DNA of 64,000 bases from Alteromonas sp. IB21 (GTDB lineage: Bacteria; Pseudomonadota; Gammaproteobacteria; Enterobacterales; Alteromonadaceae), in assembly GCF_016405965.1 (NCBI RefSeq), contig NZ_JAEFCD010000013.1:1-64000 (forward strand), read 5' to 3'. Made by a program: the position numbers and the translations under genes. Shown one piece after another: positions 1 through 64,000 of this stretch. The notes beneath the pieces are model-generated. The model worked only from the letters and a program-made list of their open reading frames with translations, did no database searches and had not been told where the DNA came from. The number at the start of each line of letters is the position of its first letter. Position 1 is the first letter of the stretch.

Positions 1-55
1 AAATCAGTGATCGGATTGAACCGAAATGGGTGATCGGAATGGGCCGGAACATGCA
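1..55. mobile_element. Terminus of an IS21-type insertion sequence (partial)
   Basis: The first 55 bases contain two imperfect 23-bp direct repeats, at 7-29 and 30-52, each beginning GTGATCGGA. Read on the minus strand the segment starts TGCATG and carries repeated CCGATCAC blocks. Repeated transposase-binding boxes of this kind and a TG/CA end are typical of IS21-family (istA/istB) termini. The body of the element lies outside the window, so no transposase can be seen. The boundary near 55 is inferred because DUF1206 homology of the neighbouring reading frame stops there. Confidence 0.55.
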
Positions 56-487
56 CCATTCGTACTGAAGTAAGTACTCACTAATTTCTTTACTACTTCC
101 TTGTGAAGACGAGCTGCTTTGTATTTTAAGTAGGGTTTTCCCTCCCGCATATGCTGCGGCAAAGTAAAAAGCACCTGAGACAAAGAAAAAAAGTTTATTA
201 ATAATATGAATAAAAAGACTGTCGTCTTCTGATTTATCTTCAATAAAAATTTGAAGCCAGCGCCATAAGGCGTAACACGCAAGGCCTATGACAAGAATAC
301 ATAAGAAAATCTGACCAAGGGGCTGCTGCTTTAATGTAATAAACACATTGGACTGGGAGGCTTTTTCACGGTTCAGCGTGTTCAGTACAGAAGTCAGGAT
401 GAAGACACCAAGCATTACGTACATAACAGTCTTTGCGCTATACCCTGCTTTAGCTGTCACTTTCTTCCATTTAAACGAAGTTTTCAC
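56..487 (-). pseudogene. DUF1206 membrane protein, N-terminal part, interrupted by IS end
   Basis: A GTG at 487, preceded by GAAGGAAC, opens a frame that runs to the window edge without a stop. The first ~140 residues fit the DUF1206 family: a KAGYSAKTVMY start, a first membrane segment (about residues 20-36), a QQPLGQ motif, a second membrane segment ending in ALWRW, and a further segment with FYFAAAYAGG. The homology ends at residues EW, after which the codons come from the putative IS terminus (positions 55 to 1). DUF1206 proteins usually carry repeated modules of about 270 residues in all, so roughly half is missing. It is probably the third gene of the leftward cluster beginning at 1238. 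Function is unknown. The pseudogene call assumes the rest is not restored beyond the window. Confidence 0.6.
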
Positions 488-564
488 AGTTCCTTCTCAT
501 CACTTTTTAGCAAAATTAATAGATTACTTTCAAGTGATGTATCAAATTGTGTTCCGCTTTTACG

Positions 565-750
565 TTAACTTTCTGGGCTGTTTGCCGCGGCTTGTATTAA
601 CAACTTTTGTAAAACCCGTTTACTACGAGCGCAAGTGCAGTGGATATCCGTCATGTGCAATACTTCTCCGCTTAACATTTTTTGTAATACTGAGGCTTTG
701 ACGTTCAGTGAAACAAATCCTTCGTCATTTGAATTTTGGTTTGGTGTCAT
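565..750 (-). CDS. Small uncharacterised protein, 61 aa, CxC motif
   Basis: The ATG at 750 is preceded by GGGGGA at good spacing, which supports this start over upstream in-frame codons. The product is 61 residues and soluble. It has an amphipathic central helix (about residues 15-32) followed by a HCTCARSKRVLQK segment containing two cysteines separated by one residue, then an alanine-rich helix. I do not recognise a named family. It lies 26 bp downstream of the 153-aa gene and 77 bp upstream of the DUF1206 start, all on the same strand. An operon under the Fur-like site at 1270-1288 is therefore likely. The CxC pair could bind a metal, but that is speculation. Confidence 0.55.
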   Translation of the reverse strand: MTPNQNSNDEGFVSLNVKASVLQKMLSGEVLHMTDIHCTCARSKRVLQKLLIQAAANSPES

Positions 751-776
751 TGTTTTCCCCCTTTTTATCGTTCCGC

Positions 777-1238
777 TTAATGAAGTGCTTGAGACATCGG
801 CTGACTTACCTCGTTGGGTAAATAAACATGCTCGAGGGTTTGCTGTATTGCTGCGATAAGTTTGCAGACTGATGGGCGGGTAGCATGAAGTGGTAATATT
901 GCGATTAACTGCTGCTGACATTCTTGTAATATAGCATGAGCCTCTCGTTTTCTTTGCGCTTCGGTAAGTAAGGACGACAGATACATACCCACGGTGCCAA
1001 ATGCGATTACATCTTCTTGAACCGTCCTCTCCTTGTCAGCCGATATGGGTTGCAGCGCGCACAGAATGGTTTTCGCAGCCTCAAAAGTTTGGTAACCGAG
1101 CTCGCGTGCGTGTTCTAGCCTGCCTTGCTGACGCGCCTTTTGGGCCTGCGCCTGCATGGAAAGGCGATGTTGACGTGCATCTGAAGGGTTTAATTGCAGC
1201 CACTTTTTGTAGACTGGACATAGACGCTGAGTATTCAT
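777..1238 (-). CDS. Uncharacterised helical protein, 153 aa, Fur-box operon leader gene
   Basis: The start at 1238 has a near-perfect AGGAGGTG ribosome-binding site. The 153-residue product is soluble and almost entirely helical by composition. It is rich in Ala, Gln and Arg (for example AQAQKARQQGR) and has the spacing of TPR-like helical pairs, but there is no motif I can assign. There is no signal peptide or membrane segment. It is the first gene of a leftward cluster with a 61-aa protein and a DUF1206 membrane protein. A 14/19 match to the Fur consensus lies 32 bp upstream of the start, so iron-dependent repression is the best guess at its regulation. Function is unknown. Confidence 0.65.
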   Translation of the reverse strand: MNTQRLCPVYKKWLQLNPSDARQHRLSMQAQAQKARQQGRLEHARELGYQTFEAAKTILCALQPISADKERTVQEDVIAFGTVGMYLSSLLTEAQRKREAHAILQECQQQLIAILPLHATRPSVCKLIAAIQQTLEHVYLPNEVSQPMSQALH

Positions 1239-1269
1239 AAAAGCACCTCCTGTTTTTTACTACATTAAT

Positions 1270-1288
1270 GCAAATAAGAATCATTATC
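1270..1288 (-). promoter_or_regulatory. Putative Fur box
   Basis: On the minus strand this 19-mer begins GATAATGAT and matches the classical Fur consensus (GATAATGATAATCATTATC) at 14 of 19 positions, including the whole left half. It lies 32-50 bp upstream of the ATG at 1238, where a repressor would block the promoter. The site is seen in sequence; binding is inferred. Confidence 0.6.
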
Positions 1289-1391
1289 AAATGTAAAGTT
1301 CAAAAAATCTATTCGATTAATTACTGTTTCAGAGAAGCTGTTAATCAAGCGGTAAGCATTGCTAGATGAAAGGCCCGAAGCGCGATTGTAA

Positions 1392-1979
1392 TTATGCTAT
1401 TACATTAGATAGCCACCATAGTAGAAGCACGGCGAGAGTGATAACGATCACCGCTTTCATTTTATAGCGTTTAATGAGCTGTTCGGCCTTATCCCCAGCG
1501 TAATACACGACAAGCGCAAGGCCAAAGTAACGTATTGCTCTTGCTATAACGGTGGCTAAAAGAAACAGAGGCAGTGAAAACTTGGTTGCGCCTGCAGCAA
1601 GCATGGCAACTTGAAAGGGAATAGGGGCAATACCAAGCGTCATAACAAACCAAAAGCCTTGGCTTTGCATGTTCTGTTTAACATTCTCGAACTGGTCTTG
1701 GCTGAAAAACGTGTCAATCAGCCACTGTCCAATCATATCAAACAGGTAATAACCAAGGGCGTAGCCAAATATGGCTCCGATTATGCAGCCAATCGTTGCC
1801 ATGAGTGCGACTTTCCAAAGCGACTCACGTCTTGCCTGCATCAAGGGAACCATGACGGCTTCAAGGGGAATAGGCACTATGGTTGATTCTAAAAATGATG
1901 CTAGCGTAATACCTTTAAGCATATGTTTAGAGTCGATGAGCTTTTTGGTTTTGTCTTTAACCTTTTTACCGAGTGCCAT
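1392..1979 (-). CDS. YqaA/DedA-family (VTT domain) inner-membrane protein
   Basis: This 195-aa integral membrane protein has a short basic N-terminus and then the family signature around residues 28-40 (FLESTIVPIPLE), with the acidic residue and prolines of VTT/SNARE-associated proteins. A glycine-rich segment (GCIIGAIFGYALGYY) and a GIAPIPFQVAMLAAG block follow, with a final hydrophobic helix at the C-terminus. The length suits the YqaA subgroup. DedA-superfamily proteins are linked to lipid-carrier translocation and membrane homeostasis, but the substrate here cannot be read from sequence. It is transcribed leftward, 24 bp from the amidohydrolase stop, so the two may share a transcript. Family assignment is fairly sure; the precise role is not. 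Confidence 0.85.
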   Translation of the reverse strand: MALGKKVKDKTKKLIDSKHMLKGITLASFLESTIVPIPLEAVMVPLMQARRESLWKVALMATIGCIIGAIFGYALGYYLFDMIGQWLIDTFFSQDQFENVKQNMQSQGFWFVMTLGIAPIPFQVAMLAAGATKFSLPLFLLATVIARAIRYFGLALVVYYAGDKAEQLIKRYKMKAVIVITLAVLLLWWLSNVIA

Positions 1980-2003
1980 GTAATCCCTACTGCTAAATTG
2001 TCT

Positions 2004-3296
2004 CTATTGCTTATAAATAACACCATCTTTCATTACAAAAGACACCTTCTGGATAAGCGTAATGTCGTCTAGCGGGTTGCCGGGCACTGCCACAATATCA
2101 GCTAATTTGCCTTGCTCTAACGACCCTAAAATATCGCTAATACCTAGTAGCTTAGCGCTATTAACCGTCGCGCTAAGTAATGCATCAGCAGGTTTCATAC
2201 CCGCCTCTACCATTAGTGAAAATTCCTGAGCATTGTCACCATGGGCCGACACACCGCTGTCTGTACCAAAAGCAATTTTTACACCCGCTTTGTGTGCTTC
2301 AGCGAAAGTATTTTGAATAAGAGGGCCGATGGCAGCGGCTTTTGGGCGAACTAATTCAGGAAAAAAACCGTCGATTTTCGCTTTGTCAGCAACGAACTTT
2401 CCGGCCAAAATTGTCGGTACGTAGTACGTGCCATGCTTTTTCATAAGGGCTCGAATCTCATCATCCATAAAAGTGCCGTGTTCGATGGAATCAACACCCG
2501 CCTCAATAGCTCGCTTCATCCCCTCTTTTCCGTGAGCATGCACCGCGACTGTCATACCGTAGTCTTTCGCGGTGTCTACGATAGCTTCTAACTCGTCAGT
2601 CATAAACTGTGGGTTCTGACCACTTTTAGCAACACTGAGCACGCCTCCTGTTGCGGTAATTTTTATAAGGTCTGCACCGTCTTGATAACGGGCTCTTACT
2701 GCCTCACGGGCTTCTACTTCGCCATTGGCCACGCCTTGTTTAGGGCCAACGTCAGGCCGTAGTAAGTGCGACATACCGTTACTTGGGTCGGCGTGTCCTC
2801 CCGTTGTCGCAATAGATTTGGCCGCAGTATAAATGCGTGGCCCTGACGCGTATCCTTTGGTAATTGCGTTTCTCAATGCAACGGTTTCATTATGACCATC
2901 GCCAAGATTTCTAACGGTGGTAAAACCTGAGTTGAGGGTTATTTCTGCATAGTTGGCTGCCCGTAATGCGTAGTCAGCTTCATTCAGCGAAAATCGTTCT
3001 AGATAGGTTTGAGGCCCGCCATGTTGCGACGATAAATGCACATGCATATCCATCAGTCCTGGCATGACAGTTGAGTCTTTCAGATCGATAACCGTGTCGC
3101 CTTCTTGGGCTTGAATAAACCCCTTCTTCACGGATGAAATAGTATTGCCATCGACAATGATAGTGATGTTATCTTGAAGTTGTTTCGAGGTGCCTGTAAA
3201 TGCTTTTCCCGCATGGATTAGCGTTGCTGCGGTTGCACACAGAGACGTTGACATTAGGGCACTGGCTACTGCTAACGAAATGAGAGGCTTATTCAT
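2004..3296 (-). CDS. Secreted metal-dependent amidohydrolase (imidazolonepropionase/prolidase-like)
   Basis: The 430-aa product has a signal peptide (about residues 1-24, ending CATAA) and a complete amidohydrolase TIM barrel. Visible metal ligands are the HVH pair at residues 85-87, a candidate carboxylated lysine near 212 (DLIKI), AVHAH (H253, H255), IEHG (H273) and FGTDSG (D346). The C-terminal [19 protein letters not shown] segment forms the small beta-sandwich typical of this group. Related enzymes are annotated as Xaa-Pro dipeptidases or imidazolonepropionase-like hydrolases. With a signal peptide, hydrolysis of a cyclic amide or dipeptide in the periplasm is the likely job. The substrate is not predictable. 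Leftward neighbour of the DedA-like gene. Confidence 0.85.
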
Positions 3297-3444
3297 GATA
3301 TAGGTCTTCTTGTTGATTGTTCTATAGACTATATCGAATGTAATTCACCCGTTGTTATAACGCAAAGCAAAGCGCTACTAACGGCGGTTTTTCCCTGATG
3401 AGTGACCTTTTATATCTATTTTCGCGTCTTTTTTGCGTATTTTG

Positions 3445-4029
3445 CTATTTCGGTACTTCGCCAAGTACAAACCGTTGACTATTCGAGGTTATATAAAAAG
3501 ATGTGAGACCATCATTTTGCTGCTCGGAGGCATTCTCAAGCAGTTGATAATAAACATTTTGATGTAGCCTAGCCCACAGGTTCCTGCGAACGCATATATA
3601 AGGGATTGGCGTTGCTTGTGGGTCTTGTATCGCCTTTGGCGGCACCCTAAGCTCAAGTTGGTGGGCTGCTTCTAGTCTTATCTCATCACCGGTTTGTGTT
3701 GTGAATTGATACACATTGCCACCTGTTTTTTCGTCTTTTTTCTTCTCCCACTGCGTGACAAGGAAAGGCGTGTCTTCAACGGTGATACCCACCTTTTCAA
3801 CGGGCGTAACGAGAAAGTAGCTGTCCCCTTCCCGTTTCAATACGGATGCAAAAAGTTGAACAAGACTTGCACGTCCAATAGGGCTTCCTTCATAAAACCA
3901 CCGGCCATCTAACGCAATGGTAAGATTAATATCTCCACAAAAGTCGGGGTTCCACTTTTCAACAGGAGGTAAAGGGCGCGCTTTAGATGACGTGCCCTTC
4001 AATTGCTGTTGAAACCTAGTTAGATCCAC
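3445..4029 (-). CDS. DUF1285 domain protein
   Basis: This 194-aa soluble protein has the DUF1285 hallmarks: a PPVEKWNPDFCGDI opening near residue 21, the GRWFYEGSPIGR motif at about 42-53 and the YFLVTPVEKVGI block near 71-82. It starts inside the end of the upstream DUF3014 gene (14-bp overlap), so the two are translationally coupled. The family is widespread in proteobacteria and has a known fold, but to my knowledge no established biochemical role. No signal peptide or membrane segment is visible. Confidence 0.85.
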   Translation of the reverse strand: MDLTRFQQQLKGTSSKARPLPPVEKWNPDFCGDINLTIALDGRWFYEGSPIGRASLVQLFASVLKREGDSYFLVTPVEKVGITVEDTPFLVTQWEKKKDEKTGGNVYQFTTQTGDEIRLEAAHQLELRVPPKAIQDPQATPIPYICVRRNLWARLHQNVYYQLLENASEQQNDGLTSFYITSNSQRFVLGEVPK

Positions 4030-4876
4030 GCGCTTCCACCATAACCTTTAATTCGCGAAGTTTCGCTTTAATGCGGCGCATATTGTCCGGGCCAGTGCGA
4101 AGCAGTTGCTTCTGAGGTTCATTTAAGTTCTCTAAACGCTCATCAGCATACTTATAAGCAACGGAATCTGTGTATACCTCAACGGGAACAGGAACCTCAG
4201 GCGTATCCAGAAGTTGGTCTATAGCCTGGAGTAGCACCTTGTTGAAGTCTTCGTTGGGGTTACCAATTTCTGAAAACTTAGCTTGGATATCTTCTTTGTA
4301 TATACCGTAAATATTGAGAAGCGCTTCATTATTAAATGACTCCAACATATCTACATAAGGCGTGTATCGTTTATAGCTTGCCGCATCTATCCATTGTTTG
4401 CCCGCTTGAGAATATACGCGGAAGTTTTGCTCGGGAGGCGTGAGCAACTGATGGTTAGGGGCCATCTCATCATTAGCTAAATTAGTCACTGATACCACGA
4501 AGCGTTGAATGAGGCCTTCGTTTACCAGCATGCGATTAACCGTTTCTTCATCGGCAGACGAGCTTTCTACTAATGAGGCTTTTACTGCTGGATCACTAGT
4601 ATCAAGTGGTTCAGGGTCTGGCTCCATAGGTTCTGGAAGTGGCTCTACTTCATCTTTTTCTTCTAACTCAACGGTAGGTGCTGGTTGAGACGGTTCAAAG
4701 ATTTCCGGTTCTTCGGAAGGTGTTACCTCTGGCTCAGTGACTTCTGACTCAGGATTGATAACTGTCTCTGGCTCATCTTCGCTGGGCCAAAAAACTACGG
4801 CCAGAATTACGATAAGAAGAATGCCAACAATAATAAAATGTGGGCCTAACGATTTCTTTTCTGACGATTCGCTCAT
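4016..4876 (-). CDS. DUF3014 domain membrane-anchored protein
   Basis: The 286-aa product has one N-terminal membrane helix (about residues 13-30), then a Pro/Glu-rich acidic linker (about 31-95, many PEP and EPE repeats). A C-terminal DUF3014 domain follows (about 105-280), containing the NEGLIQRFVVSVTNLA and YTPYVDMLESF segments. The topology predicts a single-pass inner-membrane protein with a periplasmic domain standing off on a flexible linker. It overlaps the DUF1285 gene by 14 bp, and that pairing suggests a shared envelope-related function, which remains unknown. Confidence 0.85.
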   Translation of the reverse strand: MSESSEKKSLGPHFIIVGILLIVILAVVFWPSEDEPETVINPESEVTEPEVTPSEEPEIFEPSQPAPTVELEEKDEVEPLPEPMEPDPEPLDTSDPAVKASLVESSSADEETVNRMLVNEGLIQRFVVSVTNLANDEMAPNHQLLTPPEQNFRVYSQAGKQWIDAASYKRYTPYVDMLESFNNEALLNIYGIYKEDIQAKFSEIGNPNEDFNKVLLQAIDQLLDTPEVPVPVEVYTDSVAYKYADERLENLNEPQKQLLRTGPDNMRRIKAKLRELKVMVEARGSN

Positions 4877-5246
4877 AATGACTCCGCTACAAAAAATATC
4901 CTTTGGATAATACTACCAGACATAACACTTAAATTTAGAAAATCAATCAAGAGAATTGTTCCCAAACGTTGCAAATTCCTTATTTAGAACATCTTTTTAA
5001 CGTGAAAAAGTCAGTTTTCGATTTGTTTAAACAGAAAATTAGAGGGATTTATTTATTTCGACGGAGCTTGGGTGTCCTTAATATGTAAACAAGTGCTGTG
5101 TTTTTGAAACAATTGTTTAACAAAACCTATTTATGTACTAATGTGTTGATTCGTAAACCTTAAGTGTCAGCTATCTACCAGACTAGGAGCATGTTGACAG
5201 AAAAACGGGGGCGAAAGTACGTTATGCCACTTACAGGAAATTAAGC
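4877..5246. other. Intergenic region between divergent genes
   Basis: This is 370 bp of AT-rich sequence between the leftward DUF3014 gene and a rightward small membrane protein. It should hold both promoters. The only structure I note is a perfect 12-bp palindrome AAACAATTGTTT at 5107-5118, flanked by TTG and CAA half-sites, which could be an operator. No coding potential or RNA gene was seen. Confidence 0.4.
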
Positions 5247-5639
5247 GTGAATAAATTTAAGCAATATCACCCAAAGCTCCACTTCGCCGTAAAGCGCTAC
5301 AGTCTTTTGCAATATGTAATCATGCTGTGTATCACGGCCTACCTACTTGTAAACATAACTAGCTTGAGCATAGAACATCAGTTAGTCGCGGTTGCTACCG
5401 TGGTGGCTATGAGTATTCAAAATGGGTTTATCCTGTCTAAAGCGAAAGTTGCGCTTGCCTTGGAAGGGCCAAGGTTGCTTGTGTTTCCGCTTATGTGGGT
5501 GGCCTCTGGAATGGGCATGGCGGCAACGCTATACAGCGCGTCATCAATGGTTTCATTGCTTGTTTTGGCTAATGCGGTACGGCATCGCAATCATAGACGG
5601 CCTCTTAATTTATCAAATGAACCCGAAAACCTCGTTTAG
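5247..5639 (+). CDS. Small membrane protein of unknown function, 130 aa
   Basis: The GTG at 5247 follows AGGAAA at suitable spacing. The 130-aa product has three or four hydrophobic segments (about residues 21-39, 43-60, 76-95 and 97-108) and a basic C-terminal tail. The arrangement, with EGPRLLVFPLMW between helices, faintly resembles the C-terminal membrane part of TMEM195/sterol-desaturase-type proteins. The catalytic histidine-rich part is absent and no open frame continues upstream. I therefore treat it as an independent gene of unknown function that might be a remnant. Confidence 0.55.
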   Translation: MNKFKQYHPKLHFAVKRYSLLQYVIMLCITAYLLVNITSLSIEHQLVAVATVVAMSIQNGFILSKAKVALALEGPRLLVFPLMWVASGMGMAATLYSASSMVSLLVLANAVRHRNHRRPLNLSNEPENLV

Positions 5640-5761
5640 CGTATATAGGAAGCTTTTTCATCGATAGTGTGTTTTTGCTGGTAGCGTAGAATAGAGATAA
5701 CGATTTACCGCAGAACGAGGTGGAAGGCACAAACCTGTACGCTGTGTTTAAGAGGTAGATA

Positions 5762-6070
5762 ATGCATAAATTTTATTTTCGGAATATAGAAGATACGCCA
5801 ACGACTATCGAATACTTAGAAGTTCAATCTTATGAAATGAATGTGTATCTGGTCTATCTGTCAATTGGTAATCAAAGCGGCATGCTTTACGACAAGAAAG
5901 ATAAGCCTATGCGCTTTTTTAGTGCCGGCCACATACGTGAAACCTTTGCTCACTGCCACGTTCAAAAAGCGGTGATGAAGCATGATACGCCTTACGATGA
6001 AATGATTGGAAATCCTCCGAAAAGTAAAGAGCAGATGGCACTACCTTTTAGTATGGACTTGCCTTATTAG
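5762..6070 (+). CDS. DUF6482-like small protein, 102 aa
   Basis: This 102-aa soluble protein has a characteristic ending: VQKAVMKHDTPYDEMIG. The YDEMIG motif close to the C-terminus is what I associate with the DUF6482 family of small gammaproteobacterial proteins. A beta-rich N-terminal half (YLEVQSYEMNVYLV) precedes it. No signal peptide, membrane segment or catalytic motif is visible. It lies tail to tail with the ABC1 kinase gene, 12 bp apart. Function is unknown. Confidence 0.65.
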   Translation: MHKFYFRNIEDTPTTIEYLEVQSYEMNVYLVYLSIGNQSGMLYDKKDKPMRFFSAGHIRETFAHCHVQKAVMKHDTPYDEMIGNPPKSKEQMALPFSMDLPY

Positions 6071-6082
6071 TCTTTTTGCCGC

Positions 6083-7450
6083 TCAGCTTTGTAACCATGC
6101 ACTAGCGGCTTTTTGCATATTCACCTGCGCTTTTAATCGTTTGGCCAGCAGGAACAAGCCACCAAGCTTTCTGTGAATGAACAAGGCGTCTACTGGTGGT
6201 GTGTGCCAGAAGTTATGCTCCATGGTAAGCGCCATGCCTTTTTCGTGAAGTCGGGTGATAAGGTCGCTTCGACCAAAATCATACGCCCCCTCGTGTCTAA
6301 TAGCTTCACAGGCTTCCATACCAATACTAAGTACGGCGTCTATTTGCTCTTGAGAATGACTGTCATCAATCAGCCCAATTGATAACGCCGCCTGCTGCAT
6401 GCCAACGTTATCGTTTTGAGCTGCACTATTTAACAGCGATTGATACGCTGTCGCTATCGCATCAGGTACCTCTCGCGTGGCGCCAAAATCTAACAATACC
6501 ATTTCCTTGGTGTCAGGTTTAAATCGGTAATTGGCTAGATTTGGGTCGCTTTGAAGCAGCTTGAAGTTGAATATTTCATTAAAAAATAATGTCATTAACG
6601 CCGTCATTACTGCATTTCTTATTTCTTGAGGTTCTTGCTCCAACGCCGCTAATTTTTGACTCTCTATGAAATCCATTGCTAACACGGTATCGGTAGTAAG
6701 GGGGGCGTAGGTTTTTGGAATAACAAAGGCCGAGCCTAGCTGCAAGTTGGCGTTACAATTTTGGACCAGCTTACGATAGCGATCGAGCATTTGAGCTTCG
6801 CGCTCATAATCCGCTTCTTGATGAAGTTGCTTTTTGGCGTCTTCCAATAAAGGGTCGATATCAAGCGACTTAGGAATTAACCCCGTTAATTTTATAAGGG
6901 TAGCTACATTGTCAACATCGCTATCAATACTCCTTCTAACGCCGGGGTATTGTACTTTAACCGCTAAAATAGTGCCGTCCATGGTAATCACTTTATGAAC
7001 CTGACCAATGGAAGCGGCAGCAACAGGCGCAAATGAAAAATAGAGCAAATCGTCTTGCCATTTTTCACCCCACGCTTTGCTCAATGTTTCTATCAACTGA
7101 TCTTTTGGCATGGGGTCGGCGTCTTCTCGCAATCTACCTAGAATAACAGCGAGCTCTTCAGGTAAAAAATCACCGGCATCCATTGATATTAGTTGGCCAA
7201 GCTTCATGGCCGCTCCACGCATACTAGCAAGTTGATCGGCAATGTTTGAAACATTCTTGGGCGTAAGCAGTAGCGAAGACAGCGCAGGCTTCTCCCCCCG
7301 CAAGAGTTGACCCGCACCTTGACTTATAACGTTCCCCGCAATTTTCCCGGCCAAAGCGCCCAAACGACCTATGCGAGAAAGTCGCGATGAAGGGATTGCT
7401 TTGCTGGGACGTGGTGTCGGGTTATCAGTACCATTAGATTTCTCTGCCAT
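6083..7450 (-). CDS. ABC1/AarF/UbiB-family atypical kinase
   Basis: The 455-aa product carries all landmarks of the ABC1 atypical kinase family: the KxGQ motif at residues 83-86 (MKLGQ), the alanine-rich nucleotide loop at about 142-150 (PVAAASIGQ), the catalytic-site lysine at 165 (AVKVQYPG), the SDPNLANYRF loop and a DFG motif (LLDFGATRE). There is no clear C-terminal pair of membrane helices as in UbiB proper. It is probably one of the second-copy ABC1 proteins rather than the ubiquinone gene itself. These proteins are ATPases/kinases tied to quinone or lipid metabolism. It is transcribed alone. The start at 7450 gives a lysine-rich hydrophilic N-terminus. Confidence 0.85.
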   Translation of the reverse strand: MAEKSNGTDNPTPRPSKAIPSSRLSRIGRLGALAGKIAGNVISQGAGQLLRGEKPALSSLLLTPKNVSNIADQLASMRGAAMKLGQLISMDAGDFLPEELAVILGRLREDADPMPKDQLIETLSKAWGEKWQDDLLYFSFAPVAAASIGQVHKVITMDGTILAVKVQYPGVRRSIDSDVDNVATLIKLTGLIPKSLDIDPLLEDAKKQLHQEADYEREAQMLDRYRKLVQNCNANLQLGSAFVIPKTYAPLTTDTVLAMDFIESQKLAALEQEPQEIRNAVMTALMTLFFNEIFNFKLLQSDPNLANYRFKPDTKEMVLLDFGATREVPDAIATAYQSLLNSAAQNDNVGMQQAALSIGLIDDSHSQEQIDAVLSIGMEACEAIRHEGAYDFGRSDLITRLHEKGMALTMEHNFWHTPPVDALFIHRKLGGLFLLAKRLKAQVNMQKAASAWLQS

Positions 7451-7702
7451 AAACTCACTCAGGTTTGGTCAAAAGGCGAGACTAGAATATTTATCACGGC
7501 ATGTACAAAAAACGAAACGCTATGCCCCAAATTAATATAGTTTTGATACTCAAAGATTAGGGTTCTGGATCGTGGAAAGAGGTGATTATTAAGTATGATT
7601 CACCTTATCGTCAGCACGCGTTGTTATATCCCGAGGGCTACTTGTTCACCGTCGGTGTTTAAAGCAATCAGTGCGAAAAACAGAGGTAGTGGTCACCCTG
7701 CC

Positions 7703-8122
7703 CTAGATGATTTGAGAAATGAACTGAATAATTAAGCCAACTACGCTTCCATAAGCAAAACCCGCCCAGCCATTCGCCGATCTGTAACGCCAAAGCGATG
7801 CGCCAAAGAATCCACACCATAGCATCGCCGCATAAGTGGATATGAGGCCGCCGCCCATGCCAGTATCTGGTAAAAATAGCATGACGACAAAGGTCAGCGC
7901 CATGGCACCACTAAGTAACACCCACATCACGTTTTTCTTATCCGCAAACACGTTGCGATTTGTATTCATCGACGCATTAGCATCTTGTAAGTCTTCGGTG
8001 TTTTCAGCTTGCTCGGCACGCTCCAACGCTTTCGCAGAGCGCTTTTTACGCTCACTACGCTCGCTTCTTGATTGGGTTTTCTTGACCTGTGAAGGCAACG
8101 TTGTTGCAGCGCTATTGGTCAT
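7703..8122 (-). CDS. Uncharacterised membrane protein with basic N-terminus
   Basis: I use the ATG at 8122 because GAGGTA lies just upstream; a longer frame to 8164 has no comparable site. The 139-aa product begins with about 60 residues rich in Lys, Arg, Ser and Glu that could form a cytoplasmic coiled coil. It ends with three hydrophobic helices (around LLSGAMALTFVVMLFL, AAMLWCGFFGASLW and GSVVGLIIQFISQII). No family recognised. It stands alone between two intergenic stretches. Confidence 0.6.
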   Translation of the reverse strand: MTNSAATTLPSQVKKTQSRSERSERKKRSAKALERAEQAENTEDLQDANASMNTNRNVFADKKNVMWVLLSGAMALTFVVMLFLPDTGMGGGLISTYAAMLWCGFFGASLWRYRSANGWAGFAYGSVVGLIIQFISQII

Positions 8123-8312
8123 GATGTACCTCATTAACTGTTTCAGTAACGTGTTTGTCCACAATCAAGATAGTGCATGATTGCGAAAATCACTATAAGA
8201 CTTCGGTCTCACATGGAAAGTTGCGGCCATGGTTTTTGACATTCGACGGTAATACTAAAAATAGGAAGAATGGGCATTAATCAATCGAAAGATAGTCTTT
8301 GAATACGTCAAC

Positions 8313-8367
8313 AAAAAAAAGCCACCAGCATTCAGAGTTTTTCAACAGTGAAAGCGGGTGGGCTTTT
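8313..8367 (-). terminator. Terminator of the M1 peptidase/DUF6702 operon
   Basis: On the minus strand an AAAAGCCCACC arm pairs, with one bulge, with GGTGGCTTTT across a long loop, and a T-rich run follows (the A-run at 8313-8320 on the plus strand). It lies 23 bp beyond the DUF6702 stop. The long loop makes it weaker than a textbook case. Confidence 0.45.
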
Positions 8368-8389
8368 AATAATTTTATACCGCTATGTA

Positions 8390-8986
8390 TTAGTGATGGC
8401 CGCTTTTTTGGCTTTTAAAACTAACTTCCAGCAAGTTTACGCTATCAGCAAAGGTTAAGGTTTTAATGTCGCCCTTACCTTCTACATTGATTGTATTCAC
8501 CTGTTTTGGCCACAAGTCACGCAAAGCGTCGTGACGAATTTTAATGCCTTCTAGCACTGGCGGTTCAGCGGTTTCTTGGTAAACCCAAAAGTGTTTACCT
8601 TCAACTTCAAAACCTACATCGGCAAGCTTTAACGGTGTACCTTCAGCATTCAAAATCGCGAAGTGCTGGGCAACGTAATCAGCAAATTGTTGCTGCGTGT
8701 CCACGTCATCCATAATATCAGCGTGTTTATCAAACAAGGCTTTTACCGCATGCTCAGCATCATGCAAATTAAAACGGTGCATCACTTCAATATTTTCTGT
8801 TCTTGGGTTGAACAGTACTGTGGTGATGGCCGCTTTTATTTGATGAGCATGAACGGCAGTGCTGTAGAACGTTACGCTGACTAATAAAGCAGCCGTTAAA
8901 GCAACTACACAAACGCTGGCAAGCAGAGCATCAGTGCTCTGCTGCAAGCGGGTCAAAGACAACTTATTCGTCATCTTTTTCCTCAT
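8390..8986 (-). CDS. DUF6702 family exported protein
   Basis: The 198-aa product has an N-terminal hydrophobic signal segment (about residues 20-47, ending VHAHQ). The DUF6702 signature follows: ITTVLFNPRTENIEVMHRF, then NLHDAEHAVKALF, and later HFWVYQE. It is predicted to be periplasmic. The start overlaps the end of the M1 metallopeptidase gene by about 23 bp, so the two are co-translated. The peptidase-DUF6702 pairing suggests a partner or accessory role, which is inference. The histidine-rich C-terminus (SGHH) is unremarkable. Confidence 0.75.
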   Translation of the reverse strand: MRKKMTNKLSLTRLQQSTDALLASVCVVALTAALLVSVTFYSTAVHAHQIKAAITTVLFNPRTENIEVMHRFNLHDAEHAVKALFDKHADIMDDVDTQQQFADYVAQHFAILNAEGTPLKLADVGFEVEGKHFWVYQETAEPPVLEGIKIRHDALRDLWPKQVNTINVEGKGDIKTLTFADSVNLLEVSFKSQKSGHH

Positions 8987-11426
8987 CGTCAGTTTTTAGC
9001 TCGGTTTTCGAATCGTGCATAAGGTCGCGGTACTCGTAAGTATTACGCGGCTTATTCTTATACGCTTCAATACGCGAAGGAATGATACGACGTGGATAGT
9101 GGTTGTTTTCCACGTCTACGTCAGCCGTTTCCCAGTGCGGGTCGACTGTTACGCTCACTAGCTCTTTGTCCTTATCGGTAACAATAAGCTTGCTTACGGC
9201 TTTAGGCGTACGACGCCAGATTTCTGCTGGAATGCGCATTTCTTCTTTCGTGCCGTCTTCAAAGGTTAGTTCAAGGATAATGGGCATTACCAAACCACCT
9301 TTGTTGCTGAAATCTAGCACGTAGTAGTTTTTGTCTTCTTTAACCGCACGTTCGAACGCTTTACGTTCCCAAGGCTCAAGATCTTTTAAGAATTTCTTGT
9401 ACTTATTACGCTCTTTGTTAGTTACGGTGAAACGATCGTTTTCGTCGTAGAAATCACTGATATCTTCAAAGCGGTCTACCCAAAGTTTTTTACCTTCTTC
9501 TTTGTTGCGAATATCGGTAAGCGACTTTGGTTTTTCCATTTCCGCTTCGCGTTCGCGAGCAAAGTCGATATCTGGGTCTTCAGTGTCTAAACGCAGCTTA
9601 TATACGCTGTCTAGGCTAATGTCTACGTGATCGGTAGTATAGAACCACCCGCGCCAGAACCAATCAAGATCTACACCTGACGCTTCTTCCATGGTGCGGA
9701 AGAAATCAGATGGTGTAGGACGCTTGAACATCCAACGCTGCGCATATTCTTTAAACGCAAAGTCAAAAAGCTCGCGACCAAGAATGGTTTCACGAAGAAT
9801 GTTAAGTGCTACCGCTGGCTTAGTATAAGCATTAGGGCCTAAACGAAGTACTGAATCAGACTGTGTCATAATTGGCACTTGGGTTTGAGACTTCATGTAG
9901 CCTGTAATATCGCGAGGCTCAACACCCCATGGAATAGTTGGATCCCATTCACGACCGGCAACGCCGTCTAGGAAGCTGTTAAGACCTTCATCCATCCATG
10001 TCCACTGACGCTCATCAGAGTTTACCGTCATAGGAAAATAGATATGACCTACTTCGTGAATAACTACGCCAATAAGGAAGCGCTTTTCAGCTAGGGAGTA
10101 GGTGCGTGAACCATCGTCACGAAGCTCAGTACGCGGGCCGTTAAAGGTGATCATGGGGTATTCCATGCCGCCAACCGGGCCATTTACAGACTGGGCAACA
10201 GGGTATGGGTAATCGAAGCTAAAACGGCTGTAAACATCCATAGTGTGGATGATCGATTCCGTTGAATACTTCTGCCATAGTTCGCCACCTTCTTTCGGGT
10301 AGAAAGACATCGCCATAACTAATGGCTGAGTGTCGCCACCTTGTTGGTAGCCACGCGCATCCCACGCGAATTTACGCGAAGAAGCCCATGCGAAGTCACG
10401 TACATTATCCGCTTTGAAGGTCCAGGTTTTAAGCTTAGTCGTCCCCTCTTTTTCATTTTCAATGGCTTCTTCTGGAGAAACGATGAATACGATGCGATCA
10501 GCGGTCTCGGCCTTTTTCAGACGGTCGCGCTGCGTTTTAGTAAGCACGTCTTTTGGGTTTTGGAGTACGCCCGTTGAGGATACGATGTGATCCGCAGGTA
10601 CGGTAATATCTACCTCGTAGTTACCGAATTCTAGCGTGAACTCACCACGGCCAATAAACTCTTTATTTGTCCATGCTTCGTAATCTGTGTATGCGGCTAG
10701 ACGCGGGAACCATTGAGCTAACAAGAAAATGTCGTTGCCGCCTTCGCGCTCGTCATCTGGGAAGTGCTCATAACCCGCGCGGGCTGAAACGGCGTCTTCC
10801 TCTACAATGTTGAAAGCGAAATCAATATCAAAGGTAACTTTGCTGCCCGGCTTTAATGGTTTAGCAAGGTCAACACGCATCAGCGTACCTACAACGGTGT
10901 GACGCAAATCGTTACCCGCTTTATCTTCAACGCGGGAAATGGTGTAGCCCAGTTCATTGTCGTCAACAAACTGCTGGCGGCGCAGTGCACCCATGCTTAG
11001 CTTTGCTGGCGCATCGCCGCTAGCCGCTTGTGTACCTGGACCACGGTTGCCAATGCCACCGAAGGTGGTAGTAAGCGCTGACATCGAATCATCACGGAAC
11101 TTGTTTTGATCAAGCTGAATCCACAAGTACTTAAGCGTATCTGGCGAGTTATTGTGGTAAGTAATGGTTTCACTTGCTTCAATACGGCGCTGGTCTTCAA
11201 GTAGTTTTACATCGATATCGTAATCTACTTGCTGTTGCCAATATTGATGACCTGGTTCACCTGCCGCGTTGCGATAAACGTTCGGAGTAGGTAGAACTTC
11301 GTCTAGCTGACGGAATTTATCTTCAAAATCGCCTTTCGTTTGTTTTATAGCGGCGGTACTAGGAAGAGAAATCAGCATAGACAACACTGGCGCTAGCCAG
11401 AATAAGTGTCGTTTTGCGGTGCTCAT
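8964..11426 (-). CDS. Secreted M1-family zinc metallopeptidase
   Basis: I start at ATG 11426, which has AAGGAAA upstream; this gives about 820 residues with a signal peptide (about 1-26). The gluzincin active site is clear: HEVGH at about residues 457-461 with the third ligand glutamate 19 residues later in WMDEG. A GGMEYP exopeptidase motif lies near 419-424, the counterpart of GAMEN in M1 aminopeptidases. A charged C-terminal region rich in Glu and Lys follows. The product should be a periplasmic or outer-membrane-associated aminopeptidase acting on imported peptides. It overlaps the downstream DUF6702 gene. It is longer at the C-terminus than minimal M1 enzymes. Confidence 0.9.
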   Translation of the reverse strand: MSTAKRHLFWLAPVLSMLISLPSTAAIKQTKGDFEDKFRQLDEVLPTPNVYRNAAGEPGHQYWQQQVDYDIDVKLLEDQRRIEASETITYHNNSPDTLKYLWIQLDQNKFRDDSMSALTTTFGGIGNRGPGTQAASGDAPAKLSMGALRRQQFVDDNELGYTISRVEDKAGNDLRHTVVGTLMRVDLAKPLKPGSKVTFDIDFAFNIVEEDAVSARAGYEHFPDDEREGGNDIFLLAQWFPRLAAYTDYEAWTNKEFIGRGEFTLEFGNYEVDITVPADHIVSSTGVLQNPKDVLTKTQRDRLKKAETADRIVFIVSPEEAIENEKEGTTKLKTWTFKADNVRDFAWASSRKFAWDARGYQQGGDTQPLVMAMSFYPKEGGELWQKYSTESIIHTMDVYSRFSFDYPYPVAQSVNGPVGGMEYPMITFNGPRTELRDDGSRTYSLAEKRFLIGVVIHEVGHIYFPMTVNSDERQWTWMDEGLNSFLDGVAGREWDPTIPWGVEPRDITGYMKSQTQVPIMTQSDSVLRLGPNAYTKPAVALNILRETILGRELFDFAFKEYAQRWMFKRPTPSDFFRTMEEASGVDLDWFWRGWFYTTDHVDISLDSVYKLRLDTEDPDIDFAREREAEMEKPKSLTDIRNKEEGKKLWVDRFEDISDFYDENDRFTVTNKERNKYKKFLKDLEPWERKAFERAVKEDKNYYVLDFSNKGGLVMPIILELTFEDGTKEEMRIPAEIWRRTPKAVSKLIVTDKDKELVSVTVDPHWETADVDVENNHYPRRIIPSRIEAYKNKPRNTYEYRDLMHDSKTELKTDDEEKDDE

Positions 11427-11621
11427 GCAGTTTCCTTGCAACTTGTAAGTTAAAATTGTTATAAAATAACGTGGTCAAGTATATAAGCATGCTTACCACA
11501 ATCCAATTTTTTGGCCGTAAACTAACCATGTTTTAACGCAAAAAAACTGTAACAGAACGTTTTGTTTCGCGCTTTAACTGTCGTATTCTTAACCCCTTGT
11601 TTTCTTTTTTTCTTTCCCCTC

Positions 11622-12719
11622 ATGAACCGTTTTAGTTGGCAACGTGCCGTTATAAAAGTAGGCAGCGCGCTCATTGCGCCAGAAGGTAATGAATGCAGCG
11701 GTCGTTATTTACTGTCTCTCGCTCGGTTTATTACCGCCAGCCGGGAAGCTGGAAAAGACGTTATTTTGGTTTCGTCAGGAAGTGTCGCGGCCGGCAGAAG
11801 CAAAGTGAAGGTTCGTCACAACGCGTCAATTGCAGAGAAACAGGCCATGGCGGCCATTGGTCAAACCTTAATGATGGCCAACTGGCAGCGCTTTTTTGAT
11901 TTTCCCTGCGCACAAGTATTGTTAACTGCTGACGATCTGCGGGATAGAACGCGCTATGTCAATATCAAAAACACATTACGAGAAATTCTGAATCACAATG
12001 CGCTGCCCATTGTGAATGAAAACGACACCGTAGCGGTGAACGAACTTAAGGTGGGAGATAACGACAACTTGGGCGCCTACACCGCATTGGTAGCCCAAGC
12101 TGACACCTTGATTATTTGCTCAGACATCGACGGCTTGTTTACTGCGGATCCCAGAAAAGACGCCACTGCGACACTTATTCCTCAGGTAGATAAAATAGAC
12201 AGTACAATTTATAGTCTTGCAGGTGGTGCTGGCACTTCGGTCGGTACAGGCGGTATGCGTACGAAAATTGAGGCGGCAGATAAGTGCACTAGTAGCGGTA
12301 TTCAAACCCTTGTTGTAAATGGTAGAAAAGGAGAAACCTTTGACGCGTTGCTAGAGGGGAAGGTACCGGGCACGCTTTTCAGTGCAAGCAGTTCACCCGC
12401 AAGCGCTCGTCGCTTATGGCTTACCCATACGCTTAAAACGGCGGGGAAAATTGAAGTAGACAGCGGCGCAAAACAGGCATTAGTGGCTAGGGGAGCGTCT
12501 TTATTACCCTCTGGCATTATTGATGTAACGGGTCACTTTGAACAAGGTGATGCAGTAGAAGTGATGTGCGAAGACCAAATAATAGCGAAAGGGCTTTGCC
12601 TCTATAACGCAAAAGACTTATCCCTCATAAAAGGTAAAAAGTCGAAAGATATCGCCAGTGTGTTAGGTTATGAAACGAGTGATGTCGCAATTCATCGCGA
12701 CGATATGGTGCTGTATTAA
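11622..12719 (+). CDS. proB: Glutamate 5-kinase
   Basis: The enzyme phosphorylates L-glutamate with ATP in the first step of proline synthesis. The 365-residue product from ATG 11622 has the amino-acid kinase fold (AVIKVGSALI at the start, VSSGSVAAGR, VNENDTVAV, GDNDNLGAY and SDIDGLFTADPR) and the glycine-rich AGGAGTSVGTGGM loop. A C-terminal PUA domain follows (from about residue 270). Length is normal for ProB. No good ribosome-binding site precedes this ATG. An upstream TTG at 11562 would add a hydrophobic stretch unlike the family, so I reject it. ProA is not adjacent, so the usual proBA operon is split here. Confidence 0.9.
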   Translation: MNRFSWQRAVIKVGSALIAPEGNECSGRYLLSLARFITASREAGKDVILVSSGSVAAGRSKVKVRHNASIAEKQAMAAIGQTLMMANWQRFFDFPCAQVLLTADDLRDRTRYVNIKNTLREILNHNALPIVNENDTVAVNELKVGDNDNLGAYTALVAQADTLIICSDIDGLFTADPRKDATATLIPQVDKIDSTIYSLAGGAGTSVGTGGMRTKIEAADKCTSSGIQTLVVNGRKGETFDALLEGKVPGTLFSASSSPASARRLWLTHTLKTAGKIEVDSGAKQALVARGASLLPSGIIDVTGHFEQGDAVEVMCEDQIIAKGLCLYNAKDLSLIKGKKSKDIASVLGYETSDVAIHRDDMVLY

Positions 12720-12866
12720 TACGGTCTACCGAACTAACAATGTTTAATTTACGGCAGTTGCGTGAACAGCCCAGAAGTATCTATCTTTAACGCGCAACGG
12801 GTGCCATGATCCGTTAAATATCGATATCAACGAAACCGTGAAAACGCATAACGCAAAGAGATAATC

Positions 12867-13304
12867 ATGACTGATATTACACCAACACTTGCAGACTACC
12901 CTTATAGAGTCACGATAGCTACGCGATGGCAAGATAATGATGTCTACGGACATATTAACAACGTTGTGTATTATGGCTTCTTTGATACTGCAGTGAACCG
13001 CTTTTTAATTGATGAAGGTGGGTTAGATATTCATAACGGGCAAACAGTGGCATATGTGGTGAGCAGTCAATGTCAATACATCGCCCCAGCAGCGTATCCA
13101 GAGGATATTTTTGTGGGTCTGCGCGTTATAAAAATTGGCAGGAGTTCGGTGACATACGGTTTGTCTGTTTATGCGGGTGACAACAAGCGCCGAGTGGCGC
13201 ATGGCCAATTTGTGCATGTGTTTGTCGACCGAAAATCTGACAAAGCTATCCCCATTCCGGTGAGTGTTAAAACCGCGCTGGAATCCATCGTTGAAGTCAT
13301 GTAG
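12867..13304 (+). CDS. Hotdog-fold acyl-CoA thioesterase (YbgC/FadM type)
   Basis: The 145-aa product has the 4-hydroxybenzoyl-CoA thioesterase signature near its N-terminus: RWQDNDVYGHINNVVYYGFF, including the catalytic aspartate and the GHINN turn. The rest follows the hotdog pattern (YVVSSQCQYIAPA, then VFVGLRVIKIG). It hydrolyses acyl-CoA thioesters; chain length is not predictable. The next gene, a D-2-hydroxyacid dehydrogenase, starts about 50 bp downstream on the same strand and the DMT transporter follows it, so the three probably form one operon. Confidence 0.85.
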   Translation: MTDITPTLADYPYRVTIATRWQDNDVYGHINNVVYYGFFDTAVNRFLIDEGGLDIHNGQTVAYVVSSQCQYIAPAAYPEDIFVGLRVIKIGRSSVTYGLSVYAGDNKRRVAHGQFVHVFVDRKSDKAIPIPVSVKTALESIVEVM

Positions 13305-13354
13305 GTTGCGCTGGAATGACGAAAGTAGCGGCATGCAATAACGATAATACGTTG

Positions 13355-14287
13355 ATGAACAAAGTTGTCTTTCTAGACGCAGAAACGATGGACTTGTCCA
13401 GCCTTGATACTCGCGCACTCGACAATCTTGATGCCAACGTTACTTTATATCAGCAAACCCAAAACGCCGACGTCGCTGAGCGTATTCGCATTGCCGATGC
13501 ATTGCTCGTTAACAAGGTTGTGTTGAAAGCTAAAGATCTGCAGCAGGCAAAAAAGCTTCGCTATATTGGCGTAACAGCCACAGGTATGAACAATATCGAT
13601 ATCGACTATTGCCAACAAGCAGGCATTACTGTGCAAAACGTTGAAGGCTATGGCACTGACAGTGTTGCCCAGCACACGTTGACCTTGGCACTTAATTTGG
13701 CCACAAACTTTGTGGCTTACCAGCAAGATGTGCGCAATCAGGCGTGGTCTGCATCCTCACACTTTTGTTTGCTAAACCACCCCGTGGTGGAGCTTGCGGG
13801 TAAACATGCGGTGATTGTAGGGCATGGCGAGCTGGGCAAGCGTGTAGAAGCATTGTTCAAAGCTATGGGTATGAAAGTAAGTATTGCTGCTCGTCCCGGC
13901 AAAAAAGATGATCCCCGCCCTAGCCTAGCTTCTCTATTAACCCACGCAGACGTAGTAAGTCTTCACTGTCCACTTACAGAAGATACCGATAAACTCATTA
14001 ACGCCGATACCTTATCGCTAATGCAGCCAACCGCCTTTCTTATTAATACCGCCCGCGGCGGGCTTATTGATGAACAGGCGTTATACCATGCGCTTAAACA
14101 TAACAAAATAGGCGGTGCTGGGCTTGATGTATTAAGCGTTGAGCCACCACCTGCTGACCATGTGTTGCTAAAAGAATCGTTACCAAACTTGCTGGTAACC
14201 CCTCACAATGCGTGGGTTGGCAATGGAGCAAGACAAAAACTGCTTGATACAGCCCTTGCACATCTAGCGACATTTTTAGGGAAGTAA
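13355..14287 (+). CDS. D-2-hydroxyacid dehydrogenase (NAD-dependent)
   Basis: I start at ATG 13355, because MNKVVFLDAET matches the usual N-terminus of glycerate dehydrogenase-type enzymes; an upstream ATG at 13316 would add 13 residues. The roughly 310-aa product has the Rossmann motif GHGELGKRVEALF, the NTARGGLIDEQAL signature and the catalytic histidine in TPHNAWVG. Substrate is likely glycerate, hydroxypyruvate or a similar short 2-keto/2-hydroxy acid. It sits between the thioesterase and the DMT transporter genes. Confidence 0.88.
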   Translation: MNKVVFLDAETMDLSSLDTRALDNLDANVTLYQQTQNADVAERIRIADALLVNKVVLKAKDLQQAKKLRYIGVTATGMNNIDIDYCQQAGITVQNVEGYGTDSVAQHTLTLALNLATNFVAYQQDVRNQAWSASSHFCLLNHPVVELAGKHAVIVGHGELGKRVEALFKAMGMKVSIAARPGKKDDPRPSLASLLTHADVVSLHCPLTEDTDKLINADTLSLMQPTAFLINTARGGLIDEQALYHALKHNKIGGAGLDVLSVEPPPADHVLLKESLPNLLVTPHNAWVGNGARQKLLDTALAHLATFLGK

Positions 14288-14294
14288 TGGCGAT

Positions 14295-15197
14295 ATGAAT
14301 AACGCTACGCTGTTTGCATTGTGTTGCTTAATTTGGGGTTCTACCTGGATTGCTATTACTTACCAAATTGGGCACACCTCTGAAACCTTTGCTATTGCGC
14401 TGCGCTATCTTTTGGCGTCAGCCTGCTTGGGCGCCTATTGCGTAATAAGACGTTTACCGCTTAAGCTGCCGTTGCATGTTCACATAAAAATGGCTGCCGT
14501 CGGACTATTTCTCTACAGTTTAAACTACACATTGCTGTATATGGCACAGGCACACATTATCAGCGCGCTGTTAGCGTTGATGAGCTCCTGCATTATTTAT
14601 ATTAACGTGGTGCTTCGTCGCTGGTGGCTAAAAGAGCCTATTAGAAAAGAAGTAGTTATTGGCGCGACGTTTGGTCTAGCAGGCATTATATGCTTGTTTG
14701 TGCCTGAGTTTTCCAAGGTAACGATGGATGCTGCTCTTGCTACTGGTCTTGCCATAGCGTTTGTGAGTTTTTTCTGTGCTTCAACGGGCAATGTCATTTC
14801 AGAACGTATTTTGACTTCGGGAACGCCCGTGATCCAAATGAACTTCTATGCAATGAGTTATGCCATGGTGCTGCTCTTTATCACTTCTTTGGCGATGCCC
14901 GGTGAGCTAATTATTCCAACCGATACCGCCTTTTATTTATCACTATTGTACCTAGCGGTCTTTGGCTCAGTATTCGCGTTTGGGGCGTATATGAAGCTTT
15001 TAAAACAAATGGGCGCGGACAAGGCTGCCTATGTTGTGCTGGTATACCCTATGGTTGCGCTGGTTATTTCAACGTTCTTTGAAGGTTATACGTGGAGTAC
15101 ATTGTCTGTAATCGGCGTGATTATCGTGCTTATAGGTAATGCGATTGCCATGGGAAAAGTACCACGCTTTATGCGTCGCCCTCCTGTGGCCAGTTAG
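14295..15197 (+). CDS. EamA/DMT-superfamily transporter
   Basis: This 300-aa protein has about ten hydrophobic segments arranged as two EamA repeats. It starts with the CLIWGSTWIAI motif typical of the family, and AFGAYMKLLKQMGADKAAYV occurs in the second repeat. These carriers export amino acids or other small metabolites at the inner membrane; the substrate cannot be inferred. The gene begins 7 bp after the dehydrogenase stop with GGAAG near the start, so it belongs to the same transcript. Confidence 0.85.
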   Translation: MNNATLFALCCLIWGSTWIAITYQIGHTSETFAIALRYLLASACLGAYCVIRRLPLKLPLHVHIKMAAVGLFLYSLNYTLLYMAQAHIISALLALMSSCIIYINVVLRRWWLKEPIRKEVVIGATFGLAGIICLFVPEFSKVTMDAALATGLAIAFVSFFCASTGNVISERILTSGTPVIQMNFYAMSYAMVLLFITSLAMPGELIIPTDTAFYLSLLYLAVFGSVFAFGAYMKLLKQMGADKAAYVVLVYPMVALVISTFFEGYTWSTLSVIGVIIVLIGNAIAMGKVPRFMRRPPVAS

Positions 15198-15214
15198 CGC
15201 GACGCCAGCATTGA

Positions 15215-15238
15215 TAAAGCGGTAAAGCGGTAAAGCGG
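15215..15238. repeat. Three tandem copies of TAAAGCGG
   Basis: An 8-bp unit is repeated exactly three times just after the transporter stop and before the end of the convergent PspB-like gene. A partial fourth copy flanks it. Such short tandem repeats usually reflect replication slippage and may vary in number between strains. Confidence 0.8.
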
Positions 15239-15251
15239 CAGTTAACTCGGC

Positions 15252-15527
15252 TTACTTTAACGCATTTATTTTTCTATTTAGCTCGTACGCGGGCTCGGTC
15301 ACTATGGTTTCAAGGGTTTCAATCCGTGCCGTAAGGGCTTGAATTTGTGCGTCTTTCTCTTCTAAACGCTGTTGCTGTTTGTCGGTCACGCTTTTTACGA
15401 ACGGGTTACTACACTCTCCGTTCATCCAGTCGTTTAATCGCCACTGAAATTTTGCATCTAGGTAGCTGGCCAAGAGTACAAGCGACGTGATACTGCCAAT
15501 TATCAAAACTAAACTTAATGTAGACAT
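15252..15527 (-). CDS. PspB-like small membrane protein with coiled coil
   Basis: The 91-aa product has one N-terminal membrane helix (about residues 4-22). A short linker and a C-terminal coiled coil follow (about 48-78, including LEEKDAQIQALTARIETLETIV). This resembles PspB of the phage-shock response in architecture and in the ARIETLETIV ending. PspB proper is shorter and sits with pspA/pspC, none of which is here. It is divergent from the ECF sigma gene, with about 260 bp between starts. An envelope-stress role is a reasonable guess, not shown. Confidence 0.6.
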   Translation of the reverse strand: MSTLSLVLIIGSITSLVLLASYLDAKFQWRLNDWMNGECSNPFVKSVTDKQQQRLEEKDAQIQALTARIETLETIVTEPAYELNRKINALK

Positions 15528-15787
15528 AGTGTTTTTCCCATCGAATTTTTAAGGCCCTTTGTAAAGGCCCGCTAGTGCCAAACGGATTAACGTAAAGAGC
15601 ATGCGTTGTGTTTCTTGCTATTTCACCACTTTTTATAGCTTCACGTTAAAGCACGCTCTATTACTCGTAGTCATGAGGTGCGCAAAAAAATTACAGCGTT
15701 TAAGAAAAAAGTTTGTAATAAAAGCCAGAGAACGCAGACTGATAAAAGTAACATAATAAAATAACAACAGTTTTTTTGATTAGGGAT

Positions 15788-16300
15788 ATGACGTTGGGGC
15801 AGGGTTTTGACGATATTTTTGCAAAGCACGGCGCACTGCTAAGCCGCGTAGCCAATAGCTATGAGGCAAACGAGGCAATGCAGCAAGAGCTCTTGCAAGA
15901 AATTGCGATTGCCGTATGGCAGGGCTTGTCTCGCTTTAAGGGCGACAGCAGCGTGAAAACCTACATATTAAAGATAGCTCACAACCGCGCGGTAACCCAC
16001 GTAGCAAATCAAGTGAAGCGCCTCGATACCCATCAATACGATCAAGACGATAAGGGCTCAGATGGGTTTGTAAGCCAGGTTCGCTCTCCCGAGGAAGTAT
16101 CGAGTCAGCACCAGTCATTAGAGCGTTTATTACGTGCTGTACGGGCGTTACCTTTGCAGCCACGGCAAGTGCTTACGCTTTCCCTTGAGGGCCTAAGTTA
16201 CGATGAAATTGCAGAGGTGTGCGGCCTTACCAAAAACCATGTTGGCGTTATTTTAAAGCGCGCCAAACAAAGTATCATGCAGGAGCAACCTCATGCATAA
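15788..16300 (+). CDS. ECF-type RNA polymerase sigma factor
   Basis: I start at ATG 15788; the longer frame would need a TTG at 15776. The roughly 170-aa protein has sigma region 2 (QELLQEIAIAVWQGLSRFKG, then KTYILKIAHNRA at about residues 60-71) and region 4 with a helix-turn-helix (LSYDEIAEVCGLTKNHVGVI, about 135-155), and no region 3, as in ECF sigmas. It directs transcription in response to a signal. The next gene overlaps it by 8 bp and encodes a membrane protein in the position of an anti-sigma factor. The promoter region upstream is AT-rich. Confidence 0.85.
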   Translation: MTLGQGFDDIFAKHGALLSRVANSYEANEAMQQELLQEIAIAVWQGLSRFKGDSSVKTYILKIAHNRAVTHVANQVKRLDTHQYDQDDKGSDGFVSQVRSPEEVSSQHQSLERLLRAVRALPLQPRQVLTLSLEGLSYDEIAEVCGLTKNHVGVILKRAKQSIMQEQPHA

Positions 16301-16913
16301 CGCAGATAAAGAGAAACAAAAGACACCGTCAGTTAGAACAGACGAAAAGCAAGACGATAGTCTTTTAGCCCTTTGGCAAGCTCAGCCTGTTACCGCTATT
16401 AACCTAGAGGAAGTAAAAGCCAACCTTAGCAGCGAAAGAAAAAAACAGCGTTGCTATATGGTGATGGATTCTTTGATGGTTTTTCCTGCTATTTATATTC
16501 TTGCGAAATATTGGGGAAATATGTCGCTGGTAGCACAAATGATGTTTGTCTTTATGCTGGCTACATCGCTTCCACTGCTTGTTTATCAATTATGGTTAAG
16601 AAGAGTGGCAGCGTTTTACAAAGATAGCCAAACTGCTGATCATTTAATGCAGCTAACAAAGCAGGTCAAGAACAATGTAAAGATAGCGTTCATGACCAAG
16701 CATTCAACATGGATTGCCATAGTTTTTGGGTTCGCTTTCATATTGGAAAGCTACTTTTTTGGAGACCTTGCGCCAGAAAAGGTGACCAAATTAATCATCG
16801 TAGTAACATCAATGAGTATTGGTATGCTAATTTGGTATGTATGGGCACACAATAGACAAAAACGCTTTGAGCGACAGCTCAAAAAGTTGGAAGCTATAGC
16901 GCAGCAGCACTAA
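16293..16913 (+). CDS. Putative membrane anti-sigma partner of the ECF sigma factor
   Basis: The 206-aa product overlaps the sigma-factor gene by 8 bp, implying translational coupling. It has about 60 hydrophilic cytoplasmic residues, including LLALWQAQPVTAINLEEV. Four membrane helices follow (around LMVFPAIYILAKYW, MMFVFMLATSLPLLVY, WIAIVFGFAFILESYFF and LIIVVTSMSIGMLIWYVW) and a basic C-terminal coil. It lacks the zinc HxxxCxxC motif of ZAS anti-sigmas, so the role is inferred from position and topology only. Confidence 0.6.
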   Translation: MHNADKEKQKTPSVRTDEKQDDSLLALWQAQPVTAINLEEVKANLSSERKKQRCYMVMDSLMVFPAIYILAKYWGNMSLVAQMMFVFMLATSLPLLVYQLWLRRVAAFYKDSQTADHLMQLTKQVKNNVKIAFMTKHSTWIAIVFGFAFILESYFFGDLAPEKVTKLIIVVTSMSIGMLIWYVWAHNRQKRFERQLKKLEAIAQQH

Positions 16914-16939
16914 AGGCTGCCCCTAGGCGCTGTTTAAGC

Positions 16940-19900
16940 TCAAAACAATGAGTCTTTTGGGCTTGCGTTAGGGGTGTTGCCATCCGAGGTAGCGTTGCTC
17001 TTTTGGCTTTGCTCTACGGGCTCACTCTCCTTATCAGCCTCATCAGCCTCATCAGCGCCATTGTCGTCTTCAACGTCATTACGGGGTCTATCGGTTCTGT
17101 TATCGCCCAAGAAGAACTCATAGTAGAGATCTAAAGCAAACTCCGACTGGTCTTCTAATGTGGTTTGAATCGCCTCTAAGTAAAGGCTTGGAAGCAGCTG
17201 ATATTTTAGCGCTAAGTCTGGCGGTAACTGCCTGCGTCGTAGGGTGCTGTTAGCATCATTATTACTTAAGCCTACATCTACGTTATATTCTACTGATAAG
17301 CGGTCGTTAATTTGCCCAGTGACCGAGAGCATATTTTCATTGGTACTTAAGCTGAATTCATCAATGCCCAACGCACTTCCTACCTGCCCTGTCAGAGTTT
17401 CTGTATTAGAAAGCCCAAAGCCCAATAGCAGTGCAGCATAGTTAGGGTCTTGGGTGCCCGAATTAGGGCCCGAACCGGTCAATAAGTATGACAATACGCC
17501 CTGCTGGTCCATTGCGGGCTCAGAAAACAAATTTATACTGGGGGCGTCAGCCGCGCCGTCAATACGAATTCCGGCTATGACATCGTCGTCAGTTTTAGCT
17601 GGGTCGCGTATGGCCTCTACCAGTAGCAACGGTTGGTCGATAGGGCCGTTAAACTGCACTTCACCGGTCTGGATGATCAATTGCTGTCCGTAGGCATTAT
17701 AGCGGCCATTTATTATTTGTAGATCGCCATAGCCAACTAACGCTGGTTGCGTATTCACTCGTATGCCGCCGAACAAGCTGGCGGTAAGACCAAACGCCTC
17801 AAGTTTTACCTCTTCGGTTTTGTTTTTATCGATGTTTACAAGCACCGACGCATGCACGATATCTAGCGGCTCTTCTCTATCCGGTTCACCCCGCAGGTGG
17901 ACATCTTTAGACGGCGACACTGCGCTTTCTGGAAGCGACTCAATTTCAATTCGCGCCCACGGTATGTTGACCTCGCCGTTCACATCGACCTTTTCTTTCG
18001 TCGCGGCAATGTCAATATTAGGCGACACTTTAAGACGAATGTCGGGCTGTCTAATTTCAAAGCCGTTGCCTTTTAAATTGAAGGTGGCGCTTGGGGTAGA
18101 CGACCAATCCAGTTCCCCTTTTAGCGTACCTTTTCCGCCGCCCAATACAAAGGTTCCGTCTAGCGAGGCGGTTTGGTCGTTAAGCACCACTTTTTGGTTC
18201 CAGTCAGCGAGGGTGACTGGGGTATCTTGTATATCGATAGCGCCGTTTGAAACAGTAAGCTCACCGTTCAGCGATGGGTCGTCAACATAGCCACTAAGTG
18301 TAATGTTGCCGTTGAGTAAGCCTGTAAGCGTTCTAATAGCAGGAGAAAGTGGCTTAAACGGTGCTACATTTAGTCCTTCCATGACCAGCTTTCCATCAAG
18401 AGGGATTTGCTCGTCGAATGGTCGTGTATTTAGGGTTAGCGTAGCATCACCAATGTCTTGACTCGAAATCAGTGAGGTTGACGCTAATTGCCCTTGTTTA
18501 ATCTTACCGGTCGTCTCGATTGAGTTAATGGTAAGGGTTAGCGGTCTGGTTTCACCCAGCTGCCAAGGGGCAGCACTCATTGACGCCGTAAACGTGGCGT
18601 CTATAGGGTCTTGCTGTGAGTAACTCCCTTTTGTTTTTATACTAAGGGTAGCTTTGGAGGGGCTTGAAACCATGGTGGGTGCCAGCTCATTGGCCCATAG
18701 GCCTATCGGTAAGGATGAGGCACTAATGTCCCAGCTGGCCTTACTTTCTTGATAGTTAACGTTTGATACGCACAATTCGCCTTCTCTGCGGGAAGTCCAA
18801 CAGTGCCTGCCTATCTTTGCCGTGACGGGGGCTGTGCCGATATCTAGGCTAAACGGGCTTGATAATGTCCACTGCATATTGGCAAGCTTTAACGTGGTAT
18901 CACTAATTTCGCCAATCCAGTGGCTATTAGTCCACGCCCCTTTGAGGCTAAGGGCTATGTTGTTATCAGGTACGGCAAGGTCAATCTCAGCGTGATGATC
19001 TTTATAGGTGCCGTCTATGGCAACGTTCCCGTTTAACGGCCCTTGCTGAGCGGCTGAAGCATTTACGTTAGGAGACACGGTGATCTCAGAAAGCGCTAGC
19101 GCACCGTTTGCGCGAGGGTTTTGCCAAGGCCCTGACGCTTTGATATTGCCATTCACGGCGCCGGTCACATCAGGGTAAAGGCTATTGATGGCATTAACGC
19201 TAATATCAATATCTGCATTTAAATGACGCTTATTTAAAACCTGAGCGATAGCACGAATGGTATTTTTTTCTTGCTCGTCTTCTTGGATGATATTGACGTT
19301 GGTAACGAATAAGTCGCTCGGGCCTGCATATACTGCATTGCCTTTTACTTGAAGCGGCTTACCTTGTAGTACACCTGAAATGTTTAAATTTCTTAAGCTC
19401 ATGTGCAGGCCGCCGCGCTCGGAATATTGCAAAATACTGTCAATTTCGCCGTTTAGCTGTTGAGGGGCATAAGTGCTGAATTGTTGCGCTGACACATCCG
19501 TTAAGGTGGTTTTGCCTTCCCAGGCGATAGTCTCATTTAAATACAGCGTTCCCGTATTCGCTAAGCTTCCTTCCAGTGCGCTGATATTGGCCTGGTTAAC
19601 ATAAATATTATTCTTTTTAAGTACCACATCTAACGATACGGGGATATTGCCAAGGTCGGGCAGCGTTGCCGCGCCATTACCTTGAAGCTGGTAATCACCC
19701 ATGGTGCCAAAAAGGGATAGTTGCCCCTCTTTTAACAGGGCATTTTCCATGGTTGGTATAGCCTGCTCTTGCCAATTCGTGGTGAACTCAATAGGTAAAT
19801 TTTCGTCGAGAATATTGGTTTTTAAATTGGCATCAGCGCTAATCGCTCCTGTGGCACTAACCGATAGCGTGAGGTCGTCTGCAGCACCGGATGCATCCAT

Positions 19901-20848
19901 AACGAGTGTTTGCGGCGCATCATCAAATTGAGTGTTAACCTTAATTTTGGCATTGAGCGGGAAATTGTCTTTAAGTGTGGCACTTGCGCTCCCTCTAAGC
20001 TCCCCTTTTTCATGCACCACTGTCATTTCTTCAACCGCTATTTCGCTGCCTTTAAAACGGGTTTGCAAAAGCGAGATAAGCGCCACTCGTTCGATACTTT
20101 CACCCTGTATAACTTGTAAGTCTTCAACTAATAAGGTGCCGAGGGAAAAAGGAATCGGTGATGTAATTGTAGGTAACTGTGGTACATCGTAGGTCAATGA
20201 GTACGACGTAGGCAAAGGGCTGTCTTTTACCTTTTCTGGCTCTGCGTTTTTCTGATTCTTGGGTGGCGTGTTAGGGGCGTTAGCCGGTGATGTCGATGGT
20301 GAATCTATGCCTTGCTCTACAAGCGCTACCTTTACCCCTTTCGTCGCTAAACTATCAAGTGAAAGTGCCTCATTACCGTTAAAGTCGACGAGTTCTAGTT
20401 TATCAATTTCGACCACAGTGGAGAGTAGCGCAAGCTTAATATTGCTTAACGCTAAGTACTCGACTTCGATGGGAAGTGGCAAAGCAAACTCATCGTTAGC
20501 ATCGGTTTCGTCTGGCGCTTCTGGAGCTAAGGCAAGTTGGGTTAACGTCGCATTTTCAAGCGTGAGTTCATTAACGCACACTTTAGGTTCAAACAGGCAG
20601 CGCCATGTTACATCGATATAGGCGTATTGGGCTGACACTTTCCATTGCGGGTTCTCCCACTGAACGTTGTGTACTTCAAGCGTGTCGGCAAAGCCGCCGT
20701 CTATCGCATCGATAGACAAGTTATCTACAAAAGTGTTGGCTACAAGCTTAACGGTTGGGCCGCCTAATGGGCTAATTAGCAGCGCATATACGGCTACCAG
20801 CAAAAGAATAGGTGAGAGTAAAATGGCCGATATTGTGCGTTTTCTCAT
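16940..20848 (-). CDS. tamB: TamB, translocation and assembly module inner-membrane subunit
   Basis: This is a 1302-aa AsmA/VPS13-like bridge protein. It has an N-terminal signal anchor (about residues 7-28), then a very long beta-rich periplasmic body with repeated 'LNGNITLSG'-type strands. The C-terminal DUF490/TamB domain includes GIRIDGAADAPSINLFSEP and ends near LDLYYEFFLGD at about residue 1245. With TamA it moves lipids or beta-barrel proteins between membranes. The start overlaps the tamA stop as ATGA, so the pair is coupled. Two oddities are seen: a Pro/Asn/Lys-rich insertion near residues 180-212, and an acidic Ser/Asp/Glu-rich tail of about 55 residues after the usual end. Confidence 0.9.
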   Translation of the reverse strand: MRKRTISAILLSPILLLVAVYALLISPLGGPTVKLVANTFVDNLSIDAIDGGFADTLEVHNVQWENPQWKVSAQYAYIDVTWRCLFEPKVCVNELTLENATLTQLALAPEAPDETDANDEFALPLPIEVEYLALSNIKLALLSTVVEIDKLELVDFNGNEALSLDSLATKGVKVALVEQGIDSPSTSPANAPNTPPKNQKNAEPEKVKDSPLPTSYSLTYDVPQLPTITSPIPFSLGTLLVEDLQVIQGESIERVALISLLQTRFKGSEIAVEEMTVVHEKGELRGSASATLKDNFPLNAKIKVNTQFDDAPQTLVMDASGAADDLTLSVSATGAISADANLKTNILDENLPIEFTTNWQEQAIPTMENALLKEGQLSLFGTMGDYQLQGNGAATLPDLGNIPVSLDVVLKKNNIYVNQANISALEGSLANTGTLYLNETIAWEGKTTLTDVSAQQFSTYAPQQLNGEIDSILQYSERGGLHMSLRNLNISGVLQGKPLQVKGNAVYAGPSDLFVTNVNIIQEDEQEKNTIRAIAQVLNKRHLNADIDISVNAINSLYPDVTGAVNGNIKASGPWQNPRANGALALSEITVSPNVNASAAQQGPLNGNVAIDGTYKDHHAEIDLAVPDNNIALSLKGAWTNSHWIGEISDTTLKLANMQWTLSSPFSLDIGTAPVTAKIGRHCWTSRREGELCVSNVNYQESKASWDISASSLPIGLWANELAPTMVSSPSKATLSIKTKGSYSQQDPIDATFTASMSAAPWQLGETRPLTLTINSIETTGKIKQGQLASTSLISSQDIGDATLTLNTRPFDEQIPLDGKLVMEGLNVAPFKPLSPAIRTLTGLLNGNITLSGYVDDPSLNGELTVSNGAIDIQDTPVTLADWNQKVVLNDQTASLDGTFVLGGGKGTLKGELDWSSTPSATFNLKGNGFEIRQPDIRLKVSPNIDIAATKEKVDVNGEVNIPWARIEIESLPESAVSPSKDVHLRGEPDREEPLDIVHASVLVNIDKNKTEEVKLEAFGLTASLFGGIRVNTQPALVGYGDLQIINGRYNAYGQQLIIQTGEVQFNGPIDQPLLLVEAIRDPAKTDDDVIAGIRIDGAADAPSINLFSEPAMDQQGVLSYLLTGSGPNSGTQDPNYAALLLGFGLSNTETLTGQVGSALGIDEFSLSTNENMLSVTGQINDRLSVEYNVDVGLSNNDANSTLRRRQLPPDLALKYQLLPSLYLEAIQTTLEDQSEFALDLYYEFFLGDNRTDRPRNDVEDDNGADEADEADKESEPVEQSQKSNATSDGNTPNASPKDSLF

Positions 20849-22683
20849 AGCTCAGGCCCCAGCATGATATGTAACTGCCATGTATTTTCATCGGGGGCAA
20901 ACCCCCTTGCAACATAAAGACGAACGGGGCCGATTGGCGAAAGCCAATGGACACCCGGGCCAACGCTATAGGTTAGTGTTGTACTGGTGTCGTTGGTGGC
21001 GGTACCGGCATCAACAAATGCCGCGACGCGCCAATTATCGGCTACGCGATAGGCGTATTCCACGCTTGTGGTAAGCAAATATTTTCCGCCTATTGAATCG
21101 GTCACAAGTTCACCGGTTTCGGGGTCGATAACATCTGCGGTGGGCGATATTTCTCGATAGTCAAAACCCCTAACGCTTTGGTCTCCCCCAGCGTAGAAAC
21201 GCAAAGAGGTGGGCACTTCATCGAAGCTGTTGGTTTTAATAGCGCCTGCTTCACCGCGTAAGGATATTCTATGTACATCGTTAAACGTGCGTATCAACGT
21301 AGCCTCTACTACCGCTTTAGCAAAGTCGATGTCAGAGCCAAAGCCTTCTTTGCCATATTGTGCAAGCATTTGAATGTAGCTGCCGTTGCTGATGTTAAGC
21401 TCGCTGTCTTTATTGCGATAGGTTAACGAGTACCCCGGTAAAACCAGTGACGTGGTATTGGTGCTAAGTTCCCCTTGGTCGTAGGTTTCTCTAAGGTAAG
21501 TTATCGAACCATCGTGCTGCCATGGCGAGTCGTTTTTTTGCCAGTAGCGGTGGGCAGACAACGAAAGGGTTTCACTTTCAAAGGACGTGTTGGCGTATTC
21601 AATAAATTGGTAACCCGCCTCAATGCTGGCGTAATCACGAGTGATGTTTTTCATGGGAATGCGGTAGTCGGCGGTAACTGACTGTTCGGGCTCAGATATA
21701 AAGATATCCGATGATACCGAATGCCCTTTGTCATTTACCCAAGGGCGCTCCCAGCCAAGTCTGACCCGCGGGCCGGTATCGGTGGCCGCGCCAAGTGACA
21801 CATTAAATGCGTCGGTAGGCCTGTGCTGTAGTGACACCTCAACAGGTACACGTAAACCCTCAGCGTCACTCACTACCGGCCTGGCTATCACACGATTGAA
21901 ATACCCAGATTGATTCAATCGCCGATTGAAATCAGACAACACTGCTGATGAATAAGCGTCTCCGGTTTCAAATGGTTTGAGGCGACTGATGATGGCTTTT
22001 GCTTTGTCTTCGCCGACGATTTTGAGTTCACCAAACTGGTACTGAGGCCCGCTTTGCGCAATTAACAGTACGTTTGCCTGCTTCGCACCACGCACTAGAT
22101 CAAGTCGGGTAGCCTGCCAATAAAAGTCAAAATAGCCGTTGGAAAGGGCATAGTTAAACATCGAAGACTTAAACGATTCATAGATGGTTTGATTGAGTAC
22201 ATCGCCTTCTTTAAGCTTAAGTGCGTTAAAACGCTCTCTAAATTCTTTATCTTCACGCCCTGCCCCAATAATTTCACGGGTCACTTTATTAATGGTTAGG
22301 GGGGCGTTTAACGAAACATTAACCGTAACCTTGTCGCCGTCATCGATAACAACGTTAGTCTCGCTGTTGTAATAGCCATACGGCTGAAGTGCTGTTGCCA
22401 CTGTATCGCTCACTTCCCCTTGCCAATATGGGTCAGTAAGTAGTGCTTTTTCAACATCGAGGCTGTTCAAGTGAAGCCGAATATTGTTGCGTAGCTTATC
22501 GTCTTTTACGCCTTGAATATTATAGGAAATGCCCTCTTGCGCTTGCGCGGTCGATGCTAACGTACAGATCAGCGAAAGCAGTACGCCGCACATCAAAACC
22601 AAATGAGTCTTGAATGTTTTCAACATAAACTGTCGGAAAAGTGGGTCTTGCAAACTGGCAAGCCCGGTCCAAATTGAAGGCAT
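20845..22683 (-). CDS. tamA: TamA, outer-membrane Omp85-family assembly protein
   Basis: The protein has a signal peptide, N-terminal POTRA domains (about residues 55-290) and a 16-strand Omp85 barrel. The barrel contains RFYAGGDQSVRGF, the VRGF loop that reaches into the barrel, and ends with the strand PVRLYVARGFAP...LHIMLGPEL. It partners TamB, encoded immediately downstream. The start is uncertain: ATG 22683 has AAGGAT 12 bp upstream. However, the signal peptide (LVLMCGVLLSLICTLASTAQA) would start more naturally at ATG 22626, which has no clear ribosome-binding site. I list the longer form; at 612 aa it is slightly longer than typical TamA. Confidence 0.9.
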   Translation of the reverse strand: MPSIWTGLASLQDPLFRQFMLKTFKTHLVLMCGVLLSLICTLASTAQAQEGISYNIQGVKDDKLRNNIRLHLNSLDVEKALLTDPYWQGEVSDTVATALQPYGYYNSETNVVIDDGDKVTVNVSLNAPLTINKVTREIIGAGREDKEFRERFNALKLKEGDVLNQTIYESFKSSMFNYALSNGYFDFYWQATRLDLVRGAKQANVLLIAQSGPQYQFGELKIVGEDKAKAIISRLKPFETGDAYSSAVLSDFNRRLNQSGYFNRVIARPVVSDAEGLRVPVEVSLQHRPTDAFNVSLGAATDTGPRVRLGWERPWVNDKGHSVSSDIFISEPEQSVTADYRIPMKNITRDYASIEAGYQFIEYANTSFESETLSLSAHRYWQKNDSPWQHDGSITYLRETYDQGELSTNTTSLVLPGYSLTYRNKDSELNISNGSYIQMLAQYGKEGFGSDIDFAKAVVEATLIRTFNDVHRISLRGEAGAIKTNSFDEVPTSLRFYAGGDQSVRGFDYREISPTADVIDPETGELVTDSIGGKYLLTTSVEYAYRVADNWRVAAFVDAGTATNDTSTTLTYSVGPGVHWLSPIGPVRLYVARGFAPDENTWQLHIMLGPEL

Positions 22684-22846
22684 GAAAAGGCTAAATCCTT
22701 AAGATAACGCTGGGCTAAGAAGCATACCGCTTGATAGTAAAGTCCGTATTGTGAACGCGGTTAATGATACCACAATTGCGTTTTGTATCCCCAAACTACG
22801 ATGAGAGATCAAATATTTGCGCTAACACCTGGCAGAGTAAAATATC

Positions 22847-23119
22847 ATGGATTGTTTTTTGTACGTCAAGATCCCTATTTTGCTAGTGCATGGAGAGGAA
22901 GATCGCATAGTCCCGCCTCTACATAGTCGCTACATGGCAGATGAATTGGAAGATAACGATAAAGTCTTTAAATATGTTGAACTTGAAAGTGGCGATCATT
23001 TTTTATCTATTCAGCGTAATCGGCACCTATTCTTCAAAGAAATGGATATGTTTTTGAATCAGTATTTGAAACCTGCTTCAAAGGACGATGCGGTGAAAGC
23101 CGGTCTTACCACTGAATAG
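22847..23119 (+). pseudogene. 3' remnant of an S9-type prolyl oligopeptidase/acylaminoacyl-peptidase
   Basis: The 90-aa frame is recognisable as the last ~80 residues of an S9 peptidase alpha/beta-hydrolase domain. IPILLVHGEEDRIVPPLHS carries the catalytic aspartate region, and SGDHFLS holds the catalytic histidine. The beta-propeller and the nucleophile GxSxG region are absent. An in-frame stop lies three codons before the ATG, and the upstream 160 bp hold no related frame. The terminator at 23201-23225 remains. I take it as the leftover end of a deleted gene; it could instead be expressed as a short protein, which seems less likely. Confidence 0.65.
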
Positions 23120-23200
23120 TACCCGTTAAACGCCCCAGTATTTAAGACAAGATTTCTTCGTGCTGGCGGCTTTTTAACCAAATTTCAGGTACACTTATAT

Positions 23201-23225
23201 AGGCGCGATTATTTCGCGCCTTTTT
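23201..23225 (+). terminator. Rho-independent terminator after the S9 remnant
   Basis: AGGCGCGA (23201-23208) pairs with TCGCGCCT (23214-23221), with a short loop and a T5 run directly after. It lies about 80 bp past the remnant stop and just before the MFS gene. Confidence 0.75.
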
Positions 23226-23259
23226 ACTTTCCCACACTTAATTTCATATTCGAGACTTT

Positions 23260-24510
23260 ATGCCCCAGACATCTAATGGCGTATCTGAAGATACGGCAGC
23301 TGTGCAAAAGCCCGCCCTTGGCCTTGTTGAATTTGTTGCGTTAATGGCAACCATGACATCGCTGGTTGCCCTCAGCATAGATGCTATGCTGCCCGCACTT
23401 ATCCAAATTGGTGAGTCACTTAATGTGCAAGAGGCACATCATACCCATTTGATTGTGACCGTGTTCTTTTTAGGTATGGCTTTCGGGCAAATGTTTTTCG
23501 GTCCGTTTTCAGACAGCCGTGGCCGCCGTCTAACAATACTTGTGGGCTTATGCATTTTTGCCTTAGGTACGTTTGTTTGTATGCTTGCATCTAATTTAGA
23601 AACCATGCTGATGGGGCGCGTTATCCAGGCTTTTGGGGTGTCTGGCCCTCGCATAGCATCTATGGCGATTATACGCGATTTGTACGTGGGTGATGCGATG
23701 GCAAAGGTCATGTCATTTATCATGATGGTATTTATTTTAGTGCCCATGCTTGCCCCAATAATTGGTCAAACCGTAATGGAACTAACATCTTGGTTTCATA
23801 TCTTTACGTTGTTTCTTGTCGTAGCCACTATGGCAGGAATTTGGTTCTTCTCTCGCCAAGGCGAAACCTTGCCTCGTGCAAAGCGCAGAAAATTCTCGCG
23901 GGCACACTTTTTTAAATCATCAAAGTTTATTCTAACCCACCCAGAAGTTATGGGTTATACCTTTGCAATGGGCTGTATTTTTGGCTCTTTCTTGGCGTAT
24001 TTAAGTGCATCACAAACCATCTTTACGGTGTTTTATGATGTAGGTGAGTGGTTCCCTTATATCTTCGCTACGCTTGCTTTTTCTATCGGGCTGGCGTCGT
24101 ACTTTAACGGTAAAATGGTTATGCGTTTTGGTATGCGCAAGCTGTGTCGATTTGCGCTAAAAGGTGTAAATGGGTTTGCGGTGGTGTATTTAGCGCTGCT
24201 GTTCGTATACGACGGGCTGCCACCGTTAATTCCTACCGTTGCCGTTATGTTCGTCGGTTTTTTCTTTGTAGGTATTTTGTTTGGTAATTTAAACGCTATG
24301 GCAATGCAGCCACTAGGCGAAATGGCGGGGTTGGGCGCTGCTATTATTGGCTGTTTTTCGAGCTTGTTCTCGGTGCCCGTTGCCCTTATCGTTGATAGTT
24401 TTTTGAATGGAAACTTGATGCCTATTGGTTGGGGTTTTCTTATCTTTTTTGCATTAGCTTATGCATCAGTCCGCTTCGCTGAGCGGGTTCGCGAAGGTGT
24501 TACTTCGTAA
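23260..24510 (+). CDS. MFS transporter, Bcr/CflA-type drug efflux
   Basis: The 416-aa protein has 12 predicted membrane helices. The motif-A-like loop FGPFSDSRGRRLTIL lies between helices 2 and 3, and GRVIQAFGVSGPRIASMAIIRD near helix 4-5 is typical of the Bcr/CflA (DHA1) group. The opening ALSIDAMLPALIQIGESLNV also matches that group. It exports drugs or metabolites by proton antiport; the substrate is unknown. The gene is monocistronic, with a terminator of the preceding remnant right upstream and ilvC convergent downstream. Confidence 0.87.
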   Translation: MPQTSNGVSEDTAAVQKPALGLVEFVALMATMTSLVALSIDAMLPALIQIGESLNVQEAHHTHLIVTVFFLGMAFGQMFFGPFSDSRGRRLTILVGLCIFALGTFVCMLASNLETMLMGRVIQAFGVSGPRIASMAIIRDLYVGDAMAKVMSFIMMVFILVPMLAPIIGQTVMELTSWFHIFTLFLVVATMAGIWFFSRQGETLPRAKRRKFSRAHFFKSSKFILTHPEVMGYTFAMGCIFGSFLAYLSASQTIFTVFYDVGEWFPYIFATLAFSIGLASYFNGKMVMRFGMRKLCRFALKGVNGFAVVYLALLFVYDGLPPLIPTVAVMFVGFFFVGILFGNLNAMAMQPLGEMAGLGAAIIGCFSSLFSVPVALIVDSFLNGNLMPIGWGFLIFFALAYASVRFAERVREGVTS

Positions 24511-24580
24511 CCAGATAAGCATTACTCGTGTCTTCTACGGGGCGGACTAAGAAGAGGCGAGGCTCACTGAGTTATAGATA

Positions 24581-24608
24581 TAAAAAAGCCCGACCAAAAT
24601 GGTCGGGC
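24581..24608 (-). terminator. ilvC terminator
   Basis: GCCCGACCA (24588-24596) pairs perfectly with TGGTCGGGC (24600-24608) across three bases. On the minus strand the stem is followed by a T6 run. It sits 52 bp beyond the ilvC stop. Confidence 0.85.
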
Positions 24609-24659
24609 AAGAGGGCTTAGTTAAGCACCTAACGACAGAAACTGTCCTAACCTCTGTTT

Positions 24660-26138
24660 TTACACAACTATGGCTTTCATATCAGTCATGTAGCCACGCA
24701 AGGTCTTACCTACTGATTCTACACCGTGTGAACGGATGGCTTCGTTAATTTCAACAAGGCGTTTGTTCTCTACTTGATTAGAAGTAACATTCAAACCCTT
24801 ACCGATAACGCTGGTATCAATGGTAGGCATAAACTTCTCACGCAAAATCGGAATTGCTGCATTGGCAAACAAATAGTTTCCGTATTCTGCTGTGTCTGAA
24901 ATAACCACGTTCATTTCATACAAACGCTTACGCGCAATTGTGTTAGAAATAAGCGGTGTTTCATGCAGTGATTCGTAGTACGCAGACTCAGGTAGAATGC
25001 CGGCTTCAACCATTACGTCGAACGCAACTTCAACACCACACTTGATCATGGCAACCAGTAGAATGCCGTGGTCAAAGAATTCTTGTTCACTGATTTCACC
25101 TTCGTAAGTCGGTGCATTTTCAAACGCGGTTTCACCGGTTTCTTCACGCCACTTAAGTAGGTTCGCATCGCCATTTGCCCAATCTTCCATCATGGTGCGA
25201 GAGAATTCACCGCTGATGATGTCGTCTTGGTGCTTTTCAAATAGCGGACGAAGTAAATCAGTTAGCTGCTCAGAAAGCTCAAATGCCTTCACTTTTGCAG
25301 GGTTTGATAGACGGTCCATCATGTTAGTAACGCCGCCAATCTTAAGTGCTTCAGTAATGGCTTCTAGACCGTACTGAATAAGCGCACCTGCATAACCTGG
25401 GTCAATACCGTCATCAACCATTTTCTCGAACGCAAGTACTGCTGCAACTTGTTGCATACCACATAAAATGGTCTGCTCACCCATAAGGTCAGATTTAACT
25501 TCAGCCACAAAAGATGACTCAAGTACACCTGCGCGGTCACCGCCAGTTGCACTTGCTAGTGCTTTAGCCTGCTCCCAACCTTTACCTTCAGGGTCGTTTT
25601 CTGGGTGCACAGCTATTAGTGTTGGTACACCAAAGCCACGCTTATATTCTTCACGTACCTCAGAGCCTGGGCTTTTCGGCGCACACATAATTACTGTGAT
25701 GTCGCTACGAATTTGCTGGCCTTCTTCAACAATGTTGAAGCCGTGTGAGTAACCTAACGTTGCGCCTTTTTTCATAAGCGGCATTACTGCCTCTACCACA
25801 CTTGCGTGCTGCTTATCAGGTGTTAAGTTATAAACTACATCTGCTTCTGGAATAAGCTGCTGGTAGGTACCAACGGTAAATCCATTACTTGTAGCGCGTT
25901 TATAAGAGTCGCGTTGCTCATCGATGGCCGCTTGACGCAGCGCATAAGAGACATCTAACCCCGAGTCACGCATATTCAGGCCTTGGTTAAGGCCCTGCGC
26001 GCCGCAGCCTACAATGACAATTTTCTTGCCTTTTAAGAACTGACAACCGTCAGCGAATTCATCGCGTGCCATGAAACGGCAGCGGCCAAGCTGATCTAAC
26101 TGCTGGCGAAGTGACAGGGTGTTGAAATAATTAGCCAT
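24660..26138 (-). CDS. ilvC: Ketol-acid reductoisomerase, class II
   Basis: The enzyme converts acetolactate or acetohydroxybutyrate to the dihydroxy acid with NADPH and Mg, the second common step of valine and isoleucine synthesis. ATG 26138 ([14 protein letters not shown]) is the family start and has GGAAA upstream; a longer frame to 26180 is rejected. The NADPH fold shows [10 protein letters not shown] at residues 44-53, and [19 protein letters not shown] follows. At about 492 residues it is the long class II form with a duplicated C-terminal knotted domain. It is divergent from ilvY, whose product normally activates it when substrate accumulates. Confidence 0.95.
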
Positions 26139-26260
26139 AAAAATTTCCGAACAACATTCATTTTTGTCAATATCAAACACCGACCTTGGCGTTGACAGAC
26201 CTCGTCTATGACGACTTGGCAGTGAGACTAAAAGATTTCTTTTGTTTTGGAAAATGATAT

Positions 26261-26283
26261 ATTTGCAAGATAATATTGCAAAT
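26261..26283. promoter_or_regulatory. Putative IlvY operator
   Basis: ATTTGCAA (26261-26268) and TTGCAAAT (26276-26283) form a perfect inverted repeat around a 7-bp centre. It lies 13 bp before the ilvY start and 123 bp upstream of the ilvC start. LysR-type regulators bind such dyads between divergent genes, and TTGCAA half-sites fit what is known for IlvY. Assignment is by position and symmetry. Confidence 0.65.
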
Positions 26284-26295
26284 AGTGAAACGTTT

Positions 26296-27168
26296 ATGGA
26301 TTTTCGTAGCCTTCAACTCTTTAACCATCTTGCCACCAGCTTACATTTTGGTGTTACCGCAGAGGCTATGTATGTATCACCATCTACGCTTAGCCGCGTT
26401 ATTCAGCGCCTTGAAGACGAATTGGGCTGTAGCTTGTTTAAACGTGATAACCGTAAAGTTGCGCTTACCCATAGCGGTCATAAACTGCTCTCGTTCTCTA
26501 AACACGCATTGCAAGAATGGCAGCAACTAAAGATAGATTTAAAAGAAGATAACGATGCGTTGCAGGGTGAACTCAGCGTATTTTGTTCGGTGACCGCCAG
26601 TCAAAGTCATCTACCCGCTATGCTACGGCAATTCAGGCAGCAACATCCGGGCGTTGATATACGCCTTATCACCGGCGACCCAGCGCTAGCGATTGAAAAA
26701 GTAAAGGGCAAGCAGTGCGACCTGTCTATCGCCATCTACACACCTGATATGCCAACAGATTTGCATTTCACCGCCCTTGATAACGTGCCTTTGGTGCTTA
26801 TTGCTCCTCGAGAATGGCGCTTGACCCAATTAAGCCAACTTGACTGGACGAAACACCAAGTGATCATGCCTGAAACCGGCCCTACGCGCCGAACGGCATA
26901 CCACTGGTTTGCCGAGCACGGTATTCGCCCTAACGTGTATGCGTATGTCGGTGGTAACGAGGCCATCGTCAGTATGGTTGCCCTTGAATGTGGAGTGGGG
27001 TTTGTGCCAAAAGTGGTGCTTGACCATTCCAGCATGGCCGGTGCGGTAACGCAAATTCCAGTGGCTGATATAGAGCCCTATGCGCTTGGTTTATGTTGCC
27101 TCCAAGACAAGCAAAATGAACCCCTTGTTAACGCGTTTATGCAGCTAAACCTGCAGCAAGATACCTAA
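26296..27168 (+). CDS. ilvY: HTH-type activator IlvY (LysR family)
   Basis: ATG 26296 gives the usual [13 protein letters not shown] start; the frame's TTG at 26242 would run through the operator and is rejected. The 290-aa protein has a LysR winged helix at about residues 18-37 ([20 protein letters not shown]). An inducer-binding domain follows with [15 protein letters not shown] near residue 225. IlvY senses acetolactate/acetohydroxybutyrate and activates ilvC, which is transcribed divergently here exactly as in enterobacteria. It is not followed closely by another gene on the same strand. Confidence 0.93.
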
Positions 27169-27196
27169 TACCATTAGTCCGCATAGATAAACCCCC

Positions 27197-28711
27197 TCAG
27201 CTCGCACTCAACTGTTTAATGAGGTTGTCTAGGGCGCGATAGCCTAACGCTTCTGCAATATGTGCTCGAGATACGGCTTTTTCATCTTCAAGGTCGGCAA
27301 TGGTTCTGGCGACTTTTAATGTGCGATGAAATACCCTCATAGACAAATTGAGTTGCTTGGCAGCCGCTTGTAGAAATCCTAGGTCAGCGTCGTCAAGTAG
27401 GCAGATATCCGCCAGTTCACCAGCATGTAGTGCACCGTTCGGCTTTCCCTGTCGTTGTTCTTGTCTATACCTTGCTTCGATAACCCTTTCTCGCGTGGAG
27501 TGCAACGAGTCATTAGGCCTATTGGCACGCTCCGGTAAGTCGTAATCAGGCAAACGAGGCACTTCTACCTGTATATCTATTCTATCTAACAGCGGGCCCG
27601 ACAACCGGTTTAAGTAGTTAAGCTGCTGCTGTGGTGTCAGGCGATTATCGTCAATATCGCCAGTAGGGCTTGGGTTCATCGCCGCTACCAGTTGAAAATT
27701 GGCTGGATAAGTCGCGCTTCCTGAAGCCCGAGACAAATGCACGTCACCGGTTTCAAGTGGCTCGCGCAATACATCTAGCGCTTTGCGTCCGAATTCAGGC
27801 AATTCGTCTAAAAACAAAATACCGTTGTGGGCCAATGATATTTCACCTGGTACCGGATTCGAGCCACCGCCAGTGAGCGCCACTGCGGAGCTCGTGTGAT
27901 GTGGCGAACGCAAATGGCGAGCTAAAAAACGCTCTGCATGCAGCTTTTCACCCTTTACCGAATGAATGGCGGCTACTTCAAGGGCTTCTTCCTCACTCAT
28001 ATCAGGCAATAGCGACAGCATACGGCTGGCAAGCAAGCTTTTTCCTGTGCCCGGAGGCCCAACCATCAAAAGATTATGCGCACCACTTGCCGCAATAATT
28101 AGGGCCCGTTTGGCTTGCTCTTGGCCAATTATGTCGTCCCATCCGGTGTGGGAATTACGAGGTGCATGTGATGTAAATGGCTGACCTTTCGCAAGCTTTT
28201 TATGACCGGTAAGGTGTTCATAAACAGACAGTAAATCAAAAGCAGGAAAGCGTGTTGCATGGGAAACCAAAGCGGCTTCAACATCGTTGTCACCTGGATA
28301 CACTAACGCGATATCTTCGTTAGCCGCCGCCATTACCACAGGAATAAGTCCATTAACGGGCTTGATTTCTCCGTTTAAAGCAAGCTCACCCACAAAGGCA
28401 ATATTTAATAAGCTAGTATCAGAAATATAGCCGGAAGCGGCGAGTATACCTACGGCGATAGGAAGGTCGAATCGCCCTCCGAATTTAGGAATATCTGCAG
28501 GCGCTAAATTAACGGTTATTCGTTTGGCCGGAAACTCAAAGCCGCTGTTGATAAGCGCACTTCGCACCCGTTCACGGGCTTCTTTTACACTGGTTTCAGC
28601 CATGCCGACGAGTTGAAAGGCGGGTAAGCCGTTAGCAAGATGAATTTCTACACTCACCTCTGGCGCCGATACGCCTTGGCCTGCAAAAGTTTTAACCACA
28701 GCCATACCCAT
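27197..28711 (-). CDS. comM: ComM/YifB AAA+ ATPase (Mg-chelatase-like)
   Basis: The 504-aa protein has an N-terminal Lon-like domain (EVSVEIHLANGLPAFQLVGM, residues ~19-38), a Walker A motif MVGPPGTGKSLLAS near residue 218, a Walker B ILFLDELPEF and a C-terminal Mg-chelatase domain. In naturally competent gammaproteobacteria ComM is a hexameric branch-migration helicase that extends heteroduplex during transformation. In E. coli the orthologue yifB lies beside the ilv operon, and here too comM sits between ilvYC and ilvDA. Start 28711 is supported by the conserved N-terminus. Confidence 0.92.
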   Translation of the reverse strand: MGMAVVKTFAGQGVSAPEVSVEIHLANGLPAFQLVGMAETSVKEARERVRSALINSGFEFPAKRITVNLAPADIPKFGGRFDLPIAVGILAASGYISDTSLLNIAFVGELALNGEIKPVNGLIPVVMAAANEDIALVYPGDNDVEAALVSHATRFPAFDLLSVYEHLTGHKKLAKGQPFTSHAPRNSHTGWDDIIGQEQAKRALIIAASGAHNLLMVGPPGTGKSLLASRMLSLLPDMSEEEALEVAAIHSVKGEKLHAERFLARHLRSPHHTSSAVALTGGGSNPVPGEISLAHNGILFLDELPEFGRKALDVLREPLETGDVHLSRASGSATYPANFQLVAAMNPSPTGDIDDNRLTPQQQLNYLNRLSGPLLDRIDIQVEVPRLPDYDLPERANRPNDSLHSTRERVIEARYRQEQRQGKPNGALHAGELADICLLDDADLGFLQAAAKQLNLSMRVFHRTLKVARTIADLEDEKAVSRAHIAEALGYRALDNLIKQLSAS

Positions 28712-28913
28712 ATGAAAACAACCCCTCTCCCTACACGCTCATCGTTCGATGTATTGAAAATAAAAAGTAAGCGCGCAGCCAACATGATTTGCACTCGCCC
28801 TGGTGCGTAAACTGTAGTCAGAGTGGAAGCAAGATGTAACTGTACTAACGGCGGTAATTATAGGGCAGCACGTTAAGCACAGTTCGAAAATGCTATGCGA
28901 AGGCTAATGCGCG

Positions 28914-29531
28914 CTAATGATGATCGTTGTAAAAAACAGGAAGCTGCCAGTGCCAGCGCATGGCGCCTAATCTAAATAGTACGGTTGTGATCAGGGCCGC
29001 GATACCACACCACTGTGTAGCAAGATCGAACTGTAGGCCAATGCCATACACAATACCACCAGCAATACAGGTCATAGCGTAAAGTTCGCCGTTTAGAACC
29101 AGTGGTACTTCTCTACAAATTACATCTCGCAGGAGGCCACCAAAAACGCCAGTAATGGTGCCCATGGCAACGGCTACTGCCATGCCTGTGTCGTTAGCTA
29201 AGGCTTTCTCTATGCCAACCACATTAAAAAGCGCTAGACCAAAAGCGTCGGCTATTAACAAATAGTGAAAGGGAAATCGCGGGCTTATGCGCAGCCAAAT
29301 TATTGGAATAAAGGCGGCGATAAGGGTGGTATAAAGATAGTCGGTATCGGCAATCCAAAATACGGGAACATCTAACATCACGTCGCGAAGCGTACCGCCG
29401 CCGATTGCGGTCGCACTGGCGAGGACCACTACGCCAAACCCATCCATACGCTTTTGATAGGCCATAAGGGTGCCGGAAATTGCACAAACTGCAACGCCCG
29501 CTAAGTTTAGCCAATGAAACCAATCGAACAT
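28914..29531 (-). CDS. TRIC-type cation channel (UPF0126/YicG family)
   Basis: This 205-aa integral membrane protein is built from two similar three-helix halves plus a final helix. It carries the family motifs GTLMAYQKRMDGFGVVVL, ATAIGGGTLRDVML and, in the second half, GVFGGLLRDVICREVP. Bacterial members of the trimeric intracellular cation channel family conduct monovalent cations. The gene lies upstream of comM on the same strand, with 200 bp between them, and is divergent from ilvD. No tie to branched-chain amino-acid synthesis is evident. Confidence 0.87.
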   Translation of the reverse strand: MFDWFHWLNLAGVAVCAISGTLMAYQKRMDGFGVVVLASATAIGGGTLRDVMLDVPVFWIADTDYLYTTLIAAFIPIIWLRISPRFPFHYLLIADAFGLALFNVVGIEKALANDTGMAVAVAMGTITGVFGGLLRDVICREVPLVLNGELYAMTCIAGGIVYGIGLQFDLATQWCGIAALITTVLFRLGAMRWHWQLPVFYNDHH

Positions 29532-29962
29532 GTTTTCTACCTTTTTACTGCCCTTAAGAACTCGCTATTTCTACCGCAAAAAACTTGATCGAACCGTACA
29601 TTTCATGCTATTTCTTTGCCCAATAGCAACATGTCGTTTAAACGCGTGTTGTTATGAGGGGTAAAGCCATAACCTCTTACGAACAACATTTCATTTTTAT
29701 AATGCCAACGGAAAGCGGTATTGTAAGTCAAATATATCATTTAAAACAAAGCGCTACTGATAAGTTAGCAGCTAGGCTTTGTTGCCCTTCGCTTTAACGA
29801 CCTAAGATGATGTAATACGTTATCAGTATGACACGCAATTTCGAGTAAAACAGCGTGTATTGGAAAACGATCCAAAGCATTACTGGTTTACTACTGTTTT
29901 TTAAGTTTCACGAAAAAGGTCTAGCATTTAAACCTAGTACCTTACATTAACGGGAAGGATTT
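29532..29962. other. ilvD upstream region
   Basis: This 431-bp divergent intergenic region between the TRIC gene and ilvD should carry the promoters of both. An inverted repeat, AACAAAGC (29745-29752) with GCTTTGTT (29776-29783), could form a hairpin with further internal pairing but has no T-run. I looked for a leader peptide rich in Ile, Leu and Val, as in enterobacterial ilv attenuators, and saw none. The ilvD ribosome-binding site GGGAAGGA is at about 29951-29958. Confidence 0.4.
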
Positions 29963-31813
29963 ATGCCCAAGTTACGTTCTGCAACTACCACACAAGGTAG
30001 AAATATGGCCGGCGCTCGCGCGTTATGGCGTGCAACTGGAATGAAAGACTCTGATTTTGGAAAGCCTATTATTGCAATTGCAAACTCATTTACGCAGTTT
30101 GTACCTGGGCACGTTCACCTCAAAGACCTCGGCCAGCTAGTGGCACGCAGCGTGGAAGAAGCGGGTGGTGTTGCGAAAGAGTTCAACACCATCGCGGTGG
30201 ACGATGGTATCGCCATGGGGCACAGCGGTATGTTGTACAGCTTGCCTTCTCGCGAAATTATCGCCGATGCGGTCGAATACATGGTGAACGCACACTGTGC
30301 CGATGCCATCGTATGTATTTCTAACTGCGACAAAATTACCCCGGGAATGTTAATGGCGTCTATGCGCCTTAACGTGCCGGTTATCTTTGTATCGGGTGGC
30401 CCGATGGAAGCAGGTAAAACCAAGCTTTCTGATCAGCTAATCAAGCTAGATTTAGTTGATGCTATGGTAGCGGCTGCCGACGATAAGATTAGTGATGCTG
30501 ATAGCGACGAAATTGAACGTTCAGCCTGCCCTACCTGTGGTTCATGCTCAGGGATGTTCACTGCTAACTCCATGAACTGCTTAACCGAAGCGTTAGGTTT
30601 ATCGCTGCCGGGCAATGGTTCTATGCTAGCTACCCACGCCGATCGTGAAGGTTTATTTAAACAAGCGGGTAAACAAATTGTTGAGCTTTGTAAGCGTTAC
30701 TACGGCGACGACGATGAAAGTGTATTACCACGCAATATCGCGAATTTTAAGGCTTTTGAGAATGCCATGAGCCTGGATATTGCCATGGGTGGTTCAACAA
30801 ATACCATCTTGCACTTGTTGGCAGCAGCGATGGAAGGTGAAGTGCCTTTTACCATGGCAGACATCGACCGATTGTCTCGCAAAGTGCCTCACCTGTGTAA
30901 AGTGGCGCCTTCTACACCTAAATACCACATGGAGGACGTACACCGCGCTGGTGGCGTACTAGGTATTTTAAACGAGCTTAACAAAGCGGGCCTGCTGAAC
31001 ACTGACGTCAATCACGTTTTAGGTAAATCGCTTCCTGATGTTATCAGCGAGTGGGACATCACCAACCCTGAAAACAAAGACGCTATCACGTTTTACCGTG
31101 CGGGGCCTGCGGGTATTCGTACCACGAAAGCGTTTAGTCAAGACTGTCGCTGGGATGAAGTCGATGATGACCGTGAAAATGGCTGTATCCGCTCAATTGA
31201 ACACGCATTTAGCCAAGAAGGTGGTCTAGCGGTACTTTACGGCAATCTGGCCGAAGATGGCTGTATTGTAAAAACCGCAGGTGTGGATGAGTCTATTCTA
31301 AAATTCAACGGCACAGCGCGTATTTATGAAAGTCAGGACGATGCGGTAGCGGGTATTTTAGGTGATGAAGTGAAAGCGGGTGATGTGGTATTCATTCGTT
31401 ACGAAGGTCCACGCGGCGGGCCGGGTATGCAAGAAATGTTGTATCCAACGTCATACTTGAAATCTAAAGGGCTAGGTAAGCACTGTGCATTAGTTACCGA
31501 CGGCCGATTCAGCGGTGGTACTAGCGGCCTGTCTATTGGTCATTGCTCTCCTGAGGCGGCAAGTGGTGGCGGTATTGGTCTTGTGGAAGATGGCGATAAA
31601 ATTGAAATCGATATTCCGAACAGAAGTATCAACATCGCCGTCAGTGATGAAGAACTCGCCGAGCGCCGGGCGAAAATGGAAGCGAGCGCTAACCCTTGGA
31701 AGCCAAGAAATCGAGTGCGCGAAGTATCAACGTCACTTAAAACCTTTGCGGCGTTAGCAACCAGTGCCGATAAAGGTGCCGTTCGTGACGTCAGCAAGCT
31801 GGAAGGTTTGTAA
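29963..31813 (+). CDS. ilvD: Dihydroxy-acid dehydratase
   Basis: The enzyme dehydrates 2,3-dihydroxy-3-methylbutanoate and its C6 homologue to the 2-keto acids, the third step of valine/isoleucine synthesis, using a [2Fe-2S] or [4Fe-4S] cluster. The 616-aa length is standard. Cluster cysteines are visible in [10 protein letters not shown] (about residue 120) and in [18 protein letters not shown] (about 192-209). The family ending [18 protein letters not shown] is present. The stop overlaps the ilvA start by one base (TAATG), so ilvDA is an operon, as in E. coli, but ilvG/M/E are missing here. Confidence 0.96.
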
Positions 31814-33360
31814 TGGCAGGTGTGCACGTAAGCGACCACGAATATTTAAAAAAGATATTGCTGGCTCCGGTTTATGATGTTGCGGTGGCCAGTGAACTTT
31901 CTTATATGTCATTGCTTTCGGCTGAGCTTGGCAATGATATTTTTTTAAAACGTGAGGATCAGCAACCGGTTAAAAGCTTTAAGCTGCGCGGTGCTTACAA
32001 CCGCATTTGCTCGCTGAGCAATGAACAGTTGCAAGCCGGTGTGATTGGTGCTTCTGCCGGTAACCATGCCCAAGGCTTGGCGTATAGCGCAAAAATGAAA
32101 GGCATTCAGGCCACTATCGTTATGCCTGAAACCACGCCTGACATTAAAGTAGACGCTGTACGTCGCTTTGGTGGTGAAAACGTCAATGTGGTGTTGCACG
32201 GAACTAGCTTTGACCAAGCCAGTACCCATGCCAAAGCATTGTGCGAAACACACGGCTATACCTTTGTACCGCCCTTTGACGACCCTGATGTTATTGCAGG
32301 GCAAGGTACGGTTGCACGAGAGTTGCTAGAGCAAAACCCGAATCTTGATATTTTGTTTATTGCCGTTGGCGGCGGTGGATTAGCCGCTGGTATTGCGGTG
32401 TACCTGAAGCAACTAAAGCCCAGCATTAAAATTGTGGCAGTTGAGTCGGAAGAGTCTGCCTGCTTTATTAAAGCAAAAGCACAAGGTGAGCCTACTGAAC
32501 TCGAAAGTGTCGGCATCTTTGCCGATGGCGTTGCCGTTAAAATTATGGGTCAAGAAACGTTCCGCCTGTGTAATCGTTTAGTCGACGAAACCATTACCGT
32601 TACTAATGATGAAATTTGTGGCGCAATTAAAGATATCTTCGATGACACGCGGGTTATTGCTGAGCCTGCGGGCGCGCTTTCGGTAGCAGCTATTCGCAAG
32701 TACGCCAAGCAGCACGAGCTCAAGGGTAAAAAGCTAGGCGGTATTTTGTGTGGTGCAAACATTAATTTTCATACCCTGCGCTATGTGTCTGAGCGTTGTG
32801 AGCTAGGTGAACAGAAAGAAGCCGTATTTGCGGTTAAGATCCCTGAAACCAAAGGTGCATTTAAGCAATTTTGCGAGTGTGTTGGTGCAAAAGCGATTAC
32901 CGAATTTAACTACCGCTATGCCAGCGAGAGCGAAGCGCATATTTTTGTGGGTGTTAAACTCAAAGGTGGTCAGCAAGAGTTTGCTGCGCTGCAAGGTGAC
33001 CTTGAAAGCAAAGGGTACGACTGTGTTAACTTGACCGACAATGAATTAGCAAAACTCCATGTTCGTCATATGGTAGGTGGTCGACCGCCGACCATACTCA
33101 ACGAACAGGTGTTCAGCTTTGAGTTTCCAGAGCGACCCGGTGCCTTGCTTAATTTCTTAAACACGTTAGGTGAGCAGTGGAATATTACTTTGTTTCACTA
33201 CCGGAACCACGGCGCAGCGGAAGGTCTAGTTTTAGCTGGGTTTGACATTGCACCTGAAAGCCGTAACGACTTTAATCAACACGTTGCAGAACTTGGTTAC
33301 AAGGTAGAAGAGGTAACAGATAACCCGGCTTATCGCTTTTTCTTGTCTCAACCCGCCTAA
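31813..33360 (+). CDS. ilvA: Threonine ammonia-lyase, biosynthetic
   Basis: This PLP enzyme deaminates threonine to 2-oxobutanoate, committing carbon to isoleucine. The 515-aa protein has the PLP lysine at K57 in SFKLRGAYN and the phosphate-binding glycine loop AVGGGGLAAGI at about 185-195. Two ACT-like regulatory domains at the C-terminus (about 330-510, e.g. VFSFEFPERPGALLNFL) indicate feedback inhibition by isoleucine. It is translationally coupled to ilvD. A strong hairpin and then a terminator follow. Confidence 0.96.
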   Translation: MAGVHVSDHEYLKKILLAPVYDVAVASELSYMSLLSAELGNDIFLKREDQQPVKSFKLRGAYNRICSLSNEQLQAGVIGASAGNHAQGLAYSAKMKGIQATIVMPETTPDIKVDAVRRFGGENVNVVLHGTSFDQASTHAKALCETHGYTFVPPFDDPDVIAGQGTVARELLEQNPNLDILFIAVGGGGLAAGIAVYLKQLKPSIKIVAVESEESACFIKAKAQGEPTELESVGIFADGVAVKIMGQETFRLCNRLVDETITVTNDEICGAIKDIFDDTRVIAEPAGALSVAAIRKYAKQHELKGKKLGGILCGANINFHTLRYVSERCELGEQKEAVFAVKIPETKGAFKQFCECVGAKAITEFNYRYASESEAHIFVGVKLKGGQQEFAALQGDLESKGYDCVNLTDNELAKLHVRHMVGGRPPTILNEQVFSFEFPERPGALLNFLNTLGEQWNITLFHYRNHGAAEGLVLAGFDIAPESRNDFNQHVAELGYKVEEVTDNPAYRFFLSQPA

Positions 33361-33399
33361 ACATATGGCTGAGTAAACGCGCTCGGCTCAACCAGTCAT

Positions 33400-33453
33400 C
33401 GCTTTGCATTGTTTCACGTTAAGCCTAGGTTTACCGTGAAGCGATGCAAAGCG
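33400..33453. other. Long hairpin downstream of ilvA
   Basis: Bases 33400-33418 can pair with 33435-33453 to form a 19-bp stem: an outer perfect 10-bp arm CGCTTTGCAT/ATGCAAAGCG, three pairs including two G-U wobbles, and an inner TTCACG/CGTGAA. The loop is 16 bases. No T-run follows, so it is not a simple terminator. It could protect the ilvDA mRNA 3' end or be a REP-like dispersed palindrome. Confidence 0.6.
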
Positions 33454-33536
33454 GCATTACTTCAAGCTAAACTATCTTTTATTCAGTGTATGCTATTTAG
33501 AGCAACTGAGAGCAATAACGCCTAGATATGCTGCAT

Positions 33537-33582
33537 AAAAAAGCCCATGTGGCTTCACTTCATCACGCTACATGGGCTTTTT
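33537..33582. terminator. Bidirectional terminator between ilvA and plsB
   Basis: A6GCCCATGT (33537-33550) pairs with ACATGGGCT5 (33570-33582); three extra inner pairs (GGC with GCT) lengthen the stem. The A-run and T-run on opposite sides let it end both ilvDA (plus) and plsB (minus) transcripts. Confidence 0.85.
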
Positions 33583-33615
33583 GTTTTGGAAAGAAAATAC
33601 CGTTGTGTAACGGTC

Positions 33616-36072
33616 CTACTCATTCGCGCCGTTAAGCGCTACGTTCTCTAAGTGCTGCATCATTTCAGGCCATATCAGCGCCATAACGTCTTGGCGAAGG
33701 GCTTCGCACTCTTCTGAGTATTTGAGGCTGCCATCTTTTTCAGAGTCTAGCCAATGATTTTCTTTAAGTGCACCAATGAAGCTAGACAGTACATTCTTGT
33801 CGTAAAACTCTGGTGAGCTTAGCCCGTAAAGCGCTGACAAACGCTCTGCTACTTGCTTGCTCTCTCGCTCTAGTGCGCGACGGCTTATTACTTTTTCTTT
33901 ATCAAGAATGGTCAGCACTACGGCATAACGCTGTAATGTTTCCTGCATACATCGGCTTAATAGCCAAGCTGAATGGAATTCTTTACAGTGCGCATCTGGA
34001 GGAAGAAGTTCTCCCTCTTTTTGACGTAAAAGCCCATTATTTAACAGAGCAGTGATCAGCGCGTCGGTATGAGCAAGGGCTTCATCTTGGGTAAGATGCA
34101 AAAACAGTTCTCTTTGCAACAAAGGGTAAAGCGCTGCAATTAGCTGCAGTATCTCGTTCTTTGTTGCCCCTTTTCGCGCGAAAACAGACGCCATAATCAA
34201 ACCCGGGATCGCGAATAAATGCAAAATATTGTTTCTATAATAGGTAAGGTAAACCGCTGATTTAGGTTGAGGGCTAATTAACCTGCCATAGTCGTCTTCT
34301 TTTATTTCAAATCGACCGAGTTTTAGCGTGTCGCGCAGCAACTCTCCAGCCGTCGACTCTGGGATAGTTGCATCTTCGCTAAAGGGTACTGCCTTAAACA
34401 AATCCATAAAATCGCCGATGGCTTGTTTTAACTCGGATTCACTCATGGTTTGGGTTTTTGAAGACAGCAAACACAGTGAAGTTAGCGCCATGCCGTTTAA
34501 CGCAGCAGCGCGGTTTATGCGTGTCATAACGTTGTTTGCTAATTCATTAACCGCTGGCGTTAGCCACGCAGGCTTTTTCTCGGGCTCAGCGTCACGACAG
34601 TCACGCCAGTTGGGCACGTGAGTTTCTAGAAATTGATTAAGCGCGATTGGCTCACCAAAGTTTACGTAGCCGTGGCCATAATTTTTTAGTTTGCGAATGG
34701 CTGAGAACACCTGAAGATTAGACTCTTTTTTCTTCTTAGAACCTTTAAGCTCATTTAGGTAGCTCTTCACTTCCATTACGTTTTCATAGCCAATGTAAAC
34801 AGGCACAATGCTGACTGGGCGATTAACCCCTTTAAGCATGGCCTGAATAGTCATGGCTAGCATGCCGGTTTTAGGTGGGATCAAACGGCCCGTGCGGCTG
34901 CGGCCACCCTCTGGGTAATACTTTACTGAGTAACCCTTATTGAACAGTAGCTCTAAATATTCTCTGAATACGGCAGTGTATAGCTTGTTACCTGCGAAAC
35001 TGCGGCGTAGGAAAAACGCTCCGCCACGACGAAACATTTTGCCCACAGGCCAAAAATTGAGATTTATGCCCGCTGCAATGTGCGGCGTTACCATACCTTC
35101 ATGATAAATCACGTAAGTCAGCAACAAGTAGTCCATATGGCTACGGTGACAGGGCACGTAAATAATTTCGTGGCCGTTTGCGGCTAGCTCACGAATACGG
35201 TCTGCATGACCTACACTAATACCGTTATATATCTTGTTCCAAATGCGGGTGAGCAGCCTATCACCGAACCTGATCAATCCCTCACGGTAATCTGCCGCGA
35301 TTTCCGTGATATAGCTTTGCGCTGTCTCTTTCGCTTTTTCGTGAGACACTTTCTTGCTTCGTGACTCTTCAGCAATGGCACGACGAACTGCATCAGAACC
35401 CAATACACTATTATTTAGTTCTTGACGCTCTAACAACGTTGGGCCAGTCATACTTTGGCGTTTACGTTGAAAGTGAGTACTTGCTACTCGTACAAGCTTG
35501 TGAGCAATACTTTGATCGCTGCCATGTTGGTTAGACATGGCCCTTGCTGAGACGGCTTTGGAATAGTTGATGAAGTTATCTCGGCCCAAAAATAGCACGA
35601 TAAATAACTTGCGAAGCCAGCTTGGTGCTGCCGCCTCTGTGATCAAGTCGCTCAAGCCTGGATTACCTCGACCGGGTGCTCTTCCCCATGTCACATATAC
35701 AGGCACAACCTGCAAATCGAGATTTTCATGGTCTCTGTGCAAATGGAAAAGCTCAGTGAACACGTCTTCGATACCCGTATCTCTCGTTGATGAGCGAAAA
35801 ATGGGTTGGGTTTTTCGCAGAAACAGGGTTGACGAATATTCCCTGCCCGCTAGCGTGAGGGTTTCGGTTGGGCTAGGTAAACCTAGTGCTTCGGTCGACA
35901 TTCTCAATGCAAGTTGGTCTGTCACTGAGTTTGAGGGGAGAAGATAAACAATAGGTTTGCTTTTATCTATCCCAAGTTCGGTCTCAACGTTGACGGGTAT
36001 ACTGTGGGCTTTAACCAGTAACTTAACAGGATAATGAAATACCGACAGAAGGGCTTTTCGCATCCACGACAT
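33616..36072 (-). CDS. plsB: Glycerol-3-phosphate 1-O-acyltransferase
   Basis: This peripheral inner-membrane enzyme transfers acyl chains from acyl-ACP/CoA to the sn-1 position of glycerol-3-phosphate, the first step of phospholipid synthesis. The 818-aa length matches gammaproteobacterial PlsB. The catalytic HX4D motif is HRSHMD at residues 309-314, followed by GGAFFLRRSF and YYPEGGRSRTGRL (substrate binding) and VSIVPVYIGYENV. In E. coli plsB lies next to dgkA-lexA; here lexA is one gene away across a divergent GGDEF gene, with dgkA missing. Confidence 0.95.
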   Translation of the reverse strand: MSWMRKALLSVFHYPVKLLVKAHSIPVNVETELGIDKSKPIVYLLPSNSVTDQLALRMSTEALGLPSPTETLTLAGREYSSTLFLRKTQPIFRSSTRDTGIEDVFTELFHLHRDHENLDLQVVPVYVTWGRAPGRGNPGLSDLITEAAAPSWLRKLFIVLFLGRDNFINYSKAVSARAMSNQHGSDQSIAHKLVRVASTHFQRKRQSMTGPTLLERQELNNSVLGSDAVRRAIAEESRSKKVSHEKAKETAQSYITEIAADYREGLIRFGDRLLTRIWNKIYNGISVGHADRIRELAANGHEIIYVPCHRSHMDYLLLTYVIYHEGMVTPHIAAGINLNFWPVGKMFRRGGAFFLRRSFAGNKLYTAVFREYLELLFNKGYSVKYYPEGGRSRTGRLIPPKTGMLAMTIQAMLKGVNRPVSIVPVYIGYENVMEVKSYLNELKGSKKKKESNLQVFSAIRKLKNYGHGYVNFGEPIALNQFLETHVPNWRDCRDAEPEKKPAWLTPAVNELANNVMTRINRAAALNGMALTSLCLLSSKTQTMSESELKQAIGDFMDLFKAVPFSEDATIPESTAGELLRDTLKLGRFEIKEDDYGRLISPQPKSAVYLTYYRNNILHLFAIPGLIMASVFARKGATKNEILQLIAALYPLLQRELFLHLTQDEALAHTDALITALLNNGLLRQKEGELLPPDAHCKEFHSAWLLSRCMQETLQRYAVVLTILDKEKVISRRALERESKQVAERLSALYGLSSPEFYDKNVLSSFIGALKENHWLDSEKDGSLKYSEECEALRQDVMALIWPEMMQHLENVALNGANE

Positions 36073-36329
36073 GAATTGTGTAATCCTATGAAATAAAAAC
36101 GGGTGAAGTGTAACATAATCGCCGTACGATCTCGCGATATGCCACTTTCATTGCTGTAATGACTAGATCATAGCGCACAAGTTCAAAAACGTGTTGTCCT
36201 TTTCTTGTGTAAACGCGCGTTACCACCCCACTTAGACTTTTTTACTATTCATGATCCCCCGTATTTTGTTGCGATAAGGAGTTACTGTTACTACTTTTTA
36301 CATAGGTAAAAATTAATGAGAAAGGTGTA

Positions 36330-38615
36330 GTGAACGATCAAACTCGTTTAAAAACCATTGACGACTTCATGTTAAACAGTGAATTGCCGTTGGATTTGGA
36401 TGACCTAATGGTGATTCTCGCTGAGGCATATCAAGTTCCCATTGCGCTTATCGGCATTGTAGGGCAATACGAAGAAACGTTTAAAGCCCGATATGGCACA
36501 GATTTACACCGTATAAATCGAGAGCATGCTTTTTGCAGTCATGTGGTCGATGAGCAAAAACAGTTTGTCGTATCCAATGCGAAAGAGGATCCCCGTTTTT
36601 CCGATAACCCTCTGGTTACTGGCGAGCCCCATATTTGTTTTTATGCGGGAACGCCGATAAAGGCAAATGACCAAGTTGTTGGTGCAGTCTGTCTGATTGA
36701 TACAGTGCCACGAGAAATGGATGAGAAGCGTTTAACGTTGTTGGAAAGAGTTGGTGTATTAGTTAGTCAGCATATCTCCCTTTCACGAGAGCATGAAGCA
36801 CTCAAACGAGAGCATGGTTTAATTGAAAAGTCTCCTATCGTTCTAGCGACATGGCGCTACGATACTTCACTACGGTTAGTCCATATATCGAAGAATAGTG
36901 AACGGGTGCTGGGTATTTCATCCGATGATTTGCTTGGCGGCATGGTAGAACTCAGCGATGTCATTACACAGGAAGCGGATAACGCATTTACCTTCGCTAT
37001 GCAAGCGCATATGGAAGGTGTCGAATCCCACTCGTGCCGCTTGCAAATCACCACACCTAGCAGAACTATTTGGGTGAGCATGATTTCGACAGCGAATTTT
37101 CGCGAAGACGGCGCGCTATATTCTGTGCAGGCGTTTCTATTCGATACGAGCGATCAAAAATATGTAGAGGATAAGCTCAACAAGACAAACCAGCGTATGC
37201 GTTTGTTGTTAGAAGCGTCGGAGTTAGGAACGTGGGACTGGAATTTACCCGCCGATGTTAACCAAGTGAATAAGCGGTGGTGCGATATCGTCGGTATTGA
37301 ATATGAATATTACGATACCAGTGCGCGTTTTTTTCGACAGCTTATTCACCCTGCAGACTACGTTAATGTAGAAAAGATGCTTCACGACCATTTAAAAGGT
37401 AATACAAGCGTTTTTAATACGACGTTTCGCATGAAACACACCAATGATTCCTGGGTTTGGGTGGAAAGTTATGGGAAAACGGTAGAGACTGATGAGAAAG
37501 GAAGGCCTACTCGTATTGCAGGTATCCATCGTGATATTACCGAGCGAATGGTACGAGAGCTTCACGAGAAGAAAAAGACACAGTTGCTTCAATTTATCAA
37601 CAAGACTCGGGCATCATATCTTGAAAATAATGATTTAACCTTGGCCTGCCAAACCGTATTGCCTGAATTAATTGATATCTCTGACAGTCAATTTGCATTC
37701 GTAGGCCAAATGAAGGGAGAAGGTGAATCGCCCCGGCTTTTCATACATGCCATTTCCGAAATAGTGTGGGATAGCAGCAGCTTCACCCAATACACTGAGT
37801 ATAAAAAACGTAATTTGTACTTCAGTAATTTCAACAATCTTTTCGGTACCACCATCGTGACGGGCGAAGTGACTATTAGCAACGTATCGGGGAGTCACCC
37901 CAACTCTAAAGGGGTGCCAACAGGCCACCCGCGAATAAGCCGATTTTTAGGGTTGCCCATCAAGATTAAAGACAGAGTGGTGGGAATGATTGGGCTAGCA
38001 AACAAGTTTGACGTATATACCGTCGAAGATGCAGAGTTTTTACAGCCCTTGTTAGACGCCCTTGCGGGGCTTTTCTATGCTGTCGAACTAGAAGAGGCGA
38101 GAGCGGTTGCAGAAGAAAAACTGCGCCGGCTAGCGATGACCGACTCTTTAACAGGGTTGTACAACCGCCGAGCTTTTCTAGATGAATGTAATGCTGTGTC
38201 ACAAAGGTATGGCAGTGGCTGTGTTGCCATCATAGACGTAGATCATTTTAAAAAGGTTAACGATACGTACGGGCACGATGCTGGCGACCAAGCGCTTATC
38301 ATGATTGCCAGTAAGGTTGCTAAACAAAATCAGGCGCCTAGTGTGGTTGCCCGACTTGGTGGGGAGGAGTTTGCGCTCGTCGTTATTGGTGAAACCAAAG
38401 ATGCAATACATGTTCAGTTAGAGGCTTTGCGCATTGCTGTTGAGGAGAGCACACTTTCTTATGGATCGGACGCAATAAACTTAACCATTAGCATCGGTGC
38501 TGCATTCATCGAAGATACGTTTGGCGCAGACTTTAGTTCGCTTTTATCTGATGCCGATAAATCTCTGTATTTAGCGAAAGAAAAAGGAAGAAACAAGGTG
38601 GTTTGGGTGAGTTAA
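36330..38615 (+). CDS. GAF-PAS-PAS-GAF-GGDEF diguanylate cyclase
   Basis: The 761-aa soluble sensor protein starts at GTG 36330, with AAAGG just upstream. Order of domains by eye: GAF (about 20-155, with HAFCSHVV and FYAGTPI), PAS (165-285), PAS/PAC (290-415, ending GIHRDITER), GAF (425-595, with FLGLPIKIKDRVVGMIGLAN) and GGDEF (605-760). The active site is RLGGEEF, so cyclic-di-GMP synthesis is expected. The allosteric RxxD inhibitory site that usually precedes it is replaced by QAPS, so product inhibition may be lost. No membrane segment is present. The signal is unknown. Confidence 0.9.
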   Translation: MNDQTRLKTIDDFMLNSELPLDLDDLMVILAEAYQVPIALIGIVGQYEETFKARYGTDLHRINREHAFCSHVVDEQKQFVVSNAKEDPRFSDNPLVTGEPHICFYAGTPIKANDQVVGAVCLIDTVPREMDEKRLTLLERVGVLVSQHISLSREHEALKREHGLIEKSPIVLATWRYDTSLRLVHISKNSERVLGISSDDLLGGMVELSDVITQEADNAFTFAMQAHMEGVESHSCRLQITTPSRTIWVSMISTANFREDGALYSVQAFLFDTSDQKYVEDKLNKTNQRMRLLLEASELGTWDWNLPADVNQVNKRWCDIVGIEYEYYDTSARFFRQLIHPADYVNVEKMLHDHLKGNTSVFNTTFRMKHTNDSWVWVESYGKTVETDEKGRPTRIAGIHRDITERMVRELHEKKKTQLLQFINKTRASYLENNDLTLACQTVLPELIDISDSQFAFVGQMKGEGESPRLFIHAISEIVWDSSSFTQYTEYKKRNLYFSNFNNLFGTTIVTGEVTISNVSGSHPNSKGVPTGHPRISRFLGLPIKIKDRVVGMIGLANKFDVYTVEDAEFLQPLLDALAGLFYAVELEEARAVAEEKLRRLAMTDSLTGLYNRRAFLDECNAVSQRYGSGCVAIIDVDHFKKVNDTYGHDAGDQALIMIASKVAKQNQAPSVVARLGGEEFALVVIGETKDAIHVQLEALRIAVEESTLSYGSDAINLTISIGAAFIEDTFGADFSSLLSDADKSLYLAKEKGRNKVVWVS

Positions 38616-38654
38616 GGGCAAAAGACGAGGCAAGTGCTTGTTATTTGTTGTTAG

Positions 38655-38670
38655 GTGTATATACTTACAG
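38655..38670 (+). promoter_or_regulatory. Putative LexA box 1 (upstream)
   Basis: GTGTATATACTTACAG fits CTGT-N8-ACAG with a single half-site mismatch and the usual AT-rich centre. It is 3 bp from the second box. Tandem boxes are also known in the E. coli lexA promoter. Confidence 0.6.
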
Positions 38671-38673
38671 GAA

Positions 38674-38689
38674 CTGTATGAACAGACAG
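38674..38689 (+). promoter_or_regulatory. LexA box 2
   Basis: CTGTATGAACAGACAG is an exact CTGT-N8-ACAG SOS box ending 7 bases before the lexA ATG. Its right half overlaps the probable ribosome-binding site (ACAGG). This predicts autorepression of lexA. Confidence 0.8.
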
Positions 38690-38696
38690 GTCTTTT

Positions 38697-39323
38697 ATGC
38701 GCCCACTCACAGCTCGACAAACTGAAGTTTTAGAACTTATCAAGACAACCATGCAAAAAACGGGAATGCCGCCTACCCGTGCTGAAATTGCTCGTCAACT
38801 TGGCTTCCGCTCCGCTAATGCGGCCGAAGAACATTTAAAGGCGCTGGCGAGAAAAGGCGTGATAGAAATTCTTCCGGGCACGTCCAGAGGCATCAAGCTT
38901 AACATTCCTCTTGAGAGCGAGGCGGCTGAGGAAGAAGGTCTGCCGCTTATAGGGCGCGTTGCCGCTGGTGAGCCTATTCTAGCGCAAGAGCATGTGGAAT
39001 CGCATTACAAGGTAGACCCCGCGTTGTTCAAGCCTCAAGCTGACTTTTTACTTCGTGTAAACGGCATGAGCATGAAGGACATCGGTATTTTAGACGGAGA
39101 TTTGCTAGCGGTTCATCGCACGACGGATGTTCACAATGGTCAGGTTGTTGTTGCCCGTGTAGACGAAGATGTTACGGTTAAGCGCTTGGAAAGGCGAGGC
39201 CGTGAAGTATTGCTTCATGCTGAAAATGAAGAGTTTGCGCCAATTAAGGTTGATCTCGCTAATGAGCCGTTTGCCATTGAAGGTATTGCGGTGGGCGTTA
39301 TTAGAAACGCAGACTGGATGTAA
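38697..39323 (+). CDS. lexA: LexA repressor
   Basis: This SOS-response repressor cleaves itself when stimulated by RecA-ssDNA. The 208-aa protein has a winged helix-turn-helix at about residues 28-50 ([20 protein letters not shown]) and the cleavage site Ala90-Gly91 (RVAAGEP). The catalytic dyad is Ser125 (NGMSMKDIG) and Lys162 (VTVKRLERR). Length is normal. Two SOS boxes precede it, the nearer overlapping the ribosome-binding site. No SOS gene follows in the operon; a terminator lies 20 bp downstream. Confidence 0.96.
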
Positions 39324-39342
39324 GGTTTTAGCGACTTTGTTT

Positions 39343-39369
39343 AAAAGCGGTGCATTAGCCGCTTTTTTT
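39343..39369 (+). terminator. lexA terminator
   Basis: AAAAGCGG (39343-39350) pairs with CCGCTTTT (39359-39366), and the T-run continues to 39369. It lies 20 bp after the lexA stop. Confidence 0.85.
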
Positions 39370-39903
39370 ATGCCTCTTTATCCCCTCCCCACTCACCGTT
39401 TAGGCAACTTAGGGTTTAATGTCTCAGTAAAAGTACGGTGCATTACTGTGCTATTTCTGACCAATTTCGACGCTATCAAAATTGCTATTCGATGATGAGA
39501 ATGTCGATTTCTAATTCGAACGCTGTTTGAAAGTAATATTTATTCGCTGAATACTTCTCTATTTTTTAATCATTTATAAGAAAGGTGTCGTCGAACGCCT
39601 GTTCAAAATGAGCGTTTAATCTTAACACACATCATTTTGTGTCGACTTCAACATGATCAGCATCGTTTCATGCTATGCAATTCTCAAATGATTAAATTTT
39701 AACCTTTTCATTAAATTTTTAATAGAAAAGACTAGACGGCACGACATTATTGAGCAATTCTTACACAAAGATTAACAAAATAATAACAATGACTCTAAAT
39801 TTGTTTTACAAGTTGAGGTGAAGGGTCAAGCGTTCGCAATTCATTTGGTAGGGTATCGCGCTCAAAGAAAGCGTCTTCAGTCCTACCATTACGGAGGTGC
39901 TGA
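39370..39903. other. Long AT-rich region upstream of the cox operon
   Basis: These 534 bp hold no credible gene. They should include the coxB promoter. Noted structures: a degenerate direct repeat (TCGAACGC followed by TGTT) at about 39516-39528 and 39591-39604, and a strongly AT-rich block around 39680-39800. I could not identify a known operator. The coxB ribosome-binding site GGAGGT is at about 39893-39898. Confidence 0.4.
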
Positions 39904-41067
39904 GTGAAACAACAAACGACCGTATTGGCAAAGTGGTGTGCAACGATATCCTCTTTGCTGTTCTCTTCATTGCTCTTTGCGCAGGAAACTGCAGAAGAAG
40001 TGTCTTCATTGAACTTAAGGCGCGGCGCTACTGATATCAGTGGCCAAGTATATGACCTTCACATGCTGATGTTTTTCATTTGTGTCGGCATTGCGGTAGT
40101 GGTCTTTGGCGTAATGTTTGTCTCTATGTACTTACATAGAAAGTCTCGAGGCGCTAAGCCAGCAAATTTTCATGAAAATGTAAAAGTAGAAATTGCATGG
40201 ACCGTTATTCCCTTTCTCATTCTTATTTTTATGGCGGTTCCCGCAGCTAACACCCTTATAGCCATGGAAGATACCACTGAACCCGATATGACTGTGTTGG
40301 TGACAGGGTCACAGTGGAAATGGCACTACAAATACATGGATAGTGACGTCGAGTTTTATTCGCTTCTAGCGACTCAGCGGGAACAAATCGAAAACAAATT
40401 CGAAAAAACAGACAACTATTTGTTGGAAGTCGATCGTCCACTGGTCATTCCTACTGGCAAAAAAGTTCGTTTTCTCATTACGTCTGATGACGTTATTCAT
40501 TCTTGGTGGGTCCCCGATTTTGCCGTGAAGAAAGACGCAAACCCCGGGTTCATCAATGAATCGTGGGCGAAAGTAAACGAACCGGGAATTTACCGCGGAC
40601 AGTGCGCAGAACTTTGTGGAAAAGATCACGGTTATATGCCGGTTGTAGTTATCGCAAAAGAGCCTGCTGAGTTTGATAAATGGATGGGTGAACAAGAGGA
40701 AAAGGTTCGTCGGGCGAAAGAAGAGGAGCAGCGATTACTTTCAATGAACATGTCAATGGATGAGTTGATGAAAGAGGGCGAGCGAGTCTATAACGCGACG
40801 TGTGCCGCGTGTCATATGCCTAACGGTGAAGGTTTGCCGGGCGTATTTCCTGCGTTGAAGGGCAGTAAAATGGCCCTTGAAGATCAAAAAGGCCATATTG
40901 ATATCGTGCTTCACGGTAAATCGGGTACGGCAATGCAGGCATTTAACAAAATGCTTAGCTTAAAAGAAATAGCGGCGGTGGTTACCTACGAACGAAATGC
41001 TTGGGGTAACAATACCGGAGATATGGTTCAGGCCAAAGATGTCAACGCTGTGGCAAACGGAAACTAG
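39904..41067 (+). CDS. coxB: Cytochrome c oxidase subunit II with fused cytochrome c domain
   Basis: This subunit receives electrons from cytochrome c in the aa3-type terminal oxidase. The GTG start follows GGAGGT. The 387-aa protein has a signal segment (about 10-26) and two membrane helices (about 54-77 and 97-120). The CuA domain has ligands H199, C234, C238, H242 and M245 in CAELCGKDHGYM. A coiled linker leads to a C-terminal cytochrome c domain with heme motif CAACH at 300-304. The heme domain makes it a caa3-like subunit II. It is the first gene of the cox locus. Confidence 0.95.
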   Translation: MKQQTTVLAKWCATISSLLFSSLLFAQETAEEVSSLNLRRGATDISGQVYDLHMLMFFICVGIAVVVFGVMFVSMYLHRKSRGAKPANFHENVKVEIAWTVIPFLILIFMAVPAANTLIAMEDTTEPDMTVLVTGSQWKWHYKYMDSDVEFYSLLATQREQIENKFEKTDNYLLEVDRPLVIPTGKKVRFLITSDDVIHSWWVPDFAVKKDANPGFINESWAKVNEPGIYRGQCAELCGKDHGYMPVVVIAKEPAEFDKWMGEQEEKVRRAKEEEQRLLSMNMSMDELMKEGERVYNATCAACHMPNGEGLPGVFPALKGSKMALEDQKGHIDIVLHGKSGTAMQAFNKMLSLKEIAAVVTYERNAWGNNTGDMVQAKDVNAVANGN

Positions 41068-41076
41068 GAGCAGATC

Positions 41077-42711
41077 ATGAGCAAAGCAACTGAAGTTATT
41101 TCGCCAGATACCTCTGCGCCCCACGCTGGCCACGGGCATGATGAGCATAACCACGAACACCACGATCACATTCCAAAGGGGATAACTCGATGGTTGTTTA
41201 CCACTAACCATAAAGACATTGGCACACTCTACCTGTGGTTTGCTTTTATTATGTTTTTAGTGGGTGGAGCGATGGCGATGGTCATTCGAGCCGAACTCTT
41301 CCAACCAGGTCTACAGATAGTTGAGCCGAACTTTTTTAACCAAATGACCACGGTACACGGTCTTATCATGGTATTTGGGGCAGTAATGCCCGCCTTTACG
41401 GGTCTGGCTAACTGGTTAATTCCAATGATGATTGGCGCGCCAGATATGGCACTGCCTCGAATGAATAACTGGAGTTTTTGGATATTACCGGGCGCGTTTT
41501 TAATCTTACTTAGCTCGCTCTTTATGGAGGGAGGCGGCCCTGCGTTTGGTTGGACTTTTTACGCTCCGCTTTCAACCACTTATAGCGGGGATTCAACGGC
41601 GCTTTTCGTGTTTTCTGTTCATATCATGGGTATTTCGTCAATCATGGGAGCGATTAACGTAATCGTCACCATATTTAATATGCGTGCGCCAGGCATGACG
41701 TGGATGAAAATGCCCCTGTTCGTGTGGACATGGCTAATAACCGCGTTTTTACTTATTGCAGTAATGCCAGTACTCGCGGGTGCGGTAACCATGGTATTAA
41801 CTGATAAGTTCTTTGGAACGAGTTTCTTCGATGCTGCCGGTGGTGGTGATCCCGTCATGTTCCAGCATATTTTCTGGTTCTTTGGACATCCTGAAGTTTA
41901 TATTATGATTTTGCCCGCGTTTGGCATTATTTCTCAAATAGTGCCTACCTTCTCCAGAAAGCAACTCTTTGGCTATGCGTCGATGGTTTATGCTACCGCG
42001 TCTATAGCACTGCTATCGTTTATTGTATGGGCTCACCATATGTTTACGACAGGAATGCCGGTGTACATGGAAATGTTCTTCATGTTTGCCACCATGCTTA
42101 TTTCTGTGCCAACGGGTGTGAAAGTGTTTAACTGGGTTGCGACTATGTGGCGAGGCTCTCTAAGCTTTGAAATGCCCATGATGTTCGCTATCGCTTTTAT
42201 TGTGCTTTTCACCATTGGGGGTTTATCAGGGTTAATGTTAGCGATTACGCCCGTTGACTTCCAATATCACGATACGTATTTCGTTGTGGCTCATTTCCAC
42301 TATGTCTTGGTAACAGGTGCTGTCTTTTCCATAATGGCTGCAGTCTATTATTGGCTGCCTAAATGGACAGGGAAAATGTACGACACCACACTTGCGAAGT
42401 GGCATTTTTGGTGCTCGCTCATTTCAGTAAACGTTCTGTTCTTCCCTATGCACTTCGTTGGTTTAGCGGGTATGCCTCGCCGTATTCCAGATTACGCACT
42501 GCAGTTCGCCGACTTCAATAAATGGATAAGCTTAGGCGGCTTTGCATTTGGCCTTTCTCAACTGATCTTCTTGGCGCTACTTATCAAGGCGTGTAAGAAG
42601 CAGGGCGAGGCTGTGTCGTCACAAGTATGGGATGGTGCTGAAGGTCTAGAATGGGAGATTCCATCGCCTGCTCCTTATCACACATTCGAAACACCACCCG
42701 TTGTGAAATAA
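41077..42711 (+). CDS. coxA: Cytochrome c oxidase subunit I
   Basis: This is the catalytic heme-copper subunit that reduces oxygen and pumps protons. The 544-aa protein has 12 membrane helices. Landmarks are a His-rich N-terminus, [27 protein letters not shown] (heme a histidine), the [13 protein letters not shown] motif with the CuB histidine-tyrosine crosslink site, [10 protein letters not shown] (CuB histidines) and [13 protein letters not shown]. It starts 9 bp after coxB. It is probably product of the same transcript; a strong hairpin follows it at 42737-42764. Confidence 0.96.
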
Positions 42712-42736
42712 GCAGGTAGTTTTTGCTATGAATGTG

Positions 42737-42764
42737 GACAGTGTGGATAACAATCCACGCTGTC
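42737..42764. other. Hairpin between coxA and ctaG
   Basis: GACAGTGTGGAT (42737-42748) pairs with ATCCACGCTGTC (42753-42764), a 12-bp stem with one G-U pair and an AACA tetraloop. There is no immediate T-run; one appears about 25 bp later (GTTTTTT). It could be an attenuator, processing site or 3' stabiliser separating coxBA from the assembly genes. Confidence 0.6.
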
Positions 42765-42840
42765 TAGCTGGTGGAGTAGTTAGATTGTTTTTTCACACGT
42801 CTAATTGCCCTCACCTTTGGATTTAGCCGGAGGTAGCGTG

Positions 42841-43428
42841 ATGTCACAACAAAGTGCAAATAACAAAATGGTGATCAAGCTAGTCGCGATTGTCATCGGT
42901 ATGTTTGGCTTCGGCTTCGCCCTGGTGCCCCTTTACGATGTGTTTTGCGACATAACAGGGATTAACGGCAAGACCGAGGGAAGTGCAGCGGTTTACCAAT
43001 CAGTAGAAGTTGATGAATCTAGGGAAGTCACGGTCGAGTTTATAGCCCGAACTAATTCTGGAATGCCTTGGGAATTTCGTGCTGAAACCAAACGCGTAAA
43101 AGTCCATCCTGGTGAACTAAATACCGTCTCTTTCTACGTGAGAAACCCGGCGTCGAGTAATATTGTGGCGCAAGCGATTCCTTCTGTATCTCCCGGTATT
43201 GCAGCGCTCTACTTAAACAAAACCGAATGCTTCTGCTTTAACCAGCAGCCTCTGGATGCCGGGAGTGAAGCGTATATGCCCATGCAGTTTTACGTCGACC
43301 CTCAGCTACCCAAAGACATTACATTTTTTACATTGCAGTACACACTCTATGACGTCACAGCGAGAGCAAGTGACCTAACGACAACACCGAATCCCTTTAT
43401 GGCTTCAGCACCGTCTGCCGGTGAATAG
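42841..43428 (+). CDS. ctaG: Cytochrome c oxidase assembly protein CtaG/Cox11
   Basis: CtaG delivers copper to the CuB site of subunit I. ATG 42841 follows GGAGGTAGCGTG; a GTG one codon earlier is also possible. The 195-aa protein has one N-terminal membrane anchor (about residues 11-30, ending in ALVPLYDVFCDITG) and a periplasmic immunoglobulin-like domain. The Cox11 copper motif is CFCFNQQPL near residue 131. Length is normal. It sits between coxA and coxC, the common proteobacterial order. Confidence 0.93.
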   Translation: MSQQSANNKMVIKLVAIVIGMFGFGFALVPLYDVFCDITGINGKTEGSAAVYQSVEVDESREVTVEFIARTNSGMPWEFRAETKRVKVHPGELNTVSFYVRNPASSNIVAQAIPSVSPGIAALYLNKTECFCFNQQPLDAGSEAYMPMQFYVDPQLPKDITFFTLQYTLYDVTARASDLTTTPNPFMASAPSAGE

Positions 43429-43451
43429 GCGCAAGGGGTAAGGAGAAAAAA

Positions 43452-44345
43452 ATGCAGTCCGAAGTTCAGAATAACGACTACCAGAAATATTACGTACCCG
43501 CGCAAAGTCCTTGGCCCATTGTAGGAGCCGTTGCGTTGTTCCTCATCGCCGTAGGCGCGGGCAACTTTGTGGTTGAAGCGACGAGAGGTGAAGCCGGCTA
43601 TGGAGGTTATATTCTCTTAGCAGGTATCGCGGTTTTACTAGTGATGTTGATTGGCTGGTTTAAAAATCAAATCGATGAATCGATGGCGGGGCTTTATAGC
43701 GATCAATTGGGCCGCTCCTATCGCCAAGGAATGAGCTGGTTTATTTTCTCTGAAGTCATGTTTTTTGCCGCGTTCTTTGGCGCACTTTATTACGCGAGAT
43801 TCATTGCTGTGCCATGGCTGGGTGGGGCATCAAACAACGCCATGACCAACGAGGTGTTATGGCCAACCTTTGAGGCGATGTGGCCCCTTGTTACTACACC
43901 TGGTGGCATTACCACACAAGAGATGAAAGCCGCAGGTCTTCCAACTATAAATACTGTCATTCTGCTTATTTCTTCAATTACGCTGCATTTTGCGCACGTA
44001 GGGTTGGAGCAAAATAAACGTAAGCAATTAACTTTAATGCTTGGCATAACGATTTTACTTGGATGTGGGTTCTTGTTCCTTCAGGTGGAGGAATATATCC
44101 ATGCTTATCGCGATTTAGGGCTAACGCTGCAGTCAGGCATTTACGGAAACACCTTTTTTATGCTCACTGGGTTTCATGGTATGCACGTCACCTTGGGTAC
44201 CATCATTCTGATCGTACTATTTTTCAGAGTGTTAAAAGGGCACTTTTCGCCAGACAACCATTTCGCGTTTCAAGCGGGGAGCTGGTACTGGCACTTCGTA
44301 GACGTAGTGTGGGTAATGCTCTACATCTTTGTCTACGTGCTATGA
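43452..44345 (+). CDS. coxC: Cytochrome c oxidase subunit III
   Basis: This structural subunit of the aa3 oxidase supports sustained proton pumping. The 297-aa protein has seven membrane helices and the family motifs SPWPIVGAVALFL at the start, GMSWFIFSEVMFFAAFFGALYY in the middle, and TGFHGMHVTLGT and YWHFVDVVWVMLYIFVYV at the end. It begins 23 bp after ctaG, with AAGGAG just before the ATG. An antisense DUF2909 gene lies directly downstream. Confidence 0.95.
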   Translation: MQSEVQNNDYQKYYVPAQSPWPIVGAVALFLIAVGAGNFVVEATRGEAGYGGYILLAGIAVLLVMLIGWFKNQIDESMAGLYSDQLGRSYRQGMSWFIFSEVMFFAAFFGALYYARFIAVPWLGGASNNAMTNEVLWPTFEAMWPLVTTPGGITTQEMKAAGLPTINTVILLISSITLHFAHVGLEQNKRKQLTLMLGITILLGCGFLFLQVEEYIHAYRDLGLTLQSGIYGNTFFMLTGFHGMHVTLGTIILIVLFFRVLKGHFSPDNHFAFQAGSWYWHFVDVVWVMLYIFVYVL

Positions 44346-44359
44346 AAAAGCCCCCAGAC

Positions 44360-44569
44360 TCAATAAGGTCTTGGGTTTGGGGTAATCAAGCCTGTACCAA
44401 TAGCGATAAGGATAAGAATGACAATGATGGCAGAAGTGAGGACCCGTCGACCAATATATTTACTCATTGGGCCTTTTGTCGTGTCGTTCTTAATCATAAT
44501 TCGCATTGCCATGAACAAGTTCACAATCATAAATAGCACTAATGCAACAAGGACGATTTTTATCAGCAT
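44360..44569 (-). CDS. DUF2909 twin-transmembrane protein, antisense within the cox locus
   Basis: ATG 44569 follows AGAGGTCA and gives a 69-aa protein starting MLIKIVLVALVLFMIVNLF; a longer frame to 44635 is rejected. It has two membrane helices (about residues 3-20 and 45-62) joined by a basic loop with the DUF2909 pattern. It is encoded against all surrounding cox genes, between coxC and surf1. DUF2909 genes are often found in this spot in gammaproteobacterial cox loci, so an oxidase-related role is plausible. The function is not known. Confidence 0.75.
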   Translation of the reverse strand: MLIKIVLVALVLFMIVNLFMAMRIMIKNDTTKGPMSKYIGRRVLTSAIIVILILIAIGTGLITPNPRPY

Positions 44570-44614
44570 ATTGACCTCTGTTTTTATTCTAATGCGCCAC
44601 GGAGCCAGATAATC

Positions 44615-45319
44615 ATGTTTTCTTGCCCACGCCATTTTATACCTTGGTTACTCACGGGTATTAGTGTGGCAGCTATGTGCGGCTTGGGATATTGGCAACT
44701 CGAGCGTATGGTCCAAAAGCAACAACGTTTAGCTAGCATAGCGCAAAAGCAGAGTAATGGAACCTTGAGTTTAGAAGAAGCGCTAACCCATTCAGACCCT
44801 AGAGATATTATTGTGTCGATGAAGGGGCAACTCGATGGTAATCACATACTTCTTTTAGACAACCAAATACACAATCAGCGCGTTGGTTTTGATGTTTTAG
44901 CACCGGTTTATACAAATGCAGGATGGTTACTTGTCAACTTCGGCTGGTTGCCCGCGCCAGACTTGGTAAGAACCTTGCCCGACATTAATTTAGTGAGTGA
45001 AACGCGGGCGTTCGAAGGCGTTATTAGTGTGCCTGGCGAAAACCCGCTGGTGAGAGAAACGAATATGTCGCTTTCTACCAGCCCAACACTTATTCAACAC
45101 ATAGACTTTTCTGCACTTGGCGGTGCGCTAGAGAGAAAGTTTTTACCGTTTATTCTTCACCTTACAACGCCTGACCCCACCTATGTGCGCGAATACAAAG
45201 CCGTTGTAATGTCTCCAGAAAAGCACCTTGGCTACGCAGTGCAATGGTTTGGGTTAGCCATCGCGGCAGCGGCCATCGGCGGTTATGCAATTAGTAAGAA
45301 AGGACGAAGTTATGAGTAA
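44615..45319 (+). CDS. SURF1 family oxidase assembly protein
   Basis: SURF1 helps place heme a in subunit I. The 234-aa protein has two membrane helices, one at each end (about 10-24 and 208-226). Family motifs are GYWQLERMVQKQQRL, the DNQIHNQRVGFDVLAPV block with GWLLVNFGWLPAP, and GYAVQWFGLAIAAAAI at the C-terminus. It overlaps the next gene by 8 bp. It starts a second run of plus-strand cox genes after the antisense DUF2909 gene. Confidence 0.9.
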   Translation: MFSCPRHFIPWLLTGISVAAMCGLGYWQLERMVQKQQRLASIAQKQSNGTLSLEEALTHSDPRDIIVSMKGQLDGNHILLLDNQIHNQRVGFDVLAPVYTNAGWLLVNFGWLPAPDLVRTLPDINLVSETRAFEGVISVPGENPLVRETNMSLSTSPTLIQHIDFSALGGALERKFLPFILHLTTPDPTYVREYKAVVMSPEKHLGYAVQWFGLAIAAAAIGGYAISKKGRSYE

Positions 45320-45851
45320 TACTGCTTCAAAGAAGACCTTAATAATGATGGTGGCTGTGTTTGTATTGCCGGTGGTATTGGCAAAGCTAGCACTTGAAAA
45401 TGACTGGTTTACCAAAGGCGCTACTAATAAGGGGCAGCTATTGGCGCCCACTATCGATATGGGCGCTTTACTTAATGACGCAGAGCCTAAATGGCGTTTA
45501 CTTTACGTGATGCCTGACGAGTGTGATGCCGTATGTGATAACGCACTGTTCAGCATTAATCAAGTTTGGCTCGCACTAGGAAAAGAGTCTGACCGTGCTC
45601 AGGCACTGGTGATTGCAACGTCCTCCAGTGATAAACGTGCGATAGCTGCTCTACGCGAATACCCTTTTGTCGAGACAATGATGGTTACCACACCCACCTC
45701 TCTTGCCTCAAGCAGTGTCTATATTGTTGATACGCAGAATAATGCCATGCTCTTCTACGAGATTAAGGATGATAGAAAAGATGCTGTGATGGAAAGTCGC
45801 AATATGCTGGCCGACATGAGAAAGCTCTTGAAATTATCACGTATAGGATAA
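45312..45851 (+). CDS. Uncharacterised membrane-anchored protein of the cox locus
   Basis: ATG 45312 with AGGA upstream lies inside the end of the SURF1 gene (8-bp overlap). The 179-aa protein has one N-terminal membrane helix (about 9-26) and then a soluble domain. The domain has a thioredoxin-like pattern and two cysteines in PDECDAVCDN at the place where SCO/thioredoxin proteins carry their active site. A CxxxC pair here resembles the copper-binding motif of SCO proteins. A periplasmic redox or copper role in oxidase assembly is therefore likely, though no histidine partner is evident. Confidence 0.7.
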   Translation: MSNTASKKTLIMMVAVFVLPVVLAKLALENDWFTKGATNKGQLLAPTIDMGALLNDAEPKWRLLYVMPDECDAVCDNALFSINQVWLALGKESDRAQALVIATSSSDKRAIAALREYPFVETMMVTTPTSLASSSVYIVDTQNNAMLFYEIKDDRKDAVMESRNMLADMRKLLKLSRIG

Positions 45852-45856
45852 TCGCT

Positions 45857-47065
45857 ATGAAAAAGTTAACACTATTCAGTATTTTTCTTGCCGCAGTTGT
45901 CATAATTTTAGGTGCCTATACACGTTTGACCGATGCGGGCCTTGGCTGTCCCGACTGGCCTGGATGTTACGGCAACCTTACCGTGCCTTTAAGTGAAGAA
46001 AAAGTGGCTCAGGCAAACGCAGCCTATCCAGAGCGTCCAGTCGAGGCGTTTAAAGCGTGGAATGAGATGATTCATCGTTACTTTGCCGGGACCTTGGGGC
46101 TCTGTGTACTGGCTATTGCTATCATTGCGGTAAGACAGCGTCATAAAGGTACGCCGGTGAAGCTTCCTCTGTTTCTTCTTGGGTTAATAATTTTTCAAGC
46201 TGCCCTTGGCATGTGGACAGTAACACTCAACTTGCTGCCTGTCGTCGTAATGGGCCATCTACTGGGAGGCTTTTCGGTTCTATCCTGTCTTTTTGTGCTT
46301 TATTTACGTTTACACAATCGCACTAACGAAGCATACCATTTGGGTCTGACTGACGTTCCAATCGAAAAGGCAGCCTTAGATACTTCACAGAGAGCTAATT
46401 CATTTCAGTCATCCCTTAAACTTGCAGCCTTCATTGGCGCGGGCGTTCTAATAACACAAATTGCGCTTGGGGGTTGGACCTCTGCTAACTATGCCGCACT
46501 TGCGTGCACAGAGATGCTCGTTTGTGAGAGTGGTTGGCAAGACCGTATTGATATCCCCGGAGCCTTTAGTGTTCCTGATGCACAAAACTATGAATTTGGC
46601 GCCCATGATTATGGTGAGCGAGTCACTATGCATATTGTCCATAGGTTAGGTGCTCTCATCACCTTCGTGTACTTACTCGCTTTGGGGATTAGCGTTCTAG
46701 TAAGTCGTTACGCGACATCAAAACAAAAATATGTAAGTGCATTTATGATACTAACGCTATTCACACAGGTGGCTTTAGGTATCAGCAATGTAGTCTTCAT
46801 GTTGCCACTCGCCGTGGCCGTTTTACACAACGCGGTGGCTGCGATATTACTTCTATCGTTGATAAATCTAATTTTCACGCTAGTAACAAGGTCCCAGCAT
46901 ACGCGTGTCCTCAACAGTGATAGACAAAATAGTCATGCATTATCAGGTTCACGTTCTTTGCATGGTGCTGGCGCATTCAGAACGGACGCATCGACATCTA
47001 ACTCTATTGCTGGGTCTACGTCTTCTCATATTCTCCCTAGAGCTCCAGGAGGTTTCTATGGCTAA
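45857..47065 (+). CDS. ctaA: Heme A synthase (COX15/CtaA)
   Basis: CtaA oxidises the C8 methyl of heme O to give heme A. The 402-aa protein has eight membrane helices, with [19 protein letters not shown] near residues 21-39, the heme-ligand histidines in EMIHRYFAG and [10 protein letters not shown] of the first half, and [10 protein letters not shown] and [11 protein letters not shown] of the second. The final 55-60 residues after NLIFTLV are hydrophilic and Ser/Arg-rich, which is not usual. The gene overlaps ctaB by 8 bp. Confidence 0.92.
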
Positions 47066-47975
47066 ATCGGTTTCGCTACACGCTCGTTCATCTCGCCAAC
47101 ATCAGGTCGTAACGTGGCGTGATTATTATGAAATGACTAAGCCTAATGTGGTTATGCTACTTCTATTAACCGCCCTTGTGGGCATGTGCTTAGCCACGCC
47201 AAACTGGGTCAATGCAAAGGTTCTGATATGTGGTTTGTTAGGCATTGGCATGCTGTCAGCATCTGCAGCAGTTATTAATCACGTTGTAGACCACAAGATT
47301 GACAGTGTAATGGCACGCACGTTTAACCGACCGGTAGCTAAAGGTAAGGTAAGCATTAACCACGCGCTGTGGTTTGCTGGCACCTTGGGAGTATTGGGCT
47401 TTGTTGTTCTTGCCCTTTTCGTAAACATGCTAACAGCGTGGTTAACCTTGGCCAGTTTGGTTGGCTATGCGTTCATATACACAATGTACCTAAAGCGCGC
47501 TACGCCACAAAACATCGTTATTGGTGGGTTAGCGGGGGCTGCTCCTCCTCTTTTGGGGTGGACCGCGGTAACAGGAGAAGTTCACTCTCACGCATTACTG
47601 CTCGTACTCATCATTTTTACATGGACTCCACCTCATTTCTGGGCGCTGGCCATTCACAGAGAAAAAGACTACGCCAAGGCCAAGGTGCCCATGTTGCCGG
47701 TAACCCATGGCGTTGCCTTTACTAAAACTTCTGTTCTGCTGTATACCGTATTGTTAGGGCTTGTTTGTTTACTTCCCTATCTGACGGGAATGAGCGACCT
47801 TATTTACTTGATAGGCTCAAGTCTTCTCAATATTGGGTTTTTGTATTATGCGCTAAAACTTAAATTCGATGCGCAACCTGAAACTGCTATGAAAACTTTT
47901 AGGTTTTCAATTATTCATCTCATGGTATTGTTTGTCATATTACTCTTAGATCACTATGTACCACTGAGTTTATGA
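47058..47975 (+). CDS. ctaB: Protoheme IX farnesyltransferase (heme O synthase)
   Basis: The enzyme attaches a farnesyl chain to heme B, giving heme O, the substrate of CtaA. ATG 47058 has AGGAGGT just before it. The 305-aa UbiA-type prenyltransferase has about eight membrane helices and the two Asp-rich motifs: [19 protein letters not shown] near residues 78-96 and [16 protein letters not shown] near 198-213. [17 protein letters not shown] near residue 22 is the family opening. It overlaps ctaA and sco, so the last three genes are coupled. Confidence 0.94.
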
Positions 47976-48616
47976 ATCAACGAACTACCGTAGGTCTTGT
48001 CGCATTTTTAGCATTATGTGCGGGCATCGTCGGGGCGCTATATATTGCGCCCCCGACTGGTGAAAGTCTACCTGAATACTTTCAAGCCTATCCTGAACCT
48101 CGTGAAATCACGCCGTTTGAATTAACCTCACATAATGGCGAGGCTTTCGATAACTCATCGTTGAAAGGGCAATGGAGTCTTGTGTTTGTGGGCTATACCT
48201 TTTGCCCTGATATCTGCCCTACCACCATGGCTGAATTGAACGGTATATACCCTGAACTAAAAGCTCTAGACAGTGTCAAACCTATCAAAGTCGTTTTTGT
48301 GTCGGTAGATCCCAAACGCGACTCAGTAGAGCGACTTGCAGAGTACGTGAACTATTTTAATGAGGAATTTATCGCCGTAACCGGTGAGCATAAGGCGCTT
48401 TTTCCCTTCGTTCGCAATTTGGGAATGATGTATGCTATCGCAGAAAGCACCGATAACCCCAATTATTTAGTTGATCACAGTGCTTCTGTTGTACTTGTCG
48501 ACCCTGAAGCTAGGGTGATAGGAAGATTTAAACCAAAAAGAGAGCCAGGGAAGCTATCGGTAAGTGATCCTCAGCAAATATTGGCAGATATGCCAGTAAT
48601 TATTTCGAAGCAGTAA
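47972..48616 (+). CDS. SCO1/SenC family copper chaperone
   Basis: SCO proteins carry copper and electrons to the CuA centre of subunit II. The 214-aa protein has an N-terminal membrane anchor (about residues 8-26) and a thioredoxin-like domain with the copper motif CPDIC at residues 78-82 ([13 protein letters not shown]). The distant histidine ligand is in [23 protein letters not shown] also matches the family. It overlaps ctaB by 4 bp (ATGA) and is the last clear gene of the cox locus. Confidence 0.93.
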
Positions 48617-48617
48617 T

Positions 48618-49205
48618 ATGGAAATCATAATCAGGCAAGGCATAGCATCTGATGCTGCGCAAACTACGCCGCTTATATTAAACGCGGCACAGTCATTGTT
48701 AACGTCTATTTTCGGACACAATAAAAATAAAACAGCCGATGGTTATCTTGCTCACGCTTGGGAGTTAGGTGGAGGCCAATACGGTTTCAAGAACCATTGG
48801 GTGGCTAGTAAAGACAGCGAAATACTGGGTGTTGTCACTTCATGGCATAGTAAGCTAGGAGCTGCGTTCGATAGAGCGACGCTAGATAGTATCACGTCAT
48901 ATTTCACTTTAGACGAAGCCATGACGGTCTTAATGCGCAATCAAACGGTTGCTGTCAATCTTACTCCACCCACTACAACTGAATTAATGATTGGGCACCT
49001 TTCTGTTGCTGAAAGCGCGAAGCGCAGCGGAGTGGGCTCTCGATTGGTTGATATCATGCATGAGAGAGCGGAAAAGCTGAAAAAGCGTAAGCTGGTGCTA
49101 GATGTTGAAGTGTCGAACATTCCGGCTATTCGCTTTTACCAGCATCATAACTTCCAAGAAGAGTCGATAAACAAAGGCTTTATACGGTTTGCAAAGCCCG
49201 TATAG
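48618..49205 (+). CDS. GNAT family N-acetyltransferase
   Basis: The 195-aa product has a GNAT fold. The acetyl-CoA loop is in the second half (HLSVAESAKRSGVGSRLVDI, where RSGVGS corresponds to the R/QxxGxG/A motif), followed by the family's VSNIPAIRFYQHHNFQE ending. The acceptor is unknown. It starts one base after the sco stop, so it is probably carried on the cox transcript, but nothing links it to oxidase assembly. Confidence 0.85.
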   Translation: MEIIIRQGIASDAAQTTPLILNAAQSLLTSIFGHNKNKTADGYLAHAWELGGGQYGFKNHWVASKDSEILGVVTSWHSKLGAAFDRATLDSITSYFTLDEAMTVLMRNQTVAVNLTPPTTTELMIGHLSVAESAKRSGVGSRLVDIMHERAEKLKKRKLVLDVEVSNIPAIRFYQHHNFQEESINKGFIRFAKPV

Positions 49206-49282
49206 GTAAACGTTTTCTTATGTAAGTGCGGGCTTTATAATACGCGCTCGCACCTAGCCTAAGTCTCGCTAATAATTGCGCC

Positions 49283-50482
49283 CTAGTCAGGATAATTACC
49301 CTTTTCGTCTGCCACAAAAAAAGGTGTTGAGTACCAATAATAGCGCCCTGCTTGTGTTTTTGACGGCGCCGTACAGTTCACCCGTGAACGTCCCACCGGA
49401 AGCGTTCTGTCCAGAGTAAAAGAAAGTACGTTGCCTTCAACGCTTGTCTCTATGGTATCGCCACCAAAAAAACAGTTCACTTGGGTAAGGCGCACATCGT
49501 CACTGTTTATCGTTAAGCTGATAGGTGATGATAGGTTTCGTGTTGTCATGCGAGGGTTTTCATGTGAACTGTGCGTTACCGGCATAGCAAGGCTATTTAA
49601 CTTAGTTTTTAGTGTCGCTAAATTGGCATATGGGCCTGCCGCCGGAAAACGCGGAAGCGCCTGCATGTTACTCGTTGGGCCTACTGCTCCTGAGTGTTGA
49701 CCGAACCCAATGTAACCTTCAGTTTTAAGCTTGTTAGCGAGTGCCGTGTTGTACTCTCCAAATGGATACGCTAAATATTTAAGGCTAATATCCAATTTGT
49801 CTTCTATTTTCTTCTCAGCGCTCTTTACGTTTTGCCATACTTTGTCGAGCCATGTGCGCTCGTCCATAGCTTGCTCACCGTTTAGCATATGCAAATGATC
49901 TAGGGTGTGATTGGCAAAAACAACACCGTCGTTATGCATAGCAATCACCTGCTCCCATGTTAATTGCTTCGGACCTACGCCAATTTCATCAGGGTTTATG
50001 AAGATGGTATACGGAAAGCCCAAGTCAGCGAGTATGGGATGCGCATTGTTTAAAATGTTTGCGTATCCATCGTCAAAGGTAATAGCGACCGCTTTCTCTG
50101 GCAGTGTAGTATTGTTTTGTATGGCTGAAACAACATCTTGCAGTGGCACGACTGTGTGGTGAGCGTCTAAGTATTCCATGTGAGATTTAAAGGCCTCAGG
50201 TGAAATACTGGTACTGGCAGGCGTGGAAGAAGAAACGTGGTGATAAAGTAAAATAGCGGCGTTAGGCGCGTTACTTATACTAGGCTCGCTGCTTAACCCT
50301 CCCTCACCCTGTATATTAGATGTGATAGATGAAACAGGATTTGCAGCAGTATATAAAGCAGGACCTGAAGCAAAGCTAGACCCAAAGAACAGCGCGCTGA
50401 AAACCCCCACTAACATCGAAGATAACACGTTTAGACTAATGCGATTCTTCTCTTTATTTTGAATCAAAGTGTTGGTTTTCAT
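49283..50482 (-). CDS. Secreted polysaccharide deacetylase (NodB/CE4 family)
   Basis: I start at ATG 50482, which has GGATGATG just upstream and gives a signal peptide (about residues 19-38, LVGVFSALFFGSSFA); the longer frame to 50536 lacks this. The roughly 399-aa protein has the CE4 domain. AILLYHHVSS leads into TFDDGYANIL with the catalytic aspartate pair, then FANHTLDHLHM with the H-x3-H metal ligands, and YLAYPFGEYN. It resembles PgaB-type deacetylases in its N-terminal part. A C-terminal beta-rich domain of about 110 residues follows. It removes acetyl groups from an extracellular or periplasmic glycan. Confidence 0.85.
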   Translation of the reverse strand: MKTNTLIQNKEKNRISLNVLSSMLVGVFSALFFGSSFASGPALYTAANPVSSITSNIQGEGGLSSEPSISNAPNAAILLYHHVSSSTPASTSISPEAFKSHMEYLDAHHTVVPLQDVVSAIQNNTTLPEKAVAITFDDGYANILNNAHPILADLGFPYTIFINPDEIGVGPKQLTWEQVIAMHNDGVVFANHTLDHLHMLNGEQAMDERTWLDKVWQNVKSAEKKIEDKLDISLKYLAYPFGEYNTALANKLKTEGYIGFGQHSGAVGPTSNMQALPRFPAAGPYANLATLKTKLNSLAMPVTHSSHENPRMTTRNLSSPISLTINSDDVRLTQVNCFFGGDTIETSVEGNVLSFTLDRTLPVGRSRVNCTAPSKTQAGRYYWYSTPFFVADEKGNYPD

Positions 50483-50645
50483 ATCATCATCCACTGAGTA
50501 CCTGATTAAATTCGATAGCGTGTTAAACTTCCACACAAGGCGACTTGGCCAGTCTTTTTTGTTTGGTTAAACAAGTACGCCTTCCACTTATGCTGTTGCA
50601 TAGGTTGATAGTATATAGCGAAACCAACCCCTACTGAGATCATTT

Positions 50646-51986
50646 ATGTCCCGTGCCCACGTAACTCAGCGCTCATTTTTTGATGATCATACTCGTCTTT
50701 TAGCTTTAGCGCTTCCAATGATCCTAGCGAATATTACCACGCCACTTTTAGGTTTAGTGGATACCGCGGTATTGGGCCATATGTCGCTACCTGCCATGCT
50801 TGCGGGGGCGTCGGTAGGCGCGCTTATCTTAACGCAAATATACTGGGTGTGCGGGTTTCTTCGCATGTCTTCGACAGGGCTTAGTGCACAGGCTAAAGGC
50901 TCGCCGAACAATACCCTTGAATCAGCAAAAGTATTGTGGCAAACGGTTGCAGTAGCCGTACTATTGGGGGGAGCCGTGCTTGCTCTTCAATCTCCAATTC
51001 TTTCCTTAGGCTTAACGTTAACTCAACCCAACAGTGAAGTTGCCCTTCACCTTCAAGGTTACTTTTCAGCGCGAGTATGGGGCGCGCCAGCTGCCATGCT
51101 TAACCTGGCATTGGTGGGATGGTTGGTTGGGCAGCAAAAAACGCGCAGCGTTATGACAATACAAATCGTAGGGAATTTATTGAACGCTGCACTCGATGTA
51201 GTGTTTGTGTTTGGGTTTAACCTGTCGGTGGCTGGCGTGGCGCTGGCCAGTGTAATTGCTGAATATACCATGGCAATGATGGCGTTAGCAGTAGCGTTTA
51301 AGCAGGTTGGCGGTGTGACGGTAAGAGCGTCATGGTTCAACCGTGCAGCTCGAAAAGTGCTGATGAAGCTAAACGGTGACATGCTGCTACGGAATTTAGC
51401 ACTGCAAGGCTGCTTAGCGTTTCTTACCATTCAAGGTGCCCGCTATGGCGAAACGTCGGCGGCGGTTAATGCCATACTCATGCAGTTTTTTGTTTTAATT
51501 GCGCTGGGGCTTGATGGTATTGCCTATGGCGTTGAAGCGCTGGTGGGTGAAGCTAAAGGTGCTTCAAATAGGGCAGAAATTAAACGCCGTACCTACCAAG
51601 GACTGGCTTGGTCGAGTGGTTTTGCCCTTATCTACAGTCTGATATTTTACGCGGGAGGTGAAGCCATTATTCAGCTTCTTACCGAACATGATGACATTGT
51701 AAATTCAGCGTTACCTTACCTTGGCTTGATGGTTGTACTTCCTTTGTTGGCGCACTGGTGCTTTTTGTATGATGGTGTCTTTGTTGGGCTTACTCGAGCC
51801 AGCGCAATGAGAAATACCATGATAATGAGTGCGTTAGGTGTATATTTTCCCGTGTGGTATCTCACGCAGCAAAAGGGTAACGTCAGCCTGTGGTATGCTC
51901 TCCTTGCCTTCCTGCTAGCCCGTGGTGTGACCTTAGCATGGAGCTTTTATATTCTAGACCAACGGAATGAGCTAGTGTCATCATAA
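50646..51986 (+). CDS. MATE family efflux transporter, DinF type
   Basis: The 446-aa inner-membrane protein has 12 helices in two MATE bundles. It starts ALALPMILANITTPLLGLVDTAVLGH, the DinF-like opening, with GLSAQAKGS and GLDGIAYGVEALVGEAKG later. It exports cationic compounds by Na+ or H+ antiport. In E. coli dinF lies directly after lexA and is SOS-controlled. Here it is more than 11 kb from lexA, and I find no SOS box upstream. A hairpin follows the stop. Confidence 0.88.
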   Translation: MSRAHVTQRSFFDDHTRLLALALPMILANITTPLLGLVDTAVLGHMSLPAMLAGASVGALILTQIYWVCGFLRMSSTGLSAQAKGSPNNTLESAKVLWQTVAVAVLLGGAVLALQSPILSLGLTLTQPNSEVALHLQGYFSARVWGAPAAMLNLALVGWLVGQQKTRSVMTIQIVGNLLNAALDVVFVFGFNLSVAGVALASVIAEYTMAMMALAVAFKQVGGVTVRASWFNRAARKVLMKLNGDMLLRNLALQGCLAFLTIQGARYGETSAAVNAILMQFFVLIALGLDGIAYGVEALVGEAKGASNRAEIKRRTYQGLAWSSGFALIYSLIFYAGGEAIIQLLTEHDDIVNSALPYLGLMVVLPLLAHWCFLYDGVFVGLTRASAMRNTMIMSALGVYFPVWYLTQQKGNVSLWYALLAFLLARGVTLAWSFYILDQRNELVSS

Positions 51987-52003
51987 CGCTGATGTATCGA
52001 GTC

Positions 52004-52035
52004 GCCTGCTAAAGCGATCGGCCTCTTTAGCAGGC
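52004..52035. terminator. Hairpin terminator between MATE and VOC genes
   Basis: GCCTGCTAAAG (52004-52014) pairs perfectly with CTTTAGCAGGC (52025-52035), loop 10. It lies between convergent genes and could serve both. T-rich tracts are not directly adjacent on the plus strand. Confidence 0.6.
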
Positions 52036-52045
52036 TAAGTGTAGG

Positions 52046-52429
52046 TTATTTTTTTATGATATGCGTGGCGCAGAGTTTGTTGCCAGCTGGATCGCGTAAA
52101 TAAGCAAGATAAAGTTGGCGCTCGCCGCTGCCACGAATGCCAGGAGGATCTTCACATGGAATTCCTCCATTCTCGCTGCCCACTTTATGCCATTCATCCA
52201 CCACTTCTGGTGTACGGGCTGCAAGGCCTAGCGTTGTGCCGTTACCATGCGTGGCTTCTTCACCATTAATCGGCTTTGTAAGCGCCAGAATACCTTTTGC
52301 CGTGTAGTAAAATACGCGTCCGTGTTCGTCATAAACGCCGGGCTCGTGGCCCAGTACGCCTAAAATGGCATCATAGAATTTCTTTGATGCTTCAAGGTCG
52401 TTCGCACCTAACATAACGTGACTAAACAT
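52046..52429 (-). CDS. VOC/glyoxalase-like protein
   Basis: The 127-aa protein has the beta-alpha-beta-beta-beta repeat of the vicinal oxygen chelate fold. It opens MFSHVMLGANDLEASKKFYD and ends YLAYLRDPAGNKLCATH, with a histidine at residue 4 and others placed as possible metal ligands. It resembles small glyoxalase/bleomycin-resistance-type proteins, but the substrate is unknown. It stands alone, with the racemase gene upstream on the same strand 62 bp away. Confidence 0.83.
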   Translation of the reverse strand: MFSHVMLGANDLEASKKFYDAILGVLGHEPGVYDEHGRVFYYTAKGILALTKPINGEEATHGNGTTLGLAARTPEVVDEWHKVGSENGGIPCEDPPGIRGSGERQLYLAYLRDPAGNKLCATHIIKK

Positions 52430-52491
52430 AGTTGTGTCCTCTGAGAATAGTAGGGGAAAAACCCCTTTATCAACATTAAGTTACACGCGAT

Positions 52492-53187
52492 TTACTGGGC
52501 TAACGCAAAATCTACCGCCGCAGAAGCATGGATAGCCGTCGTATCGTACAACCTAACGTTGGTGTCTTTTTGTTGAACTAATAACGCGATTTCAGTGCAG
52601 CCTAGAATAATACCTTCAGCACCCTTAGCAGCAAGCGCGTTAATAATTTCAATATACGCGTTACGGGAGTCAACACAAATCACGCCCTTGCATAATTGTT
52701 CATAAATAATGTTATGAACCGTGTTTCTTTGCTGAGTATTAGGAACAACAACTTGAATGCCAAAAAGCGTTTCAAGGCGAGAGGTATAAAAGTCTTGCTC
52801 CATAGTAAAGCGCGTACCTAGCAGCCCAACTTTTTTAACCTTGTTTTGCTTTAACACGCGCCCTGTGGCATCAGCAATGTGAATAAGAGGAACAGAGATA
52901 TTTTGCTCTATATCAGCAGCAACTTTGTGCATGGTATTGGTACAAATTAATATGGCCTTTGCACCGGCCGTTTCTAAATGCTTTGCCTCGCGAATTAGAA
53001 TGTCAGCAGTTTTATCCCATTCTCCTTTATGCTGAAGCTGTTCTATTTGTGCAAAATCAACGCTGCTTATCACAAGCGGCGCACTATGCAGGCCGCCAAG
53101 TCGCGCATTTACGCCGCGGTTTATCGCTTGATAATAACTTACCGTAGACTCCCAACTCATGCCGCCGAGTAGGCCAAGTTTCTTCAT
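52492..53187 (-). CDS. Aspartate/glutamate racemase family protein
   Basis: ATG 53187 (MKKLGLLGGMSWES) is the family start; an upstream GTG would add four residues. The roughly 231-aa protein has two catalytic cysteines: one in ILICTNTMHK (about residue 82) and the other in IILGCTEIALLV near residue 195. It matches the YgeA-like broad-specificity amino-acid racemase group. It interconverts L and D forms of an acidic or other amino acid. There is no operon partner except perhaps the VOC gene. Confidence 0.88.
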   Translation of the reverse strand: MKKLGLLGGMSWESTVSYYQAINRGVNARLGGLHSAPLVISSVDFAQIEQLQHKGEWDKTADILIREAKHLETAGAKAILICTNTMHKVAADIEQNISVPLIHIADATGRVLKQNKVKKVGLLGTRFTMEQDFYTSRLETLFGIQVVVPNTQQRNTVHNIIYEQLCKGVICVDSRNAYIEIINALAAKGAEGIILGCTEIALLVQQKDTNVRLYDTTAIHASAAVDFALAQ

Positions 53188-53440
53188 TGTCTTCACCACA
53201 GGTCACCTTCACTTTTCAGGCACTTAGCACAACATCTTACCTAACTATAACATCCATTTTTAACCACTGGCACGAAAAGAGAATCAGTAGGGCGAATAAC
53301 CGTAGAGAGAGGGATAACGGTGTTATTTTAGCGGGGGCGCGACACAAATTTAGATGGGCATACTGAACAAAGAGTGACGTCGTTAACATCCTTTTTTTGT
53401 GCGTATTTGCTGTAAGGCGATAATTATAACGAACGTAAAG

Positions 53441-53671
53441 TCAAAATTTGGGGGGCGGCTTCTTGTTCTTCAACGACGAAAAACGCGCTAGAAAAATGCC
53501 AATATAGCCAAACATGGCAATGACAAAGCCAACAAATAACACCGTTAAACCGAGAACGTATAGCGACGTGTGTAAATGGCTTAATGTAAATAGCAGCAAG
53601 ACGCCGACAACGAAAATAGTTAAGCCTTTTTTGAATCGTTGCCAGCTTTTATGTATGTCTTGCGTCAGCAT
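53441..53671 (-). CDS. Small two-helix membrane protein
   Basis: The 76-aa product has two membrane helices (about 17-34 and 38-60) with basic ends and a KKPPPKF tail. No family recognised. It starts 38 bp downstream of the nfuA stop on the same strand, so it may be co-transcribed. Function is unknown. Confidence 0.55.
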   Translation of the reverse strand: MLTQDIHKSWQRFKKGLTIFVVGVLLLFTLSHLHTSLYVLGLTVLFVGFVIAMFGYIGIFLARFSSLKNKKPPPKF

Positions 53672-53708
53672 AGGTTAAGATACCTAGAGGGGCCTAGCTA
53701 AACTCTAC

Positions 53709-54287
53709 TTAGTAGTATGAGTGCTCGCCCGCTTGGTGTTCAGTTGCATCGCGCACGCCCTTAAGCTCGCCAGCAAACTGTTCAACCATTTGCTTTTCAA
53801 TACCTTCTTTAAGCGTTACGTCTACCATCGAGCAGCCGTTACAACCGCCACCAAATTGAAGTATGGCGTAGCCATCTTCTGTCAGCTCAGTAAGCACAAC
53901 GTTGCCTCCATGGCTTGCTAGCTGAGGGTTGATTTCCGACTCAATCATATAGTTGATTCGTTCAATCAAAGGTGCATCGTCTGCCACTTTACGCGCTTTT
54001 GCGTTAGGCGCTTTAAGCGTTAGCTGGGAGCCCATTTGATCGGTAACGTAGTCAATTTCCGCTTCATCTAGATACGGCGCACTTTCTTCATCAACTACGG
54101 CATCAAATCCATTAAACGGCAAACGGGTGTCCGTCTCTTCAACAGCGTCTGGCGGGCAATAGGACACGCCACACTCTGCCGATGAAGTGCCTGGGTTTAC
54201 GACGAATACACGAATATTCGTGCCAGACTCTTGTTTACTCAACAGTTTTACGAAGTGAGCCTGGGCTTCTTCTGATATAGTTATCAT
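53709..54287 (-). CDS. nfuA: Fe/S biogenesis protein NfuA
   Basis: NfuA carries [4Fe-4S] clusters to target enzymes, especially under iron or oxidative stress. ATG 54287 ([16 protein letters not shown]) is preferred over a TTG two codons earlier. The 192-aa protein has an N-terminal degenerate A-type domain (cysteines at 39 and 44, AECGVSYC) and a C-terminal Nfu domain with the cluster motif C149-x2-C152 in [10 protein letters not shown]. In E. coli nfuA is next to gntX(comF) and bioH; here both lie nearby, beyond one peptidase gene. Confidence 0.95.
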
Positions 54288-54448
54288 CAGCAAGTCCTAC
54301 ATATTTTGAAATTTGGATTATTGTATCAAATTTACCTGAGTAAAACAGTCAGGTATTAATTAAATAAATTATTCCAGTAAATCGAATTTGTTGGGAAAGT
54401 TGCAAAGTGCAACGTGTTCTCAACTATAACAACAAGACGGGAAGCGCT

Positions 54449-57106
54449 ATGTTAGCGAAATTGCAAAACTCCGCCAGAAACCACCTTTTATCACTTACTT
54501 CATTGTTAGCCCTAGGCACTATTGCATTCGGAGCAACTACCAGTCACCAAGCAGTAGCCCAACCAGCGTTAGCATCAGCTGTTACTATTGTACCTGATGT
54601 AGGCGGTCAGCCGGTGACAGCATACTTACCTGATACCGTAACCTATAATCCGGCTATTCCAACGCCTGAATCTGTCCTTGGCGCCAACATTGGTGAATGG
54701 CATGTAAGACATGATCAAGTTGTGAATTACATGAAGCTACTTGCCGAAACCTCTGACCGCATCACTATTGAGGAAACCGGACGCACTCATGAAAATCGTC
54801 CGCTCTTGCTAATGACAATCACCGCGCCGTCAAATAGAAACAATATTGAAGCCATGAGACAGCAACACATTGATGCCATGGAAAGCGGTAAAAAAGTAGG
54901 TAGCGATGCTCCCCTGATATTCTACATGGGCTACAGTATTCACGGTAACGAGCCTTCTGGTACCAATGCTTCCCTAGCGCTGGCGTACTATTTAGCCGCC
55001 GCCGAAGGTGAAGAAATTGATGCCTTGTTAAACAAGAATATTGTGCTATTCGATCCGTCTTTCAACCCCGACGGACTTTCCCGTTTTGCTCAATGGGCTA
55101 ACATGCACAAGGGTAAGCAGCTGGTTTCTGACAGTCGTCATCGTGAACACGACGAGGGTTGGCCATCCGGCCGCACAAACCACTATTGGTTCGATTTGAA
55201 TCGCGACTGGCTATTACTGGCGCATCCAGAATCCCAAGCACGCATTAAACAGTTTCATAAGTGGCGCCCGCATATACTGACCGATTTTCACGAAATGGGC
55301 ACAGACAGTACCTATTTTTTTCAGCCTGGCGTACGCTCGCGTAAAAATCCGTTAACGCCAGATGAGAACGTCACCCTCACTGAAGCGCTGGCGCAATATC
55401 ATGCTGCTTCGTTTGATAAACAAGGCGAGCTATATTTCACTCAAGAAGCATTTGACGACTTCTATGCAGGAAAAGGCTCTACATATCCAGATTTACACGG
55501 CAGCATAGGTATTTTATTCGAGCAAGCTAGTTCACGAGGTCACCTGCAGGACTCCATCAATGGAAAGCTGGCGTTCAAAGATACCATAGCGAACCAAATC
55601 ACTACCTCGCTAAGCACTTTCAAAGGCGCACTAGCAAATAAGGCTGCAATTCTTGACTACCAATCGGGTTTTGTTAAGAGCACGCAGTCGTTAGCTAAGC
55701 AAGATGCACAAGCTGGGTTTGTTGTAAGTGCATCGAATGATACTGCTCGCTTTAATGCTTTTATCGCGCTACTAGAACAACATCACATTGAATATAAAGT
55801 ATTAACAAAAAACTTCGAGGCAGACAAAGTTCGTTACGGGGCAGGAAAAGCGATATATATTCCTACTAGCCAGTCTCAATACCGCTTAGTTAAATCTATT
55901 TTTTCTACCCAAACGTCGTTCGAAAACAACACGTTTTACGATGTTTCAACGTGGAATTTAGCGCTCGCCTTCAATTTAGATTACGCGCCTTTAGACAAGA
56001 GCGATGTGCGGAGCCTTGAGTTAAGTGACGACACCGCATTAGCTCAAGCAGCACCTAATGATATTCATCCTGACGCTTATGCTTACGCATTCTCTTGGCA
56101 GCATTATTATGCCCCAGCTATGCTGCAAACCTTATTGGAAGCAGGTGTAAAAGTGCGCAGCAGTGAAGAAGCGTTTTCTGCCGTGAAATACGACGGTGAA
56201 CACGTTGAGCTGCAAGCTGGCAGTATTGTTGTACCGAAAGGCTTGGGGCAGCCTGAAAACTTGGCGTCCATTTTAAGTAAAGCACAACAGCAACTTCAGG
56301 TGCCGGTGTTTAGCTTACGCAGTGGGTTAACACCCACAGGGAATGACTTAGGCAGCCGAAGCATGGCACCAGTGGCGTTGCCGCAAGTGTTGATCGTAGG
56401 CGGTGAAGGCACCAGTGAATACGAAGCCGGTGAAATGTGGCATTACTTCGATACAAAGGTAGGGCTAGCCGCCAGTATTGTAGAGCAACAGCATCTGTTA
56501 AGAGCCCTTAATGACGCCAGCGTCACCTATACACATCTACTATTTCCAAGCGGTAGCTATCGTTTTACGGAGAGCGAGAGAGCAAAAATTGAGGAGTGGG
56601 TGAAAGCGGGTGGCGTGATTGTCGGTCAGAAATCCGCGCTTCGTTATTTTGCTCAGCATAAATGGTTAGATGTAGAAGTGGTTAGCCGAGAAAGTATTGA
56701 TAACGCGTTCGATGAAAGCGAATTAAGTTACAAAGACGGCTCATCGTTATACGCCAGAAAGCTAGTGGCAGGGGCAGTATTTGAAGCGAACATCGATAAT
56801 TCTCATCCGCTGTTTTACGGATATGACGGTGACACGCTGCCCATGTTTAAAACCAACAATATGATAATAGAAGCTAGTAGTTCCCCTTTTGTGACGCCAG
56901 CGCGTTACACAGAAGAGCCTCTGATGGCTGGGTTTAGCGATAGTGCAATGGTGGAGCTAATGGCGGAATCAACCGCTGTGACCACGCAAAAAATGGGCCG
57001 TGGTGTTGTCATTGGCTTTACCGACAATACGCAGTTTAGAGGGTATTGGTACGGCACAAACAAGATGCTGGCTAATGCGATTTATCAGTCGCACTTTATT
57101 CGCTGA
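54449..57106 (+). CDS. Secreted M14 zinc carboxypeptidase-like metallopeptidase
   Basis: ATG 54449 follows GGGAAG and opens a signal peptide (about residues 10-38, ending AVAQ). The roughly 885-aa protein has an N-terminal M14 domain. Zinc ligands are in YSIHGNEPSG (His and Glu) and DFHEMG (His), with DLNRDWLLL, NPDGLSRF and a probable catalytic glutamate in LFEQASSRG. A long C-terminal region follows with a flavodoxin/GATase-like pattern (GGEGTSEYEAGEMWHYFD), as in large bacterial M14 relatives. It should act on peptides outside the cytoplasm. It is divergent from nfuA. Confidence 0.88.
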   Translation: MLAKLQNSARNHLLSLTSLLALGTIAFGATTSHQAVAQPALASAVTIVPDVGGQPVTAYLPDTVTYNPAIPTPESVLGANIGEWHVRHDQVVNYMKLLAETSDRITIEETGRTHENRPLLLMTITAPSNRNNIEAMRQQHIDAMESGKKVGSDAPLIFYMGYSIHGNEPSGTNASLALAYYLAAAEGEEIDALLNKNIVLFDPSFNPDGLSRFAQWANMHKGKQLVSDSRHREHDEGWPSGRTNHYWFDLNRDWLLLAHPESQARIKQFHKWRPHILTDFHEMGTDSTYFFQPGVRSRKNPLTPDENVTLTEALAQYHAASFDKQGELYFTQEAFDDFYAGKGSTYPDLHGSIGILFEQASSRGHLQDSINGKLAFKDTIANQITTSLSTFKGALANKAAILDYQSGFVKSTQSLAKQDAQAGFVVSASNDTARFNAFIALLEQHHIEYKVLTKNFEADKVRYGAGKAIYIPTSQSQYRLVKSIFSTQTSFENNTFYDVSTWNLALAFNLDYAPLDKSDVRSLELSDDTALAQAAPNDIHPDAYAYAFSWQHYYAPAMLQTLLEAGVKVRSSEEAFSAVKYDGEHVELQAGSIVVPKGLGQPENLASILSKAQQQLQVPVFSLRSGLTPTGNDLGSRSMAPVALPQVLIVGGEGTSEYEAGEMWHYFDTKVGLAASIVEQQHLLRALNDASVTYTHLLFPSGSYRFTESERAKIEEWVKAGGVIVGQKSALRYFAQHKWLDVEVVSRESIDNAFDESELSYKDGSSLYARKLVAGAVFEANIDNSHPLFYGYDGDTLPMFKTNNMIIEASSSPFVTPARYTEEPLMAGFSDSAMVELMAESTAVTTQKMGRGVVIGFTDNTQFRGYWYGTNKMLANAIYQSHFIR

Positions 57107-57116
57107 ATCAGTGAGA

Positions 57117-57141
57117 AGAGCGCGGTAAATGCCGCGCTTTA
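57117..57141 (+). terminator. Terminator after the M14 peptidase gene
   Basis: AGCGCGG (57119-57125) pairs with CCGCGCT (57132-57138) with a 6-base loop, followed by TT. It lies 12 bp after the stop. The T-run is short. Confidence 0.55.
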
Positions 57142-57207
57142 AACATTACGTTTTAGTCCCTTTTTGTTCCTGAACTTACCCATTGTGGAACTTATACGTT
57201 CCGAAAC

Positions 57208-57921
57208 TTAGGACTTCTGATACAGGCTGCTTTTGGGCGGCGGAGTAAACGCCGCTACCCATACTTGAATGCCTATTTTGGGGTAGCGCTGCTTAAGCCT
57301 TTTGCTCAGGGTATTTACGGTCACGCCGGTGGTAAGAACATCATCAACTATCGCGACGGTGAAACTGCTGCCGTCGGTTTTACTTTGCGCTGCTGCTATC
57401 TGGTCATCAATACACCGTTTCGATAAGCTAAAAGCACGGCTTGCGTTTTCCGCTCTGGCTGCTTTGGATAAATGGTGCTGCACGCTAAAGCCTTTTCGTC
57501 TAGCCCATGATTGATTAACCGGTATATTCAGCTCACGGCTTGTACATTCGCACAGAAGCGAAGCCTGATTGTAATGTCGCGTTGCAAGGCGCCATGCACT
57601 AATTGGAACCGGAAGTAACAAATTGGGCACTGCTAAAGTGCACTGTCGCTTTTTATGGACAAACCAGTTACTTAATACTTTTCCTGCTGTAAGGGAATGC
57701 GTAAACTTTAACTGGTGAACCAGCGATGACATGGGCCATGTATGAAGTCCTAGTACCCACAACGCATCATAGTGGCTATGTTTGACGTGGCCTGCGACCG
57801 GACCGTATTGAAGTAGGTTACTTCCATGCGAGGTGGCATCGAAAAAAAACATGTCATTTTCACACCAGTGACATACTGGCGTAGGACTTGCCTGATAACA
57901 TAGTAAGCATGAAAGGTTCAT
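57208..57921 (-). CDS. comF: ComF/GntX family phosphoribosyltransferase-like protein
   Basis: The 237-aa protein has an N-terminal zinc-finger-like segment (CLLCYQASPTPVCHWC, residues 5-20) and a C-terminal type I phosphoribosyltransferase domain. The PRPP loop is VAIVDDVLTTGVTVNTL near residue 190. ComF is linked to DNA uptake in competent bacteria; the E. coli relative GntX lies next to bioH, as here (divergent, about 98 bp apart). comM is also in the window, which is consistent with competence genes in this organism but does not prove competence. Confidence 0.88.
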   Translation of the reverse strand: MNLSCLLCYQASPTPVCHWCENDMFFFDATSHGSNLLQYGPVAGHVKHSHYDALWVLGLHTWPMSSLVHQLKFTHSLTAGKVLSNWFVHKKRQCTLAVPNLLLPVPISAWRLATRHYNQASLLCECTSRELNIPVNQSWARRKGFSVQHHLSKAARAENASRAFSLSKRCIDDQIAAAQSKTDGSSFTVAIVDDVLTTGVTVNTLSKRLKQRYPKIGIQVWVAAFTPPPKSSLYQKS

Positions 57922-58019
57922 AGTGTTGATTCCATCAACTTCCTTGAAATGTCGAACGCTGACCTATTTTCATCATTTCGTGTTGTCTCACAAACACGTG
58001 ACTGCCTAAGGAGGTGTAA

Positions 58020-58829
58020 ATGGAAATTTTGCATACAAACGGCGAGCTTGTCACCCGTACTCAAGGTACAGGCGTAGATGTAGTATTTCTGCATGGATGG
58101 GGTATGAACAGCGGGGCGTTCACATCCTTTATCCCTTACCTCAGCGATAATTTTCGCGTCACTACCATTGACCTTCCCGGGTTTGGAGAAAACGCTGAAA
58201 TTATTCCTTCACCTTATAATGTTGAAACCCTTGCGCAATCGATTGTTGATACATTGCCCGACCAATGTGTATTAGTAGGATGGTCATTAGGCGGTTTGGT
58301 AGCACAGAAATTAGCGCTCCTAGCCCCAGAAAAACTCACTGGGTTGGTGACCATTGCTTCAACACCGCGTTTTATTGCTGGTCCTTGCTGGCCGGGTATT
58401 GCTGCCGATCTACTTACTATGTTTGAAGCCCAGCTAGAAAAGAATTACCAAAAAACACTGGAACGTTTTTTAGCAATTCAAGCCATGGGAAGTGAAACGG
58501 CTAAGAAAGATATTAAGGCAATTAGAGAGCAGGTCACCCAATTTCCAGACCCAGCTGAAGAAGCACTTAAGAAAGGCTTGCGTATATTGTCTACGGAAGA
58601 CATGCGCCAAGAAGTTGGGCGCATCACTACGCCAACTTTGCGACTGTATGGCAGGTTAGACAGTCTTGTACCAACCAGTGGTATCGACAGAATTTGCGAG
58701 CTACATCCTCAGGCTGATACTGTTGTTCTGCCTCATGCATCGCATGCACCGTTTATTTCCCATCCTCAGCAAACCGCTGACATTCTTTTTCGTTTTGCCG
58801 CGGGTGTTTACCAACGAAAAGCGTCTTGA
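58020..58829 (+). CDS. bioH: Pimeloyl-[ACP] methyl ester carboxylesterase
   Basis: BioH cleaves the methyl ester of pimeloyl-ACP at the end of the first part of biotin synthesis. The 269-aa alpha/beta hydrolase has the HGWGMNSGAF oxyanion region, the nucleophile S89 in GWSLGG, an aspartate in RLYGRLDSLVP and the histidine in ASHAPFISHP. AGGAGG lies just before the ATG. Length suits BioH. It is divergent from comF and is followed by a strong terminator. Confidence 0.93.
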   Translation: MEILHTNGELVTRTQGTGVDVVFLHGWGMNSGAFTSFIPYLSDNFRVTTIDLPGFGENAEIIPSPYNVETLAQSIVDTLPDQCVLVGWSLGGLVAQKLALLAPEKLTGLVTIASTPRFIAGPCWPGIAADLLTMFEAQLEKNYQKTLERFLAIQAMGSETAKKDIKAIREQVTQFPDPAEEALKKGLRILSTEDMRQEVGRITTPTLRLYGRLDSLVPTSGIDRICELHPQADTVVLPHASHAPFISHPQQTADILFRFAAGVYQRKAS

Positions 58830-58846
58830 CCTCGTCTTTAAATAAC

Positions 58847-58884
58847 GCTTCAAGCCAATGTTGACCGTTGGTTTGAAGCTTTTT
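58847..58884 (+). terminator. bioH terminator
   Basis: GCTTCAAGCCAA (58847-58858) pairs with TTGGTTTGAAGC (58868-58879) with one G-U pair, loop 9, followed by T5. It is a textbook Rho-independent terminator. Confidence 0.9.
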
Positions 58885-59006
58885 AACCACATTGCAAGTC
58901 ATTAAAAATCGACTGCTTACAAGTAGTTACTGCTAGGTTGTAATACACGACTTTTCATTTACGCAAAGTTGGTTAATAATTGCACATGAGAGGTTGGGGG
59001 TAGTGT

Positions 59007-59318
59007 ATGACAGGTATTGATGGTGTAGGCTCTGCGTTTGCAGCCGCCCAATATGGTTTACAAAGTGCAAGCGATGGCATTTCGCAAGCGGCATCGAATA
59101 TTGCTCAGCGTACCGCTGAAGACGCGGTTGCGCCCGCTCAACCCATTGCAGCTAATACCGACACAAATAACGCGACGCCTAATTCAACATCTTCCACCTC
59201 ACGTTTAACTGACGATTTAATTGCGCTTAATGTAAACGAGCGCAATGCACAGGCGTCCGCCAAAGTGCTCGGTGTTGCCGACGAGATGCTCGGCACTATT
59301 ATTGACGTGCTGGCGTAG
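59007..59318 (+). CDS. Small protein resembling flagellar rod/FlgC C-terminus
   Basis: The 103-aa product starts after a GGGGGTAG ribosome-binding site. Its N-terminal helix (GLQSASDGISQAASNIAQ) and C-terminal ALNVNERNAQASAKVLGVADEMLGTII pattern match the D0 helices of axial flagellar proteins such as FlgB/FlgC. The middle is a short Asn/Thr/Ser-rich linker. No rod or hook body is present. The next gene begins 14 bp later and encodes a SprA-type HExxH protein. The relation to flagella is structural guesswork, and no other flagellar gene is here. Confidence 0.55.
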   Translation: MTGIDGVGSAFAAAQYGLQSASDGISQAASNIAQRTAEDAVAPAQPIAANTDTNNATPNSTSSTSRLTDDLIALNVNERNAQASAKVLGVADEMLGTIIDVLA

Positions 59319-59332
59319 GCGGAGAAGTCGCA

Positions 59333-60271
59333 GTGAACATCGTCACGCCAATTCTAAACGCCATTGCATACCCTACGGCAAACATAAACACAGAATCTGC
59401 GCGCAGAGATAACGTGCAGCGGGAAACTATTCCCCAGACGTCAGATTCACAGCAAGGCGCTTCTCAGAAAGGCCTAGGGTCTGAAGCCGATAAGGCCAAA
59501 AGCCCGGGTCAGCCGCCAGCACCGGTTACTTATGAACGTCCTCAGATACAAACTGACCTTCAAGCTGCTTTCCAAAACGTCTTTGGGCAAGAAAAAGACA
59601 ATGCGCAGGATGAAAGTGCGGGCAAACAGGACGCGCAAGATAAGCAACAAGAACAGCAAGAGAAACAAGACGCCGCTGAAATTGAACAGTTAAAAGCCCG
59701 AGATCAGGAAGTAAGAGTTCACGAGCAAGCGCATGCTGCAACGGGCGGTCAATATGCTGGTGCGCCGCAGTATGAGTACACCACTGGCCCTGATAATAAG
59801 CGTTACGTCACCGGTGGTCAGGTATCTATTGATGTTTCAGAAGAAAAAACGCCCGAAGAAACGCTGAAAAAAATGGAACAAGTGCGTGCTGCCGCACTTG
59901 CGCCGGCAGAGCCTTCATCACAAGATTTAAAGGTAGCCGCTGAGGCATCTCAAAAGGCCACCGAAGCACGAAGCGAGATTGCAAAAGGTCAGGTTGAAGG
60001 TTTTTCTACAGAGCAGACTTCTGTCGAAGACGCTTCTACGAATAGTGTTAATAACATTTCGGGCAATGGGACGATAGCACAGCCAGAAGCGAGTCCAGGT
60101 ACCGTTGGTGACGCGGTGCTAGAAGCCCAGTCTAGGTTCTCAGACGCTACAACTTTACAAGGGCTTGGGGCCAACGAATCTGATTTTATGCAGGCGCGAA
60201 TTGGCCGAATTCAAAGCGCTTATTTACAAGCCTATACGCCATCAAGAGAGGGCTTATCGCTCCAAGCGTAA
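59333..60271 (+). CDS. SprA-related putative metalloprotease
   Basis: The 312-aa protein starts at GTG 59333, with GGAGAA just before it. It has a disordered N-terminal third (Pro, Ser, Gln-rich), a Gln/Lys/Glu-rich coiled segment (about 90-120), then VRVHEQAHAATGG at 128-140. The HEQAH of that motif matches a zinc HExxH site. The GAPQYEYTTGPDNKRYVTGGQVSIDV block that follows is diagnostic of the SprA-related family (PF12118). A C-terminal tail of about 100 residues is Ala/Ser/Glu-rich. There is no classical signal peptide. The substrate is unknown; it is paired with the flagellar-like small protein. Confidence 0.75.
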   Translation: MNIVTPILNAIAYPTANINTESARRDNVQRETIPQTSDSQQGASQKGLGSEADKAKSPGQPPAPVTYERPQIQTDLQAAFQNVFGQEKDNAQDESAGKQDAQDKQQEQQEKQDAAEIEQLKARDQEVRVHEQAHAATGGQYAGAPQYEYTTGPDNKRYVTGGQVSIDVSEEKTPEETLKKMEQVRAAALAPAEPSSQDLKVAAEASQKATEARSEIAKGQVEGFSTEQTSVEDASTNSVNNISGNGTIAQPEASPGTVGDAVLEAQSRFSDATTLQGLGANESDFMQARIGRIQSAYLQAYTPSREGLSLQA

Positions 60272-60296
60272 AGGCTTGTAATGTTTTAAGCTGGCC

Positions 60297-62075
60297 TTAA
60301 TAATCGAGAATTGCCTTCGTAAAGGGGTATTTAGGTGAACCGCCAGTAATGTCTGAAAGCACTGAGTTCATGGTGTCTACATCGCTGTCGAACCCGCCAT
60401 GAGATGTTGCAGCCGTGGCATCACCTTCTTTACCTTCGCTATATTTAAACGTCACGTTAGCAATCGGCTGATTAAATATGGCCATACCTAACAACGGCAT
60501 CTCCGGTTTAGATTCAAACGCGTTTGAGACTAGATAAAGCAGCGATTTTTGGTAAATACGCGCCACATGATCATCTTTTTCCAATACCTCAGATAAGTTG
60601 TAAACCGTGGTCGACTCAATATGGTTTCCCTCAATAAGAGTAGAGAGCTTTTCACTAAATAAAGGGGTGCTAATGGCGGGTGCCAGTAAGTGAAGGCTTT
60701 TAACTTTTATATTTTCGTCAACTTTAAACAGCCTTGATAGGCCGTGCGCATGAAAGATAGAGCCAGCCGAATGACCTACGACGTGTAGCTGAATGTCTGA
60801 GTTATTTCTCAAATAGGCGGCTAACTGCGTGAGAAAGTATGTGCCATCCGACGTGGTTCGGGTAAAAGGCGTGCACGCGTCCGATTTCATTTCACGCCAC
60901 AATGCGCCGCCTACTTTACGCGTTGCCCATTCCAGAATTCTGTCAGTATAGTCGCTGAAAGCACCGACTTTGTTGCTAATCTCTTTATTTTTAAAACCTA
61001 GAATATCCTTTAACTCTTCTAGCATGCCAGTGTCATACATGAAGTGAATGGGGAAAACATCGTTTTTTAGAAACGTATCTTTCATTGCAGCGATACGCTT
61101 AGCCGAGGCTTTTATACTGTTTAAGCCGCCGTGAGCATAAAGCATCACATGGCGATGGTTACTGTCAGATAGTTTCTCAATAATGGTATCTACGTGGTTT
61201 TTGTTGCTCCAATATTTGCTTCTTGTATCAAAGTGTCCGTCGTCGAAATGAACAAAGTGATCTTGAATACTCACGCGCGGCGTGGAGCGAGTGAATAGCC
61301 CTTGTGCAATAGAGCGTGTCGCTTGATGGTAGGTACCGGTACCTGAGATAGGCAGTGCAAGCTGGACAACCCAGGCATCCATAACATTTAATGCCCAGTC
61401 ATCGTAATGCCACAGTGCCAGCCCCGATTTCTTCCAATCCGTCCCCCAGGAGTTTTGGATCCAAAAGCCTTCGTCGTTGTAACCGACAATAGCAAACGCA
61501 TGGCCCCCTATGGGTTCAGGTCTTAAGTTTATTTTATCCCCTTCACCGTCTTTCCAGCCTTCGTGAATTCTGGCAGACACAAAGATAACGCCCACCTCGT
61601 TAAGCGCAGCATGAAAATCGCTGATTTCCCGTTCGATGCGGTAATAGGCCCCTAATCTGTGATTGCTAGCGTTATTAGCAATAGCAAGGGTCATTTCAAA
61701 CTCTTTGCTGTGCTGTATATCTTTAGTCAGTGAGTAGTTACATACACCACTATTGTACCAGCCTTTAATAGCGCCCCGGCAGCTCGAGCCGTCATAGGCT
61801 TCACCCAACCATTCATCGTGTCGTTTCGCCATGGCATAAAGCATCCACGGGCTAACAGTATGCTTTCGGCCCTGCTGACGATAAATGAAATTAATGGTCG
61901 CTGCCAACGCAAAGCCCGTACAGGCTCCATCTTTACCTTGGTCCAAAATGACTAGGTTGCCAGGAGGGTCGATAAAAGGCTTAAGTGGAGTAAGGTTAGG
62001 TTGGTAATAACGGTCCCGAAGGTCGGGGTAGTCGGCGCTGACATTCAGCATGTCTTTTGAAACAGGTAAATTCAT
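60297..62075 (-). CDS. C1-family (papain-like) peptidase fused to an alpha/beta hydrolase
   Basis: The 592-aa product starts after AGAGGA. Residues ~15-240 form a papain-like domain: ILDQGKDGACTGFA places the oxyanion Gln at 46 and catalytic Cys at 52, GGHAFAIVGY has the catalytic His at 192, and IQNSWGTDW has the Asn at 208. Residues ~300-560 look like a lipase-type alpha/beta hydrolase: MLYAHGGLNS, then VVGHSAGSIFHAHG with a nucleophile Ser436. There is no signal peptide or propeptide. Both domains keep their nucleophile motifs, so a two-activity enzyme is possible. Length is unusual for either family alone, and I know of no named relative. Confidence 0.75.
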   Translation of the reverse strand: MNLPVSKDMLNVSADYPDLRDRYYQPNLTPLKPFIDPPGNLVILDQGKDGACTGFALAATINFIYRQQGRKHTVSPWMLYAMAKRHDEWLGEAYDGSSCRGAIKGWYNSGVCNYSLTKDIQHSKEFEMTLAIANNASNHRLGAYYRIEREISDFHAALNEVGVIFVSARIHEGWKDGEGDKINLRPEPIGGHAFAIVGYNDEGFWIQNSWGTDWKKSGLALWHYDDWALNVMDAWVVQLALPISGTGTYHQATRSIAQGLFTRSTPRVSIQDHFVHFDDGHFDTRSKYWSNKNHVDTIIEKLSDSNHRHVMLYAHGGLNSIKASAKRIAAMKDTFLKNDVFPIHFMYDTGMLEELKDILGFKNKEISNKVGAFSDYTDRILEWATRKVGGALWREMKSDACTPFTRTTSDGTYFLTQLAAYLRNNSDIQLHVVGHSAGSIFHAHGLSRLFKVDENIKVKSLHLLAPAISTPLFSEKLSTLIEGNHIESTTVYNLSEVLEKDDHVARIYQKSLLYLVSNAFESKPEMPLLGMAIFNQPIANVTFKYSEGKEGDATAATSHGGFDSDVDTMNSVLSDITGGSPKYPFTKAILDY

Positions 62076-62424
62076 AACATCATCCTCTGATTAGGACTGA
62101 TGATCTTGGTTGTACAGATAAATAAAAAGTGCGTACACCATAGGTCGATAGCCCTTAGCTCGTTACTGTCGTCCGAAAGTGCTGCCTTGAAAACGGCTGT
62201 GGTCAAATGCGCGATATTACCTTCGTTAAACGTTACGAAATTTCGTGAACATTAACGGACTCGCTATACATGAACAACATACAAACTTCGGTTTCGGTAT
62301 GACCAATACCTTTTCACTGTTTCGGTTTTTTAATGTGGCACTCCCTATTCTGGAGTACTTGGAGGCATACATTAGCTATACCTCGGAACTAATGTAGCAA
62401 AAAGGAACAGTCAAATGGAAGTAT
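62076..62424. other. Intergenic region between Tex and the peptidase-hydrolase gene
   Basis: About 350 bp upstream of the C1-peptidase gene hold no credible gene. They should contain its promoter. A perfect 12-bp palindrome ACGAAATTTCGT lies at 62235-62246, extended by near-symmetrical GTT/GAAC flanks, and may be an operator. Otherwise nothing is recognised. Confidence 0.4.
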
Positions 62425-62457
62425 GAAAAAAGGGCCTGTCTAATTGACAGGCCCTTT
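62425..62457 (-). terminator. tex terminator
   Basis: AAAGGGCCTGTC (62429-62440) pairs with GACAGGCCCTTT (62446-62457), a 12-bp perfect stem with 5-base loop. On the minus strand it is followed by a T-run. It lies 37 bp after the Tex stop. Confidence 0.9.
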
Positions 62458-62493
62458 ATGAGATAGAATAAGCTTTTGATAGGCTACTGCCGT

Positions 62494-64000
62494 TTACTTT
62501 TTCGCTTTAGCAAACGCATCGGCAAACGCGTTGCCCATAGCGCTGTTTTGCGGTTGACTGTTGCGATTGCCGCCACCCTGATTTGAACGTGGGTTAGCGT
62601 TGGAACGGCTAGACGTTTTGTGTTGCGCTTTACCTGTACGCTGGTTATTAGCGCCCTTACCTGAAGCCCCCTTACCTGTAGCGCTATGGCCGCCAGCATT
62701 GTTGCTCTGACTTGGCGTATCATCTAAGCGCATGGTGAAGGAAATACGCTTGCGCGGTACATCTACTTCCAGCACTTTTACTTTAACAATATCGCCCGCT
62801 TTCACCACTTCGCGAGGGTCTGAGATAAACTTGTTAGTCAGTGCGGAAATATGCACGAGTCCATCTTGATGCACACCCACATCAACAAATGCGCCAAAGT
62901 TAGCCACATTGCTGACCACACCCTCTAAGATCATACCCGGCTTGAGGTCGTTTATGGTTTCAACGCCTTCTTTAAACGCGGCAGTTTTGAACTCTGGACG
63001 AGGATCACGCCCTGGTTTGTCTAACTCTTTAAGGATATCTTTTACCGTAGGAAGACCAAATTCGTCGCTGGTAAAGGTATCAGGCGATAAGCTCTTTAGT
63101 AGTTCGGTGTTACCGATAATATCGTTTACCGCAACAGCAGTGGTATCTACAATTTTATCTACCACTGGGTATGCTTCGGGGTGAACTGCCGAGGCATCAA
63201 GTGGGTTTGAGCCGTTTACAATACGAAGGAAGCCCGCCGCTTGCTCGAATGCTTTTGGCCCTAAGCGCTCTACTTTCAATAGCGCTTTGCGGTCTGGGAA
63301 AGCACCGTTGGTATCTCTGAAATTAACAATATTGTGAGCAAGGGTTTTGTTTAATCCCGACACATAGCTTAACAGTGCAGGTGACGCGGTATTTAAATCA
63401 ACACCCACCGCGTTCACACAGTCTTCGATAACACGGTCAAGGGATTTGCCCAACTGACTTTGGCTAACATCGTGCTGATATTGACCTACACCGATGGCTT
63501 TAGGCTCAATCTTAACCAGCTCTGCAAGCGGGTCTTGCAGACGTCGCGCAATTGAAACGGCCCCACGAATGGACACGTCTAGATCAGGCAATTCTTTTGA
63601 AGCAAGCTCAGAAGCAGAATATACCGATGCGCCCGCTTCGCTAACCATAATTTTCTGTGCGGTCAACTCGCTGTTGTTTTTAAGCATTTCGCCAACCAGT
63701 TTGTCGGTTTCGCGCGAGCCGGTGCCGTTTCCAATGCTGATCAAATCTACCTTGTATTGCTTACACAGCGTGGTAAGCGTACGCATAGACTTATCCCACT
63801 GATTCTGTGGTGCGTGTGGGAATATGGTATTGGTTGCGACTACCTTACCTGTGCTGTCTACCACAGCCACTTTAACGCCGGTTCTCAAACCTGGATCCAG
63901 GCCCATCGTGGTTTTTGCACCTGCAGGCGCTGCCATTAGCAGGTCGTTCAGATTTTTGGCAAACACTTCAATGGCTTCTTCTTCGGCTCGCTCTCGTAGC
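62494..64000 (-). CDS. tex: Tex-family RNA-binding transcription accessory protein (partial, N-terminus missing)
   Basis: This reading frame is open to the window edge; the apparent start near 63966 is an internal GTG codon. About 502 residues are present of the usual 770 or so. The YqgF/RNase H-like domain comes first ([20 protein letters not shown]), then helix-hairpin-helix repeats ([32 protein letters not shown]), then an S1 domain ([20 protein letters not shown], with [12 protein letters not shown]). The C-terminal tail is rich in Gly, Asn, Ser and Gln. Tex binds nucleic acid and is tied to transcription control. The N-terminal domains are outside the window. Confidence 0.93.

What the first reader, a model, noticed from the sequence alone, without database searches (positions are those of the whole stretch)
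60297..62075. Single protein joining a papain-like peptidase to a serine hydrolase
Both parts retain nucleophiles: Cys52/His192/Asn208 and Ser436 in GHSAG. There is no propeptide or secretion signal. Two different acyl-enzyme hydrolases on one chain suggest a substrate with both amide and ester bonds, or a toxin- or effector-like role. Its gene stands alone with its own operator-like palindrome upstream.
Basis: partly seen in the sequence, partly recalled or inferred. Interest (0 to 1): 0.55.

Follow-up and report, generated by a model that had tools for sequence, protein, structure and literature searches.

The report
Papain–lipase two-enzyme fusion protein
A marine bacterium carries one protein that joins a papain-type protein-cutting enzyme to a lipase-like enzyme; relatives in other bacteria add wall-cutting or caspase parts, which hints at a built-in kit for taking cells apart, although nobody has tested it.

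Summary
In detail: window 62075..60297, minus strand, 592 aa, xylellain-type papain domain plus alpha/beta hydrolase, both apparently active (C52/H192/N208; S436, with D502 and H559 inferred). It is no one-strain oddity: 12 of 59 genomes of its genus, 16 of 398 sampled from its phylum (12 with the papain part), rhizobial plasmids, Cyanobacteria, a Nitrospinia MAG. In 11 Alteromonas genomes it lies between tex and a conserved convergent gene; 18 of 19 non-carriers examined lack anything there. The exact palindrome occurs only in the window. No type VI or contractile-sheath match was found in 12 carriers, so an injected effector is unlikely. The hydrolase family is nearly always coupled to a cysteine peptidase (14 of 15 genomes: 11 papain, 3 caspase); wall-cutting domains are fused to papain–hydrolase on two branches clearly and a third more weakly. 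In one lineage the hydrolase site is dead, and in four of its seven members the next gene is a GDSL-hydrolase–caspase fusion. Best reading: a cytoplasmic 'demolition' enzyme cutting proteins and membrane lipid esters in programmed lysis or defence, a papain counterpart of the caspase–alpha/beta-hydrolase pairs of bacterial conflict systems. Activity, substrate and trigger are untested.

The parts
60297..62075 (-). C1A papain-type peptidase - alpha/beta hydrolase fusion gene, 592 aa
62013..62033 (-). N-terminal motif D15..D18.R20D21 (DYPDLRD), shared with xylellain; possible regulatory segment (inference)
   Evidence: invariant in 18 of 18 rows and in 55 of 55 rows reaching it; aligned to 3ois
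61350..62036 (-). papain-like domain, about residues 14-242; Q46 61938-61940, C52 61920-61922, H192 61500-61502, N208 61452-61454
61272..61349 (-). interdomain linker, about residues 243-268, mostly of low model confidence
   Evidence: pLDDT under 50 at 239-265
60300..61271 (-). alpha/beta hydrolase domain, about residues 269-592; S436 60768-60770, D502 60570-60572, H559 60399-60401
62429..62457 (-). 12-nt perfect hairpin after tex, terminator-like by eye, separating tex from this gene
   Evidence: not listed by the terminator scan
62273..62328 (-). conserved upstream block with two ACCGAAAC repeats; candidate promoter or regulatory region
62494..63999 (-). tex (part), upstream neighbour
   Evidence: the gene at this place in L016 is Tex by Pfam
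59333..60271 (+). convergent conserved gene (312 aa, HEQAHA-bearing, SprA-like by recall), downstream border of the site
   Evidence: 58 of 59 genus genomes

Best explanation
It is a cytoplasmic two-headed hydrolase: a xylellain-type C1A cysteine endopeptidase joined by a flexible linker to a lipase/esterase-type alpha/beta hydrolase with triad S436-D502-H559. Most likely it is held inactive (the conserved N-terminal D..D.RD segment may cover the papain cleft, as the activation story of xylellain suggests, by recall) and, once triggered by damage, infection or membrane breach, cuts cellular proteins while the hydrolase cuts ester bonds of membrane lipids. Some relatives add a peptidoglycan-cutting domain on the same chain or next door, giving an enzymatic analogue of a lysis cassette. 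Shown by computation: the folds, the kept triads, the partners, the separate fusions, the site in Alteromonas, no match to contractile secretion in carriers. Inferred: activity, lipid substrate, autoinhibition, trigger, and that the target is the cell itself.
For: Triads: Q46, C52, H192 and N208 in 56 of 56 papain–hydrolase sequences; S436 49 of 56 and H559 49 of 56, lost in the same 7; D502 48 of 56, lost in those 7 plus L044; E499 51 of 56; the joint loss points to D502 rather than E499. Purifying selection on both domains: dN/dS 0.011-0.031 (papain) and 0.026-0.064 (hydrolase) against the window in 8 of 9 Alteromonas copies with computable dS; two of the 8 (L017, L048) are the same sequence, and dS is above 1 in most pairs, so the ratios are rough. 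Coupling: 398 phylum genomes gave 15 with this hydrolase family: 11 papain–hydrolase, 2 Amidase_2–hydrolase–caspase (G747, G826), 1 with a caspase gene starting 1 nt downstream (G811, L141), 1 with no peptidase found (G610) (domains and BLAST). N-terminal wall-related domains in 3 of those 11: N-acetylmuramidase (G349, 207 bits), GH19 (G1004, 38.5 bits), and PG_binding_1 at its cut-off with GH19 below its cut-off (G765, 23.0 and 22.6 bits), on three separate branches. A GH108 + PG_binding_3 gene lies at +1 in L119 and L120 and by BLAST cluster in L121 (3 members). No signal-like segment in the 60 rows of the hydropathy screen. Precedent: PMC7159879 (passages): in VMAP systems a caspase domain always has a neighbouring alpha/beta-hydrolase gene; PMC8195603 (passages) lists alpha/beta hydrolases among effectors as acting on membrane lipids.
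Against: The Alteromonas gene has no lytic, sensor or defence partner recognised beside it, and 11 of 12 carriers have no Pfam caspase match, so the cell-death reading rests on relatives. Partners occur in a minority of loci: caspase 5, GH108 3, CHAP 3 of 97 neighbours at +/-1, against caspase 2 of 91 at +/-4 (only 25 families are shown for each, L029 in the control list has an amidase, and other alpha/beta hydrolases are equal, 2 and 2). The +/-1 list includes neighbours of hydrolase-only and caspase-type loci. PADLOC gave no hit. VMAP-C matched in 0 of 12 carriers, but its control genomes did not ring either. The full-length model is mediocre (mean pLDDT 68.5). Foldseek TM-scores of the hydrolase domain are low (query-normalised at most 0.38, target-normalised at most 0.44 in the 50 rows shown). 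No lipid specificity is shown. GDSL–caspase partners and dead hydrolases go together on essentially one lineage.
Confidence: 0.4

Rival explanations
1. Lysis-released or intracellular digestive enzyme (public good or housekeeping recycler) without a death programme: it breaks down peptides and lipids from dead cells or turned-over material.
For: Standalone gene in a marine genus, no partner recognised, no signal-like segment; xylellain-like peptidases are discussed as enzymes for plant colonisation and the substrate of xylellain is unknown (PMC12090721, passages).
Against: Fusion with endolysin-type domains and caspases in relatives, patchy presence, 12 of 59 in the genus, and a tree that mixes phyla.
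Confidence: 0.25
2. The papain domain is the working part; the hydrolase domain is mainly a regulator, localiser or lipid sensor.
For: Papain triad 56 of 56, hydrolase triad lost in 7 of 56 with the domain kept.
Against: 49 of 56 keep S436 and H559; both domains under strong purifying selection in Alteromonas.
Confidence: 0.15
3. Composite-substrate enzyme: one molecule with both amide and ester bonds (for example an acylated peptide) is cut by both sites.
For: Two acyl-enzyme sites kept together in 49 of 56 sequences.
Against: The hydrolase is coupled to caspase instead of papain in 3 of 15 genomes and is dead in one lineage; the partners are a modular set rather than a pathway cluster.
Confidence: 0.1
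4. Injected or secreted antibacterial or host-directed effector.
For: Lipase, amidase and peptidase are classic effector activities (recalled); a Tle1-like phospholipase gene follows one Amidase–hydrolase–caspase gene (L139).
Against: PF05936 in 0 of 12 carriers and 1 of 59 genus genomes (control rings in 1 of 14 genomes); contractile sheath PF04984 in 0 of 12 carriers (control rings in 3 of 14); no signal-like segment; no immunity-gene candidate beside it. Other secretion routes were not searched.
Confidence: 0.08

Closest known systems
Xylellain (Xylella fastidiosa C1A cysteine protease, PDB 3ois)
   Same: Closest solved structure by sequence (profile E 2.3e-19) and by fold (Z 21.9, rmsd 3.6, 224 aligned); same N-terminal D..D.RD segment.
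   Different: The 3ois chain has 291 residues and the match spans 34-287, so no second enzyme; here a hydrolase domain follows. Its reported activation is known to me only from a title in a reference list and recall.
DUF900 / PF05990 alpha/beta hydrolases
   Same: The C-terminal part of the window protein scores over the curated cut-off (28.4 against 20.5).
   Different: Three more distant members score below it (L044, L036, L031: 17.0-18.4 bits). The passage read on DUF900 mentions no fused peptidase, describes an N-terminal membrane helix in one protein and calls the function unknown (PMC11878206).
Caspase + alpha/beta-hydrolase pairs of bacterial VMAP/MoxR-vWA conflict systems (Kaur et al. 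2020, PMC7159879)
   Same: A cysteine peptidase tied to an alpha/beta hydrolase; relatives of our hydrolase domain are fused or adjacent to caspases.
   Different: Here the peptidase is papain-type and on the same chain; no MoxR, vWA or VMAP gene was recognised beside the window gene (by eye), and VMAP-C was not found in 12 carriers (control silent). Whether the two hydrolase families are homologous was not tested.
Protease-activated nuclease pairs (Hachiman/AVAST, Canu; PMC12799240)
   Same: General logic of an effector hydrolase coupled to a protease.
   Different: Separate genes, nuclease effector, shown antiphage function (abstract and passages); nothing of the kind is tested here.

Membership tests
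Peptidase family C1A (papain; xylellain-type) | Pfam PF00112 over cut-off | tested here: met
   23.0 against 20.7 bits
Peptidase family C1A (papain; xylellain-type) | Gln/Cys/His/Asn catalytic set | tested here: met
   Q46, C52, H192, N208 in 56 of 56
Peptidase family C1A (papain; xylellain-type) | papain fold | tested here: met
   3ois Z 21.9, rmsd 3.6, 224 aligned
Peptidase family C1A (papain; xylellain-type) | proteolytic activity | not testable with these tools
   needs protein
Secreted cathepsin-like C1A with signal peptide | N-terminal signal | tested here: not met
   simple hydropathy screen, no signal-like segment; no dedicated signal-peptide program at hand
alpha/beta hydrolase superfamily | fold with nucleophile elbow and Ser-acid-His | tested here: met
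   1zoi Z 12.2, rmsd 3.3, 175 aligned; GHSAG S436, D502, H559; the acid is inferred
DUF900 (PF05990) | score over curated cut-off | tested here: met
   window met; three relatives below it, so the papain-fused group is at the edge of the family
VMAP/MoxR-vWA ternary conflict system | MoxR ATPase, vWA and VMAP core genes alongside | tested here: inconclusive
   neighbours are tex and a 312-aa convergent gene; VMAP-C PF20028 in 0 of 12 carriers but also in 0 of 14 control genomes; MoxR and vWA not searched by profile
VMAP/MoxR-vWA ternary conflict system | cysteine peptidase coupled to alpha/beta hydrolase | tested here: met
   fused papain here; caspase in relatives
Known anti-phage defence gene (PADLOC 2.0) | match to a PADLOC model | tested here: not met
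   0 families at E up to 1
T6SS or contractile-injection effector | secretion apparatus in carrier genomes | tested here: not met
   PF05936 in 0 of 12 carriers; sheath PF04984 in 0 of 12
Effector-associated-domain (EAD) protein | EAD adaptor domain on the chain | tested here: inconclusive
   Pfam at E up to 1 shows four families, none an EAD; I did not check that EAD models are in the library

The most novel reading that the evidence does not exclude
A so far undescribed class of bacterial cell-demolition proteins: single chains, or adjacent genes, that combine a cysteine peptidase (papain or caspase), a membrane-lipid hydrolase and, in some, a peptidoglycan hydrolase, without signal peptides. 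The lipase would open the membrane from inside so that the wall-cutting part reaches its target: an enzymatic executioner of programmed lysis that can do without a caspase. Where a neighbouring GDSL-hydrolase–caspase takes over the ester-cutting job, the built-in hydrolase decays.
Probability: 0.25. Interest if true: 0.78.

Novelty: new variant of a known kind. Interest (0 to 1): 0.5.

Why it matters
If true, bacteria use papain-type peptidases, not only caspases and trypsins, with lipid hydrolases and endolysin-like domains on one chain to dissolve cells. The Alteromonas version is a single gene without recognised partners at a clean site (present in 11 genomes; in 18 of 19 non-carriers examined tex lies directly beside the convergent gene), so the idea can be tested with one deletion and two point mutants in a harmless organism. 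It also offers a hypothesis for DUF900-type hydrolases (function unknown) and for xylellain-type peptidases (substrate of xylellain unknown).

Tried and rejected
Injected effector: disfavoured for Alteromonas. Operator palindrome: exact core only in the window; the block at 62273-62328 is better conserved, but nothing identifies a regulator. The promoter scan found 3 sites against 3.9 in shuffles; the terminator scan found 8 against 2.4, mostly inside genes, and did not list the tex hairpin. Composite amide/ester substrate: weakened by the swapping of partners and by the dead hydrolases. A statistical link between GDSL–caspase neighbours and dead hydrolases: 4 of the 7 dead-site loci have it at +1 (L040, L046, L047, L138), 2 have a fused trypsin domain (L041, L042), and for L039 the record ends before a +1 gene; but the label needs only 1 change on the tree (one joint clade 51/81), so I do not treat it as independent evidence. 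Phage origin: the 3 phage records match only the papain part; one viral-labelled contig has a full homologue (L101), but beyond an integrase-like ORF, so it may be host DNA. Hydrolases L128 (G526, seems truncated) and L189 (G610) had no papain or caspase nearby by my own profiles; those profiles also missed the caspase beside L141 that Pfam found, so this negative is weak. Foldseek against viral models added mainly papain-like and some distant lipase-like matches. The substrate class is not read from structure rows: below the first few, Z values are tied. VMAP-C search: silent in carriers and in controls.

Literature: listings of searches for xylellain, papain-like/caspase-like/trypsin-like/conflict systems/effector-associated domain, DUF900 + peptidase, caspase/hydrolase/peptidoglycan/bacterial gasdermin/zymogen/protease, 'C1 family peptidase' + hydrolase + rhizobium (0 papers), papain/hydrolase/endolysin/caspase/domain fusion/lipase, caspase + GDSL + bacterial + conflict systems (0 papers), Alteromonas + cysteine protease + papain + autolysis. 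Passages, not whole texts, were read in eight papers, also PMC10318531 (papain-like classification) and PMC12419801 (lipocone). Nothing in these listings and passages describes the papain–hydrolase fusion; most subscription journals are not held.

Full report
WHAT IS THERE. The ORF lies on the minus strand at 62075..60297 and encodes 592 aa. Pfam finds Peptidase_C1 (43-220) and DUF900 alpha/beta hydrolase (416-492), both over the curated cut-offs. Two AlphaFold models were made: full length (mean pLDDT 68.5, pTM 0.55) and residues 262-592 (78.9, 0.84). The N-terminal domain matches xylellain 3ois (Z 21.9, 224 aligned; Foldseek E 9.8e-13). The C-terminal domain matches alpha/beta hydrolases, esterase 1zoi (Z 12.2) and A. 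fulgidus lipase 2zyi (Z 12.1) among many near-tied rows; Foldseek alone is weaker (3 matches at E 0.001 or better, all of the A. fulgidus lipase). This shows the fold, not the substrate.

ACTIVE SITES. In 56 papain–hydrolase sequences (window, L016 and L113 of the same genus, and 53 others; not an even sample, two near-duplicates) Q46, C52, H192 and N208 are kept in 56 of 56; S436 in 49, H559 in 49, D502 in 48, E499 in 51. S436 and H559 are lost in exactly the same 7 (L039, L040, L041, L042, L046, L047, L138), and D502 in those plus L044. Their joint loss argues that S436-D502-H559 is the triad and that the other 49 are active. In Alteromonas dN/dS is below 0.07 for both domains in the 8 of 9 pairs with computable dS; L017 and L048 are one sequence and most dS values exceed 1, so these are rough.

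DISTRIBUTION. All counts include the window's own genome where it was in the sample. Genus: 12 of 59 genomes. Family: 15 of 295 genomes have some match, 5 of them over nearly the full length. Class sample: 19 of 369 genomes, 16 with the papain part (one, G638, in two pieces), 3 hydrolase only (G365, G526, G610). Phylum sample: 16 of 398 genomes, 12 with the papain part. Named genomes: 17 loci, among them a Nitrospinia MAG, Rhizobiales, Sphingomonas, Methylobacterium and Roseofilum. Plasmids: 28 records, 10 with 80% or more of the query in one place; Sinorhizobium 9, Rhizobium 6, Paracoccus 4. Phages: 3 records, papain part only. On a tree of the papain domain the Nitrospinia sequence sits with one from the window's class (L118, 98/94), and the two copies on one Rhizobium gallicum plasmid stretch (L044, L044b) lie far apart: horizontal transfer is the simplest reading.

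SITE IN ALTEROMONAS. All 11 carriers with 89% identity or more have the gene beside the convergent 312-aa gene; of 19 non-carrier loci examined, 18 have tex there instead, with no room for the gene, and in one (L187) tex was not found in the stretch held. For the other 29 of 59 genomes no locus was returned and none was examined. The twelfth carrier (G330, 58% identity) has its copy on another contig than that neighbour gene. A single gain at this site in one clade is the simplest reading; loss elsewhere is not excluded. The exact palindrome core occurs only in the window.

PARTNERS. The phylum sample searched with the hydrolase domain alone gave 15 of 398 genomes: 11 papain–hydrolase, 2 Amidase_2–hydrolase–caspase, 1 hydrolase with a caspase gene starting 1 nt downstream, 1 without a peptidase found. 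A third Amidase_2–hydrolase–caspase locus occurs in the class sample, read in two frames (L142). Three of the 11 papain–hydrolases carry an N-terminal peptidoglycan-related region: muramidase (207 bits), GH19 (38.5 bits), and PG_binding_1 (23.0, at its cut-off) with GH19 under its cut-off (22.6 against 25.5); they lie on three branches. Trypsin_2 is fused in L041 and L042. Neighbours at +/-1 (97 proteins, including those of hydrolase-only and caspase-type loci): caspase 5, GDSL 4, GH108 3, PG_binding_3 3, CHAP 3, PG_binding_1 2, heme peroxidase 2, other alpha/beta hydrolase 2; at +/-4 (91 proteins): caspase 2, other alpha/beta hydrolase 2, none of the wall families among the 25 families shown, although one control member has an amidase (L029). 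In four loci (L040, L046, L047, L138) the next gene is a GDSL–caspase fusion (Pfam for L040 and L138; BLAST cluster and motif for L046 and L047), and there the hydrolase of the papain protein is dead. In L033 a GDSL–caspase gene lies four genes away and the hydrolase site is kept, so the association is not a rule. The GDSL–caspase proteins keep GDS and the caspase SGHG or SHGG motif (motif meaning by recall).

INTERPRETATION. The papain set is constant in the fusions; the hydrolase is usually active; wall-cutting and caspase parts are swapped in and out; no signal-like segment was seen in the rows screened. This fits a cytoplasmic demolition enzyme better than a metabolic enzyme or an injected effector. 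It resembles the caspase/alpha-beta-hydrolase pairing reported by Kaur et al. [quoted passage not shown] a companion paper lists alpha/beta hydrolases as acting on membrane lipids (PMC8195603, passages). Membership in those systems is not claimed: no core gene was recognised beside the window gene, and the VMAP-C search was inconclusive. Heme peroxidase + P450 genes near two Rhizobium copies recall fatty-acid dioxygenase modules and would fit a lipase that frees fatty acids; this is inference.

LIMITS. No activity, substrate, trigger or phenotype was tested. Partner counts rest on small numbers and related loci. The Alteromonas gene itself has no lytic neighbour, and 11 of 12 carriers have no Pfam caspase match.

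Noticed in passing
window 62273-62328 (minus strand): A block with two ACCGAAAC repeats upstream of the gene is strongly conserved in seven Alteromonas upstream regions, unlike the palindrome; regulator unknown.
   Followed up: partly
window 59333-60271: Convergent 312-aa gene with HEQAHA motif, matched in 58 of 59 genus genomes, with a small 103-aa ORF beside it (59007-59318).
   Followed up: partly
L035:11762-14664, L044:10922-13839, L039:7022-8905, L136:6016-7917: Animal-type heme peroxidase genes, twice with a cytochrome P450 (in L035 the P450 score is under its cut-off), near papain–hydrolase genes: possible fatty-acid oxygenation module.
   Followed up: partly
L138:3708-7094: One 1128-aa ORF with GDSL hydrolase, caspase and Peptidase_M15 domains, next to a papain protein whose hydrolase site is dead.
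   Followed up: partly
L041:809-7912 and L042:643-7824: Very large (about 2370-2390 aa) ORFs divergent from trypsin–papain fusions on Paracoccus and Roseivivax plasmids; L041's has no Pfam match.
   Followed up: no
L101:7773-10166: A papain–hydrolase homologue (797 aa) on a contig labelled viral, beyond an integrase-like ORF and phage-like DNA.
   Followed up: partly
L139:10118-11524: Tle1-like phospholipase gene (PF09994, 235.6 bits) directly after an Amidase_2–hydrolase–caspase gene.
   Followed up: no
L116:10105-11121 and L130:2894-4006: FGE-sulfatase (formylglycine-generating-like) genes directly downstream of papain–hydrolase genes; an FGS domain is also named for VMAP systems in PMC7159879.
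   Followed up: no
L006-L008, L011, L014: Weakly similar hydrolases in open frames of 479-559 aa in the same bacterial family; L007 begins with a lipoprotein-like signal by eye, perhaps a secreted branch of the hydrolase.
   Followed up: no
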